Source: Hypoxylon rubiginosum
Lineage: Eukaryota > Ascomycota > Sordariomycetes > Xylariales > Hypoxylaceae
Length of the DNA stretch: 64,000 nt
Reading direction: 5' to 3'
Assembly: GCA_902806565.1 (NCBI GenBank)
Contig: CADCXA010000039.1
Span: 1 to 64,000, forward strand
Position 1 is the first letter of the stretch. Each line of letters opens with the position of its first letter. This document shows positions 1 to 64,000 of the stretch, one piece after another. The position numbers and the translations under genes are program-made. A model generated the notes under the pieces. That model did no database searches and was not told the origin of the DNA. It saw only the letters and a program-made list of their open reading frames with translations.

Positions 1-186
1 AACCCTAACCCTAACCCTAACCCTAACCCTAACCCTAACCCTAACCCTAACCCTAACCCTAACCCTAACCCTAACCCTAACCCTAACCCTAACCCTAACC
101 CTAACCCTAACCCTAACCCTAACCCTAACCCTAACCCTAACCCTAACCCTAACCCTAACCCTAACCCTAACCCTAACCCTAACCCT
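1..186. repeat. Telomere, 31 copies of AACCCT
   Basis: The first 186 bases are uninterrupted AACCCT hexamers, the C-rich strand of the TTAGGG repeat used at fungal telomeres, running into unique sequence at 187. The window therefore starts at, or very near, a physical chromosome end, and + strand coordinates run from telomere towards centromere. The true array may be longer because the left edge is the window edge. Confidence 0.99.
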
Positions 187-675
187 TCTTTCACGGCCGG
201 TCGGGTTCGCTGCGGCGCTCCGCGCCTTCGCTCTCCCTTCCGGATGTGGGCTTCTCAGACTTCGCTATTTTTTTTCCTGGATTTTTTTTTTTTTTTTTAA
301 ATTATTTTTTTTATGAAAAACTTTATTTTAAAAAATTAAGGTATTGTATTCTAAGCTTGCGCTTAATTGGACCAATCAAATGGGTTGAAAAACCTTAAAT
401 CCTTAGCGTGAAAATCCCTTGGCAATCTTAGCGCAGGAACATTAAAAATTCAAAGCCGTATTTTCAATCCTTAATATCTTAATCAATAATACAGCTATAA
501 AAAAACGGATTACAGATTTGGAATCGCATCATCTTAATTACCCATTGATTTAATTGACAAAGCTGTACCTATCCAAATACCCGAGTTATTAAAATTGAAC
601 CTAACCCCCCCTTGGATATCGAACCTATACCCTTACATTATTGTGGGGCTTAAGAAAAAGAATCGTACCTAACCC
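187..675. other. Subtelomeric AT-rich spacer
   Basis: A short GC-rich stretch (187-245) is followed by long T and A runs (about 267-315) and AT-rich sequence. No coding signal was seen. A few imperfect telomere-like fragments (CCTAACCC) occur around 599-608 and 667-675. Confidence 0.6.
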
Positions 676-2055
676 TTAGGTACGCACTGCATACTTGTAA
701 GGCTCGAACAAAGGCTCACGGGGCTTAGAAGCCTGTACATCGAGCGGCTGGTCGCCCATGACCTGGTTATCCTCTGGTTCCATTGCTGGAACTCTCTCGG
801 ACGTCCTCAGAGAACCCATATTATCAAATACACCTGCGAGATTGTGCGTCTGAGGATCAGTGGCCAGCTGGAACGGCGAGGGGTTGCCAAAGTCATAGGG
901 TTCGATGGCCTCTCGCGAGACGGCGAGGCTTGTACGGCGCGTCAAGGGGAATGCAGCCGCCGCGGCGAGTAAGGGGCCGGTGCTCTGAAGTAGGGCCATC
1001 TCTGGCCAAGAACGAAGGGTACGGACGGGTGGAAGCCCAGCGCGAGCAATAATGAGGTGGCTGACATGCTGCTGCGTGGGAGACAGCGCAAGAAGTCTGC
1101 ACTCATCATAGCTATGCTTCATGGTATTATGAAGCACGCAGCCAGGGAGAAACCCATCCTAATCGACCAGGCCTGAGCAACTACCTAGGAGGTGGTTGGC
1201 CTTGTGGCAGTTGGCGCAGGTGGGAGGTGGCGAGAGGGTCGTGACACTACCCAAAGCTTGGTTGACACGACTCTGTTCCCCCTCTTGACCTTCGTTTCCA
1301 CCCTTGCGACGGTTTCTACGTCGGCGTCGCTTATTTTCCTGCTCTAACTGTACGGGGGCGTTGGCTGGGGCGGTAGTGAGAGTGGGATTTCGAGTGGGGG
1401 CGGGTGCGGGTACGGTCGAGAGGTCAGTTATGGGTGCAGCGGAGGTTCCCTCATCGTCGCTTAGTTCGGCGACTTCGAGATCTCCGGTCTTGCGATATGT
1501 CGCATCGGCCGGGCGGAGACGAGCAGCGCGGTTGAACCGAGTCCTCAGACTGGTAAAGCTGAAGAGGGTCGGCGGGATTACACCGTTATTCTGCTGCTTC
1601 CAGATCGGTATTAGCTGGGACTCCAAGACATCTCCTTCCTGCATCACTCCGTTTATCCTGTTGTGGCTCGGAATGACAAAGTTAGGAGCCGGATTCCTTG
1701 ACACATCTTCTATGTCCACAAGCTTTCCTCGCTTGAAGGTTCGGTGGGCATCCGACTCGGTCGCCATTACGACGCGTCCAGATAGGCTACCAGGAGTAAG
1801 GTCGGTAAAGGTCGAGCCTATGGCTTCGTCATGGGAGCGCTTGTTTCTTACCAGCTGGGCTGGCTGCTTCGACACGACGGGTCCACTAGTGCGGGATGGG
1901 TTGTGCTCGTTCGCGATTTCTTCTAAAGCAGACTCAAGAACAGATGATGTTTCGAGGGGTTCGGAGCTGGGCTGTTCGCTGCCTAGGCTTTTGTTGCTAG
2001 GCGACTTGCTGCCAGAGCCTCCACCAAGGGATGTGTTCGGAGTCGAGTCGGCCAT
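676..2055 (-). pseudogene. Subtelomeric zinc-knuckle protein gene interrupted by one in-frame amber codon
   Basis: The minus-strand frame is open from ATG 2055 to a TAA at 678-676 (about 459 codons) except for a single TAG at 1161-1159 (codon about 299). The chosen start opens with MADSTPNTSLGGG; a 38-codon upstream extension in frame looks like leader sequence. The N-terminal half is Ser/Thr/Pro-rich and probably disordered. A basic stretch with repeated KRRRRRNRR precedes a CCHC zinc knuckle, CANCHKANHLLGSC (C-X2-C-X4-H-X4-C), just before the stop. After the stop the same frame continues with a second Cys/His cluster (GCVLHNTMKHSYDEC), then an unremarkable tail. Two adjacent zinc-binding loops split by one stop strongly suggest a single ancestral gene. 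It ends under 500 bp from the telomere array. Nucleic-acid binding is inferred from the knuckles and basic tract. It could be a decayed gene, a truncated protein, or recoded. Confidence 0.6.
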
Positions 2056-2969
2056 TTTTTGAGCGTAAAATGTAGTAGCTATGGTTGCTAGTAGCTGATG
2101 GTTGATTCGAATGCGTTTGGTGGAGAGGAGAAAGAGTTTGTAATTTCGAAATAGGAGGGAAGACTTCAAATTTCAAACTCGTGGCCGATTGGACTGTCTG
2201 GCGCGACGGTTACTTAGGCGACACCGGGTTACGCGATTCCCTTGGTACAATCCACGCGTTATTCTTAGACAATGTATGCACCCTTATTCTTGTTAGACGA
2301 TGTCTACCTTTAAGAATTACACAGTGGTAGTGCCAGGTAATGCTACCTAGGGCCCGTAATTTAATCCACTGAGTCTATGAAATGACATTCGTCATCAAGC
2401 TAGATTTTCCTGTCAATTAAAACCTAGGAATCACTACCCTCATAAACCGTGGATGTGTACCTAAAGACAAGAGACACGGCTTATATCTAGTATGTACAAG
2501 GGAACGATACTCGGCTTTGGGATTTTAATATCCAGATAATCCTTACTTGAAATTAATATGATAGGTATATTCCTGAGCAGGTATTTTTAATTCTACCATT
2601 TACGTCAGGCCAATCTATACACCAATCTCGATCCACACGTTATTACTCGGCCAATTAAAATGCCAATAATCCCGCCCCGCCACAGGATTCGACCCGCAAC
2701 TTTAACAGAGCCTCAACCTTATCTAGACGTCAACTCAACACCAGGGTACTACCATTAGAAGGGAGAATCGGGACGAAGGTTGCGATAGAGCGATAGAAGA
2801 GTGTGAAGTAGACTGTGACTGTCGGCTTTCCCATTATATTCTAAATAACCAGAACAGAGACCACAGCCCGCCCAAGGACGCCACATCTCTACTATTTTTG
2901 GTAGGTAAGCGTACACCCCATTACGTGCATCACTGATGGAGGACAGTATAGCTGGTATACTAGGACATA
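2056..2969. other. Intergenic, nothing recognised
   Basis: AT-rich sequence without a supported gene. A tRNA B-box-like stretch on the minus strand near 2679-2700 lacks a matching acceptor stem and A box, so it was not called a tRNA. Confidence 0.5.
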
Positions 2970-3395
2970 CTAATTCTTGCTGGTATCAGAGTCAATAGGA
3001 ACCATACACCCTTCTCGTCGCGCACGCCAGCGCAGCTCCGCAAGCTTCTTGTTGCCACACATATCAACTGCCTTTGATGGCGACTTATCATTCCGCGACC
3101 GAATTTCATCAACATCTCTAACTACCTCTACCTTACGAATCATGAGCGACTTTATATAACTCCCGAGAGCCCGCCACCGACTCATATCCACTGACGATCG
3201 AGTGTCTATATTCCGAACTACGAGTTCCATGTGTATCCTGCCGCGCCCGCCGCGTATGTTATACACCAGTATCTTGCCGACATTGTTACTGTCAAGTGCT
3301 ATGGCTTTCATACATGACTCCTTTGACCCCATAGGCCGATGGATATTGGTTACGTATCTAATTCCACTCATGGCGACTAATCGTTCAGCTAGCAT
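2970..3395 (-). CDS. Possible small basic hypothetical protein
   Basis: An open frame of 141 codons beginning MLAERLVAMSGIRYV, rich in Arg, Lys, Asp and Ser, with no recognisable domain, signal peptide or membrane segment. It lies between the zinc-knuckle gene and the 501-residue gene. No splice sites or conserved motif support it, so it may be a chance open frame in a gene-poor subtelomere. The overlapping + strand frames (2977-3159, 3202-3399) look like its shadows. Confidence 0.25.
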   Translation of the reverse strand: MLAERLVAMSGIRYVTNIHRPMGSKESCMKAIALDSNNVGKILVYNIRGGRGRIHMELVVRNIDTRSSVDMSRWRALGSYIKSLMIRKVEVVRDVDEIRSRNDKSPSKAVDMCGNKKLAELRWRARREGCMVPIDSDTSKN

Positions 3396-3861
3396 CTAAT
3401 TAGGACGAACGCGCAGGTTGAATCCAGGACAGGCGACTAGTCATGCGACTGCGAATCTAGATCAGCTAGCAGTTCGAGGCAGACGGAGATCAATCGCTAT
3501 AATCAACAAGTGTACACTGTAATTACATGTAATTACATCCTACGGACAAGGACTCCTTTTGTAACTCGATAGACAGCGGCCGGTTAGGTTAGACTCCCTA
3601 AAGATTTACTGCATTCGTGATCGGAAACGCCAATGCAAGATGCGAGATCTGGTTTCGGTGAGGTACCAATGTACTTGGTCTGGACTCTATTTCTTGTCGT
3701 AGTTCATCCCGTCACGTTACCCACGTTCCTGTCCACTTACCGTTACTTGCCTTCTCTCTTCTCCCAACAGTAAGCCAGATGATTGCGAATTCTACACCCG
3801 CGTAGAATTAGGTACCTATCAAATTCCGTATCTCCGTCGCGATTTGGCCTAGTTCACGATC
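3396..3861. other. Upstream region of the 501-residue gene
   Basis: No gene was seen. A small direct repeat (TAATTACATG type) lies near 3520-3538. A pyrimidine-rich stretch (about 3745-3770) precedes the downstream gene and may belong to its promoter or leader. Confidence 0.4.
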
Positions 3862-5367
3862 ATGGATAGTTCGATTGCGCCGTGTTTATCCGCGGTCACG
3901 CCATTCATGTCTGACCTCCAGATCCAGCTAGTCAACCAGATTGATCAGGGTGTTTCATACAGAGAGATATATTGGACAGTATTGCGTATGGCGCGCGACT
4001 TACGCGATCTTGGAGAAGATGTCGTCCAATTCGACCCCGATATAATCCTCGATGCTTTCTCCGATTACACAAGCCAGAGAGAAATGATGCTGCTGCTACA
4101 TTCGATCCCCAGGCCCGTCTTACGTTCTATCGTGATGCGTATGGTCGCTCACGACTTTTGGGAGAGGGATTCGGAGAGCCGCAAGCTACTGTACGATGCC
4201 GAGGGTCCTGGTGCCTACATCGCCAGCGTCTCCGTCGTCGGCCGTGACGGCTGCGGTTGGTCAATCGCGGAAAACAGCCAGATTGTGACATATCTCGAAC
4301 AGTACGCGCACGCCATCGATCTGAAAGAGAAGGATGAAGACCACTACGGCGGTAGCCCATACTCTGATGACGATGTGGCCGCGTTTCGGGTCTCCGAGGA
4401 AATCGATAAGGTGTACCGAAACCGTCTAGCATTGGAGTCGAACGAGGAGGAACCGGATACGGAATCTGACTTCTCGCAGAGGAGTAACTCTCAGGTCGAC
4501 GACACTACGACTGAGGACTCCCAATCTCAGAACTTTTCGATGCCGCGATTCGCGAGCAGCAGCAGGAAGAACAAGTCGCGGCACGTTTGGCAGCTGATCG
4601 CGTTGCTAAAGAAGCGAGACGACCCCAACGCGCCCCAAAACGAACCCTGCAAGCAAGGTTTCTGCATGGTTGGTAATTCGGACGATGTGGAAAAGCGCAA
4701 GCAGCACCACCGTCTAATTGGGAGCTTAACCAATACCGCCCACCTCTGGGGTTTACTTGTATCCTGCCTCAAGTACGCGGGATTCGAAGTCCAAGATACC
4801 ATCGTACCGATCTGCAAGGCGTGGAGGATCGATCACATCAACCTGTCCGAGATACTCTTAACCGTTTTGGCTGGCTCTCTGGTTTCTGTGGGCGGTCTAA
4901 ACGTCAAGCAACCAGGGACCAAATCCGAAAAGAATCCACCGTCTGATAGGGCTTTTGAGGGCTGTCGACTTCATGTCTGGAGGGGAAACCCATGGTTCGA
5001 AGAGAACCTCGTGCATAGTTACCCGCAGATGAAGGAGTATATAGATGCCGAGTCGGAGCTAGGTCAGTCTTCCCAAGCCGATCTCGAGCAACTATTCGAA
5101 CGGGTCCGTAATGCTCGCCTCGAGAGAAATATGGCATGGGACGACATGCAGGACGGAGTGGAATCCCTTCGGTTACGAATGGAACAAGAATCACAACATG
5201 TTGAGGATCCCCTAGAGTATGCCGAAACCAAAGACGACGAGCTCATGCGATTTTTGGCTTTTGAAGATTCCGTTGAAGATTATGCTGAAGACTCCGTTGA
5301 AGATACAAATGAGCAACCCGCCGGGACTATTCCCGATCGTACTCGTACTAGATACGCATCTGTTTAA
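3862..5367 (+). CDS. Subtelomeric acidic protein of unknown function (501 aa)
   Basis: A single-exon open frame from ATG 3862 to TAA 5365-5367 with strong coding character. I do not recognise the family. The N-terminal third looks helical and folded (QIDQGVSYREIYWTVLRM region). The middle (about residues 185-225) is a Ser/Asp/Glu-rich linker. A Cys-containing segment follows (GFCMVGNSDDVEKRKQHH). The C-terminal 120 residues are acidic with predicted helix and a short duplicated DSVEDYAEDSVED motif. No signal peptide or membrane segment was seen. It lies 630 bp upstream of the helicase-like gene on the same strand, so the two may be a recurrent subtelomeric pair, but that is inference from position only. 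No frameshift or internal stop was seen. Confidence 0.7.
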   Translation: MDSSIAPCLSAVTPFMSDLQIQLVNQIDQGVSYREIYWTVLRMARDLRDLGEDVVQFDPDIILDAFSDYTSQREMMLLLHSIPRPVLRSIVMRMVAHDFWERDSESRKLLYDAEGPGAYIASVSVVGRDGCGWSIAENSQIVTYLEQYAHAIDLKEKDEDHYGGSPYSDDDVAAFRVSEEIDKVYRNRLALESNEEEPDTESDFSQRSNSQVDDTTTEDSQSQNFSMPRFASSSRKNKSRHVWQLIALLKKRDDPNAPQNEPCKQGFCMVGNSDDVEKRKQHHRLIGSLTNTAHLWGLLVSCLKYAGFEVQDTIVPICKAWRIDHINLSEILLTVLAGSLVSVGGLNVKQPGTKSEKNPPSDRAFEGCRLHVWRGNPWFEENLVHSYPQMKEYIDAESELGQSSQADLEQLFERVRNARLERNMAWDDMQDGVESLRLRMEQESQHVEDPLEYAETKDDELMRFLAFEDSVEDYAEDSVEDTNEQPAGTIPDRTRTRYASV

Positions 5368-5997
5368 TTAGGTATTTTACTTGCTTGAACATTAGTTCAA
5401 ATACCTCGTACTGTACATTAATATTACCTGCACTACCACTTCAAATGCCATGATGAAAGCAATCAAGTACCGACCATATCGTCTCTGTTGCTGTGACAGG
5501 CCGTCGAGATACAGGAGGGGTTTCTTTTCTTTTTAAATCAGGCGAAACCCTGGCTCTGTTGCCTTCCGAGGTACTCCAGACATCCCATGTGCCACTGTTG
5601 CGCCGCTGTGCCATAGATACTGTAGGTCTATGTAGATAGCCGGACGTAAACAATTTTATCATCGTAGTCTCTTTTACTGTCTAGAACATGCCGAACGTGG
5701 GGTGCCAATGAGAATAATCGTAGAGTATTATTTCAATCGCCCCGAAATGCTATCAACTAGCAAGTAAATTCGTAAATTTATTTCTCATCCTGAATTCTTG
5801 ACCGCCTGTAAGTCCTGTAAATCCTGTAAGTAACTGTCGTCTACATGCACTTCTGCAATTGGGTACCTATATATAACTGGGTACTTGCCATCAATTTAAA
5901 TATAATAAACTTGTAATCGAATTCCCTTCCTCCATTCGTCACTTTCATCCTATCGAACCCGTCATCTTAATGTCGCGACAACACAACCACGTACGAA
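5368..5997. other. Intergenic between the two subtelomeric + strand genes
   Basis: About 630 bp, AT-rich, with no supported gene. A short repeat TCCTGTAAG/TCCTGTAAA occurs near 5812-5832. A TATATAA-like box lies at about 5869-5875, roughly 125 bp before the ATG at 5998, and could serve the helicase-like gene. Confidence 0.4.
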
Positions 5998-8063
5998 ATG
6001 GCTTCAAATAATGAGAATGCGCCCGCTTGGACGGTCAAGCAAAAGGAAATTGATGATTTCATTAATCGTATTGCCAAGCGTCGCGCGTCTGCCGCGTTCA
6101 TCCAAGGTCCCCATGGTTCCGGCAAGAGTACCACCATGGTCGTACACATTTTAGCCCTCCTTCAGACCAAGTTACCTGGCGCAAGACTCGTATACCTGAT
6201 GCCTACCCTCGTTGAAGGTGAACTTCTCAGAAACTACCTGACCTCGGACGAGTTTAACGCACAGCTCCCGGCCAGCATCTGGGAATCCTCGCTACCATCC
6301 GGCTCTCTAGACGTCCAGTCGTACAAGTCGGCGCTTCAGAGTTTCCGAGAGAGTAGAACCTTTCAATTCTTCAAAACGGGAGCTGTGGTACTCGTGGACC
6401 TAGAGATCAACCCAACCGCGGATGGTGAGATGCTCCTTGGTCACATCTTGGAATCGGCCGACTCCTCCCGCGCCGAAGGGCCCGGGTGCGCCGTTATCAC
6501 CGTCTCCACCTTTGAATCCGCCAGAACCGAAGCCGCAATGGATAGGGTTATGGGTCGGAAGCCTACGGTGATCCGGATTCCCCAGACCCTTCCTGTCGTT
6601 CCAATAGACCGGATGCCCGAGCCGTGGCGTGACTATGCCAAAGGGTTGGTATCCAATGCCAATGCTGCGCAAGGGAGGGGTGAGATACCCGAGCGTGTGA
6701 TGATAGGTCAGAGCCTCTTTGGAGAAGTACATGACGAGCTCTACTTGATTGAACGCTCTTCTATGCATGAAGAAGAGACCCTTGCCGTCATTCAACAAAA
6801 CCCTGAAGTCATCCTAACGGCATCCGACATGTGTGTCTCGCTGCGGTGGCCTGGCCTGCGACATTTTGTGTCTGCCGGTCTTGTAAAGTGCAAAATGTTT
6901 GACAGAAAGACGAGCCAGATCGTCTCCCTAACCCGACGCATGACGAAGACGGAGATCTCGGTGCAGCAATCGTGGCTTCTCAAATCCGACCGCCCTCGGG
7001 AGGATACGATATTCCACACAACGTACGATGACTTTGACCGGCGCCCACTAGGTTCTGACCCAGCAGGCGAGGCCTACGGAGGGGATTTACTTTGGACGGC
7101 CTTGAACTTGATCCACGAGTGGCCGTCAACCTTGCCCGGCGACCTACCCGTCAAATTACCACCCGACACCCTCGCCATGACAGAAGCCATGCGTCGTCTG
7201 TCTGTCCTCCGCTGCATCAAGAATGACGACGGTGCGTCTATGGGAAAGATGGACGAGAGAGGTGTCTTTCTCGTTTCGATCAAGCGAGCCGCAGGCAGCA
7301 TCATCGACTTCCACGTCGCATACTTTTTGGCGTGCATTCATATACATAAGGAAACGCTCAGCCTCAACTCCAAGCGCGTGATTGTGCGAATGGCTGCTAT
7401 CCTAGCCTCCGGGATTGATACGCTGTGCACCAAGTCCACGCCAGAGGCTGAATATCCACGCCCTGAAGATGTACGAGTGTACTGTGCAGGTGTCGGAGCC
7501 CAGCTCGTCCAAAGGGCGGCGTATGGATAGCTCTAGGCCTATGGCAATCTATCGTCCAAGGCGGTTTGAAAGACAATGACGGCACGTATCCCACTATCCG
7601 TAGCGGCGATATTAACTTGAGCATCAGTACCGCGGTGGGTGTACTAGAGCTCGTGTCTGCCCTCGAGAAGCTTTTCGGGTTACCACATACCATAGCCGAG
7701 CTACGCGATACCGAACTCATGCTCGACGAGATTACCTTCATCGAGAGGCAGCTTCTATGGGCCTACCTACACAGGATGGTTTACATGATTGAGAACCCTG
7801 CGGGACGGCCAGTCGATGTCGTATCTCTTAGGGATATCGAAATTAGTCCCGACGAAATTTTGGACCTCCGCATGGCTCGCGTCTCCCAAGTTAATAAAGG
7901 TAGGGGTTGCTTTGCCATCTATGCCGGCTTGAGCCTTAGTGGATCGCGATACATTGCCAACGGCCTGACCCTGATTCCCTACCAACTTATCAAAGAGGTG
8001 GAGAAGCTTATAGGGATGCCGTTTGACCAAGCTGTGGCATCCAAGTACCCGCTCAGACCCTAA
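5998..8063 (+). pseudogene. DEAH-helicase-like protein with degenerate motifs and one frameshift
   Basis: A 510-codon frame (5998-7530) followed, one frame away, by an open stretch that continues to a TAA at 8061-8063. Together they encode roughly 685 residues. Walker A is intact (GPHGSGKST, residues 37-45). The motif II position reads VLVDLE (about 132-136) instead of DEAH, followed by the DEAH-type pattern of a Glu, then DGEMLLGHIL. Motif III reads ITVST. The motif V region EVILTASDMCVSLRWPGLRH aligns with the VLATNIAETSLTIPGI segment of HrpA/Prp-type helicases. Motif VI (normally QRAGRAGR) is reduced to QQSWLLKSDRP. An HA2/ratchet-like segment (PPDTLAMTEAMRRLSVL) follows. The frame changes near 7505-7525: the first frame ends RAAYG-stop, while the second reads GGVWIALGLWQSIVQGG and stays open. 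ATP binding may remain, but hydrolysis and helicase activity look lost. An assembly indel is possible. Confidence 0.65.
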
Positions 8064-8399
8064 TGCCGTTCTAGTTGAGGCTAGGGGCAGCAGCAAGAGT
8101 GGAGAAAGGTAGCAGTGGTGAGGAATGACAAAAGGAGAATAGGGGTAGTGGGTGCTGCCGGCTAGTTTTAACAATGGCGTTGTCAGTTGTCTCTCAATGA
8201 GAATTAAAATACCCATTGTTTAACTCGTCTTGATATTGTGGATTGTATAAGCCGTGCTAAGGATATTAGGGGTAAATAACTTTCCTCTTTGCCTGACTTT
8301 TTGCCCCTTGTCTGAATGAATGCATTAGGTACCTTGCTAACTAGAAACTTGTATATCCCTCACATTGTAACTGATACGTGTAGACCATTCTATTAAAAA

Positions 8400-8790
8400 C
8401 TCAATGATTGGTTGAAGAGACAGCTCTTCGAACGCCCACCAGCAGTTTCACCCCGTGATGTCGACCTAACTGGCAAGACCGCTATCGTCACAAGAGCAAA
8501 CCAAGGCATCGTCTTAGAGATTGCTCGCCAGCTTCTCGACCTAGGATTGGGAAAGCTCGTTGTTGCAGTTCGAGACCAAACCAAAGACCAGGCCGTCGCT
8601 AAGGAACTTCTACGCGAGCTGAAGCTCTCCCCAGGAACTAGAGATGTGTGGGGGCTTGATATGTTGTTTTATGACTTGATCGTGAACTTTGCACATCATG
8701 CAAGTCAACTGGACCAGCTGGAAATTGTTATTCTGAATGCTGGTATATCAACTTCTCTTTATTTCATTAGTACTGCCACAATTTCACCAG
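8400..8790 (+). pseudogene. Truncated short-chain dehydrogenase/reductase fragment
   Basis: The frame encodes the N-terminal Rossmann half of a classical SDR: LTGKTAIVTRANQGIVLEIA, where the cofactor loop TGANQGIG is damaged (Gly to Arg and Gly to Val), and the later ILNAG motif. The expected ATG is missing: upstream in-frame sequence reads NDWLKRQLFERPP without a Met. The catalytic Tyr-X3-Lys half is absent. The coding similarity stops at about 8745, and from 8753 the sequence matches a dispersed repeat also present at 30681. This is a dead, truncated gene. The original enzyme would have been an NAD(P)-dependent oxidoreductase of unknown substrate. Confidence 0.75.
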
Positions 8791-8890
8791 CCCTACAATC
8801 AGGTACGTAGAATCGCCCCGCACTTTTCGACGTTTTCCTTTACGGTTCTATCGCAACAAGGTCTATAAAAGTGCAAATGGTATAGAAAAG
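8753..8890. repeat. Dispersed repeat copy 1, abutting the truncated SDR
   Basis: CTCTTTATTTCATTAGTAC followed by a CCACAATTT block occurs here and again at 30681. Downstream similarity is patchier: ATCGCCCCGCA against ATCACCCCGCA, then a TCTATAAAA/CGTATAAAA box. The two copies differ mainly by transitions. The element could be a solo-LTR or other transposon remnant. No target-site duplication could be established. Confidence 0.4.
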
Positions 8891-9822
8891 TCACGCAAAA
8901 CGAGCTCTATCGAGCCATATTAATTATTGATCTTTTTAAGAGGTGGTGGAAGAGATTAAATGATTTTATGAAGAATTTATTGGATGTGCGTTGAGGTGTG
9001 GCTAGCTAATCAGAGCCTTGAAAGCTCAGATTCCTCTGTGGCGTAAAGGAAGCTCGCGATAGTAACCCCCTGGCCGAAGGACGGGTCACGCAGCTAGTAA
9101 ACTCTTAATGAACATCAACAAATCAACCGGTCATGTTGCGTATAACGATGAATTTCGCGTTTACATGACGGAGGACAGTAACTGTAGAGATAATAAAGAG
9201 TAAAGTGCTGATACCAATACCTAATGGATTGTTGGAGGGAGTTGAGGCTCCATCGTTATTGCTGACTGCTATAAGAGATAGAGATATTCTATACAAAGCT
9301 CTCTGAATTCTCGGTTAGTTTCTTGGAGTAGAAAGTTGAAAATAATGATTGATAAATGTCCGCCAATATTTAATTTTGTTGACTCGCCAGGTTAGGTACC
9401 TACACAGACTCTGACAAAAGGATTCAGGATTCAATTTGTTATTCCATATTATATTCAGCCACCGCTACACTAATAGCTGCTATCCGCTGCATTTTCGCTG
9501 AATACACGTGTACTTAGTTAGTGTACTTGAGCAATGGTGTACCAGTACTTTGGGGGCCGCTACTTTGGGGTTTCTTGGGGGTTGCCTTGTTTTCGATATA
9601 ACCTATTTAGACTAAGACGTCCTCACTTCATGCTGTGTAACAAGAGAGCTCCCAACAACCGTCCCACATACACCTATACAATCAAAGCTAGCCTGCCGTG
9701 GGGTTCTTTATCAGAAAGGGCCTTATCTTCCGCTCTTAAAATCTCTTAAGTATTCTAGGCACCAACATTAACTCCTTCCTATCAAACATGATGGACCATT
9801 CCAACTTCCTGAATATGGCATC
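8891..9822. other. Intergenic, nothing recognised
   Basis: AT-rich sequence. The 71-codon frame at 9534-9749 shows no motif and is not considered real. Short ATG frames at 9791 and 9815 run into a stop and do not match the P450 that follows. Confidence 0.4.
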
Positions 9823-11580
9823 ATGGCATCACCCCACGCTATCTACGCTATCTCGATTGTCATCTCTACAGTAAGTCAGGTCAATTTGCAGCAAAGGGTC
9901 TTATATTCACTAGAATTCTGCAGCTTTTGTGCTACGCTAGCTATGCTATCCTTTTGCATCCTCTAGTATCCTGGACCTCTCTTTGCAAAGCTCACAGAGC
10001 TATATGCCGGCTCTCATGCTTTCAAGAAGGACCTCCACCTAGAAATCTTACGATGCCACGAGAAATATGGTATTCCCAATGTCGGATCTCATGGAACTAC
10101 TAGGTCTAACTCAGATTACGCAGGACCAATAGTTCGCCTGGCTCCGAATCGCTTGGTTTTCAACTCGGTCACGGCATTGCAAGGTGAGTAGCAGTGGTTG
10201 CATCGCGAGCTTTACATTTCAGCTAAGAATTAAAGACATCTATCAGAGTGACCGCCTGTCTAAGGCTTACACGTATGGGAACTCGGTGCGGAACAATGTC
10301 GATAATGTCTTTACCGCTCGCGACAAAGACGTGCATCGGTCCAGACGGAAAATGATTGCCCCCGCTCTATCGGAACGAGCCATGAAATCATTTGAGCCTA
10401 CTATAGAAGACAATATCACTGTTTACCTAAAGCAAATCCTAAAAGCCTCGCGAACCTCTCAGCCCGTCAACATGTCAGAAAGAGTCAAGTACCTTGCTCT
10501 AGATATTGTCACTAGGCTAAGCTTCGGCTACCCACTCGATACGCAAACCAAGGAAGGAAAATCGATTCGTATCAAAGGCCCTGGCATTCGGACTCTACCG
10601 CGGGAACATCTGGCACCACGTTTATTTCCTATCCAGGCTCTGGGTCTACCGTGTTTTCGACTGGATTTTCTTTGAGAGTCGAGAGAAGTATTCGCGTTTA
10701 TTGGACAAGATGATACGATCCCGTGTCGCAAGAGGCCCGAACGGCAAGCGTGACTTTTACTCTTTCATCTCCGAGCTTGGCACAGACCCCGATAACGTAC
10801 GAAAGGGCGAGCTCTGGTGGGAGGCACATTTCCTCGTCGTCGCAGGTGAGTCTATAAATACGTATATCCTTCTTGACGAGAAGGCTTTAACACGTGCCAC
10901 TAGGATCCGATACCACGGCGACCGCAGTAAGCGCTACATTCTTCTACTTGTCGCGAAATCCCAAATGCTACGAGAAGCTAGCCCGAGAGATTCGGCCTAC
11001 ATTCGAGAGCGCACACGATATCGAGGCAGGGCCTCAACTCGCAAGTTGCCGCTATCTCCGGGCCTGCATTAATGAAGCTCTCCGGATGTCGCCCTCGGTC
11101 CCTGGGGCATTATGGCGATCACAAGACCCCAACGACAACCAACCGCTCATCATCGATGGGCATGTTATCCCTAAGGGCACCCTCGTTGGCGTAAGTGCCT
11201 ATGCAATCCATCACAACAAGGAATATTTCCCAGATCCGTTCAAGTTTAAACCTGAGCGCTGGCTTGAGGGACAGACGCCGGCATCGAAGTTGATGTATGA
11301 TGCATTTGCAGCCTTTTCGGTCGGATCTCGGTCCTGTCCGGGCAAGTCCATGGCGTATCTAGAGAGTTCTCTCGTGCTAGCTAAAACGTTGTGGTACTTC
11401 GAATTTAAAGTAGCATCAGGCAGCCTTGCCGAGGCTGGAGGCGGAAGAGTTGGTGGTCCGCCCGGTAGAACACGGCCCCAAGAATTCCAACTAGAGGATA
11501 TCTTCACCGCAAGACACGATGGCCCTTATCTAGTCTTTCGTTCGCGTGACGAGAGCCGGAGAGATTTGGAACAAGTCTAG
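9823..11580 (+). pseudogene. Cytochrome P450 monooxygenase gene with two frameshifts
   Basis: Most P450 landmarks are visible: an N-terminal hydrophobic anchor (LLCYASYAILLHPL), YPGPLFAKLTELY, the I-helix AGSDTT, the ExxR motif (EALR), PERW, and the haem loop FSVGSRSCPGK with its Cys ligand. Introns with good borders sit at 9871-9923, 10070-10123, 10184-10235 and 10846-10903. Two breaks interrupt the frame. One is near 9965-9970, between HPL and YPGP. The other is near 10576-10580, where one extra G separates SIRIK from ALAFGLYRGN. The region between the second break and 10700 reads well in the new frame (YFLSRLWVYRVFDWIFFESREKY). It resembles fungal microsomal P450s of secondary metabolism or detoxification; the substrate is unknown. 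An alternative first acceptor at 9969 would restore the first junction but delete the anchor. It is flanked by two broken SDR genes. Confidence 0.85.
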
Positions 11581-11851
11581 AACTTATCCCTTATATTTCT
11601 ACGTCACCGCCGCGAACCCTCTCGCTTACTCATACCCTAGACAATCATTACCTCGTAGGCTTTGTTGTGGCTTGGGAGATTTTATGTATATTTTTTGATA
11701 GCCGATTTGCTGTGGTTGAGTTTTGTTACATGTCATATTGCCATAGATACCTGGGTACCTAACTTTCCTATAATAAAACAATATATTAGCTTGACCCCAG
11801 TCTTGTTGGTGCGGTTGAGGCCGGGAAGATATGTATGTCTTATCTACCTCA

Positions 11852-12628
11852 TCGGCTTGTGTATCTTCACCTGGACGCAACAGCATCAGCGCCACGATGG
11901 CGTTCGAGCTGGCCCGGCACGGCCACCACGTCTTCGCGACAGCCGCAATCTCACCAAGATCTCCGAGGCCCTCAGCAGTCTCGGCAACGTCACGGTCCTG
12001 CCTCTTGACGTCGCGGACACGGCTTCGGTCGCGGCGGCCGCCCAGACCGTAGCGGAGGCTGGGCGCGGGCTAGACGTGCTTGTCAACAACGCCGGCATCG
12101 AGTGCGTGCAGCCCGTGCTCGACGTCAACATCACCACGGCGCAGAGGATTTTCGATATCAACCTATGGGGGCCATTGCGGACGATCTGGGCCTTCGCAGA
12201 TCTTCTGATTGCCAGCCGCGGCTGCATCGTCAACGTGAGCTCGTCTGCTTCCGTCACCAATTCCCCCTGGGTTTGTAAGTTGATAGTTTTGCTGCCCATC
12301 TACATACGTAACTGTACTTTAGTCCCTAAATCCTTAGTCCTGCACCAACTAGACCCTGCTCACATTGTTCTCTTCCTTTCTCATCTCCGTGTGCCAACTA
12401 GGCAATTGCATAGCTGCCTGTCTGACACTCAGGGGTGGGCAAAGCGACGTACACCGCTTCCAAGGCTGGGTTGAACATTGTTTCCGAGACACTACGCCTG
12501 GAGCTTGCGCCGTTCGGCTTGGGCGTCATTGCCATCCTACCTGGATCGCGGTAAGCATTTCACTACTGCGGCTATGCATCTCTAACATGTTTTATAGGAT
12601 ATGTCCTAAGTCAAAACTAGGGTCTTAA
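11852..12628 (+). pseudogene. Second broken short-chain dehydrogenase/reductase
   Basis: The reading is MAFELARHGHHVFATA in one frame, then RNLTKISEALSSLGNVTVLP in the next, implying loss of one base near 11940-11947. It continues with LDVLVNNAGIECVQPV, INLWGPLRT and IVNVSSSAS. After an intron (about 12273-12435) it reads GKATYTASKAGLNIVSETLR, so the catalytic Tyr and Lys (YTASK) remain. The Gly-rich cofactor loop upstream of MAFELA is eroded (SPGRNSISAT). The C-terminus stops early after LPGSR and a short intron. The frameshift, poor cofactor site and truncation together indicate a pseudogene. It resembles fungal SDRs of the NADPH-dependent 1-acyldihydroxyacetone phosphate reductase type. 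Confidence 0.75.
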
Positions 12629-13175
12629 AAAGCTATCGCAGAAACTCGCCAAGGGCGAAGTTAGCTAAGTACCTAATCAAGGATGACTGCGCATTCGTGA
12701 TGAATCGAATATGACCAGGAGAACGACCAAAAATGAAACTATTTCAAAAGCCAAATACAAAGTCCCTCCTAAAAGTATTTTTACGCCCTCCTGGTGGGGG
12801 CATTGTTAATTTGCTGATTAGCTACATATGTCTGTCACACGGCCAATCCCAGCTTTCTTTCTAAAATCAATTAAAATCGAGCCACTGTTGCTTAAAAGAC
12901 TTGATAGTTAGTATCAATTAATAGATCTTGTTTTACACTATCATTTTATTTCATTTGCACATTTCTAGAACTTTGCCAACTTCCTGGAAACCTCATTAGC
13001 CAACGAATTTGCAATGTCAGATTGACGTTCATCTAAGCTTAGATTAAGTACCCCCACGTACTCCACATACCCCACGTACCCGACCTTAATCTGGCCCCAC
13101 TGAACATTTTCCGTCAAATTTCATTTCCTCTACCACTTTTTCGCAGCAATTGTCAAGATAAGATAACCATTCACG
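12629..13175. other. Intergenic upstream of the coiled-coil gene
   Basis: No gene was seen. A CCCCACGTACTCCACATACC tract near 13051-13070, repeated in part at 13071-13081, precedes the coiled-coil gene and may be part of its promoter. Confidence 0.35.
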
Positions 13176-14615
13176 ATGTCTGACTTGTTGAAAGAGTTCG
13201 AAGATAAACTGCGCCGAGTCATTGACTCCGTGGATGTCATTCGATTCGATCTTGAACAGCCTGGCGATGGACATGACTTTCTTTTGCAGGAGTTTCAAGG
13301 GAGTGTCGATATGCTCAAGGCCGTAGCCAAGGACGCGAACGACGCACACCAAAGCATTCGTAGCGCATTGGAAAGATCTCTCGAGCTTGAAAACTCGCTG
13401 AGCCGAGACCGCAAGGCTCATTCTGCCATGGTGAGGGATTGGCAGGAGGAGGCCGAGCAGAAAGAGGCCAGGCTAGGAGAACGAGAGAAAGCTCTCCAAG
13501 ATAGGCAGGACGAACTCGTTCGCCAGAATGACCAACTTGCGCGAGATAGAGCTACGGCCAACGCGGAACAGCTGTCGGCCGTTACCAACGCCATTCGTGG
13601 TCAGGTAGTCCACGAGCTTCGTAGTGAGCTAGACATAGTAATGGCATCTATCGATGAACGTGCAAAGCTCGCTGATGCGCTTCGTGAATCGGAAGAGCAA
13701 GTGAAACAATGCTCGGATCAAGAACTTAACTTACATCGAGAACTTCAAGATTTACAACAACAACACAATGAACTTCGTCGAGATTATGAAGCATTGCTTC
13801 AAAAACAGACCGAGTTAGACGCAAAGCTTAGTACCGCTAATGAACAGCTTGGCCTTGCCGATACGCAGCGTATCCAAGCGGTCGACGACGCGCGTTTGGA
13901 GGTCGCCACAGAAGACTCTCGCGAGATAGGTACGCTTATCGGGAAGTTAGATGCTCAGGGCGCCGAGTTGTGCCGCGAACAGGTTGCCCGACGCGATGCC
14001 GACACCACGAACCTACAGCTCTCTTCTGACTTAGGACGATTGACACAGGAAGCCCGACAGCTTCGCATCGCTTATAGCGACGAACGCTCCAAGTGCCGGG
14101 AACATGAACGCGAAATCGAAAGGCTGACGAGCAGGTTTCAAGACCTAGAGACCCCGCTGTCCCAGTTTGCTGTCTCTCGACACACCAGCGAGGACGGCGT
14201 GTGGCAGAACATCGTCAGCGACATTGACATATTTCTCTTTGACTTTCGACCCAATGTCGAATTTGGAAGCTCCTTGTCCCTCGCTGATGTCGTCCTGCTA
14301 ATTCTTCCTTTTTGCTGGTCCGCCAAAAGTAAGACAAACCTATCCGAATTTCTCGAGGAGGCTGATCCCGCCGAGTGGTATTGCTTCCAACAGGTTATAG
14401 AGATAAGCCTGAGGGACGGACATGACGGATCGCTAGTACCCGAAGGGGCGTACTGCCCAGTTCACGGAAGCGACCAATGTATACAGGTTAGACTGGGCAG
14501 GACACGTAGCAGCCACCCATCTATCATCTTTCGGTCGGTCGTAGACGGCATCGAGACCACGTTGACGCCGGCGCAGTTGGATCGGCAGGAAGAGAGTGAG
14601 GTGGAGGAGCTATAA
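13176..14615 (+). CDS. Coiled-coil protein of unknown function (479 aa)
   Basis: A single-exon frame from ATG 13176 to TAA 14613-14615. Residues about 75-330 are highly charged with Glu, Gln, Arg and Leu heptad character (KEARLGEREKALQDRQDELV), predicting a long coiled coil. The last 150 residues are different: a hydrophobic globular segment (IDIFLFDFRPNVEFGSSLSL) with Trp and Cys, then a polar acidic end (RQEESEVEEL). I do not recognise the family; similar architectures are common in Pezizomycotina as uncharacterised proteins. No signal peptide or membrane span was seen. It is intact, unlike its neighbours on both sides. Confidence 0.75.
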   Translation: MSDLLKEFEDKLRRVIDSVDVIRFDLEQPGDGHDFLLQEFQGSVDMLKAVAKDANDAHQSIRSALERSLELENSLSRDRKAHSAMVRDWQEEAEQKEARLGEREKALQDRQDELVRQNDQLARDRATANAEQLSAVTNAIRGQVVHELRSELDIVMASIDERAKLADALRESEEQVKQCSDQELNLHRELQDLQQQHNELRRDYEALLQKQTELDAKLSTANEQLGLADTQRIQAVDDARLEVATEDSREIGTLIGKLDAQGAELCREQVARRDADTTNLQLSSDLGRLTQEARQLRIAYSDERSKCREHEREIERLTSRFQDLETPLSQFAVSRHTSEDGVWQNIVSDIDIFLFDFRPNVEFGSSLSLADVVLLILPFCWSAKSKTNLSEFLEEADPAEWYCFQQVIEISLRDGHDGSLVPEGAYCPVHGSDQCIQVRLGRTRSSHPSIIFRSVVDGIETTLTPAQLDRQEESEVEEL

Positions 14616-15236
14616 GAGCTTGTGTCTTGTAGATACCTAGATATCTACCCAGATGGATGGTTTCAAGTTGAATTCTAACGCCTCGCGTCTCGAGTCTCAA
14701 TACTATTCTCTCCAACATGCAGCTCGTAGAATAGGTATTGCTTACCCTAGTATAAGTCCTCTAGCTTTAGCTTCGATCGAGCAACCAATTTCGAACACAA
14801 GCGCCCTTTGTATATATATTTCACTAAGAGGTAGAGCTACCTGCTAGTTCTGAGGCTGCAGCTTGATCAGAGAGGAAAAGGGGAAAGTAAGTGATCCAAG
14901 AAAAACCATAGAGAGCGTGACAGCCACTACGGAATGCGACAGGTCGTAGGATAAGGGGCCTCGATGCCGATGTATACGCGTCTCTCCCATCGGGTTACTA
15001 GCTCTCCTTAGTAGCTCCTCGCGCAGCATGGCTGCCATGCCCTTTAATTTGAGTCGTAACACGGTTGAGTAATGATGGTTACCTTGGTAAATAGGTACCC
15101 AAGTATTCTTGTAGAGGGTAGGCACCTGCTGTCTCGTACCTCTGTCCGCCTTTGGAATGCGATTGAATCTACATTATGCCCGAAATTTCGTCTTTTCCTT
15201 TTTACGGCAACTCTTCAGCATGCCCTTCATGTCGAT
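14616..15236. other. Intergenic, nothing recognised
   Basis: The open frames here (for example 14653-14847 and 14844-15125) show no motif. The stretch separates the intact coiled-coil gene from a heavily mutated relic. Confidence 0.35.
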
Positions 15237-16650
15237 ATGTCTACCAGCAACGACATGAAAATGGCGTGGAATGCGACTGACGAGTTATCGCCTGTGGACT
15301 TGGAACGAGACGATATCCTGTACCATATAGTATTAGAGGATCGTCGCACCATAACCCGCTAGTTATTCGACCAAGAGCTCGCATCCGCTGAGAAATTCTG
15401 CATCCGCTAGATGTGCGATATGCAGAAACAGCCACCCTGCGTGTCCCGCGAGTACCTCCATTGAGTAGCGGGCCTGAATTGGTTCCGCAGACGCCTTGAG
15501 GGAACCGACCACAAGTGGCCCTTCTCAGAGGAGCAGCCCAAAACGCACGCCGAACCATACAGCTTGGCTTATATCGAGTATTGGTACGACAAGACTGCTG
15601 CTAAGCTTGTCGAGTCTGCCGAGTCTACCTAGTCTACCAAAAAAGATGGAGATGATGCCAATAGCGACAACCCGCGCCTTGCTTCTCTGGGAGTCGAGTT
15701 GACCAGCCCTGAGCTTCTGATGCCGATCTGGAACAAGCTTATGAAAGGACAAGAGGTAGAGTAGGGTCGTCGACCTTTCGAGTTTACCATCCCGTTCTCT
15801 CACAATCTCGGAAAGGCCATCACCGAGCCGGGAGAAGAACCCTTACTCGCGGAGGTGTCCTCCCTACTCGGGCCGAGGTCGCCGTATTCTGTCAGTTGGG
15901 TGGCCTGCTCCATCCGACGACAGTTTTCTTAGGTTTCACAGTTTTCTTAGGTTTCCACCTTAGCGTCGATACCTCCAATCTCGGTACCTGGTGCTGGATC
16001 GGTTGTGCTTGGAGCATTTTCCTCGCCTTCGGCACACGCGTCAGCAAAGAGGGTGTTAACATCTTAAGCACCGTGCAAGATGTCATAGAGAAGGATCTGC
16101 AACTTGGCCTCAACTTCAAAGTCTATTACGCCTCATTTCAGAAGGCAAGCCAATATCCAAACCCTAGACGGAGAGAGGCGCCAGAAGATCATCGAAGCCT
16201 TCCAGAGGTCCAAGAAGATGGCCCGTATTTATGATGCCCAGCACCGCTTGATAGACCACCTTGCAGAAGAGGTTTCGTCCAAGCCTTTGAGCGCTGACAG
16301 GGCATTTTCCTGAACGGCCCAGAAGCTGAAGGACTTTATCGGGTTTGGAGACCCGAAATCCCACTCTCCAAGCCCGCAGCCCGCTCCCGCGTAGCCGAGA
16401 GACGAGCTACCACACTTGCCGTTGAACTCGTCAAGCAGATTATCCAGGGCAATAGCTATGTGAAGTAACCTGAACTGTTTGAAGTCTTCATCTTGGACGT
16501 TAACGACCGCCTTCCAACCTTAGATGATCCCATGGTTCGTCTAAGTGTAGTTGAGGAAGTGTGGCCTCCTCTGGCTTAGGAGAAGAGCAAGTCGGCCCTC
16601 AAGCGCTGCAAGACTGTCTTGAAGCACGCTGGAGAGGAGATTGAGAGGCC
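15237..16650 (+). pseudogene. Multi-stop relic of an unidentified protein gene
   Basis: Reading from ATG 15237 in one frame gives protein-like sequence for over a kilobase, broken by at least ten stops, mostly TAG (for example 15360-15362). Readable blocks include DILYHIVLEDRRTITR, NWFRRRLEGTDHKWPFSEEQ, SPELLMPIWNKLMKGQE and KMARIYDAQHRLIDHLAEEV. Near 16385 the frame shifts and continues as TTLAVELVKQIIQGNSYVK, then LFEVFILDVNDRLPTLDDP, to about 16650. The stops sit where Gln, Arg or Trp codons are plausible, so C-to-T type decay fits. A short duplicated block (TTTTCTTAGGTTTC) lies at 15924-15956. The family is not recognised. It is certainly not translated as one product. Confidence 0.6.
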
Positions 16651-17822
16651 TCACGTTGAGGAAAGAGGACGTCGATGATGACTATGGCCTCGCGAGGGTC
16701 ATGGAGCTCACAAAATCCCTGCCGACTCCAACGACTATGAACCCGACCATGAGGGGCAGTATACGGAGGCTGATATATGGCGCGTCATAAGTGAACTCGA
16801 TGCTCTTCGAATAGACTCTCTACAGTGAGTTGGCGCTCGTTGGGGTCAAATCCATTACGATTAACCAGCTATCTGGTTCCTTTATCCATAGACTCCTGCA
16901 ACCTTTACGCGGTAGAGTTTGGGGATTCTTGGTGCAGACATTTTGGTCTTTCTAGACATTGAGCAGCTTTATAGATGCTCTGCCTCGGTCAGATTCGGCA
17001 TCCCTGAGGTAGTTAGATACACAAGTAGGTCGATACCGTATTCAGGGAGTTAATATGGTCCTACGCGGCTGCGCGGTTAGTAACTCGCGTGTTACACAAC
17101 ATATAAAAATTACCGTAGAGAAAATTCAAACCTCAAAGTACCTACCAGTACCTTATATTGCTCATATACCCGTCGTGTATTTCGGCAAAGGGCATGGTGA
17201 AGGCCACGTGCTATTGGTGTAGCTTAATATGCTGCAGAACAAATTAAAGTCCTGAATCCTTCTATCAGAGTGTATGTGCCAACCCGCTGTCCTCGATGTC
17301 AACGACCTGCGAGCCTAGCTGCATGATGTTTGAGTACCTACCAACTCTCTATACCTACACCTGGATTAAATATTGTTGGACATTCGCCAATCAATTATTT
17401 TCAACATTTTGCTCCGCCAAACTAGGTAGCCCGAGAGATTTAGGAAGCTTCGCGTCGAATAACTCTCTTTCACGGCAGATTTAAGGGCAGACAATAATGA
17501 TGGAGCCCTTACTTCTGATTATCTCATCGTTCTACGCAAGCCGCTTTGTGCGAACGCACGGGCCACATATTATGTAAGAGTCCTGTAGGATTTATTAACT
17601 CCGATTCCGATTACCGCGATCCGAGCAATCTTTTGGATTCTAGGGACTACCTGGGCAAGTGCACAATAAATTTCGCAATTTTCCATCTGTTCTTTAACGA
17701 AAAGTATCAACTCGACTGATCAATTCATCAAATGCTTTAAAATGCTACAAAACCGAACTGCTGGTTAGATATGATTCTTTCACACCATCGCTTTACTTGC
17801 GCGGCCCCCGAAGTACCCCGCG
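16651..17822. other. Intergenic, gene-poor
   Basis: The start may hold the tail of the preceding relic (a frame with KEDVDDDYGLARVMELTK near 16665-16725). The rest is AT-rich without recognisable genes. It forms the 3' flank of the GH55 gene on the opposite strand. Confidence 0.35.
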
Positions 17823-20800
17823 TTAGCCCTGGCAATAACTCTGGCAACATGGATCATCAAAAGGTGACCCGCATGCCCGACAATCGAAGCCGACGCACGG
17901 ATCAGGAGGAGAAGTAGGAGGACTCGTGGTCGTAGTCGATGAAGTGGTGGACCCGCACGAGCCGTTGAGGCAGCAGGGCGGCGAGCACTCGTCGCATGAG
18001 CTCTCGTTGCAGTTGCACACGTCGGTGACGGTACACACACGCGTCGTGCTGCTGCTGGTCGGGACGCTAGTCGAGCCGCCTATGCTCGTCGTGGGCGCCG
18101 AGTAGCCGCCCGAGTTGGGATCCTTGGGGTCTGGGTAGTCGGGCGGGTAGCCCGTCGGGGTGGGCGTGCACCAGTAGCCCACGCACAACGTCCCGCCGCA
18201 TGCCGTGCTGGCACCCGCGCACAGAGGTCCGGCAGTCGGCCCCCCCGTGAAGCTGATGGTTGTTCCGTCGGCGCTGGCGTCGTCCGCGGCCAGCCTAGAG
18301 CTCAGATCATCCAGCACCGAGTTGGTGTAGGCGTCGCCCAGGGTCATGGTCGCCCAGGCTTCGGCATACCAGGTGCCGATGGGCGCCGGCGTCTGTGTGC
18401 CGATCACCTCGGTGGACGAGTCCGAGACGCTGATGGAGCAGCCCGAGATGGTCTCGCACATGGAGGCCGACGAGAGCGTCGAGCCGGCCGACACGTAGGT
18501 CGTGGTGGTGCACGCCTCGGCAGTCTGCGTTTCGCACTCGCTCTTCTCCTCGGACGTAATCTGGTTGTCTCTCCCGATGGTGATCTTGGGCCAGTTCGGC
18601 AGGTTTCCTTGGATGACAACGCCGGATGGCCACCGGATCAGGCTGATAGGCGGGGGCCCGGGCCCGTAGATACCCGGCGGCAGGATCCAGTGCCAGCCGC
18701 CGACGTGGAGGGTGCCCCACGAGATGCAGATGAAGAAGAACCAGGCCCTGCAGGGTACGATCACGCCGTCGTCAGTCGGCTGAGGATTATCGATGGTCGT
18801 CGCGACAGGGATAATCTGGCCGTAAGGGGGCCAGGAGGTGCCCCAGATGGGTAGCGGCGTCGTGGTAGAGGAATCGTCTTTGCCGGTACTCCAGGACGTG
18901 ACCAGGGAGCAGTCGACGGAAACCACGGCTGTGGTGGACGCGAGGAAGGTGACCACCTTGGTAGTCGGGCAGACAAAGTTGAAGGTTAACGAGGCCGAGT
19001 TGGTGCATGTCGTGCTGACGGCGATAGGCGGCGTGCCGAAGACGATGGACGTCCTGGCCGGACAGGAGATGGTGATGGCTCCGGTCGTGGCTGGGAACGT
19101 CACCGTCGTCACCGTCGCGCCGGGCACCGTGACGGGGACGCCTATGGGGGTGTAGTAGGTGGTGCTGCTGCCTGGGCTTCCGCTGTCGGTGTTGTCGGGC
19201 TCGCTTCCCGGGTCCGTGAACCCCACGGTAGGCCCGACGTTCACCTGGGGCCACGGCGGGAGTGTGACGGTGCGCGTGGTCGTGCCGCCGCTGCCGTCGG
19301 GTAACGGGATGCCGATGGGCGGGATGTTGACGCTGGGATAGATGGTGATGGGCGTCGCCCCCGTGGATGACACGTTGACGTTAGAATACCCGATGCCGTC
19401 CGTGACGATGGTGGGGATCGAGATGGTCACGGTGGTGGTGGACGTGACAAATACGGTGGTCCCGCCGACCGCGGTGGTTCCGAATCCGCCGTACTCGAAC
19501 GATGTTGTGTATTCGCTAGGCGAGATGGTCGTGTCCGAAGACAGCGAGCTCGTCGGCAGGATCAGCAAGCAGGGCGCCGACGAGCAGGTCACCGTCGGCG
19601 CTGTCCATATGTCGGTGCCCACCCACACGATGTTGACGTTGTCTTGTCCGGGCAGCGGCAACCACACGCTAACCTCGGTTGTGAAGCCGCGCTGGTTGCC
19701 GTCTTTCTGCAGGACCTTGGAGCCGTCGATGCCGCTGGCCACCTCGACGGTGGCGACGGTGAAAAGGTTATATATGACAACGCCGGTCGAGCCCTTGACC
19801 TCGAGGATGCGCTGCTGGCAGTTGTTGGTATCCTCGCAGTCCTTATAAAAGGCGTTGAAGAAGCTATACAGCCCGGCACCGTGAATGATGACGTCGGTCG
19901 AGTCGATAATCTGTAACCCCCAGGAATAGCGACATTGCTCGTTGTCCGTGTTGGTTGTGAAATTGCACTGGCCAAAGTCGGGGTCGTTAGGAAAGCCGGC
20001 GGCCGCGCCAAAGGGGGCCGGGGCGCCCGGGACGGGCTGGAAATAGGGCGACTCGGTCTGGATGTGACTCATATAGACGCTCTTGGCCCCGCTGAGCAGG
20101 TAGTTGTACAGCACCGAGTGCTCCGAAGCGCTGGCGTAAAACCACGACGGGCCCTGGGACTCGATCAGCATGCCGCGGGCGCCGAAGAGGGCAATCTGCG
20201 TGATGGAGGAGTCGGGCTGGTTATAGATGGACTGGTCGTTGTCGTGGTCGGCCACCCACGCCCACACGTTTTCAAAGTAGCCATTCGCTTGGGATGTCAC
20301 GTGGAACATGAGCGAGGCGGCGATACACTCGTCGTTACTACTAAACTTGGGGCATGTGGCGAGATCGAGATCAGAGCCCAGGGCGCCGCCAACGCGGAAA
20401 TGCGAGTCCCACATGGCTGCCGCGCCCTGTTCGGACGCTGCCGTGTTCCACTCCATAAGGACAGCGCCGGCTGTGCTACCGCGCACCGAGAACAGCATCT
20501 CGACGATTTCCATCGTACCGATATCGCCCTTGTTACCGACCCGTACCATAACCTGAGGGTCGTGCATGTCGCTGAAATAGAAGCCCGACCCTTGGATCTG
20601 CGACCACGAAGAGCCTTGCACGCGCGAGCCCGTCGGAATAAATACGGTGCTGCCAACCGTATAGATTCCGGCCGGGAAGTAGGCGATTTGGCCCCCGCCC
20701 GCGGCCGCTTGCAAGAACGAATTGATGCAAGACGCCTGATCGCCTGTGCCATCGTTCTTGCACCCGCCGTCCTGGGTCGCTACCAGGAAGGAGCCGGCAC

Positions 20801-22414
20801 TCAGGTCCTCGTACTGCGGCCGCTCGCGCACGAAGAAGAAGCCCGTCTGGGGGTCGACCAGCCCTTTGGCCCTGGCGGGTGCCGTCACGTCGCCGGTTTG
20901 GGTCGAGCCGGTCGAGCCGTTGTACCGCTTTCCCGTCGCCCATAGGTCGGGACTACTCGATAAGAGGGTGCTACCACCGTCCACCAGGACGGGGCTGGCC
21001 ACGCCCTCGAAGACGGTGTTATCAAGCACTATGTTCGGCGCCATTGCGAGCCCGTTGGTCAGAATCCCAACGGTCGTTCCGCTGATGATGGTGTCGATGA
21101 TGGACACGCTACCTGTGCCCTGGCCCGTGTCGCCGCCCACGCCCGAGATATTGAAGGCGATGGATCCTCCATTTATGTCTATCTGCTGCCAGTTCCAACC
21201 CCAATCCCAAACCATCTGTACCGCCGTATTGCAAAAATTAAACTGGAGGTTACGTGCTGTGTACTGCTGGGAACCCGCGCGCCAGCCGATGTTGCCACCG
21301 TCAAAAATGATATTGGACACGAAGCCGCCACTGCCGTTCTCGGAAAAGATACCGACGGCCGTCGTGGTGCTGGACGTAGGCATGCTGAAGATCAGGTTCT
21401 GCAGCGACGTGGCCTGCGCCACCTGCCAGTGAATACCCGTCGGCACTAGGTCCTGGTCGTTCTCGGCTGTCGATTCCGGCATATCGTAAAGGTCGAAGAC
21501 GAAGTTGCGGATCTGGCGGAAAAACTGATTCTGGTTCACGTACCATTGGGAACCTGACCCCTTTGGAATGTACGGGTCCGTGTCGAACAGCGCGATACCT
21601 TGGAAGGTATCGCAGCCCCTGATGGTGGGCATGTTGTTTGGGTCGCCGATGAACTGCGTGTAGTAGTATTGTATCACGGGCGAGCAGATCTTGTACGTGC
21701 CCGGCGGAAAGTAGACGATGGCGCCCTGCGAGAATGTATTGCCGCACTCCTCGCCGCAACGCGTCTGTGCGTCCCCCACCGAGTCCTTGTTCCAGCTGGC
21801 CACGGCCGCATTGAGTGCCTCCGTCGTGTCCGTGTCTCCCGTGTTGTCCGCACCGAAGTCGTCAACGACGTTACGGAAGAACTGATAGTCGGTTCCGCCG
21901 GCAAGAGGTTGCTTGCAAGCAGCGTTAGGAACATGCCACAAATGCCCATTATTCACTGAAAAGGGGAGAGGAAACCTACAGCTCCTAAAGGCCCAAGAGT
22001 CGTGAGCCAGTAATCGTCCGACGAGGACTGTCGTCTGGTATTGGCGGCGCTGAACGGCGTCTGCTTGGTGCCGTTAAACCCGGCATAACCGCCGCGGACT
22101 ATAGTGCCGTTGCGAAGGTTGGACAGGTACCTGTTCAAGCTGCCCGAGTAGCGCCATACCGCGCCATTCTGCTTCCCCTTGTCAGGGGCTGTGTGGTAGT
22201 AGTTGTGCTGGTTGTCGACCATGTACGACGGTGCAGGCTACGATCAGAAGTTAGCATCGTCCTGAATAATAACAGAGGCATGGCCTACCCGCGGGTCGAA
22301 TGGAAGTGCTGTTACGTTTGGAGCATAACGCCCTGAGTCCGAGGCCGATGCCGATCGCACAAGGCTCCATTGTGCAGCCAGCAAAGCCAAAAGGAGATTA
22401 AAGAGACCCGTCAT
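17823..22414 (-). CDS. Secreted GH55-type exo-beta-1,3-glucanase with long Ser/Thr/Cys-rich tail
   Basis: A three-exon gene: 22414-22289, 22237-21980 and 21911-17823, with introns of 51 and 68 bp (the second has the branch site CCTAAC), coding about 1,490 residues. The N-terminus is a signal peptide (MTGLFNLLLALLAAQWSLV). The first 800 or so residues carry two pectate-lyase-3-type beta-helix repeats typical of GH55: FRNVVDDFGADNTGDTD with FPPGTYKI, and later a second module with ASCINSFLQAAAGGGQIAYF. GH55 enzymes release glucose or short oligomers from beta-1,3-glucan outside the cell. The remaining 600 or so residues are Ser/Thr/Pro-rich low-complexity sequence with spaced cysteines. They include a CETISGCSI segment and a final Cys-rich block (CNCNESSCDECSPPCC) just before the stop, suggesting wall attachment or a binding module. 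The family usually ends after the beta-helix domains, so the tail is unusual. It is divergent from the small secreted protein at 23189. Confidence 0.9.
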
Positions 22415-23188
22415 ATCGCTATAGAAGCTTGACGACAGTCTATGAGATACGGAGAAGCGCGGGAACTGAGGAAAGAACAGACTCGGGGGAGGGCATCTCC
22501 CATAATGTCATGAACAGAAACATGCTGTGTTAACGGCCGGGGAACATATCCGCTGCCGCCAGCTGTTGAATACCTAACCTGAATACCTACCTACCTAGGT
22601 CCTACGTAAGCATTTCAACTTTCGATCTGGTACTACATCGCATGACCAATCGAAATGCTACGGTCAGATTACCAACTCGGCCTAGAACACGAATGAGCGG
22701 TGCATCGCCCCCTTCCATTGTAGAAATATTCCCCGGCCAGGTGGTGATTTAGCTGTAGGTATGCGGCGTCTTTGGTCCCACTTTTCTACACCGGTGTGCA
22801 TTCTTCCAGCCTGGACCATTTCTTTCTCCGGGATAGGGTGGTAGTGGTAAGGATTAGACCTACATATGTGGTCAACCTTGAGGCCAGTCACACGGTTACA
22901 TCGATTCAACACCCCTTGCAGCCATGTGGTTACAGCCATGCGGTGATACGATTCAGCTCGGGACGCACGAAGGGAGGCTGCAGTAGCCGAAGCTTAATTG
23001 TGCAAGAATATTGCTATGACGGGGACCACGATGCCTCGCTCCAAGCTGCTACAAAAGATGGTAGTTCGAAGGCTACCTGCTTCCATTTCTTTCCTCATCG
23101 TCAAGGTAGTCTAGTTCCAGTATCTATAAGATCCTTCCCATCCCCCATCCTCACTACAAGTCTCAACGAACCAGAACACCCTCTCAAG
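22415..23188. promoter_or_regulatory. Shared divergent upstream region of GH55 and a small secreted protein
   Basis: About 770 bp separate the two divergent start codons, so promoter elements may be shared. It contains a CCTACCTAGGT-type repeat (22586-22596). An open + strand frame upstream of 23189 is not considered coding because the signal peptide begins at ATG 23189. No specific regulator site is claimed. Confidence 0.35.
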
Positions 23189-23743
23189 ATGCTCTCCCAA
23201 AGCCTCCTCCTCGCCCCCCTGGCCCTTTTCGGCACCGCTGTCGCTGCCCCGAGCTCTCTCCAGTCCTCGCCCCGCGCGGCGCAGATCTGCTACGACAGCG
23301 AGACGGCCAGCCTCCTCTGTTACACGGCGCCCGACAACACGCCGCAAGACGTGGTTGTCTCAGACGTGACCTACATCGCATCCTACCTTCGCGCATACGG
23401 GGCGCAAACCAAGGCCGGACGTCTGTATACCATGGCGGCGGCCGACGCGCCCGACTGCGGCGAGTGGACCATCTATGCGCACGGCAGCGCCCAGGCCATC
23501 GCTAAGCACATCGATAACACCGTCAATACGAGTGTGCTTTTTGCCGATATCGCCAACACGATCGACGGAGGGACCGGCGCTACACCCGCGCAGCAGGCCG
23601 GTGCCCTCATCGGTTGCGGCACCAATGGCGGCTCGTATGGCGTGGTATACAACGCCTCCAATGCGGCCTACTCGGCGTCGACGTACCCTGCTGGGTACAC
23701 ACCCGCAGGCATTCTGGTTAAGGTCGTGGCGACGGGGGCTTAG
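23189..23743 (+). CDS. Small secreted protein, 184 aa, four cysteines (effector-like)
   Basis: ATG 23189 is chosen because it opens a clear signal peptide (MLSQSLLLAPLALFGTAVAA, with likely cleavage after AVAA). The mature part has four Cys (QICYD, LLCYTA, PDCGEW, IGCGTN) that could form two disulfides. It is rich in Ala, Thr, Tyr and Ser and has no known catalytic motif. The C-terminus is a short hydrophobic strand (GILVKVVATG). It is a single exon with no damage. Small size, secretion and even cysteine number fit a secreted effector-like or wall-associated protein; the exact function is unknown. It is transcribed away from the GH55 gene across a 770 bp common upstream region. Confidence 0.75.
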   Translation: MLSQSLLLAPLALFGTAVAAPSSLQSSPRAAQICYDSETASLLCYTAPDNTPQDVVVSDVTYIASYLRAYGAQTKAGRLYTMAAADAPDCGEWTIYAHGSAQAIAKHIDNTVNTSVLFADIANTIDGGTGATPAQQAGALIGCGTNGGSYGVVYNASNAAYSASTYPAGYTPAGILVKVVATGA

Positions 23744-24674
23744 GACTTCGGATGAAGGGCGGCGGTACATCCCGAATTAGGAGCCCACTCCTTGAATAGT
23801 GGCTTGTGCATACCTACCTCATACTTGCCTACCTAGGTAGGTACCTAGGTAGTCATAACTCGTACTAAAGAATTGAGTACTCATTAATAAAGCTATGCAT
23901 TTAGAGCTTGTAACTATATGCTTTCCTATTAGCACTATGCATAATAGCTAAAACAACTGGCCGTATAATTATCAAGTCTTTTACAGTAGTCCTCCGGATC
24001 ACAAAGCGAAAAGCTATCGGCTGTGAGCGGTGATTAGGGCGCACCGCTTTCAGCTGACACGGGCCATTTCCCCTATAGATTAGGCAACCAATCAACACAT
24101 CAGACGAAGTCGCATTTTCGCGCCGTATGACCACAGTGACCAGTCCAACCTCGAAGAATGTAGGACTTGTAAAATGCCTTTCATGGCCAGACGATTCTTT
24201 TTCGATGCCACCGTATCACAACCTTCCGGACATCGTGCGACTAGCTCCCACCTTCTCCTTTTGATACGCCAAAGTCATGAAGGATTCATTAGTTACACCA
24301 AAAGGACCGTGTCAGATGATGGTTGGCCATCCCACCAATATCAGCAACTATCATATCACCTCATCCTGCCGATGGCCGATATGTCTCATGGAAGAAACTG
24401 CCAGTGAGCTGAGCCTGCATAGACACAAAATAATCAGCAAGTCCGATTGGTAAGGCCCATTATGCCTATCCGGAGATTACAAGGTCACGCTTAGGTCCTA
24501 TGGATGGGAAGACGTCTTTCTCGCACATGATCAGGCGGCCGTGAATCGTCGCGTCCATCAGGGCAATCCATATTCCCCGCCCCAAGTACTGCTGCGACTA
24601 CGCGTTTGAATTCATTACTTCGGGCTTTTGCACGAAGAATTTCCATCACGGTCAGATACAGCTCGCAACGGACG
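23744..24674. other. Intergenic with CCTAGGTA repeats
   Basis: A dense cluster of CCTACCTAGGTA units occurs at 23828-23852. The rest is AT-rich. Small frames at 23901-24134 and 24174-24407 show no motif. Confidence 0.4.
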
Positions 24675-26047
24675 ATGGCGAAGCTTCTTTTTCCTCTGGG
24701 CTTAGTTACAGTCCTCCTCAGCATCATACTACGCCCCGTCTTAGGCGTGACCCTCGATCAGTTGTTCAAAGTCTGGCCCGGTGTACGCAACGGCGGCTGT
24801 GATGCGTACTTCGACCGGGGAACCAAAGAAGGTATTCTGGATGAATGGCTGGAGGAAATCAACTTTGCCCTTGCCTCGGCAATTGATAGCATTGAGCAGT
24901 ACAACCAAAGCCCTAGAGTTCGAAAGGCGCTTAACGTCTGGTTCGGCATTCATAATGGCGGGAAGCTTAGTGATAATGATATTGAAACCCGGGCAAAAGT
25001 CCAATGGGTCAGCGGTGCGTGTTGACCTTTGTTTCTCCTTCAGAACATGTATTCCAAACATTGTTGATCCATGTCTGTTCGATAAACCGTCTATCTTAAC
25101 CCGAGAGCGTCGGCTAGACTGACATCGTTGCCAGACCGCCTGCAGAGTGTCCAGGAATTCTTCAGCTTCACAATTCACGAGGGTGACGCATTGGCGGGCC
25201 AGCCTTATTATCCTCTAAATGACGACCGCTATTTGTTTTGCGGCAGCGACTTCCTTGCGGAACAAGCTACAAACACACCGGCACAGGACTGGCTGGCTAA
25301 GGACCTCGTAGATGGTGATGGCAACGTCGTCAACATCGAGGCAGTACCCGGCTATGCCGAAGCCCTCGCGGAAAACAGTGACAGTGCTGCCTGGTGGTCC
25401 GGCGACCTCACGGAAATAAACGGATACTACTTCTCGAATACCGGCGGCTTCTACTGCGATATGGGAAGAACTCTCGGCCTCACCGCAGTGATCGGAGAGC
25501 TGGAGGCAGACATTACCGGCAATCCCACGGTGCGCAAGAGAGTCGAGAGCGTCGTTATCTGTCCTTACTGTTTCGCTGCAAACAATCCAAGCCCAAATTC
25601 TTTTAGGATCGGGAGCAACGGGATAGCCAGCGGCACCAACCTTCCGGATGTGCTACCCAAGAGCGCGACCCTCCTCCACGAGGCATTTCACGTCGTCTTC
25701 GGTGTAGTACTTAACGCCGGTGACGACAACGATCGTGGGTTTCTCCAGGGCGACGAGTTCTGTAGGTGACCTTCACATAATACTCAGGATAGCTGTGTAT
25801 GCTCAAAGTTGTATACTCCGAGAGTGCTGACACGGTATGGGCAGATGATATTATTGATTGCATTAACGAAGCCAAAAACAACCCTGAAAAAAGGGCACGG
25901 CGAAACCCCGAGAACTACGTCTTTTTCGTTGCGCACATGTTCTACCTGTTTGGAAAAGATGATGATAATATAGACCACAACTGGGACTTTGCACCGATGG
26001 GGAGGGGTTCAAATAAGATTTTTGGGGCGAAGGATCAGATAAGGTAA
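24675..26047 (+). CDS. Putative secreted HExxH zinc metallopeptidase (M35/deuterolysin-like)
   Basis: Three exons, 24675-25014, 25135-25761 and 25809-26047, code about 401 residues. The N-terminus is a signal peptide (LLFPLGLVTVLLSIILRPVLG). The zinc motif LLHEAFHVVFG (HExxH) lies in the C-terminal part of exon 2. It is followed in exon 3 by NPENYVFFVAHMFYL, which resembles the NADNYEYFAE-like segment after the zinc site in M35/lysine-specific metallo-endopeptidases. The N-terminal half (DRLQSVQEFFSFTIH) probably forms the helical scaffold of this family. The role is presumably extracellular protein digestion. The second intron (47 bp) is short, and its borders are the least certain part of the model. 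The third zinc ligand was not identified with confidence, so peptidase activity is inferred from one motif and general layout. Confidence 0.65.
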
Positions 26048-26347
26048 GCCAATGGTATATTAGGTATACTACCACCGAAGGAGATGTGGTACTGTGTTTC
26101 GTCAAGTAATTCAGGTACTTCATAGACCTAAAGTGATCATAGACCATTGATCCCGGAATTATAACCTTATGCGATAAATCGTTCATCCGCCAAGTCATTT
26201 ATACTTGAAAGCATTGAGTCTCAGCTAAAAAGGACAAAGGGCCAGAATAATAAATTAGGTAATTACATCAAGCACCATCATTATCATCAATACAGTAGGT
26301 AGGTAGATATTAAGCCTTAGGTCTGTGCTTAATCGACAATTTTTATT
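26048..26347. other. Convergent 3' spacer
   Basis: About 300 bp between two converging genes, AT-rich, with a GTAGGTAGGTAG run near 26296. Nothing else was seen. Confidence 0.4.
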
Positions 26348-27405
26348 CTAGTTGTTTACCTTTGGCAAGTTTTCTTCAAGAAATTCTTTCATATTCTGTT
26401 CGTACTCCGGATCCTCCTCGGGGTCTATGCGCTCTTCGTCCTCGGGAGGAACATAACGCGGTACCAAGTTGATATCCCAACGCTCCTGCTCCCAGGCCGT
26501 AACAGGAGGAATCACCGTTTCCACTCTCTGAGCCCAAGACTCCCTTGCCAGTGGGTTTGTAGCCGAGGCCTCTTCCCGCTCGGGAGTAGCACCGCTGTAG
26601 CCATTCCAGCGACGAAACTGGCACATAACCCCGCGGCCGGTCGTATTTCCCTCCGTCGCCACCCGCTGTCCCAGATGCAAGAGGTCGGTGTTGACCCAGG
26701 CCCACGCGGTCCAAGATTGCATGCGCGCTTTCGGGGGGTTACGGAGGTCCTCGCAGCCTCTAGGTACGAACATGTTGAACGCGTCGTGCATAGTGGTGCG
26801 CCACTCCTGGGGAATTGGACCGCCCGTATACGGCATCTCGAAGGCGGTGAAGGTTATGCGGCCCTTCAGATTCTCCTCGAACCGGAACGGAGAATGCCAC
26901 TGGAAGGTGAGGAATCGCGACGATGACGGTGCCGACGGTGCCAATGACATGGAAACGTCGCCGTCCGCGTCGCCTAGAGATAGATCCTGTAGTAATGCAC
27001 CAGACGTGATAGAGGTTTGCACGTCATTCTCGGGCAGGCTGCGCAGAAACTCGGCACAAGCGGGAGAGTCTTGGAAATTCTTCAAGGCGTCTTCCGTGTA
27101 CCAGACTGAGTTTTATTACGGGTTAGCAAAAACGTATTAAACCAGCCAAATGCCAGAATAAAGGGGCTCGTCCCAGAAAAGAAAAACTCACGAATGATCA
27201 AAGCAGCCTGCTCGGGATCATCGACCTTCCTCCCCAGCCAGACCTGCTCGCAGCCTGCCACGCCTACGAGGGGACCGCGATGCTCATCCGGGTGACTATT
27301 TGACCATGCCGGCCAATCCTGACCAAGTGGCAGGTGGAAACGTGTCCAACTCGTTCGCTTATGGTGCTGCCGGTGTGGATTTTTTAGTTGCTTAACGCGA
27401 GCCAT
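26348..27405 (-). CDS. Uncharacterised fungal protein with possible alpha/beta-barrel (ABM-like) fold
   Basis: Two exons, 27405-27192 and 27105-26348 (86 bp intron), code 323 residues. The joined sequence across the intron reads AALIILWYTEDALKNFQDSP, with a later ACAEFLRSLPEND. The pattern of a Trp strand, a helix with a small polar loop and Cys-X2-Phe-Leu is reminiscent of dimeric alpha/beta-barrel monooxygenase-type proteins in ascomycetes. Later parts contain strands such as RFLTFQWHSPFRF and GRITFTAFEMPY. The C-terminus is acidic (DEERIDPEEDPEYEQ). No signal peptide was seen, so it is probably cytosolic. The function is not known and the fold assignment is tentative. The gene is convergent with the metallopeptidase. 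Confidence 0.75.
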
Positions 27406-28392
27406 AGTATAACTGTACCGGACAATGATGGCGCTCGTAACGTATGTTTTGAACGAGTAATAAGTACCTACCTAGGTAGAAGCCAGGTGTGAGATCTTTA
27501 TAGGGAGTACCCCGCTTCCGCTGGTATGTCACACGTGACAGTGGTCAGCTCTAGGTCATAGGCAACCACAGGCAATTCGAGCTTTAAGCCAAACATACGA
27601 TACCTAATTCTCATTCTAATCAAACGCCCACATTTGTACCTAGCATATTCATATTAGTAATTCTGAATGCTAATTAGTAATTCTGAATGCTAAAGATTAT
27701 TACCTAGGTGTTAACTTCTTGCTTGGCACAAGGCCGTCAGCGGCAAGATCAAATAAAACAGTCGCTCGGCCCCACTACAAAACGGAAGACGGGACGGATC
27801 CTTACAACGGACAGGCGGTGAGGCGGCCGGGCCGGGGTAGGTGGGGTTAACCCTCGCGATCGCAGTAGCTCTCAGTCTCAGGTGGCTCAGACAGCCTCAG
27901 ACTAGAATCATGGAACGGGGGAAGACACTCTGTACGTAGCCGATCACCGATTCGACTCATTCGGGTTAACAGCAAATTTTAGTTCTTTCAATGATTCGCG
28001 CAACCATCTGGGTGAGGATTCATGACCTTCGGCTGTGGTGCAATTAGAGTCCAATCTACGGCTTAATAAGCATTTATCTCGACGATGGAAGACGTGCAGA
28101 TCTTCATAGTTAGAAAGTATCTGCAAAAAGCATAGCTATTAATAGATACTAGTCTGACTTATTAACCAACCTTGACGATGTACTACAGCGCTTGGATCAA
28201 ATCAATCGCATGATTGGTGATTGGTTTGATTGACAATTGACTTGGTTCAGACTGGCTGTTTTTGTAAACAAATGACATAGAGGCTTTCAAGACCGGAAGG
28301 TTTGGGACCTGAAAATGGCTTGTCCCACGTGACATTTCATACTAAATTTTATAAAATGACTTATGTAATAATTATTGCCCACAAATATTACC
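27406..28392. other. Intergenic with a 20-bp tandem duplication
   Basis: No gene was seen. A CCTACCTAGGTAGA element lies at 27468-27481. ATTAGTAATTCTGAATGCTA occurs twice in direct tandem (27653-27692). The remainder is AT-rich. Confidence 0.45.
27653..27692. repeat. Two perfect 20-bp tandem copies
   Basis: The unit ATTAGTAATTCTGAATGCTA is repeated head to tail without a mismatch, consistent with a recent slippage or break-repair duplication in noncoding DNA. Confidence 0.9.
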
Positions 28393-30031
28393 TCAAGCAA
28401 AGCCGGTGCTAATCAACCAACTCGCATCGTCGTTAAACGAGGAAGTAGCGTCAAACGTCTTAACACCACCGTTGCTCGCGGCGTAGCCCACGTTCGAGTA
28501 GTGTCGGAAATACCGGGTAGGGTAGCCCCAGGCGCGGATCGAGCTGCCCTGGCCGTTGAGGCCGGCCTGCGGGCAAAAGGTCGCGTCCTCCTTGAACTGC
28601 TTGGAGCCGTCGCTGGCGCCCACCTGCAGTGCGAACTCGTAGTGCCTGATGTAGCTCCCCGCCGTGTCCACCGACTCGAACGAGAAACACGCGCTGTTGC
28701 CCAGGCCCGCGCGCACCTTCCAGCTCGCCTGCTGCTTGAGGGTCGTGCTGCTAGACGACGAGACCACCTGCGTGTTGACGGTCGAGCCCGTGTGTGTCAG
28801 GTACCGCGTCGTGTAGCCGGGCGTCGTCGCTTGCAGCTTGATCGACGACCCGACGGTGAGCGCGGGGCCGCTGGTCAGCGACGTCGTGGCGTACTTGGCG
28901 GCTACGATGTCGGCCTGCACCGAGTTCTCAGTGGCGTCGCTCGGGTAGCCGGAGGTCATCACGCCCTCGTAGAACGTGCCCTGCGCGCCGTTGCTGTTGT
29001 CGCCGCCGATGCCGAGGATGATGGCGCCCTCTTCGTGCATGGGGCTGTAGCCGGACGGACGCGCGCCGCTGTAATACGTCGACAACGATCCAGACGCAGC
29101 ATTACCACCACGCATCGCCCACTGGCTCGGCTTCCCTTTGATGGTCGCCGTGACGAAGCGGTAGGAAATCGACGGGTCGGCGCTGTTTAGGCCCGCGCCA
29201 GACCCGGAGAATAGGCCGTTCTCGAGATCGGCCATGACCCACGGCCCGCTGCCGGAGCCGGTGCCCCATACGCCGCAGGTCCCGTAGTAGATGGCCTCCA
29301 TGTGGGCGTCGCCCGTGTCCTTGTTGTTCGTCTCGGCATTGCCGTAGTCGAAGCAGCAAGCATCGTTGTACTATAACAACAGGAGTCAGCAATTGCTTGT
29401 TTAGGAAGGGGATGGGCTCATGTAATGCATGTCACAGGAGTGATTACTCTCAAGCGAGCAGAAGAGATACTCGAAAAGGGAAAAAGGAACTCTGGATGTT
29501 ACACACGTGACTCCCGTCGAGGACAGCGTACATGCCCTCGGTGCCGTCGCCCGTGGCTATGCCGTTGGTGACGTCGTTGCGGTAGCCTGTACCCGGGGAG
29601 ACGAAGACGCCGTACGCCTTCTGGCCGTTCAGGGTAACGGGCGCGCCGATCGCGCTGGCCAGGTTGTCGTAGCCGTTGGCTTCCGGACCATTAAAGCCGC
29701 CGGGCGGGGCCTGCGTGAGGTGGTTACCCCTGCCGGACTGGTCGTAGATGATGGTGATGAGACAGGTCGTATTGGCGCAGAAGGTGTCCTGGGTGGCGGC
29801 GTTGGCGACGCCACCGGCGGACAGCGGCGAGATGGAGGTCTTGGCGCTGTCGGAGGCGCGCTGCACCTGGTAGAGCGCGCCGGTGTAGGAGCTGTACAGG
29901 GCGCGGGTGGTGCTGTGGGCGGCGACGCAGGGCGTGCCTCCGGAAGAGTATATGTCACAGGGCCCGGCGGCGACGAGGGAGCTCGAGGCAATAAGGCCTA
30001 GAGCGCGCTGGCGGCTTCGTCGCGAAAACAT
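28393..30031 (-). CDS. abfB: Alpha-L-arabinofuranosidase B, GH54 with CBM42
   Basis: Two exons, 30031-29507 and 29370-28393 (136 bp intron), give 500 residues, the usual size of fungal AbfB. A signal peptide region (RALGLIASSSLVAAG) precedes GPCDIYSSGGTPCVAAHSTT, the conserved GH54 start. Catalytic residues match the family: the nucleophile Glu in PWVMADLENGLF (about residue 225) and the acid/base Asp in ILGIGGDNSNGA (about residue 299). The C-terminal AbfB domain (about 340-500, beta-trefoil CBM42) is recognisable by RYLTHTGSTVNTQVV, YEFALQV and RYFRHYSNVGYAAS. The secreted enzyme removes arabinose side chains from arabinan and arabinoxylan, and the CBM binds arabinofuranose. The frame is intact across the spliced junction (LDGSH-YNDACC). 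Confidence 0.96.
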
Positions 30032-30913
30032 ATCTGACTCGAGTCTCTTCTAGCGGGCACGTCCGTGATGAGAAATAAGCTCAAGCAAAACAGCCGAAAT
30101 AAAAACAGCAACATCGTGGGCTTTTATGCACCGCAACGTGCTCTGGCCAGAACTTCCAAGTTGTTCCCATCTTGGCCCGCCCCTGGTAGCATCCATTGTT
30201 TACGTCGACCAGTTTGACACTATTCACGGGGTAACCCCACTACTACAATGACCCCTCATTAGTTGACAGCCCGGCCGGCTGTGTTCTGGAGTCGAGGTAG
30301 CATGCAGTGGTAAAATGGTTGATATTTCCTCCAATAATAAAGGGTAGATCCTCTGATGCTACATCGACACTACATCGACCAACTACTACTTTGCAGGTTT
30401 GCGGCTTATGTTAACACTGCCGCACGAATAGAGGACCGGCGCTTATAATGCGGGGAAAACATGAATCCCCTTTAAGCAGCTTCCTTAAACCAACTAGGGA
30501 GGGTGCCATTTAGGGGGGTTCATCGTTACCTAGTATTAGATGGTACTAAGTAGCAAGGGTTCGATGGGAGGTTCAGTAAACCGTTAGGTAGGGTTATCGT
30601 GCCAGGCTTTTGCCCGACCTTTAGGAGAGGTTGTAAGTCAGCAGAGACGCCGGCGCCATTTTGCCTTCTCTGTGCAATTCAACCTCTCTTTATTTCATTA
30701 GTACCACCACAATTTTGGCAGCCAATCAGATCCTTAAAATCACCCCGCAGCTAGCAACCTTGCCCCTTACCATTCCATCGTATAAAATCTGCGCGCTGAT
30801 GTGTGGTTACACCTAGGTCAAGCTGGGCTCAGTTGTGGCGTTTAGCAAAATCTCACCTTACTTTCCTTCCCCTCACCACTTATGTAGTTAGGTTACGCAG
30901 CTAGTTTACAATC
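30032..30913. other. Intergenic with dispersed repeat copy 2
   Basis: Upstream region of the abfB gene (minus strand) and of the oxidoreductase relic (plus strand). It contains the repeat also found at 8753 and a TATAAAA box at about 30780-30786. No coding sequence was recognised. Confidence 0.45.
30681..30790. repeat. Dispersed repeat copy 2
   Basis: Shares CTCTTTATTTCATTAGTAC and CCACAATTT with 8753-8781, then a CCCCGCA block and a downstream TATAAAA box in the same order. The differences are chiefly transitions. Both copies lie in damaged subtelomeric gene territory. Confidence 0.4.
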
Positions 30914-32960
30914 ATGGCTACAGCTTGTTCGCGGGCTTATGCAATCGAAGCGTCAACGTTGAAGAGCTCGCGGGAAGGCTTTCTCCAGGGGCCAAAGTAT
31001 ATAGACCAGAAACCGAAACTTTCACTCAGGCAACAACACGGTGGTCGTCGCTAGACGCCCCCGGAGTGGACATCGTCGTTGTACCCAGTATCGAGAGCGA
31101 CGTCGCTGAAACGGTATGATTTCCAACGTAGGGGGACCCTTTCAAAACGTAGGTATCGTAAAGCTTATCATGACTCAGGTCAAAGATGGAAATGAAAGAA
31201 AAGTACCTTATCTCCCCGTCAATGGCGGCCACAGCGCCATCACAACCGTAGGAAAGATGTATGGGGGCATTGAGATTTAGATAGGTGAGTTAAATACCGT
31301 CAAAATTGCAGATGATGGGAAATCAGCCCAGATTAGAGGCGTTGCCTTAACTAAGACAGTAACGGATGCTTTATGGGCGGCAGGGAAGCAGACAAGTGAG
31401 TTTTCTTAAGCTCTATGGACTTACGATTAAAAGAATCTACGGTCGACAAAAGGGAACGCTATCTCCTAATCACCCTCTATCTACGGGCGCGCATATGCCA
31501 GGCCAGGCTAAACCGGTAGTTCCCGTTGGACTCCACTCTCGCTCGCTAGTAATACTAAGCTTGTAAGTGGATCCAGTGAGCAGCTACCCCGCTGCCCCGC
31601 TGCCCCGATGGGGGCAGCTGGGGGGCATCTGGGGGGCAGCCGGGGGGGCGTGGGGTGTGTTTTCAACCCAGCCCAGGCGGCTGCCACGGCTTCCACCAGG
31701 GACGTTACGAGCTCATCGCAGACCAACTTCTCTTGATGAACATCGTCCTAGCCGGTGGAAGTATGCAGACGATTGATGAAACGTCTGACCTCTGGTGGGC
31801 TATGAAGGGCGCTGGTCATAACTTTGGCGTTGTCACTTCTGTTACGTCCAAGATCTACGATGTTGAAACTGAAATAAGTAATTGGGAATAAAAAGATGTT
31901 GTGGGGTGCTGGGGAGCACCCCAGATAAGCCAAGATAAGCCCAAACGGGAGATGACTCAACCCCAATCACGTAGTCTGCGCACAAATGGATTCTTAAGTC
32001 AAAAGTAGCTAGCTGGTTTCCGAAGTTCTTACAATAAAGAATTATGCTGTTTTTTTTTGAGGATCTATTTGAGACCCTACAATGTTGATTCTGTAAAGTC
32101 TAAATAGACGGTCTGTTTGACTGTTTTATCTGTGGGGCACGGACCACCCCACTAAACCCCCTGATTTGGCATACGTATTGTTTATCTTTACGGGCGACAA
32201 GGTGGAGGAACGACACACAGCCCAAGGAAGTCGTCCACTTTTCGTGCTTCATCAATCTTCCTGATGTAGACCCGAACAATGTAAGTTCGCTCTGATAAAC
32301 ACGACTAGCCATATTCTCATGCTTCATTTTAGGCCGTCATTCTGTTCTTCATCATTCAAGGAGGAGTACAAGTAGTAGACCCGGATTTGACAAGTCCGTT
32401 TGTTAAGCTTGAGCCTGTCGTAACGACCAGTCCCGGAGGCACATACCTCGACCTCCGGGCGTAGACACTCAACAGCAATATAGATGCGCCATGCCAAAAA
32501 GTCGGCCTCGTCAATACCCGTTTTACTATCGATGTCGAAACTTATGACACTCAGGCCCAGCGTAAAGTCTACGACATGTTCTCCTTGGCCACCCACGAGA
32601 CGCCGGCGCTTGACGGCTCCCTCTTCCTCTTTGAGAGTTACTCCTTACAAGCAGTGCAAGCTGTTCCTCGGGAATCGACGGCTATATCTTATCGTGGCGA
32701 CAACCTGCTGTTCGCTCCTCTCATCACCTACCGGAGAGAAGCTCCAACAAAAGGCAGCCAAGCTAAGCGAGGACCTCCGTCAGATCATCCACAAGGCCAC
32801 CGGCCGAAAGGAGATGCACACATACGTCAACTATGCCTTTGGGACGGAGACAAAGGAGCAAATATACGGACACGAGGAGTGGCGTTGGAAGAAGTTGCTT
32901 CACCTCAAGAACAAGTATAATCCTGATCGTAAGTTTAGTTTCTACGCGCCCATCGCCTAG
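30914..32960 (+). pseudogene. Decayed FAD-linked (berberine-bridge type) oxidoreductase
   Basis: Pieces of one enzyme appear in order on the + strand but in changing frames. They are: LSPGAKVYRPETETFTQATT and SSLDAPGVDIVVVPSIE (start of the FAD_binding_4 domain); VPYLPVNGGHSAITTVGKM; GVALTKTVTDALWAAGKQT; GRYELIADQ, TIDETSDLWWAMKGAGHNFG and VTSVTSKIYDVE (end of the FAD domain); then FFIIQGG, NTRFTIDVETYDTQAQRKVY and HETPALDGSLFLFESYSLQ; and finally YVNYAFGTETKEQIYGHEEW with KYNPDRKFSFYAPIA, the BBE domain C-terminus. Several frameshifts and stops separate them, for example after QTGKDGNERK-type sequence and around 32460. The intact enzyme would covalently bind FAD and oxidise alcohols or sugars, often in secondary metabolism. 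A G-rich tract (31582-31650) sits in the middle. This copy cannot make a normal protein. Confidence 0.85.
31582..31650 (+). repeat. G-run tract with hairpin potential inside the oxidoreductase relic
   Basis: Four runs of five to seven G (within 31609-31648) spaced by short CAGCT/CATCT/CAGCC linkers, preceded by three GCTGCCCC copies. CTGCCCC and GGGGCAG can pair around a GAT loop. The run pattern meets the usual G-quadruplex spacing on the + strand. It has no counterpart in the parent protein family and probably lies in an insertion or expanded intron. Confidence 0.75.
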
Positions 32961-34589
32961 AGAAAGAGGTGTGGATTCTTTGCTTGGAATCCTATAGGGG
33001 TTTGCAGATCTTGCAGGAACTCTCATTCCTATCTACTTAGGTGTTAAACACTTTTTCACTTTGTATTCTTGGTACCTAGCATTCTGGCCAAAAGTTTCGC
33101 ACATCTGCCCTTGCACATACACAGAAACATGGCGGTATTGTAGTATCAGACCAAAAATTCAAAGTATTTTCAAGTAGCTTATAGGCATATCCATATTAAA
33201 AGGCCCTCCCTTCCTTCCTTCTCCCGATGACCTCGAGGATTCGGACGACGCTAACGACAAAGATACGGGACCTTGACCGGACATCCAGAAGCTACGGTAT
33301 ACGCCGGTATGTTAGCCGAAGGCGATGCAAGGGCGCATAATCTGGCTTCTGTCGACTTCGGCCTCACTTTATTTGATAGGCGGAAGATCAAGATGCGCGA
33401 GCTTCGGATATAGCAGATGTCTAGATCATGGCCCAGATAGTTACTGTCGCCGATTTCCCTTTCTCCTACAGACTTCATGCTGGAGGTAGTCTTTTATACA
33501 GAGGTTGTAGCTCCTAACGTTTTTACCTGGCACTAAGTTCGATTTTACTAGACCTAATCCCAATATTCTCGTTGACGGCGGTACATGCCCCGATCTCAAG
33601 TTGGGAGATGCACCCAAGATTCTCTAGCTTCGTCTAATTACGAAAACATCACCGTAATCAGCTCTGATCTGGGTCTGCTGTAGCTAGGCGTGCCTGCGCG
33701 TGTCCCGTCAAAGCGTGCCGAACCCGTCCAGCCCGCATTTTACATACGGATACAAGACTCCATTTGCCCTCTAGATGAGCATGAGCTTGGCGATATGCCG
33801 TCAGAGTGTGGATCTACAGGTTAAGAAGACGACGAGACGGCCTCGGAAAGTCTCCTCGTTAGACGAGACAAGAAACTTCCTGGACGAGATTCCCTCTGCA
33901 GCGGCGCGAGTACGCAACCCCAGCGCAGCGATAGGTGCCAGCTCATGGTACCTCGAGCGAATCGAAGCTTTATCAAAAGATAGATAGGATGGAGGGAGAG
34001 TCAAATATACAGGCGCAGTGAATTTGAGGAGGAATTGTTCGTATCAACTACGGCAGCAATCTGTAGGCCAATAGGGGGGCAGCACGAGTGGTCGAGCCCT
34101 AAGCTGTACAGAATATAACCTCGGTCTTGCGGCTCAAAAGAACCCCAGCCAAACATTAGTCTCCAACAGATTTAGAGTTCCGAGCTTGAGCTATGTAGAA
34201 CAGAGTCATCTAGGTACCGAGTAATGAGTCATTGCCCCTGACTACGCATTTCCGAGGTTACGTAGCCGGTATTAGTATCTCCTCGGAGACGAGCAAACGA
34301 CTACGTAATTGGCTTGAATACTTCCTGGATTCTGGCAATAGCGATATTCGTATTTATTTACGTCCACACAGTAGCTACGCTATTGAGGTGGTGTGGAGTA
34401 ATTGCGAAGAAGGAAGGCATGCGCGATCTAAGCAGACTCCAGGCTTCACTGATAGCCAACCATTAGCCATATAATGAAATCTATAGGTTCAAGGTAGACA
34501 AGTTATTCATAGGGTGTATAGATGGACGTTTAAAGGACCTCGGGTAGTTCTCCGAGTTCGGATTCACCATGGGACAATACAGATTCTCC
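32961..34589. other. Intergenic with weak coding-like debris
   Basis: A frame from about 33302 reads MLAEGDARAHNLASVDFG and, after several stops, resumes in protein-like stretches up to about 34210. No family was recognised. This may be a second eroded gene, but support is weak. Confidence 0.25.
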
Positions 34590-34600
34590 GGGTATTTAAT
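34590..34600 (+). promoter_or_regulatory. Possible TATA element of the O-methyltransferase gene
   Basis: GGGTATTTAATAG lies about 75 bp before the ATG at 34669. Its position and composition fit a core-promoter TATA variant. There is no other support. Confidence 0.3.
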
Positions 34601-34668
34601 AGGGGTCTTGCCCCTAGAAATGTAGTTCGTTCCATCAAGTTGTCTTTCAACAAAAGCAATAAATCAAA

Positions 34669-35433
34669 ATGGCCAACTTAGCAGTCATCGACGAGACTCT
34701 GGTTTCCGTACAAGCCAGCCAAGCGACACTCGAACTGCTTCGAGATTTGCACACGCAAGCTCTTACTGAACCTCCATATATCAGCACCGGCAATCAACAC
34801 CAATCCGTCGCTTTGGACAGATTTGTGGCCCTTGATCCTGACAAGTGCGCCTTGGTCTATCTTCTTCTTCGGGCGACCGGCGCAAGATTTGTCGTGGAAG
34901 CTGGGACGTCCTTCGGCGTAAGCACCATCTACCTCGCTCTGGCTGTCGGCCAGAATGCGACGCTTCTGGAAGCTCCAGGGAAAGTCATCGCCACTGAGAA
35001 CGAGAAGACAAAAGCTATCAGAGCTCGACAGCATTGGCAAAGAGCGGGTGACGAGGTAGAGAAGTGGATTGAATTTAGGGGGGGAGACTTGCGCGAGACA
35101 CTCAAGACGAACCTCCCAGAGAGCATCGACTTTCTACTTCTTGATAGTTAGTGAACCTGACACGATACACAGCGAGGCTATAATACATGGATAGGCGAGC
35201 TAACAGTGTGAATAATAGTTTGGTCGGCTTTAGCCATGCCAACACTCGCTCTAGTCAAGCCGCATCTGAAGAAGGGGGCATTGGTTGTGGTAGACAATAT
35301 TATAGAGGGCAGAGAAGGATATACAGACCTGATGGAACATCTTTCCGACCCGAAGAACGGGTTCAGAAGTACAACGGCACCGTACGCCGGTGGCCTACAA
35401 ATTGCCGTATACGTTGGCACGGGGGCCGTATAA
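34669..35433 (+). CDS. Class I SAM-dependent O-methyltransferase, family 3-like
   Basis: Two exons, 34669-35146 and 35219-35433, with a 72 bp intron (branch site GCTAAC near 35199), give 230 residues. The SAM-binding motif I is ARFVVEAGTSFGVSTIYLAL (glycine-rich loop EAGTSFG), followed by an acidic residue in VIATENEKTK. The joined exon boundary reads FLLLDIWSALAMPTLALV, and then KKGALVVVDNIIEG, matching the DxxK/DN metal-site region of catechol O-methyltransferase-like enzymes. It transfers methyl from SAM to a hydroxyl of a small molecule; the substrate is not predictable. It sits 1.7 kb from the dead FAD oxidoreductase, so it may be a surviving member of a former metabolite cluster. The frame is intact. 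Confidence 0.9.
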
Positions 35434-38136
35434 TGCCCGGACTAGTTTCCAGCTACAGATACGAGAACTATGGCAGGCAAGAACGCGTAGGCCTCTGGCG
35501 ACGCAAGGTACGAAGGAAAGTCATGATGTTAAAGCATGCAACTAGCACGCTTTATATTGTGTGGAAGTTTTCAAGCCGGTTCCAGAGAACAATCCTCATT
35601 TGCAATTTTTAAAATCTCGGTTTTAACCAAATATTATAAGGTCCCCTAGTGCTAACTAGGACTCTCTGACGATTGTTTGTGACTGTCAAGAGAAGAAGTT
35701 CTGGTACTAACAGGACAGCAAATTGGTATATCAGGAGACTACTTGCAGGAAAGCGCCTCAGTCAATAACGTTGTGCTCATAATCTAATAACCAGGTAGGC
35801 ATGGTTTCCCGGTTCTATGAGCTCCTTGGCAGGGGCATAGAGCTTTACCTTACGGTCTTTTGCCCAGAACGAAAGAACTCTAAGCATCAACGTAAACGTA
35901 TGAGCAAACCCTAGGTTAGTCATATCCTTTGAGTCAAGGATGCCCGGTCACTTAGCAAAAAATATTTAGCCCCCCGAGAGGCGACAAGTAACCGTGGCTA
36001 TAAACTCCGTATCACGGATGACACTGTCATGCGGGTTCTGCTCCACGAGGTCTGCGAGTGACTTCATTGGGTTCTGATGAAGTATATTTAATATTTAGGA
36101 GGTCCGCTACTTCGTACATGTCAACTGGTGTTACAACTCGTGAGCGGTGGTACTTCAGAACTGTAATTTTGTATATCCTCGCGAAAGATAAACCACCGCG
36201 CGGTCGCGTGGGAAGCTGTACGTTGTCTTAATGTCAAGGTCTAGCTGTGATGCAAGTAAGTTAAACGAGTGGATGTCGTCAGTCTCCTCTTTAAAAGAAT
36301 CGTCATTATCAGCACAATTTTAACGATTGTCTCTCGGTTTTACTTTTGAGGGTCTGCAATGTACTGTTGATGTCTAGTTGAGTAAGAATCGTTCTTAGTT
36401 GTTTGTACCTTGGCCCGAGTCATTTCGACTTGGCTTGTTGTTTGGTAGTTCGTGACCCAACGCGTAATTTGAAAGGAGAAGAATTGTATTGTGAGACTTG
36501 AGTTAAAGGGTTTCTATACAAGTTCACGGAAATGGATGTCTCGGGATACTAACATACCAAGTAACCAACTATGAACCTTACTTACACCCTTCAACCAGCG
36601 GTGCTTTGCCGTGGCGGTGTCAGCACTAAGTCTAGATATCATATACTAGCGTAAAAATTCGACGCAATAACCTCGGGTGCGAAAGTCGCTCACCTGGATT
36701 CGATTGCCGAAACACGCCTTTCACATCAACAGAAAGGCCCTTGAATCTCGGTTGATTGGGCCTCTGATTTTACGACTATTTTACCCTTCATAAGGTCTTG
36801 CTCGTTCGAGTGTAGAAATTGGAAAAGGATGATAAGTGAAAGGGAAAAAGAAACAAAAAGAAACAGAAAGGGCGAATCATCACATCTATACCTAGGTACC
36901 CCTTAGGGACAATCCTGCTGCAGGGCATCATACTTGATACCAACGTGTAACCTTTTATGGCTCACAGTTAATGCCTATATGTGACTAGGCGGGAAATAAC
37001 TAATCCCCAGGTTGCTACCAATTTCATGGCCCCCTACGCCGACTTGAAAATACCTGCATTATTCTAACCACGACGGGGATGAACTATCCAAGACATATTT
37101 GGTCCAACATAAGGCTTTGTCAATCTTGTACTCACTTCTAGGCTTGAATCGAGGCAGATAAGGCATTGATGTAAACATTTATACTTCATATCGTATCTTG
37201 GCTATCTACCATCCCCAGGTAGATGGGAGGTAGGTACCTAGGTAGGTAGCCAAGTTTCGCTCAATCTTCATCACTGAGTACCTCCTTTCTGCAGGGGCTT
37301 CTGGTAGCACTTTCCTAACTACCTAGGTAGGTAGGTAGTTAATGCTGCAGCCATTATACTCGTAAAGACCTTTGTTTCATCCTTGTACTGCCATAAGGTT
37401 ACCTTGTACGCACAAAGTACATACATGAACCAACACGACGTCGAGCTTTGGAGCAGTGACGTAAGCTATCACTACTTGGCTCCATCGCCGTATTTTTCAT
37501 CTTTTTACGAATTTATTATGGTAGAATCGCCCAAACAGCCAAGGAGTGCAGATCCATTTTCGCCTTGAACAAACGGCGCAGCAAGGACAAGTGGACTCTT
37601 CCACCTGAGTGATCTACAGCCGCCGTACGAGCGTCCAATTATCGATTACGCCCAGAACTACCGGTACGCCTTGGAACCAGTGTCGTCGTCGTAAGCCATT
37701 GGCCAATTAAGCCCCATTACCCAATTTCCATTCACCTAGAATCCTTGCTATGAAATTATCAACCCCGTCATAAAGAAGTACGGCACTGCGGGATTAAGGT
37801 AGCTATGGATCAAAGCGGGTCTGTATGCGTTTCCCCATTCCTTCTGAAGCAAAGGACCATACCAAGATGGCCCCAAGACATAGTAATGTAACTGCGGCCC
37901 ACAGCCAAGACTTGTCTACGGCACGTCAGCTCTACCGTGATGCGGATACGGGCTGAGATCACAGGGGTACCGCGTGCTCTGTTACATAATGACATTGAAT
38001 GGAAAGGCTCAATAAAACTAGAACTACCCTCTTCTTACTCTTCTTATACATAGTAGGCACATAGTAGGCACATAGTTGTCACCTCCTATCCCTCAACGTA
38101 AACCGGCGCACTGCCCTCTCCGGCGCCGCTCCTGCG
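35434..38136. other. Long gene-poor spacer
   Basis: About 2.7 kb with no supported gene. It holds clusters of CCTAGGTA-type repeats (36893-36901, 37227-37249, 37319-37340), an A/G-rich run (36838-36872) and a small frame (37383-37568) without motif. A short 11-bp tandem (CATAGTAGGCA) lies at about 38049-38071. Confidence 0.4.
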
Positions 38137-39082
38137 ATGGCGACGCCTACTTTGCCAGCTGACTGGACTCCCGATAAACAAGGCTGTCTTAGAACTAATG
38201 ACTATTGGATATGGGATTACGAAGTGGCCGCGGACAGGCGAACCGTCCTTGGAGGTCCGTCGCAGACGTCGGATTGCTTTCCTTCTACGTGGGATCCGAC
38301 GCTCACCTACGGGGGGACACAATGCCCTCCGCAGTATACATCCGCCTGTCAGGGCACAGACTCAGCAGCAGCGGTAACGTGCTGCCCTACGTACGTTCGA
38401 CGTCGAAATACACTTCGAGATACCTGGAGCTAACGACGCATTGCTCTTTAGGGGGGCTTATTCATTCGCGTGCCAACCCGAAAACTGGCAACCTGGAGTG
38501 CATGCTGAGAACTTTCGGTGTCAGTCAAAGCATACCAGCGGCGGCACTATCGTCATCACGAGGACAGACTTGAAGAAGAATACAGTCGCAGTGGAGACGA
38601 AAACTCGAAGTACACATGAACACTTGTTCGCCTTGGCAATGATATACGCGACACCGGCGAGTCCATCTTCTTCGCCATTCATGGGCATTTGCTAATCGAT
38701 AAAGCAGACTTCGATAGCGACCAGCTCTACAATCACAGAACCCCCGACGACAGACAGTTCTTTAACCCCAGAGGCGTCTTCCCAGGCAGAATCCTCGCAA
38801 AGTTCCTCAACTCTCAGTAAAGGCGAGGCGGCAGGTATTGGAGTTGGTGTGGCGGTTGCGGTCCTGATGCTGGCGTCATTCCTAGCTTGGTTTCTAAAGC
38901 GTCGAAGGACGTCATCTAGGAACCAAGCGCAAGAATCAAATATGGAGGAATATATCGATTCTCCCCCGCCCCCTATGCCACGTTTACCTCCAGGCGAGCT
39001 ACCTAGCTTCAAGGAGCCGTCCGAGTTAAACACCGAGGGCTCGATACCATACTATAATTTGCACGAGCTGCCTGCTAAGTAA
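38137..39082 (+). CDS. Single-pass membrane protein with Cys-rich ectodomain
   Basis: Three exons, 38137-38390, 38452-38609 and 38718-39082, give 258 residues; the third exon border is the least certain. The N-terminal 130 residues contain spaced cysteines (QGCLRTND, SDCFPSTW, TQCPPQYTSACQG, VTCCPT, ACQPENW, FRCQS), a pattern seen in many uncharacterised ascomycete surface proteins. A Ser/Thr-rich stalk (TEPPTTDSSLTPEASSQAES) follows. Next comes one transmembrane segment (AAGIGVGVAVAVLMLASFLA) with a basic stop-transfer cluster (FLKRRR) and a cytoplasmic tail rich in Pro and Glu. There is no conventional signal peptide, so the single span may act as the anchor signal. It is likely a plasma-membrane or wall sensor, by inference from layout. 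Confidence 0.75.
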
Positions 39083-40373
39083 GCTTAGTGAGTGGAATCC
39101 CTACCTAAATAGACACGTAGGCGTGTGGAGGGCATTAGTTTTACGTATGGCTCATTGGTTTGTCAAGTTACGAAGCCAATGACGAGGAAACTCAGGGGTA
39201 CCCGTACAAGAAGCCAACAAGGAATATATCAAGTCACTGCTTGAAATTCATAATACTTAATACCAATCGACAATTAACTTTCAAGAGACACGCTGGAAAT
39301 GAGGCCACTCGACGGATATAATATCCAGACGAGTCTTGTATTGTCAATGGTTTCTAATATCAAGTCCAGAACAATGAGCGGTTGTACCATCGTGAATAAA
39401 TAGACTAAGATCACACCGGTAATCAGCTAATAGCCACAAACCATTGATATGTTGGTAATAAGAAGATATCAGTAGTACTACCTAAGGTACATAGGTAGAA
39501 GTTAATGAATTTGGAAATAATTTACTCCATCCTTTCTCGGGTTAAGGGTGAATTCGAAACGTATACTCTAAAGCCCACCTTCATCGGCAACTAAGTACCT
39601 GCATCGGTAACTAAGGCAGTCTAGCAATGAGCTTTGTCCCTCCACCATACCATCAAACCTTAGATTCCATCTGTCCCTGAGGCCCATACAATACAAGAGA
39701 CAACCAAGATAATACCTAGTCTGTTAGGGCTCTAGCCATCTAGCCTGAGGGCTCAAAGTGTTAGCTATGGTTGGCCTGTTGGTCCGAATAAGGGGCTAGG
39801 TTGGCCCGGATAGAAGGGTTAGACAGTGCTTACCGACCTAAGGTAACTAATGTATACAGGTAACCCTTTGCAGCTATTTTCGTAGCTCCTTGCGCAACTA
39901 CGTCGTTATTATCGTGATTTCTGGGTTTGCGCCGTGACACCTACCACCTGCGTAAGAAATAATACCAATGCTCTCCCAGTACCTACCTTGAAGCGTAAGG
40001 CAAACACTGCCATAGCTATAGACTACCCCTGTACCTAGGTATATCAATGCAGGGACCAAGGCAATAATACCTAAGGTATCATGTTATCCTTAAACTATAT
40101 AAGACGCCTACGTGGTATGGAATTGGGAGTGTTCTTGGAATCACTACATCGACCCAGGATATCGAGCATATCGATACCTGAGAACCCTTGCTGTGATAGT
40201 CACCCTTGTGATAATCACCCTTCCTCGACAACATCCAAGGCATGTATTTCAAGAACCATCGAATCGTGGAAATGACCTAGTACTCATCGTATCTAGGTAC
40301 CCGTCGAGACACTTTCACTCCAGACACTCCAACATAACTTCGACGTCCAACTTCCCGAGATACCTCTATCAAC
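39083..40373. other. Intergenic; accessory/core boundary
   Basis: About 1.3 kb, AT-rich, with scattered TACCTAGGTA and TACCTAAGGTA elements (39480-39497, 40031-40040, 40068-40079) and no supported gene. It separates the accessory left half from the closely packed conserved genes to the right. Confidence 0.4.
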
Positions 40374-40800
40374 ATGGCATCCAATGTCGAGCTCGTTCGG
40401 AACCGTTTCCACAAGGACATGTGGAAGCGGGCGGTGACCAACACTTCTGCTCGTATCCCGTGCTCATGTGGCAAGTATCAATACTATAGCCAGAAGTGCG
40501 GTTGCCTCTACACGAGCGTCCATCTGAAGTGCGGAAAAACTTTATCAGACAAGTCGGGACTACCCATCCTGTGTAAAGCAGGCCACGGTCGCAAAGTCAG
40601 GGTCTGGGATGTCCTAGTTCCCTTCTACTGCGAAGAATGTCGCATCAAAAACGTGCGATGGGCAGGAAAAGAGCCTGACAAGAAGGACGATCAGGTTAGT
40701 GGTAGCACAACCCGGTAAAACGAGAGTAATGATAGCTAATTTGCCTACCTAGTCCCAGCAGGATGAGCAACCGGTCAAGATCAAGGAGGAGGAAGAGTAG
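40374..40800 (+). CDS. Small Cys-rich, probably zinc-binding protein (about 120 aa)
   Basis: Exon 1 is 40374-40694. Exon 2 starts at 40759 or 40762 because the acceptor is a tandem CAGCAG; it ends at TAG 40800. The protein has cysteines arranged as CSCGKYQYYSQKCGC, LKCGKT, LCKAGHG and YCEECR, suggesting one or two zinc sites. Basic patches are present. The second exon adds the acidic end QPVKIKEEEE, which contains a VKIKE sumoylation consensus. There is no signal peptide or membrane span. Function unknown; a nuclear or nucleic-acid role is a guess from charge and zinc-like spacing. The two acceptors would give products differing by one Gln. Confidence 0.75.
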
Positions 40801-41696
40801 GAGGGAAAGATACAAAGATGGGAAACTCGGACATTACTGACATGAATTCCCTCCCTTTTGCTTCATGTCTCATTCGAGTACCTATCGAGTATGTCGCGGT
40901 AACCATCCTATGTGGTCACCGCTGGCAGCATAGGCTTTTCCAGTTGACCTCGCGTATTGCTTTCCCTACCCTACCCTAGGTACCTAGTTGTAGATAGTAT
41001 CTATCTACATCGTTTGTGCCCAATGACAGAACAGTGCCACGATTTTCGGATGAAACGACGTGAGGACTATGGCTCATATCTTTGATATTGCATCCAACAT
41101 CCGACGAAAACAACTGGCGTTGTGTCAAAACACAAACCAAAGGGCGGAAACAACCTATGGCAAAGGACTATATAAAGGTACATGTAAGCATTGGGCATTG
41201 GGGCCCTATAGCAATTGGCGAATGAGTTTACCTAATCCTTCCTCTTTCATAATTTCATCCCTTGCTGCCTTGTTCCTAGTCAGACAGCCTGACAGCGTGC
41301 ATTTAATATGCATATTTAATCTGCATTTTATCTACCTGCATCTAGGTATCGAATGACGCCATAGGCCACTGTGAACCCCCAATCCACTCCGAATTTGGTA
41401 GTCCTGATTGGCCATCGCCGACAACTTGCAACCTCCAATCCTACCCATCCTACCCACTCCCCACACATACATATAGGTACGTATAGTATCGCATTTCGCC
41501 TTGCACGTACTATCTCGTACGATTCTAGGTCGCAAAGATATACACTCATATGCAACACTCTCTAGGCTGCTCAGCCTGCTTTACTCGTGCTCATCGCTTT
41601 GCGACACCCCTCCCATCGGCATCGACATCGGCATCGGCATCAGCATCATCAAACTTGCTCTTCTCTTCGCGCAGCCGGTTCCGTCCACCATTCAGA
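40801..41696. other. Upstream region of the Nudix gene
   Basis: No separate gene is supported. CCCTACCCTAGGTACCTAG lies at 40968-40986. An in-frame extension of the Nudix gene starts at ATG 41550 and could be part of that protein. Confidence 0.4.
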
Positions 41697-42323
41697 ATGT
41701 CGCACGACAAAACGCAGGAGCCTGTTATCAACAAGGTATCTGACTTACCCATCGATCAGGCCAAGTGGGTGACGCTCAAGAGGGTCGACTACACGGACCA
41801 GGTGGGCAAGCAACGAACGTGGGAGGTGGCGACGCGGAAGACTCGAGGTAAGGCCGGCGTGGACGCGGTCGCGATGGGAAACATCCTTCTGCATCCGTCG
41901 CGTCCCGCCTCGACCCTGCTCGTCATCCAGTACCGGCCGCCGCTCGACTCGTACACGATCGAGTGGCCCGCCGGCCTGATCGACGCCGAGGAGACGGCCG
42001 AGCAGGCGGCCGTGCGCGAGTTCAAGGAGGAGACCGGCTACGACTGCCGCGTGCTGAGCATGAGCCCCGTGCAGGCGGCCGATCCCGGCATGAGCGACGC
42101 CAACATGCAGATGGCCATGGTCGAGGTGCAGCTGAAGGAAGGCGACGAGGAGCCGGAGCAGCGGCTGGAAGACGGCGAGCACATACAGCGCGTAGTCGTG
42201 CCCCTGAGCGAGCTATACGACCGACTGGTCGAATACTCCAAGGCCGAGCGCACCATCGTCGCGGCTAAGCTTTTTCACTTTGCTGCCGGCATGCGCTTTG
42301 CGCAGACTCAGAAGTACTTTTAG
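41697..42323 (+). CDS. ysa1: ADP-ribose pyrophosphatase, Nudix family (Ysa1-like)
   Basis: A single exon from ATG 41697 (MSHDKTQEPVINKV) to TAG 42323, 208 residues. The full Nudix box is present: Gly93, Glu99, Arg107-Glu108, Glu111-Glu112 and Gly114 in GLIDAEETAEQAAVREFKEE. The upstream IQYRPPLDSYTIEWPAG segment is typical of ADP-sugar pyrophosphatases. The enzyme hydrolyses ADP-ribose (and related sugars) to AMP and ribose-5-phosphate using Mg ions. The frame stays open upstream to ATG 41550, adding 49 residues rich in Arg, Ser and Ala with almost no acidic residues, which could be a mitochondrial targeting sequence. The short form is chosen as the conserved core; the long form is a real alternative. 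Confidence 0.93.
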   Translation: MSHDKTQEPVINKVSDLPIDQAKWVTLKRVDYTDQVGKQRTWEVATRKTRGKAGVDAVAMGNILLHPSRPASTLLVIQYRPPLDSYTIEWPAGLIDAEETAEQAAVREFKEETGYDCRVLSMSPVQAADPGMSDANMQMAMVEVQLKEGDEEPEQRLEDGEHIQRVVVPLSELYDRLVEYSKAERTIVAAKLFHFAAGMRFAQTQKYF

Positions 42324-42959
42324 TTACCTAGGCAGTTTTCATATGCAGACTCTATGTCGTAGAATAAGAGCTCAGTAGAGTAGAATCGTGTACGTTATCT
42401 TAAGAGGTTACTACACCATCGTTTACAATCCATAGCATACATACCTAAATTGAAGGCGTAGAAATGAAATGACATGTGTAGTTTTGTTCTTGTACCTTAC
42501 GTCTGTCTACCTCCTCAGGTACATGTAGCATCAATGAAGATCTTTAGTGTTCAAGGTTACACAGATTGATTTCCGACCGTTGCATCACTAAAACTTCCTA
42601 TGAAGTTTAGCGAGTACCTGATCTAATCGGACACCTAATCGAGAGCTGCGCTACAGCAAGCCATTATTTGGACCAGTCAGCTGAATCCTTCCAGAAACGT
42701 GTGCCACGTTTTTATGTTTTAACTCATACTAGGGAGATTCTTAATTCTGAACTCACCACGCGGAGACGAAGAGGAGCGCGGGAGTGTCGCATTCGATGCG
42801 CGTATATAACGGGGACCTACCTACAAGGTAGGAATCTACATAGGAATGTCATCCCAGCGGCGACAAAAGACCAGCATTATATTAACTGCTGCCTTCGTGT
42901 TTTGCGTATCCGTTGTGCTGCTCCATTCTACATTTATACAGCCTCAACGAGTCGCAACC
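42324..42959. promoter_or_regulatory. Intergenic and promoter of the phosphatase gene
   Basis: TATATAA at 42803-42809 is a good TATA box. It lies 37 bp before an in-frame ATG (42846) and about 150 bp before ATG 42960. The latter directly begins a signal peptide and is the preferred start. Otherwise nothing was recognised. Confidence 0.5.
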
Positions 42960-44713
42960 ATGCGATTATGGCTCGTGAAGATGTGGCCATCCCTTCTAGT
43001 AATGCCACTTATCGGGACGGCTGCAGTTGCTCAGAAAGTCGACTTGGGGTGGTATCCTCCAAGCAACACGTCCATCAACAACCTGACTGCCACTCTCACA
43101 AGCCAGGGAATCTATGGGTTTATCTTCAACACTTCGGAGACCCCTGATGGACAGTACGGGACATATAATTGGTGCAACATGCCTCATGTTCGAAAGTCGG
43201 AATACGTCAAGCCAGTCAATGACTATGAGCTCAGCTACGTCGAGGTGGTTAGACTCACTCCCGCCCTGAATTGTCTGCACGCAATGTGGCTAAGCCTCGC
43301 TAGATTCAAAGACACCACAAGAGAACACCATACGCGAGTAATTCTTTTCCGGTAGAGCCGTATCACTGGGACTGCGACGACCAAGGGCTCTACTATTTTG
43401 GAAGAGCATTCGGCAGCGACAGCAAGCAGCCTGCCGAAGGGTTCTGGAAGCAATACATCTCGCCGATAAATCCCTACACGCCCTCGGGCTGGGTTGGCAC
43501 TTGCCAATTCCCCCAGATAACTTCCGCTGGCCTCGACGATGCCTGGGTTCACGGCCGGGACCTTTATGAAGTTTACCACGACTTGCTCGGATTTCTTCCC
43601 GGCAGAGACGAGGATTGGCGAGCCAAGGTGGCGTATCGCGTTACCCAGAATGTGATTACCAGCCAGGTTGCCGGCATGTTGGTCGGTGGAATGTGGCAGA
43701 CCACGGACTCGGTGCCGCTGATGATCCAAGGAGTCGGGGTCGACAGCCTCGAGCCGCAATATAGCTGCAGCGTCGGCAGCAGTCTCTTCAATACCATCAA
43801 GTCCTCTTCTAATGCTGCTTGGCAAGACCATCTAGATGCCGCCGCGGATTTGTTCAACATTCTGGATAACATTTCCGGAGTGCCTCCAGACGATTCTGGC
43901 TTCCACGTGAGTTTCGATCATTACTTTGATAATCTATCTGCACGGCAGTGCCACGCGAAACCATTGCCGTGCAAGCTGGAAAACGGTATCAACTCGACCA
44001 TCTGTGTCGACCAGGATACGACCGACGCCGTCTATCGTATGGGACAATGGGAATATTCCCAGATATATCGCGACGCCCCGAGTTCGCTCGCTGCGTCAAC
44101 CACGACGTACGGGGTGTGGATTGCCGAGCTGAGCCAACATCTGCGAGAGGTAATGGACAACAAGCGAGGAGTCATCTATTTCCATAATATAGCGCACGAC
44201 GGATCCATGAGCAGGCTATTAAGTATACTGCAGATCGACATTATGGTGGTAAGTTGGACATATTTCCTACTGAGCTGCCCTCGTAGGGAGAAGCAGATTT
44301 TGGTTATGACCAAACCTAAGCAGAAGACGCGGGCAACTTTCTTCTGTTTTCGTTCCTCTTGTTCCTTCTCCTCCCGCTGTCTCCCTACCTAAACACGCCT
44401 AGGTACATCCAGATGTAGATATACTAACACGAGACAATTGCAGTGGCCCGGGATGGGTAGCGAGGTTGTGTTCGAGATGTACAAACGACACGGAAATGCG
44501 ACAGCGCCTTTAGGGACGCGAATCGAAGCGAGGAGCAAGAGTGGCTTCTTCGTAAGAGTCTTATTTGGTGGTAAACCACTCAAGTCCTCTAACCCTAGCC
44601 TTGGTTTGCTTGATATGATACCCGCGGAGACTCTACTCGCGTATTTCGATGGGTTAGTTGGAACAAACGCCAGCTTGGTTGTGGGCAAATGTAACGGTAC
44701 ATTGCCCGTCTAG
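42960..44713 (+). CDS. Secreted histidine acid phosphatase (clade-2 histidine phosphatase)
   Basis: Three exons, 42960-43247, 43304-44248 and 44444-44713 (introns 56 and 195 bp; branch sites GCTAAG and TACTAAC), give 500 residues. The start is set at the signal peptide (LVMPLIGTAAVAQ). Splicing intron 1 creates the catalytic motif: YVEV joins IQRHHKRTPYASN, giving the RHxxRxP signature (about residues 99-105). The second catalytic pair is His-Asp in IAHDGSMSRLL (about 394-395). Several N-glycosylation sequons (NTS, NLT, NST) are present. The enzyme hydrolyses phosphomonoesters outside the cell or in the secretory pathway; it could be phytase-like but the substrate is not determined. An upstream ATG (42846) would add 38 residues with a second hydrophobic segment, making a type II membrane form. 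Confidence 0.88.
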
Positions 44714-44930
44714 AGGAGTCTCAAGACAATTAAAATAACACCAGATACGTATGATTATCGATGCTACTCGTGTAGAAACTTAGCATTTCATGGTATAAGC
44801 AAAAATATTCAATAAGACCTCGGCAGAGACAAGGGTAAGTAGAAAGGGGGGGCGATGCCACGCAACGAGGGTCACCCGAGAACATAACATAGCTTGGTAA
44901 AGTCGTGGATAGCATTCGACTATTTGGTGC
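44714..44930. other. Convergent 3' spacer
   Basis: Short convergent spacer between the phosphatase and bet4 genes, with nothing notable. Confidence 0.5.
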
Positions 44931-46319
44931 TTATGGATGATCCAAACCCAGCTGCTTCCCTATATCGTCCCATCTACCAGCTCGCATCGGATCTAATTTC
45001 CGAACTTTTGCAAGCCACTGGTAGGGGTTTTCGTTAGACTCAATCTGACCTTGCTCCCCAAGACGCTTCAATACGAGCGAGTATTCGAGTAGAGCCTCGT
45101 AGATTAACTTGATATCCTCATAGTCTTCGAGCAGATCCTTGATATTGTCGATTTCCTTCCTCACATAAGCCGCCCTCTCCGCGGCACTTAGGGCCGGAGC
45201 TATGGTAGGTATGTTAGGGTGGCCGATAACCTGCGAAATCATGTACTGATGGTAGTACCAAAGACTCTGGTCTTCGGGGCCGACATTAAGCGCCTCTCCG
45301 ATGATGCCGAGCTCCGCTTCGAGAAAGGCTTTCCTTGCTACGTCGTCGGCGCGGCGCTCTTCTAGCAGGCGTAATATCAATTGGCTCCGGTTGTGCCAGG
45401 CCGAGAAATTGGACAAGTCGACGCCGATCATCTTGGTCGTGTAGGCAAATTCATCCTCGACCATGCTCGTCCCGCCTAGAGAAGGGCTCTCGAGCGTGGC
45501 CACTACGTATCTCCTATAGCCCCACGCGTGAAAATTGCGTCTGTCCTTGGTCAACATCTTGGACGCCAGGGCAAGCTCGGCCTCCCAGATCTTGCGCGCG
45601 GCGGCGGCGGGAAGTCGTACGATAGCTTGCTCGAGAAGCCACCTGCGATACTTCCAGATCCAGTAACATTTGGGGAACTCGAGGAGAAGGGGGATGATGA
45701 ATGCGAGTTCGGATTGAAGGACGTTGACATCTGCTTCTACATCGTGTCCGGGGCGGAAGTCGTCGACGGCGGTTGTAAGGCTCTTCGCCTCTTCTTTTTG
45801 CTGGTCACTTCCGCTACCGCCTTCTCTAACTCCGCCATCAGCTATAGTACCACTCTTCCCAGCTGTCTGGGAGTCTCGGTTTTGCGGGGTCGCATCGGAG
45901 GACGAGGGTAAGGGTAAGTCTGAAGACGGATTCGTAGTGTCGTTCCGACAAGAACTCGGTGACGCCTTCGAGGGCGAGGACCCATCCGAGGGTGCGGACA
46001 ATAAGCCAGAGATTAGACAGCGGCGACGGACGTTCCATATTGTATAGTACTCGGGATTCAGGCGGAGAAGTTTGGAGGTGAGTTGGAAGAGGGATGCGTC
46101 GTAGCTGTTCGCAGAGGCTTTAGCGCGTATGGAATCTTCAAGTTCGCGATACTTGGTAATTCTGTCTCGGTCTTGCAGGCGGCGCTCTTCAGTCGGTGCT
46201 GTTTGAGTGGTGCGAGGTATGCCGTGCTGTCTCGCTATCCATCAGCTTCATGTACGATTCTTTGGACTCTCCTCCTAGCGCATGTAGCGGATGCTATCAA
46301 GCCAACGTACACTAGCCAT
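44931..46319 (-). CDS. bet4: Geranylgeranyl transferase type II alpha subunit (Rab GGTase)
   Basis: Exon 1 is only nine bases (46319-46311, coding Met-Ala-Ser). Intron 46310-46227 (84 bp) follows, then exon 2 46226-44931, total about 434 residues. The splice is supported because it gives MASHGIPRTTQTAPTEERRL, the expected start of this family, whereas the exon 2 frame has an upstream stop. Five PPTA repeats are recognisable: WNVRRRCL, WIWKYRRWLL, FHAWGYRRYVV, FSAWHNRSQLI and LWYYHQYMI. A long Ser/Pro/Asp-rich insert (about residues 85-165) separates repeats 1 and 2. The protein pairs with the beta subunit and Rab escort protein to attach geranylgeranyl groups to Rab GTases. It is convergent with the phosphatase gene. 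Confidence 0.92.
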
Positions 46320-47123
46320 ATCGAAACCTGGCCTGATCCGGCCGGAAGTCCGACTTCTTTAATACTTGTTAGACAACGCGACAAGTACAACAGCTCGGCG
46401 GCGATGCACCTGTAGGCATCCAAATAGTTTATATCGGGGATGTCAACGATAAGATAAGGTACCGGTAGATGGGATAGGATACATAGGTGGATGGTGTAAG
46501 CAAGGCATATGCAATAAACGAGTTTTTACTTTATGACGTCCTCCCCGTCTCACGTACCTTATGTAGGTCCACTAACAAGACCGAGAGCTAAGGTAGGCAC
46601 AGCCTACAGGTGCAGTATCGCCTTCAGGCTTCATCATGGCTTTGCCCAAAGTATATACGATAAACCACTAGATTACATATTCGTGTTGGTCGAATGTACT
46701 CTCAGAATTACAAGAAACGTGAAGTTTGCAGTGCATAAGTTGAGCTGCGAGTTCCCGTCCGAGATCCTACGCCACTTACACGCTGAAGCTGCTGGAAAAT
46801 ATAACCCAGGATTTCAAACCGAGAATCGACTTCCTCGAAATATCTTCGAAATAAAGACGCAGTCTCTTTCTAGCTTCAGCATGGTGTTTCCAATAGCATC
46901 TCCCCTATGCTCTTTCCCCCCTTTTCACTATATCCTTACCTCCTTACCGTAGAAAGACTTTCAACGTTGGTAAGCTCAAGACCGAGGACCAAGGACCCAG
47001 GCCGACGCCTGATGCCACGTCTACCATGTTGAATCTACTTCGTCTTTTACCTACTGTTTCTTCTTTTTCCTCCTCCCTAGACATGGCATTTGAGTAGCCT
47101 TTCATTCTTTCTTCTTATTCGGT
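46320..47123. other. Divergent upstream region of bet4 and the Ama1-type gene
   Basis: About 800 bp. A 139-codon frame at 46533-46952 shows no motif and is not called. The last 100 bp are rich in pyrimidines, as expected before a fungal start codon. Confidence 0.4.
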
Positions 47124-49227
47124 ATGCCTATCACGTCACCAGACCGATTTGTGCCCTTCCCGCTCCAGGAAAACCGCTTTCGAGCCACCAAGCAGCCTCA
47201 TCAGCTATCGCCATCGGAACGTCTACACCGGACCGACGACATTTCGGAAATATTCTGCTTTACCCCGAAGCGTTCGACTCCCGTGCCCGTCCGGCGACCC
47301 TCCCTGTCGGATGGCGATCGGCGTGTTGGCACCGTTTTGGGAGTAAACGACACGGACCGGCAGGTCAGCAACGGCGCCGTCTGGTCCGTAGGCGGCTTGG
47401 CACCCGGAGGTGGCGGCGTTGATGATGGACGCGGCCGTCGGGTAAGTTCCGGCACGAACGCACGCCTCTACACCACTTCATTTTCGAACGCCCGCCCCAA
47501 ATCGGAGGAGGAGCAGGAGAAGCATGAGGGTCGTCTCGCCTTAGCGCTCAAGATAGATCGCGTTCAACGAATCCTAGACTTCGACGGGTACTCCACCTTT
47601 CCTCGCTACAAACATAGAAGCAGACCCTTGCTGCGGGAAACGAAGACGAGCTGGACGGGAAGCGAATGGAGCTGCGACTACCACATGCCAAGTCAGTGTC
47701 TCGTGCCGTCTCGCATTACACGTAATACGTGTATTACAAACATTACTGAACCAAGCTAACGTGGCCTTAGGGGTGCAAAAAGAAGAACGGATTCTTCCCA
47801 ATGCTCCGTTCAAGTGCGTGGACTCCCTAGCAGACTAGCATTAACAATAGTATAATTGTTGCTGTTATTAACAGCTCTCTAGAGTCTTAGATGCCCCGGG
47901 ACTCCGAGACGACTTCTACTGCTCGATCATGGCCTACTCGCGCACGTGTAGCACTTTGGCAGTCGGGCTAGGCAATCTACTCTACGGGTGGTCAGAGTCC
48001 TCGGGCGTCACGCTCTTGAATGCTGGAATTAAAGATGGATCGTGGTTAACTTCGGTGGCATTCTCGTCCGACCAAGGCGGCAAATCAATCCTGGCATTTG
48101 GCCGATCGAGCGGACTGCTCTCCTTGGTGTCGTTATTCGATAGCCTTCTACCTCGCTTCGAAGCGTACCACCCCGCGCCGATAGCTTGCCTCTCGTGGCG
48201 TCCCGCCGTGACTACGCGGCCTACACGAAACAGGCGCAACCCCGGGGTCCTGGTCGAGACGGAAGACCTTCTCGTAGGCGACGATATGGGTGACGTCTAC
48301 TACTATTCGGTCGAGTGGCCTGAGCCCTAGGAGGTGGCTCGCCAAAATTGGCATGGCTCGATGATTTTGCTCGCTCGCATCAAGGTTCACTCTCAGCAGA
48401 TATGCGGCCTCGCTTGGTCTCCCGACGGCGAGCAGTTTGCTACGGGTGGCAACGACAACCTGTGCTGCCTCTTCAACGTAGACAGCGTCACGGAAGAAGA
48501 GGCTATCCTGGGCCTAGGCCTTGGCAAGTCACCGGCCACAGATTCCCCTACCGGCTCCGAGGCTACTTTTTCGTTTGCCGTCAGTTCAGAGATGGGTGCC
48601 CTATTCTCGTCTCCCGAGGTGGTACCCGACTTTCCCAACCCCCTCTGCGCCATGAAGTACCTGACTGTCGGTTCTGAGAAATACCGGTGGCGTCATGGAG
48701 CGGCCGTCAAGGCTATCGCGTTCTGCCCCTGGCGCCAGGGGCTTGTTGCCACCGGCGGAGGATCCAATGATAAATGCATTCACTTTTATCATACGACTTC
48801 GGGAGCCGCGCTCGCGACCATCTCGGTAGCGGCGCAGGTCACGTCCCTCATCTGGAGCACGACTCGGCGGGAGATCGTGGCTACCTTCGGGTACGCGCAG
48901 CCGGACCATCCTTACCGAATTGCCGTGTTTAGCTGGCCAGACTGCCGCCAAGTTGCCGCGGTGCCGTAGGAAGGCGAACATCGCGCTCTATATGCCATAG
49001 CGTACCCCGGAGGCCCGAGCGATATGTACCGGACCAAGGACAGACTAAAGAGCCGCACGGCGGAGGAAGGCTGCATCATCGTGGCGAGCAGTGACGAGAG
49101 TGTCAAGTTTCATGAGGTGTGGATAGCAGGTCGCAAGGCAACCAGCTTCGGCAGCGGTGTCCTCGCTGGGAGCGATATCTTGGAGATGGGAGAGGGTATT
49201 GACAAAGAGGGTGACGTGATTCGGTGA
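47124..49227 (+). CDS. ama1: Meiosis-type APC/C activator (Ama1/Cdc20-Cdh1 family) with two in-frame UAG codons
   Basis: Three exons, 47124-47691, 47771-47813 and 47883-49227 (introns 79 and 69 bp), code 651 positions. The N-terminus contains the C-box DRFVP (residues 7-11). After splicing, HMPRVQKEERILPNAPFK leads into LDAPGLRDDFYC, the conserved entry to the WD40 propeller. Blades include WSPDGEQFATGGNDN and FCPWRQGLVATGGGSNDKCI. The protein ends with Ile-Arg, the IR tail that docks on APC/C. Such activators select substrates for ubiquitination; the Ama1 branch acts in meiosis and sporulation. Two TAG codons, 48328-48330 (codon 353, EWPEP-stop-EVARQ) and 48967-48969 (codon 566, AAVP-stop-EGEHR), interrupt an otherwise undamaged frame. 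Tryptophan is the expected residue at both sites. Sexual-stage A-to-I editing is the preferred explanation. The alternative is a recent pseudogene. Confidence 0.85.
48322..48340 (+). other. Predicted hairpin presenting the first UAG
   Basis: GAGCC (48322-48326) pairs perfectly with GGCTC (48336-48340). The nine-base loop CTAGGAGGT contains the UAG, with the A at 48329. A small stem with the editable A in the loop, U before it and G after it matches the published preference of fungal A-to-I editing. Confidence 0.6.
48957..48985 (+). other. Predicted hairpin presenting the second UAG
   Basis: An outer CGCG/CGCG pair (48957-48960 with 48982-48985) and an inner TGCC/GGCG pair (48962-48965 with 48973-48976, including one G-U) enclose the loop GTAGGAA. 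The A of the UAG is at 48968 in the apical loop. Confidence 0.55.
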
Positions 49228-50490
49228 GAAAAAAGGGGGTGAAGAAAGGTACTACGTATGCAACAACATAGCATTGTTCCGTAGTGAATTAGACAGGTAG
49301 GCCGTATGGCAATAAAAACGCCCATTTATCTCGGTATGACTATCTGTATTATACTACCTAGTGGGATTCTCCTATGCTTACAGGATACAAGTCATTATAG
49401 TCTAGCTATACAGATGATAATAATGATGATGATATGACTCACAGCGTCGGAGTGCGTATCAACGTTCAGACTCCCCAGATGGAACTCGTGCTCAAGTCAG
49501 CTGCCCAACGGTAACAGGATATTACATACGGAATACGTAGCTGATAGGAATGAGTGTTGGCACTGAATGATCTTGTTCTCTGAGAATATAATTGCATTCA
49601 CTTCCATATATACCTACGTGTAGTTACAATAAATACCTTTCACGATATGGATATGCAGGGTCCAGGCAGAATACCTATACCCTAGGCTAGGATGTAGGCA
49701 TTGTGATCGATGACAAACAACAAATGAAGCCTTCGGAGCTGTGCTTTGTCGGAGAACGGAGTCATACGATGGATAGATACATATCGCTATATTACTAAAT
49801 AAAACCTCGGCAGCGCGCTAATACGTTTCCAGCTCGGTCACGTCCATCAATTGCTGACCCACCACTGATAGCAAGAAGGAAGAAGAGGGAGCCCCGCCTT
49901 GTGCTGCTTGTCCCGCCCCCTCATCCGCTTTTTACTACGTACTATACTATGTATGTACAGTATGCCCAGGTGTACAGCCTTAAGATAGAGGGAGCAAGGG
50001 GAGGTACATGACCTAAATTCTGCAAGGTTCTGGTGGTTTTGGGTCATCAAAGCCAAATCACCTGCACCTATTTGGGCACCGGAAAGGTACGACGTGTGTA
50101 AGGTGCAAGGTGCAGAAGGTACGAATGTAATCCGTTCCGTTTCGATGCTTGAATGCTGCCTTGGGCTTGGGTTTCCGCTCAACTCATTCACATTCTCTAA
50201 CTCTCTAACCCCCCCACCACGCAACCTTGACTTCTGCCTTCTACCTTTCTACCTTTTTCTGCCTTTTGCCTTCGATCTCTTCGACTTGTAACTTTTAAAC
50301 CTCAACACCTAAACATTTCGACATTTTACGTTTCTCCTCCTTTACTTCTCCATCCACATCAACCCCTCGTCAAACCGAAAATCATTCCATCAACCTTTCT
50401 CCTTTTTCATCCTCGGCCCTCGATTTTCTATCGACCATAAACGCCGTATTCTCACATCGTCACCAGCAACGAACGATAATCGTCGTCAAG
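49228..50490. other. Intergenic and atg8 leader
   Basis: No gene was seen. The final 280 bp before atg8 (about 50210-50490) are strongly pyrimidine-rich with long CT stretches, typical of the promoter and leader of highly expressed fungal genes. Confidence 0.45.
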
Positions 50491-51166
50491 ATGCGATCCA
50501 AGTTTAAGGACGAGCACCCCTTCGAGAAGCGCAAGGCCGAAGCCGAGCGCATCCGCCAGAAGTATGCTGACCGCATTCCGGTATGTATACCTTCATCCAG
50601 CCTACATCCATATTCTCTTTATTGACCCTATTGACTACATCATCACCTTTACTGTTCCTGTCATCTTCACCTTTGTATTGCTACTACTATCGTCATCAGC
50701 ATCCTAAATCCCCCAAAGCTATCACCCTCTCTTCTATACATCCCCTACACCGCCTTTGTTTTGCTCATCCATCTCGCATCTCTTCCACTTTCCGCAAATT
50801 CCAAATTCCAATTCTAACTGCTTGCAAACAGGTCATCTGCGAAAAGGTTGAGAAGTCCGACATTGCCACCATCGACAAGAAGAAGTATTTGGTTCCCGCA
50901 GATCTCACCGTAGGCCAGTTCGTCTACGTCATCCGGAAGCGAATCAAGTTGTCTCCCGAGAAGGCCATCTTCATCTTCGTTGACGAGGTCCTGCCTCCTA
51001 CCGCTGCCCTCATGAGCAGTATCTACGAGGAACACAAGGACGAGGATGGGTACGTTAATCTTCTCCCTCACTTCCCCCTTTTTGCCGTCATAAGCTAATA
51101 GACTGGTCGGCTAGATTCCTCTACATTACCTACTCGGGCGAGAACACGTTTGGCGAGGCTATCTAA
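50491..51166 (+). CDS. atg8: Autophagy ubiquitin-like protein Atg8
   Basis: Three exons, 50491-50580, 50832-51049 and 51115-51166 (introns 251 and 65 bp), give 119 residues. The sequence begins [20 protein letters not shown] and contains [20 protein letters not shown] and [20 protein letters not shown]. It ends YSGENTFG followed by EAI. Cleavage after Gly116 by Atg4 would expose the glycine that is conjugated to phosphatidylethanolamine on the phagophore. The length is right for the family, and both exon joins (RIP-VICEK and DEDG-FLYIT) preserve the conserved order. Atg8 drives autophagosome expansion and binds cargo receptors. Confidence 0.98.
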
Positions 51167-53144
51167 GACTCGCTGCCTTTTTTTCCTTTGATTTTCTCCT
51201 TCGTCTGCGGCGTTACGGTTTGATCTGATCTGGGCTGGACGACAACGATGTGATTATTGGTATCGATGAATTATGGACAGCGTAGGAAATGACATGATCA
51301 ACACTCATGGTCCTAAGGGTGTCGATGGGTTCTAGATGCTCTTATTCTATCTAATTTCATCGATATCACTATGCTGCCTATTTACCAACTCATCCTGTGC
51401 AGATCTGAATCTTTTGGCCAAGCGTTGAATGTTATACTTCATGCTTGTACATTCCATGCCATCCTATCGATTGCCGTTCCGTCGCTACTACGATGTTCGT
51501 TTAGATGCAAACAATAGCTTCGCAAATGCGCAATGTCAGATGCGAAAGGCGTGACTAACGTCCCCGGCCTAGCTAGCCTAAGCTTGACGTAACCACAATT
51601 TCTTCCCTTCATATCTAAGATCTAAGATCTACCTATGAGCTACTGCGGCTAGTCGATTTGTCAGCTATATACTGCATTCGTCTTCATTCGAAGTAGTGCA
51701 ATGTGGTTACTATAGTTAGTATCCAGCTGGGAGCTCGCAAAACCAAAGATATTAATAATGGCATAGAGAAGATAGGAGTGCTAAACCGGCTTTTGTCATC
51801 AGCTTTGCTAAATTCCGGTATCGTTGCGGCGTTACCACCAGCCCGTGAACAACAAATGTTCGTCTAAGAATATGAGATACAAACTCGGTTCGGACTACTA
51901 ATAGATGTCTTATGATCACTGTATAATATGAAAATGACGACTCGGCCTTCCATTTTTTGCCCCCGTAGCTTACATATCATCAACAGCTAACAGCGGTATT
52001 ATGAAAGGTTCAGACGTTTCAGTCACTCGACGACAGATACTATATAGATTCATTGGTTAGTTTCTACAATAATTCCAAGTATTCCCAGCCGCTCCCGTCG
52101 GTTTAATTGGGCTATTTACTTAGTCTGGATCGATTTCCAGTGCTGACCCCGTCAACACGATTCAATAATCTCTATCAGGAATACAGCTTCGCCAAGTAGC
52201 TCAAAAGTAAGGGTATACAAGGAGCCTCACGGCTCACAGCAACATGCTAAAGCCTTCCTTTTCAAGGCTGGGTACCCAACAGATACACATACGAGACAAC
52301 TCCTGGGTTATTAGCTTCGGCCTTCGTCTTTTAGTAAAGATGCCCTCGCTCGATAGAAGACGGACATATCACGCTACAAGTATTGTCAAGACACAAGCAC
52401 ATCACGAAGCACACCAAGGACGGAAACTTGTTTGAGATCATCATCCTTCTTGCCAGCCTATCTCCAAGGGAATAACCATAAAAGCTTCATCTCGCGGTGC
52501 TCTACTTGCGTTGTCTTCTCACCCCTAGTTCTACTCCTTACACCAAAATGATATTTTTGTAATTCCAACGATGAAAACAGCAGGGGTAGAACGCTGGTAG
52601 AGGATAGCCATAGCGTAAATCATACGACTCGGCAGCAACAAGGCAAAAAATATATCGTACATGTAGGTAAATATTTGGAAACGCTGTTCGCAATCACCAA
52701 TATTAACAACGGTTCCAGATCCCGCATTTTAAAACCAAACCCCCCCTTTCGTAGAGACTCGATTCAGATGGAGAAACAACCCGTGAAACCAACGCCGTTT
52801 TTTCCTTAGCTCTCCACCTCGGGCTTCTAGATGGGGCGGGTAAAACAAAAGAGTATCAAAGTAATTAAGTCAGTTCGGCGTTTGTCAGAAAACGTCAATC
52901 GTGCGTATGGGAATCGCTGAGAGCCTCCGAACCCTTCCAAGTCGCCTAGTATGATGCAAATCCTGAACGTCCAACCCATGTAATAGCAGTGCGCATGGAA
53001 AAGAAATGAAAAAAAGGCTAAGCCGACACCAAAGAACACAGTACAGAAGGATTTCGTATCCAGAAGCGACGCCGGTATGCTGGGGTTGACCTAGTCCATA
53101 TTCCTGCCTCTCGAAATACCTTCGCTCCAGGGCCCGTCGTGGTA
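51167..53144. other. Convergent intergenic region, nothing recognised
   Basis: Almost 2 kb between atg8 and the LIM-binding gene. The frames (for example 52244-52435 and 52827-53039) carry no motif. It may contain 3' UTRs. A CTAAGATCTAAGATCTA duplication lies near 51615-51631. Confidence 0.4.
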
Positions 53145-54879
53145 TCACGCAGGATTGCCCTTCATGCGTTTCCCCATCCGAGGTGTCGGAGGCTTCTTGT
53201 TCGCGCTCGCGACACCGTTAACTTGAGGAGCTCCGATACTCGCCGGTGTCGGTGCACCACTGTCTTCCTCGGCCTTTACCGTCGACGCTCTCCGCCGCTT
53301 ATTGCTTGCCGGACTCGTATTGGCGCTGGGTCCGCTGGAGCTGGTTCCTTGCTGGCTCTGCTGTAGTTGCATACCTGGGGCTTGCATATGTCCCTGGGCA
53401 GGGCTACCCATATGAGGCGAGTTCGGAAGCTGCAGATGTGTGGCAGCCGGCGAAGCGCCCATATGGAATCCGCCGAAACTTGGCGTCCGCGGGTTGGGAG
53501 GGCCGTTAGGTTGTTGTCCATTCATCACGGGCTGTTGAGGATTGGTAATGTGCTGATTGACATATTGCTCCAGTGCGCCATAAGGGGAGAGACCAGGATG
53601 GGTGTGGTAAAAGTGGAACAGAGGCTGAACAAGTCTGTGTTAGTGAACTGATCATTTTATATCACCCTCTCGGAAGTGTCCGACTTACGTTCATCTGTCC
53701 CACGACTTCGATAATCTAAATATCAGCGTCAGCGCAAGTGTACATAACCAATCGCGACCAATCGCGAGGCCGGGGGGACACGTACCTCAAGGAATTGAAA
53801 CACGGCTTCTGTAATGCCTATGTTCTGTTTGACAGCCGATTGAGGTAGGTCGATATCCGGTGGCGGATTCGGAGGCGACTTCATTTGCTTCGCCTTGCCT
53901 TTCTTGCTCATCTCTGGAGACAGTCGCGAGTCTTGTCCGTTAACCTTGAGCCAGTCCTTTACCCAGATATGTGCTGGTTTAGCCGCCTCGATGACCATCT
54001 TCCTCGAATGATACTCTTCGTGGCTTTGCGTGATAAACTCGAGCAAGTCTATTTTCTGCTCGCTGTCAAACTGCGCCCGCAGCGTTCCCGTCGCAACCAC
54101 CTAACGACACACAGTTAGTAGCCTTCTTACCGATCCCCTTATATTTCATGTGACTTACGTGAGAGTTGTCGAACCAGTAGGTCATGCTTGCTTTCTGGTT
54201 CTCGATGAAATGGCAGCCGTTCAGCAACGGTTTGTCGATGATGCCCCTCTCAAAAGTCAGGTTTATTCGCCTGATCCCGCTCTCAAAGTGCGTATGGAAA
54301 TATCGAGCTAAGGCGGGGTGTGTAATCTCGTATTGTTTATCCGTATGGTCCTCGTTCGTGGGATCAGTACCGATATACCAAAGAGAGATTCTGAAGACTC
54401 CTCTCGCCGAAAAGAATTGTGTCACAAAATTATTCCAATACGACATATCATCCTTCGTCCTCGAGCCCTTTTAGATGTCAGCGACTGCACTTCTACGAGA
54501 AATAGGCCATACACTTACTGGGTATCCGCTAAGATGCTCACCAAATTGAAGCAGTTTTAATAGGCAATGGCCCTTCATGCCGTCATTCTTATGCTGCTGC
54601 TGTTGTTGTTGTTGTTGTTGTTGGTGCATCAACTGCTGCTGGATGTTATTCGGCAGCTGGGGATGCTGCGCTGCCTGCATCAACTGGGCGTTCGGCTGCT
54701 GAGGTTGGGCCTGTTGGCCATTTGGCGGCTGACCCTGACCCTGGGGATGCTGCGGCTGGTTTCCCTGTGCGGAATTCGGTGCCTGATTCTGGCCCTGGTT
54801 TGGCTGCGCGACGGCGGGCGTGGGGGCTCTCTGGGGCCCTTGGGAGCCTGGTTGCGGCTGCTGGCCTGGCTGCGGACCG

Positions 54880-54925
<46 letters not shown>

Positions 54926-55890
54926 CCGGTTGCTGTTGCGGCTGGGGCTGCTGCCCTTGTTGTGGTTGGCCCTGAGGCTGGGGTTGGGGTTGAGGACCCT
55001 GACCTTGAGGGCCTTGCTGGACCTGTTGCCCCATCGACTGTGCGAGCTGTGCTTGCTGCGCTTGCTGAATGCTCTGAATTTGCTGAGCAGTCATCTGAGG
55101 GGGGTGTCCGGGCTGGTTTCCTGCATGCATATGATTCGCCTGTTGCTGGGCCTGGTGCTGCTGCATGGCTATTTGTTGCGCCAAAAGCTGCCGCGCGAGC
55201 CGGTTAGTATAAGACGTGTGAGCAGGTACTGTAGGGGTGCCATATTTACCTGGGCGTGTTGGGGATTCTGATGCTGTCCCTGTTGAGCAAGATGTGCCTG
55301 CTGCATGTGCTGAGGCATGACCCGTGGCATGCCACCACTGTTTCTTATCGCTTGGTACTGTTGGGCGGTCATATTGGCCATCCCCATCCCCGGCACGTTC
55401 ATGGGCATGCCGCCGCCGTACATCTGTTGCTGCATCATCCTTTGGCGTTGAATTAAATTGTGCTGTTGTAATTGGGACATGAGTTGAGGGTTTAGTTGGC
55501 CATTTTGGGCTACTATGGAGACGCGTTTGTTAGCCAAGACCAAGACCAAGATGAACTATTGTACATCGTAACGTGCTACGGCCGAGGGATGCAGGACTTA
55601 CGCGCAAATTGCTGAGGGTTTTGGAACATTTGTGGGTTCAAATGCTGCATGGCGTGAGCATTTGGACCGGCACCTGGGGGCATACCTCCCATCATGGCAG
55701 CGGGATTGACCTGTCCGCCGGGGCCCGACACTGCCATATGGGCACCCATCTGAGGAGGCATGCCCGGCTGGGCGCCGGGTTGGCTTGGGTTATGAGCCAT
55801 GCCGGGTGCAGATATGGGATGGCCCGGATGGACACCGGGGTGTTGTTGCATCCCCGGATGATAGCCACCGGGTCCCATACTTGCCATCAT
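53145..55890 (-). CDS. ptaB: LIM-domain-binding (Ldb1-type) transcriptional co-regulator, PtaB/Mfg1-like
   Basis: Seven exons: 55890-55602, 55509-55250, 55187-54519, 54467-54159, 54100-53786, 53715-53689 (27 bp) and 53624-53145, giving 782 residues. The N-terminal 400 residues are Gln/Pro/Met/Gly-rich with a long poly-Gln run. The LIM-binding domain follows (about 400-610): LLKLLQFGEHLSGYP, WNNFVTQFFSARGVFRISLW, MTYWFDNSHVVATGTLRAQF, then ITEAVFQFLEIIEVVGQMNP across the micro-exon and LFHFYHTHPGLSPYGALEQY. The C-terminus has a nuclear signal-like SNKRRRAST. In Aspergillus and Candida the orthologues work with Som1/Flo8-type factors to control adhesion, biofilm and development. All exon joins are phase-consistent. 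It is probably nuclear. Confidence 0.88.
54881..54923. repeat. GCT/CAG microsatellite encoding poly-glutamine
   Basis: About 14 consecutive GCT units on the + strand, read as CAG codons in the minus-strand LIM-binding gene, giving a run of about 14 Gln. The run is likely length-variable between strains. Confidence 0.9.
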
Positions 55891-56506
55891 TTCTCTCTTG
55901 TCGACTATCCACGGCGTGGATATCGACGCCTAACCGTAGTTACTGTCTATCTCATACGCTTCGATTCCGCCTCGCTGTAATCGCAGTGTCGATGCGATCG
56001 CTCGGTCGACCTCGGTCGAAACTGTCGTTCGTACGCAGTGCCGTCTCTCTCGTCCTTTTCCCGTTTGTATGCGAACGCTCACAAAATTTCCTCCCTCTTG
56101 CTATGGTTTTGATAATTGCAATTTGATGCAGCGCGATCGCAGACCGTGAATATCCTAGAAGCCCTAAAAATGGAGGATAGGACTACAAGATTAGACTATA
56201 GCCGACGAAGATTTGAGGCGGTAGATTGTTGGATGTATAGGGTAGGATTAGTGTCCGTCTTTCGTCGTCTGTTGTCGACCTTGGGTGAGAAGAGGCCGAC
56301 TAAGATAAGAGGGTGAGGGAAGACCAAGACCAAGATGAATAAGACTGAGTCGCCTTGAGCCTCAGAACGCGGTTCGATTACCGTTGAGTTTTTTGCCTGC
56401 GCGCCGCACGCACCGACACGACCTAGCGAGTTAGAGATAGGCTGGACGGAGATTGGTCCAACTGAACAATACGCCCGCTTGAAACAATTGGCCGAGTTCG
56501 GATCGC

Positions 56507-56552
56507 TGTCGCTGTCGCTGTCGTTGTCGTTGTCGTCGCCGCCGTCGCTATC
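56507..56552. repeat. GTCGCT/GTCGTT hexamer repeat
   Basis: A run of TCG-centred hexamers in the upstream region of the LIM-binding gene. It is imperfect and noncoding. Confidence 0.8.
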
Positions 56553-56600
56553 GCGCGTCAGTAGACAAGGCGGAAAAGTGGACGTGCACGATGCGATATG

Positions 56601-56660
56601 GTGCGCAGTGTAGTGTGCAGTGTGCAGTGTGCAATGTGCAAGTGTGCAACGTACAGTGTG
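56601..56660. repeat. GTGTGCA-type tandem repeat
   Basis: Multiple imperfect copies of AGTGTGCA follow one another in the LIM-binding gene upstream region. Confidence 0.8.
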
Positions 56661-56696
56661 TCGTGAGATCGGCTCGGGACCCCCAGGCAAGGTACA

Positions 56697-56718
56697 GTAC
56701 TAGTTCTAGAACTAGTAC
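56697..56718. promoter_or_regulatory. Perfect 22-bp palindrome
   Basis: The sequence from GTAC through TAGTTCTAGAACTA to GTAC reads identically on both strands over 22 bases, with nested ACTAGT and TTCTAGAA. It lies about 810 bp upstream of the LIM-binding gene start. It might be a dimeric factor site (TTCTAGAA resembles a heat-shock element pair), but function is not shown. Confidence 0.5.
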
Positions 56719-57455
56719 GGTATGGGTAGTATGGAGAGTGGAATGGTATAGTATGATTTGTAAATTAGGTCGTGGGATTATTACTCTAGTTAGTGCTGGG
56801 TCGATCTGGAGCGACGACGTCGGGCGATCATTTTCGACGATATCGTATGTGGCGGTATCTTATGCGCAGCTTGTAGTTGTAGTGCAACGATGCCAATAAT
56901 GCCGATGGCGGGTAACAGGCTAATGAAGAATGGGTGACGGGGAAAGGTAATGGTAATGGTAATGGGCAATGGAGGAAGAGAAGAAGAAAAAAAGAATAGG
57001 ATGTACAAATGTAGTAGTAGACTAGACTAGGCTGAGCGGTAGGTAAGGAATGGTAAGGCGTGAAGAGAAGAACTACCAGGTAGACAGAGATGGAGGGGAG
57101 GTAGAAAAAAGGATAGGAATAGAAAAAGAAAGATTTCGCGTCTACGGTCTATGGCCTACGGCACTCGATAGACGTAGACGCCGCTCAGAAGAACTAGCAC
57201 ACTAAGAACAGAGTCGAGCCCTTCTCTTCTTGACCTCGCCCTTCGCCCTTCGCCTTGGGGGCTGGATCTGAGGCGCGCTTAATTTACGCTGTGACCTTTT
57301 TCTACGTGTGTTTTTTCTTGCTTCCTCTTTGCTTTTGTTTAAATACCTAGTGTTTGGGAATGAGGTACGATGGCGTAGATTTTGATGCAAAAAAAAGTTT
57401 AGTGATACATCGTACAAGTGTACTGTGTTGCGGTAGTGGCTGTATGGCTGTATCT

Positions 57456-57500
57456 GTATGGCGGTATGGCGGTATGGCGGTATGGCGGTATGGCGGTATG
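57456..57500. repeat. Five or more copies of GTATGGCG
   Basis: A head-to-tail octamer array, preceded by degenerate copies at 57441-57455. It lies in noncoding DNA. Confidence 0.9.
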
Positions 57501-57789
57501 TGGTATCGCCCAAGGCGGGAGTCTTGTCTGTCAGTGCGAAATGCGAGAATAGGTGGGCATCCTTTCTTTTCTGAGAGAGAAAATTGCGGAGGTGGGAAGT
57601 GGGCACGGTTGGCACCTAGACAGTGTGAAATCATAAGACCCAGAGAAATATTCCCGAGAACATTAAAAAGGCACTGTATTACACCGTACATGTACTGGCT
57701 CGTGCACGTATGATTACCTAATAGCCTAACTGTGCTCACTTTGACTTGCACTCCTATTGAACTGTTTCTAGGAAGAGCTTGATACATGC

Positions 57790-57815
57790 TATTATTATTA
57801 TTATTATTATTATTA
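57790..57815. repeat. ATT trinucleotide microsatellite
   Basis: An uninterrupted ATT run in noncoding DNA. Confidence 0.95.
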
Positions 57816-59751
57816 GTATGGCATCCAGTAAACATGTCTTCTATTAATATTCTGTTATTTAAATTTTCAGTTCAGCTGCCAACTGGCTTCTCAACGCCCA
57901 AGTTAAGTCTGATTGGCCAAATCCAGTCTATACGCCTGGTCCTAATCAAAGTCCAATTGGTTATACACTTGTGAAACGTCGAGCTGAGCATACCTGGATA
58001 CGATACCTTAATGCTCCTAGATAGTTTTCTGGAAAGTCTTGCTCAATTGAGGCCGTTCTCTTTTGCCTCCGTGTCTCTTTGGAACGTTTAACAGGAGAAC
58101 GCCAAGTACACTCAAATATGTTAGGTAGCAACATCAAGTCTAGTAAACCAAGTCGATTCATCACTCAGATGCTCAAGGCAGCATCTTTATCACTACGAGG
58201 TTTACTGAGAATCCCTTCTTCATACAGTGAACATGCTCTATCTAAGTTACACAGAGGCAGCCCAGTTTAGTAGATTCCAGCCAAGTCTCATACTTATCGG
58301 TGGCAACAGCGCCTCAAAGCTAGTTCGAAACGTAATCAGTATATACCTCGTTGACATTTGAACTAGGCGATGGGTGATATCTACACAACAAGTTCGGGAT
58401 ATCGCGGAGCGAAAGGAGACAGTGAGGATTACTTGATTGGTATAAACCATCCTGACTAAGTCAGTGCAAAAGCTACGCCTCGCACCGTACCTAGTTTAGA
58501 CCCATAATCTCTTGAGCTGGCGGGCTATTTTTAGTGCCGGGACTTGACAGTGCCGCTGGCAGCCGTCTAGGTATTGGCCCGCGACCTGCAACGGGAGAAC
58601 ACCTTAGGTAACCGAGATCTAAAAACTGTCAACCGTATCTTGTCACATGACCTGGCATAAAATTTTCAGGCTTTGAATTGATCCGTTTCCACATTTGACC
58701 CGATTGAGGCTCCGTTTGGTCCACATTATTTTTTTTCTTCGCGACCTCAAAAGCTTCGGCGCCGTTCGCCATCAGTGCTTTTCCCTTTCCTTCTTCACTA
58801 CATCTTCTTCCACATATTATGCGCGCCACTTCCTCCGCCTTGGATCTTGGAGTCTCATTACTGCTATTACTGCTGGACGTAGTCTGACGTTCTTCTAATA
58901 CAAGAATCACCAGGTTCCAAGTTCCAGGTTCTGAGCAGCAGCGCAGAAGCAAAAGGTTTGTTCAAATTTCCCTCTCCCAGATCGGCAAGACACGTCGACT
59001 CCCCCGATTTATCAGGATGACAAACCATTAAACATGTCTTCTTTTCCCAACTGAGTCGACCATGAACGAAGACTAGTCTGTTCGGGCCATGTCACTACGG
59101 TGGCAGCCTGCTACTTGCCAGTATATCTTGTCTGACTTCCCAATCCACGGATCAAATATCTCCCCGTTTGCTCGCGTCATACTCTGGCACGAGCGTGATC
59201 GATACGGGAGATGTCTGTATTCGTGGAATGGTGCTTCGGGGGAACCTGTTGTCTCGTCGCCTTTCACGTCGGAAGAATCTCTAGCTAACCTGGAGTTAGT
59301 GTTGATCAGATAATCGCCTCTTCTCATCTCTATCGACATTTGAACAAGGTTAGTCATATCTCATTCTACTGTCATTTTTCGAGGCGAGATCTAGGTCTCG
59401 GGTGCTTTCCATATGATGAAATTTCCAACAACATTCGCAGTTTCCACTCGAGCTTCACTGAGCCTATTGCGGAGCAGATGAGAGTCCATACCTTCCTTGG
59501 ATGTCTGATTAAGCACCTTACCTATTGCATCTCTGTTACTTTGTTCGTGCAGAATTTTGTGCTGACCAAATCTCAACAGGTAACACGAACGCGATGCATT
59601 TTGACATGACCAGATACTATATATTCCTCCATTGAACTCACAGATATGCTGTCATTTTTCACCTTGCATTGCCGATGCATAAATAGAAACGTATTTAGAA
59701 TAAAGACTCTTTCAATCGCTCCAAGTCGCCTTGCCTCGTAACCTGTATCCG

Positions 59752-59787
59752 TGATCCCAATCCTGATCCCAATCCTGATCCCAATCC
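59752..59787. repeat. Three 12-bp tandem copies (TGATCCCAATCC)
   Basis: Perfect triplicate of a 12-bp unit about 75-110 bp downstream of the stop codon of the HbrB gene, therefore probably within its 3' UTR. Confidence 0.9.
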
Positions 59788-59862
59788 ACCCGAGTCCAAA
59801 GTTCGTAATAATCATGTCTCTTTGAATCCAAGTACACGTACGCTTTGGTGCTCAATCCTTGA

Positions 59863-62481
59863 TCACGCAACCTCGATACCTTCATTTATTCCTTCTCTCA
59901 TGACCCCAAGGCCAACAGAGCTATTGTTCTCTTGCCTCTTTACCCTACCGCCAACCATGCCCCTCCGGTTCCTGCCTGTCCGCCCTCGGCCCAACCAGTT
60001 CAACTTGAGCAGTCGACCCAGCTCGGCCACCATCTTGCTCGCCTCGTCCGTTACCGCCGCGTTGGCGCCCGCACCCGTACCTATGTCGACGCTTGCCAGC
60101 ACGCTCATGCACTGTAGCATACGACCCACCATCTCCGTCACCTGCTTGCTATCCTCGACGTTCTGCTCCCGTACGCTCCCAAGAATCTCTCTGCCGCCTC
60201 CGCCGTCACGCATCTGCTGCGGCGTAAAGGGCCTCAGTAGACTCCCCGTGCCGGCGGACGTAGGGTCTGATACGCCGCTGCCGAACGATACGTTGCTGAT
60301 GGCCCGGCTTCGGGATGGGTTCGAGTCGTTGCCGAAAACCGTCGTCGAGGTCGAGTTATAGCTCGCGACACTCGGATCCAAAGACATGGCGGTACCAGGA
60401 CGTTCCGAGAAGGTGTTAGGGGAGGTAGACAGAGACGCGATACTATCATTCAAGAGCGGCGGTGACGCTAATGCGAGGGAGGCAAGGGAAGACGGCAGAT
60501 GCTCGAGCGATAGCCGGGAGAAGATGGTCTTGAGTTTTTCGTATCTAGGTAGAATCAAAGAGTCCCGGTACGAAATGAGTACGAAGCGTCGAACATCGAG
60601 GACGGCAGATGCTGGCGATAGTTGGGCTTCAAAATTTGGTCCACTCGGGTGGGTATTCTGCGCCGAAGAGCTGGCTACCACGCCCCCCCAAAAGTCGCGT
60701 GCTTGCTCGGGACTTAGGAGAGATCCAGAGCCGGAGAATTCCAGATCAAGTGGGAGAAAAACGGCTTGCATATAAGGCAAAATACTTGTGAATGTGAAAA
60801 TCCATAGCTCCACCAGCGCAGGTATTAACCTGTCCTCGGGCGTCTTACGCAGTGTATGATCCAGGGCGGCGAAGCCTGTTGAGAGAAGATCTCGCAGGTC
60901 ATCGATGATGATATGTGCCGAGCGACGTTGTATGCAATATTGTATATGCATGGTAACGACGCGATTAAAATCCTCCACCGGTAGCCGCAGATCCTCGCCC
61001 TCGAATATGACCAGTAGATGGGCTCTTAAGTACGGCCAGGCGTCATCTAGGGACATGTTGTGAAGACCATATTTGGCAGACTCGGCAGGTTCTAAGAGGT
61101 AAGGCAGCGTGTTGGACCCCAGGCTACTTGGCCCAGGCCACTCGGTGCCGACACCGTAGGACGATTCGTTGTCTTCCTTCTTTTTCTCGCGCAAGGCCCG
61201 TCCTCCATGGCGCAAATCGAGCCCGCTGACACTCTTCCCAAGGTTATTGTTCGGACCGGGACTTGGCGGGAGATTGAAATTGTATAAGCTCGACGGGGCA
61301 TTAGGATCGACGGGCCGAGAATTGCTGGCGGCGGAGGAGAGAGGTAGGTGATAATCATCTTTGCTGCTCAGCTTATGCTTCTGCCGTGATAAGAAGTGGT
61401 GTTTCCTCTCCTTCTCTTTATCCTTGCTCTCCCTCTCGCCGGACGAGTCGATGGCTCGAATAGTGGCGGCGGACGAGTTACCCAAGCTGTAGAAGGACTG
61501 ATTATCCGCCAAGCTAGTTGTGCTGAAGTTGCCGCGTTGCAGCGAGGCTAGAGCTGAGCCAATCTTCCCAGGACTCGGTAGTGGCCGTTCTTTCGTTTCG
61601 CCTTTCGTTTCGATCTTCTTGGGCCTAGAGAATAGCTTTACTTTCGACTTCTCTGCTTTGGCAGGCTTCTCTGGTACGGGCAGCGGTGCAGGCATAGACT
61701 GTTCCGGCGGGGGCAGACCTGGCGAGGACTGTGGTGACCTGGGGAAGACGACGTTAGCAGCAGCAGTGGCGGCCGCCGCATGACTTCCCAGCAACCCATT
61801 GTGGTATCCCTGCGTGCCGAATCCATTGTCTCGCGGAGCACTCGCCTCGGTCAAGCTCAGCATAGGTGGACCGGGAACGGGCTTCGGGCCAGGTCTCTTG
61901 GTGGCATCGTGGCCGTCGCTCCCGGGGAAGGGGACGGTTTGCGACCGATGACGGCTGTGTTGCTGGTGCTGCATGACGGCAGCCTGAGCAGCTATCTGGC
62001 TAGCCGAGAGTGCGCCGCTGGGTTGAGCCATGCCGATGTGTGAGAGGTTGGACGTGCTGGTGGAAGGCAAGGTAGGCTCGAAGAGACCTTGAGTCTGCGA
62101 ATGCTTTCTTATGTGGCCGACGCGAGCGGGGGGCAAGGTCAAGGGCGATGCGCCTCGAGTCGATGAAGGGTCGTTACTCTGTCTGGTGGGACGGGAAAAG
62201 TTGTGGGGGCTGTTGGCGAAGGACGGAGGATTGACGGGGCTCACGGGACTCTGTGGGTGTGGGCCTGGGCCTGAGCCTGGGCCTCTCGTCTTGGAGAGGG
62301 AAATGGTATCTTCGCTCGATGAGGATTCTATCCTACGTATCTGGGGTCGGTAAGGGAGAGTGGAAGAAGAAGCGGCTGCAGCTGCGGCGGTAGAGGCGGA
62401 GATGGAAGAAGAAGAAGAAACGCTCCCGGGCAGGGGAGAGAAGCTCCCCGGGGCCCTTTGCTGGGATCGTCCTGGCTGCAT
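59863..62481 (-). CDS. TORC2 subunit of the HbrB/Bit61 (Protor-like) family
   Basis: A single exon from ATG 62481 (MQPGRSQQRAPG) to TAG 59863, 872 residues. An upstream in-frame TTG is not used as start. The first 450 residues are low-complexity (Ser, Pro, Ala, His, Gln). The HbrB domain spans about 470-660 and shows YGLHNMSLDDAWPYLRAHLL, FEGEDLRLPVEDFNRVV, LWIFTFTSILPYMQAVFLPL and RRFVLISYRDSLILPRYEKL. The C-terminus is again Ser/Thr/Gly-rich, with a helical segment (QVTEMVGRMLQCMSVLASV). HbrB/Bit61 binds TORC2, which controls cell-wall, sphingolipid and actin functions; in Aspergillus, HbrB was linked to hyphal branching. The frame is intact. Phosphorylation-rich flanks are likely. Confidence 0.88.
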   Translation of the reverse strand: MQPGRSQQRAPGSFSPLPGSVSSSSSISASTAAAAAASSSTLPYRPQIRRIESSSSEDTISLSKTRGPGSGPGPHPQSPVSPVNPPSFANSPHNFSRPTRQSNDPSSTRGASPLTLPPARVGHIRKHSQTQGLFEPTLPSTSTSNLSHIGMAQPSGALSASQIAAQAAVMQHQQHSRHRSQTVPFPGSDGHDATKRPGPKPVPGPPMLSLTEASAPRDNGFGTQGYHNGLLGSHAAAATAAANVVFPRSPQSSPGLPPPEQSMPAPLPVPEKPAKAEKSKVKLFSRPKKIETKGETKERPLPSPGKIGSALASLQRGNFSTTSLADNQSFYSLGNSSAATIRAIDSSGERESKDKEKERKHHFLSRQKHKLSSKDDYHLPLSSAASNSRPVDPNAPSSLYNFNLPPSPGPNNNLGKSVSGLDLRHGGRALREKKKEDNESSYGVGTEWPGPSSLGSNTLPYLLEPAESAKYGLHNMSLDDAWPYLRAHLLVIFEGEDLRLPVEDFNRVVTMHIQYCIQRRSAHIIIDDLRDLLSTGFAALDHTLRKTPEDRLIPALVELWIFTFTSILPYMQAVFLPLDLEFSGSGSLLSPEQARDFWGGVVASSSAQNTHPSGPNFEAQLSPASAVLDVRRFVLISYRDSLILPRYEKLKTIFSRLSLEHLPSSLASLALASPPLLNDSIASLSTSPNTFSERPGTAMSLDPSVASYNSTSTTVFGNDSNPSRSRAISNVSFGSGVSDPTSAGTGSLLRPFTPQQMRDGGGGREILGSVREQNVEDSKQVTEMVGRMLQCMSVLASVDIGTGAGANAAVTDEASKMVAELGRLLKLNWLGRGRTGRNRRGMVGGRVKRQENNSSVGLGVMREGINEGIEVA

Positions 62482-63063
62482 GGTTTTTGTTTTAAGTCTC
62501 GAAACATCCAAGCTCCCCTTCTGTTACATCTTGTCTTCTTGCTAAACCCTACGATATAAAACGATCGGCCGTATCGCCGGGGACTAGATTTGCGCTTCTT
62601 TTGGTTATAGCATACGTACGGTTTACGTCGCGCACGTAATCATAGTTCCGATGAGGTACATGAGCGTTTCATGCGAGCACAACCCCGGAGTATCGAGTGT
62701 GATGCGGAGACGAGTGATATGTCAAGTACAATATGTCGTATGCAGATGGGGTGGGAGGGTCGTCAAGGTTGTTGATTATGAAGTTAAGGAAACGATAAGC
62801 ATTTTTGTACTGTATAATATTATAGCTACACCCTATAGGTACATGTACCTAGGTACCTTACATGCGTGTGGTTTGGGTGCAGTTTACCCTACCTAGGTAC
62901 CTCATACTGTGAAATTGCCCCGCACTTGGTCAGGTACAGAATTTCATCATTGTTCATTGTCGCAATATAATAATCCCATAACTTCAAAGACTTATACCTA
63001 GTCAAAGACTTATACCTAGGTATTCGACCTCACTCCCGAAAAGAAAAAGGACAGACGAAAACA
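62482..63063. promoter_or_regulatory. Divergent upstream region of the TORC2 subunit and gon7
   Basis: About 580 bp between divergent genes. It carries three CCTAGGTA-type elements (62847-62856, 62889-62900, 63008-63019) and a 16-bp direct repeat (AAAGACTTATACCTAG) around 62987 and 63003. Confidence 0.45.
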
Positions 63064-63441
63064 ATGTCGACCGAAACCACAGCTCCCATCGAACCACCCA
63101 CGCCTCCCACAGCACACCTAAAAGCGACCTACACCAACTCCCGCTCCGCCCTCACCCCGTCCCTCGCGACGCACCCCTTCGAGATCTCGACGCCCCTCCC
63201 GCTTCCCAGAGATCCGACCTCCACCGAGCAGAAGACGGCCTACCTGCGCAGCCTCCGTGACGCCGTGTCCGACCTGCAGTCGCGCGTGAACGGCGAGCTG
63301 ACGGCGCGTATGGAGGACGAGGTGAGGAGCTCTGCCGCTGCTGCTGCTACTGCTGCCGCCGGTAATGGGGTTGGTGGTAGTATCGACGAGGCGGCCGAGG
63401 AGGAGAATTATGGGGAAGAGGTTGTTGAGGACGACGAATGA
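63064..63441 (+). CDS. gon7: EKC/KEOPS complex subunit Gon7
   Basis: A single exon of 125 residues from ATG 63064 to TGA 63441. Conserved features of the Gon7 family are visible: the N-terminal LKATYTNSRS, a TPLPLPRD region, then TEQKTAYLRSLRDAVSDLQS and VNGELTARMEDE, followed by a low-complexity Ala/Gly and acidic tail (EEENYGEEVVEDDE). Gon7 is a small, partly disordered protein that stabilises the Pcc1/Kae1 end of the KEOPS complex, which makes the t6A modification of ANN-decoding tRNAs and is linked to telomere maintenance. Size and motif order fit well. Confidence 0.85.
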   Translation: MSTETTAPIEPPTPPTAHLKATYTNSRSALTPSLATHPFEISTPLPLPRDPTSTEQKTAYLRSLRDAVSDLQSRVNGELTARMEDEVRSSAAAAATAAAGNGVGGSIDEAAEEENYGEEVVEDDE

Positions 63442-64000
63442 ATGAATGAATGAATGATGGGATGATAGTCGAATCGACTTTACAACTACGAACAAAACAC
63501 AACGAGGGAGGAAGGGGTAGTCAAATGAGGGCTAACCACTACGATCATTCCTCTCGATTTACTGATCCGAATTGACCAAGCAAGAAAAAACAAAGTTATC
63601 AATTTCAAAGGTCAACCACGGTCTAGATAAAACGGGGGGTATTTCTTCTACCGTCACCACTACTCCGGCAGCATGCAATCAGATGCCTAATGGCACCAAG
63701 TCAACAGACCTAGAACGCCCCGGCCCATCTTCGATATATGCAAAATCCTTTCTCTTCTCGTTACATCGACCACTCGGATCTTATAAACACCTCCTGATAC
63801 GAGTTGTTCGTCTCGAGAGTACAATTCAACCATGTCTCCCCCAAGACCCGGCAATGCGCTCGCTCTTCCGACTACCACTAGCGCTACGCCCTTGTCTACC
63901 TAGGCATCCGTAATGGACGACGCTGCTATCGGGTAGCACGGCCACGACGCTATTCCCGAGCCTTTTATGACAGACACCACACACCCTCTCCTCGGCAACA
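63442..64000. other. 3' flank of gon7, nothing recognised
   Basis: A GAAT-type tetranucleotide run (63437-63455) immediately follows the stop codon. A 113-codon frame at 63572-63913 has no motif and is not called. A neighbouring gene may lie beyond the window. Confidence 0.4.

Follow-up and report, generated by a model that had tools for sequence, protein, structure and literature searches.

Gene Structure and Identity

The analyzed window is a stretch of 64,000 nucleotides of the Hypoxylon rubiginosum genome (contig CADCXA010000039.1, positions 1 to 64,000 of the forward strand). At positions 47124-49227 it contains a gene that was identified as AMA1. The gene consists of three exons, which together comprise 651 codons followed by TGA, and has the following structure:

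47124..47691, + strand, AMA1 exon 1: ATG start; C-box-like DRFVPF at 47142-47159; supported by homologues
47692..47770, + strand, intron 1: GTCAGT ... GCTAAC ... TTAG
47771..47813, + strand, AMA1 exon 2
47814..47882, + strand, intron 2: GTGCGT ... TTAAC ... CTAG
47883..49227, + strand, AMA1 exon 3: CDC20/Fizzy WD40 domain, both TAG codons, IR tail at 49219-49224 and TGA at 49225-49227

The internal stops of the 651-codon frame are TAG 353 and TAG 566 alone, and no frameshift was found. Over positions 47870-49235, the other two frames contain 17 and 14 stops, respectively, and the AMA1 frame contains the two TAG codons and the final TGA. Inspection of the protein by eye located the sequence DRFVPF, which we take to be the C-box, at residues 7-12, and the C-terminus ends in DVIR, where the terminal IR presumably represents the IR tail.

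In a domain search, exon 3 matched PF24807 (CDC20/Fizzy WD40) with 205.8 bits at a cut-off of 200. An AlphaFold model of exon 3, whose residue numbers are offset by 204 from those of the full protein, has a mean pLDDT of 74 (~91 near the first TAG codon and ~58 near the second one), and the folds nearest to it are those of Slp1, Cdc20 and Cdh1. According to the model, 11 of the 29 predicted strands lie ahead of the first stop and 25 of the 29 ahead of the second; therefore, either stop would remove part of the WD40 domain together with the IR tail.

The top protein matches, among the best 120 of 1272, were those of Hypoxylon cercidicola (90%), Hypoxylon sp. FL1150 and H. rubiginosum, and in a quick protein tree the query clustered with these three at an SH-aLRT of 100. 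Among the matches listed, some homologues bear the names Bcama1 or meiosis-specific AMA1. Judging from these sequence data, the gene is an AMA1-type APC/C activator of the Cdc20/Fizzy family, to which a meiotic role may be ascribed by analogy. The initial annotation had described a 651-position frame with a C-box, WD40 blades, introns and an IR tail, free of any other stop or frameshift, and had assigned it to a meiotic activator of this kind; the exons, the PF24807 match, the motifs, the Cdc20/Cdh1-like fold and the AMA1-named homologues all agree with this description.

A search of the genome (48.3 Mb, 70 contigs) with the H. cercidicola protein found the AMA1 gene and distant Cdc20-family paralogues (31-46% identity) only, which indicates that AMA1 is a single-copy gene; the existence of a second intact copy was considered and rejected on these grounds. 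Together with the AMA1-named homologues, these separate paralogues place the gene nearer to AMA1 than to Cdc20/Cdh1. The gene immediately downstream on the same strand, from position 50583 of the window onwards, presumably encodes ATG8, as recognised from its translation.

Tryptophan in Homologues at the Positions of the Two TAG Codons

The two in-frame stops are located in exon 3:

48328..48330, + strand, site 1: TAG in frame as codon 353, where homologues have Trp; A48329 is the candidate for editing
48967..48969, + strand, site 2: TAG in frame as codon 566, where homologues have Trp; A48968 is the candidate for editing

The codon contexts are CCC-TAG-GAG at site 1 and CCG-TAG-GAA at site 2, as had been described earlier. 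Since TAG 353 is the first internal stop, unedited reading would end after 352 residues.

For comparison, the best 120 of 1272 homologues were divided according to their names into Xylariales in the wide sense (65 rows) and all others (55 rows), and every row was kept. The unnamed proteins P0098, P0111 and P0116 were placed with the Xylariales by similarity beforehand, in agreement with the tree, and the other unnamed proteins were counted among the others. Outside Xylariales, position 353 in these best 120 of 1272 is Trp in 53/55 rows, with Tyr in P0093 and Ser in P0118, and position 566 is Trp in 53/55 rows, two being gapped. The initial annotation had expected Trp at both TAG codons, and the orthologue alignment bears this out. 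The two rows gapped at 566 are P0082 and P0089 (Lachnellula, Leotiomycetes), i.e., the codon is absent from annotations outside Sordariomycetes as well.

In the first search, none of the best 120 of 1272 proteins belonged to Hypocreales by name. A search with a shorter query, the length filter of which drops most long Leotiomycetes and Sordariales proteins, yielded eight Hypocreales rows. The 56 additional rows from this search, drawn from the best 120 matches, were kept out of the 65 + 55 counts; they contain 51 Trp, 2 Leu, 2 Tyr and one gap at position 353, and 55 Trp at position 566, with one protein ending before it. In the Hypocreales rows (order assigned from species names), Trp occupies position 353 in 8/8 and position 566 in 7/8 sequences, and the Cosmosporella protein P0289 stops exactly ahead of 566.

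The frame was also compared on both sides of the stops. Identity to the H. cercidicola protein is 98% (132/135) over residues 200-352, 99% (137/138) over residues 354-405 and 480-565, and, past the second stop, 96% (82/85). GC3 values before, between and after the stops are 0.65, 0.68 and 0.66, respectively, and the RIP indices of the AMA1 gene are not raised. The high identity and the steady GC3 after the stops fit a translated full-length protein.

Missing Codons in Xylariales Relatives

Among the 65 Xylariales rows (best 120 of 1272 homologues), 47 annotated proteins are without codon 353 and 28 are without codon 566. Both codons are absent in 24 rows, 353 only in 23 and 566 only in four, and the remaining 14 rows have Trp at both positions; the TAG codons of the relatives are thereby deduced from residues missing in annotated proteins, not from their DNA. 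The borders of the removed stretches vary, site 1 showing 13 different ones and site 2 showing 10, and the columns common to all removals are 348-353 at site 1 and exactly 566 at site 2. Varied borders around a shared codon are what gene predictors produce when they are forced to avoid a stop. Erroneous introns that dodge PSC sites have been described as an annotation error for PUK1-like genes (PMC4817773), and the PSC site of CHE1 is reported to be dodged with small annotated introns in some species (PMC11169179). The pattern as a whole points to mis-annotation of many AMA1 proteins of Xylariales in the databases.

Of the 107 deletion runs in Xylariales rows, 86 include a Trp column, versus 44.5 expected, and none of 2000 simulations reached 86; outside Xylariales, the corresponding number is 2/8 versus 1.0 expected. 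Some runs have a border at exactly Trp 617, where three rows start and one ends (Daldinia FL1419 and EC12, H. crocopeplum, FL0641), so Trp 617 is possibly a third PSC site in some Xylariales. The Truncatella row P0288 is likewise without residues 611-620.

To place these states on the phylogeny, a protein tree was built without the affected columns, and the fewest state changes within Xylariales were counted and compared with 300 label shuffles per site. Site 1 required 6 changes versus 15.9 in shuffled data, and site 2 required 10 versus 21.8. The numbers being lower than in the shuffles, the site states follow kinship, and stops at sites 1 and 2 seem to have been gained or lost repeatedly across Xylariales. 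In the nearest relative, H. cercidicola, codon 353 is missing and site 2 is Trp. Consequently, the idea of two independent locks put forward in the initial annotation holds for the present genome, which carries two TAG codons, but does not extend to its nearest relative.

Sequence Context and Predicted RNA Folding

According to the published data on F. graminearum, edited adenosines have U at -1 and are preferentially followed by G at +2 and by A/G at both +3 and +4, and U at -2 as well as G at -3 are slightly favored; in 61-nt windows, 62.4% of the edited sites fall into hairpin loops. Both TAG codons of the Hypoxylon gene have U at -1 and are followed by G[AG][AG] (UAG-GAG and UAG-GAA). Among the 16 Trp-position codons of AMA1, this trinucleotide follows just the two TAG codons, for which the chance is 1 in 120. 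The preference at -2 and -3 is seen at neither site, where CC (site 1) and CG (site 2) precede U. The following structures were predicted:

48322..48340, + strand, predicted RNA hairpin at site 1: the loop contains A48329 (P 0.95 for flanks of 30 nt)
48962..48976, + strand, site 2, possible anticodon-like hairpin: stem of 4 bp and 7-nt loop GUAGGAA, with the A as third loop position

The loop probability of site 1 is 0.79-1.0 with flanks of up to 100 nt and 0.10 with flanks of 200 nt; in the 61-nt window, 6 of 70 UA sites score above it for a hairpin loop. At site 2, the loop probability is 0.01 in the 61-nt window, i.e., with the 30 nt flanks of the published window. The site falls into a 6-7 nt loop with flanks of 10, 12 and 20 nt and no longer does so with flanks of 25 nt or more. 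A 4-bp stem such as that of site 2 is reached by 3 of 70 UA sites, a comparison chosen after the fold had been seen. In an anticodon loop, U33 and A34 likewise occupy the second and third loop positions; the likeness of the modelled site 2 hairpin to such a loop is only suggestive.

PUK1-like Kinase and Candidate Editing Machinery in the Same Genome

Analysis of the genome revealed 141 kinase matches, 14 of which contain TAG. Thirteen of them were extracted (C59:268815 was left out), and by eye the TAG was judged to lie inside or on the border of what looks like an intron in 11/13, one further match being PUK1-like. The frame of this kinase (C24:814300-815700, L045) reads ...YDARCD-TAG-TGG-SVG, and the A of its TAG is predicted to lie in a hairpin loop. 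The N. crassa PUK1 orthologue is reported to contain UAG-UGG in the kinase domain. From these tandem codons, we infer by analogy that the PUK1 editing site would correspond to the WW pair of this kinase. Among the 120 PUK1-like homologues listed, WW is present in 85, including several Sordariomycetes, and 26 are without both residues, as are all of the five nearest homologues; P0153, P0184 and P0216 end exactly ahead of the first Trp of the pair. The last of the thirteen, a kinase-like frame (C41:357412-358038, L049), has TAG and TAA in the matched stretch; because the TAA is not restorable to a sense codon by editing of one A, the gene has perhaps decayed or is interrupted by introns.

As for the editing machinery, the genome encodes a Tad2-like protein (L022) with HAE...PCVMC and a Tad3-like protein (L028) in which HAA replaces HAE. 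Four loci with a DUF726 (Ame1-like) domain were detected. Where the MV pair of Ame1 is expected from its distance to the catalytic Ser, the four loci have SL, AN, GV and AR, so that MV itself is found in none of them at this distance-counted position and GV is the closest. The stops TAG and TAA in the DUF726 locus C19:309694 were discarded as candidates, since by eye they sit in an intron. In addition, five matches to OTT_1508-like deaminases, the family of OLD enzymes, were found (C27:250562, C66:1668761, C42:314790, C11:213691 and C65:515763). As to other genes known to carry PSC sites, no stops were detected in the matched stretches of four candidate DNA methylase (RID) loci or of one candidate SPO22 locus.

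Proposed Editing of AMA1 and Alternative Explanations

The missing codons in relatives and their coincidence with Trp columns, the Cosmosporella protein that stops ahead of 566, the conservation past the stops in a single-copy gene, the downstream context, the hairpin loop at site 1, the PUK1-like gene with TAG, the Tad2, Tad3 and DUF726 homologues and the known editing of FgAMA1 are all in favor of the UAG-to-UGG editing suggested in the initial annotation. Several observations speak against it: site 2 leaves the loop with flanks of 25 nt or more and site 1 with 200 nt, U at -2 and G at -3 are missing at both sites, H. cercidicola has Trp at site 2 and 14 of the 65 Xylariales rows have it at both, 85 of the 120 PUK1-like rows have WW, the DNA methylase and SPO22 stretches are free of stops, and the DUF726 loci do not show MV. 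We consider it probable (about 0.82) that this AMA1 orthologue, with two UAG codons at conserved Trp codons, is A-to-I edited to UGG in sexual development. During this stage, adenosines 48329 and 48968 would be deaminated to inosine, presumably by a complex of the Tad2-Tad3-Ame1 type, and both edited codons would be read as UGG (Trp). The full-length WD40 activator with the IR tail would then be made only where editing is active, and translation of the unedited mRNA, proposed in the initial annotation for vegetative cells, would end inside the propeller. The editing itself, its stage, its enzyme and the function of the stops as a switch are what we infer from the genomic sequence.

It might be supposed that the TAG codons sit in short genuine introns or exitrons and are removed by splicing, as the annotations of relatives have it. 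Indeed, in rows of Hypoxylon, Daldinia, Annulohypoxylon and Jackrogersella, codon 353 is missing in 16/16 (best 120 of 1272), and splicing combined with editing is reported for FgBUD14. However, the borders differ among relatives in the 13 and 10 ways described above, and the residues removed at site 1 are kept in 55/55 outgroup rows and extend into predicted WD40 strands. The 57-nt candidate intron 48274..48330 (+), equal to the gap 335-353 in the H. cercidicola annotation, was rejected, as it would drop conserved residues; it shows no branch-site match under a pattern that matches both real introns, and its GC content is 0.56 versus 0.46 and 0.41 in the latter. Splicing is thus considered very unlikely. 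Stop-codon readthrough or a UAG suppressor tRNA, which would put an amino acid at both sites, is equally compatible with conservation past the stops. A known readthrough signal, UAG-CUA, is absent, the context here being UAG-GAR; moreover, it is specifically Trp that is conserved at both sites, and the downstream editing context is matched, which leaves this explanation at the same very low probability as splicing.

The least probable of all is a young or old pseudogene, possibly created via RIP (G-to-A in TGG). A single transition suffices to convert TGG to TAG, but the 651 codons are otherwise intact and the RIP indices are normal. Furthermore, the conserved parts on either side of site 1 retain 98-99% identity to H. 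cercidicola, with 96% after site 2, and the same codons are absent across Xylariales rows in a pattern that follows kinship. A different kind of objection concerns the enzyme and the stage, namely that the mRNA is edited by a deaminase of the OLD type (OTT_1508-like) that a virus or stress induces, not by Tad2-Tad3-Ame1 in fruiting bodies. The five OTT_1508 deaminase matches in the genome make such an editor a live rival, and OLD enzymes are reported to favor hairpin loops and U at -1 likewise (PMC12754623). Against this, the literature describes PUK1 editing in F. graminearum as perithecial, lists FgAMA1 among the genes edited in sexual development and assigns the sexual-stage editing of this species to Tad2-Tad3-Ame1. 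An OLD-type editor is accordingly rated as highly improbable, slightly above the pseudogene and slightly below splicing and readthrough.

Returning to sexual-stage editing, a further and rather doubtful extension may be offered tentatively: the UAG lock on AMA1 might be selected in itself, an editable stop being mostly kept throughout Sordariomycetes but moving between Trp codons (353, 566, perhaps 617 and 87), independently in Xylariales and Hypocreales. The switch would then be maintained, not the site, and two locks could mean tighter control.

Significance and Comparison with Known Systems

Restoration of AMA1 by A-to-I editing is already established in F. graminearum, according to the papers citing the original work. 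The Hypoxylon gene contributes a further lineage, two sites that both lie in the WD40 domain, and signs that the same Trp codons were hit repeatedly in Xylariales and once in a Hypocreales species. Among the papers searched for editing in Xylariales or Hypoxylon, no report on either group was found; the search led instead to a transcription-factor study in F. graminearum. Our analysis extends the stop-restoring editing of a meiotic regulator to Xylariales as a strong candidate. In this gene, dozens of sequenced species seem to carry one stop, two or none, and with this natural series one can ask whether selection keeps the stops as developmental switches or whether they are neutral changes that the existence of editing makes tolerable.

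The closest known system is FgAMA1 (FGRRES_10728) of F. graminearum, one of about 70 PSC-edited genes of this fungus, which has an in-frame UAG and needs A-to-I editing for the full-length protein (Hao 2019, as described in citing papers). The report on the Fusarium AMA1 orthologue mentioned in the initial annotation is real. Both genes encode an AMA1-type activator with an in-frame UAG; the Hypoxylon gene has two sites, both in the WD40 domain, while the number and position of FgAMA1 PSC sites were not found in the literature searched. PUK1 and its N. crassa counterpart NCU03242 are similar in that UAG is reported at Trp codons of a sexual-stage gene, with two stops in F. graminearum PUK1. 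However, PUK1 is a kinase with tandem stops, whereas those of Hypoxylon AMA1 are 213 codons apart. CHE1 of Fusarium, which a later commentary regards as homologous to zao (OLD-ZAO system), shares with AMA1 a conserved PSC site that annotators dodge with small introns in some species (PMC11169179), but differs in that it is reported to be edited in vegetative hyphae.
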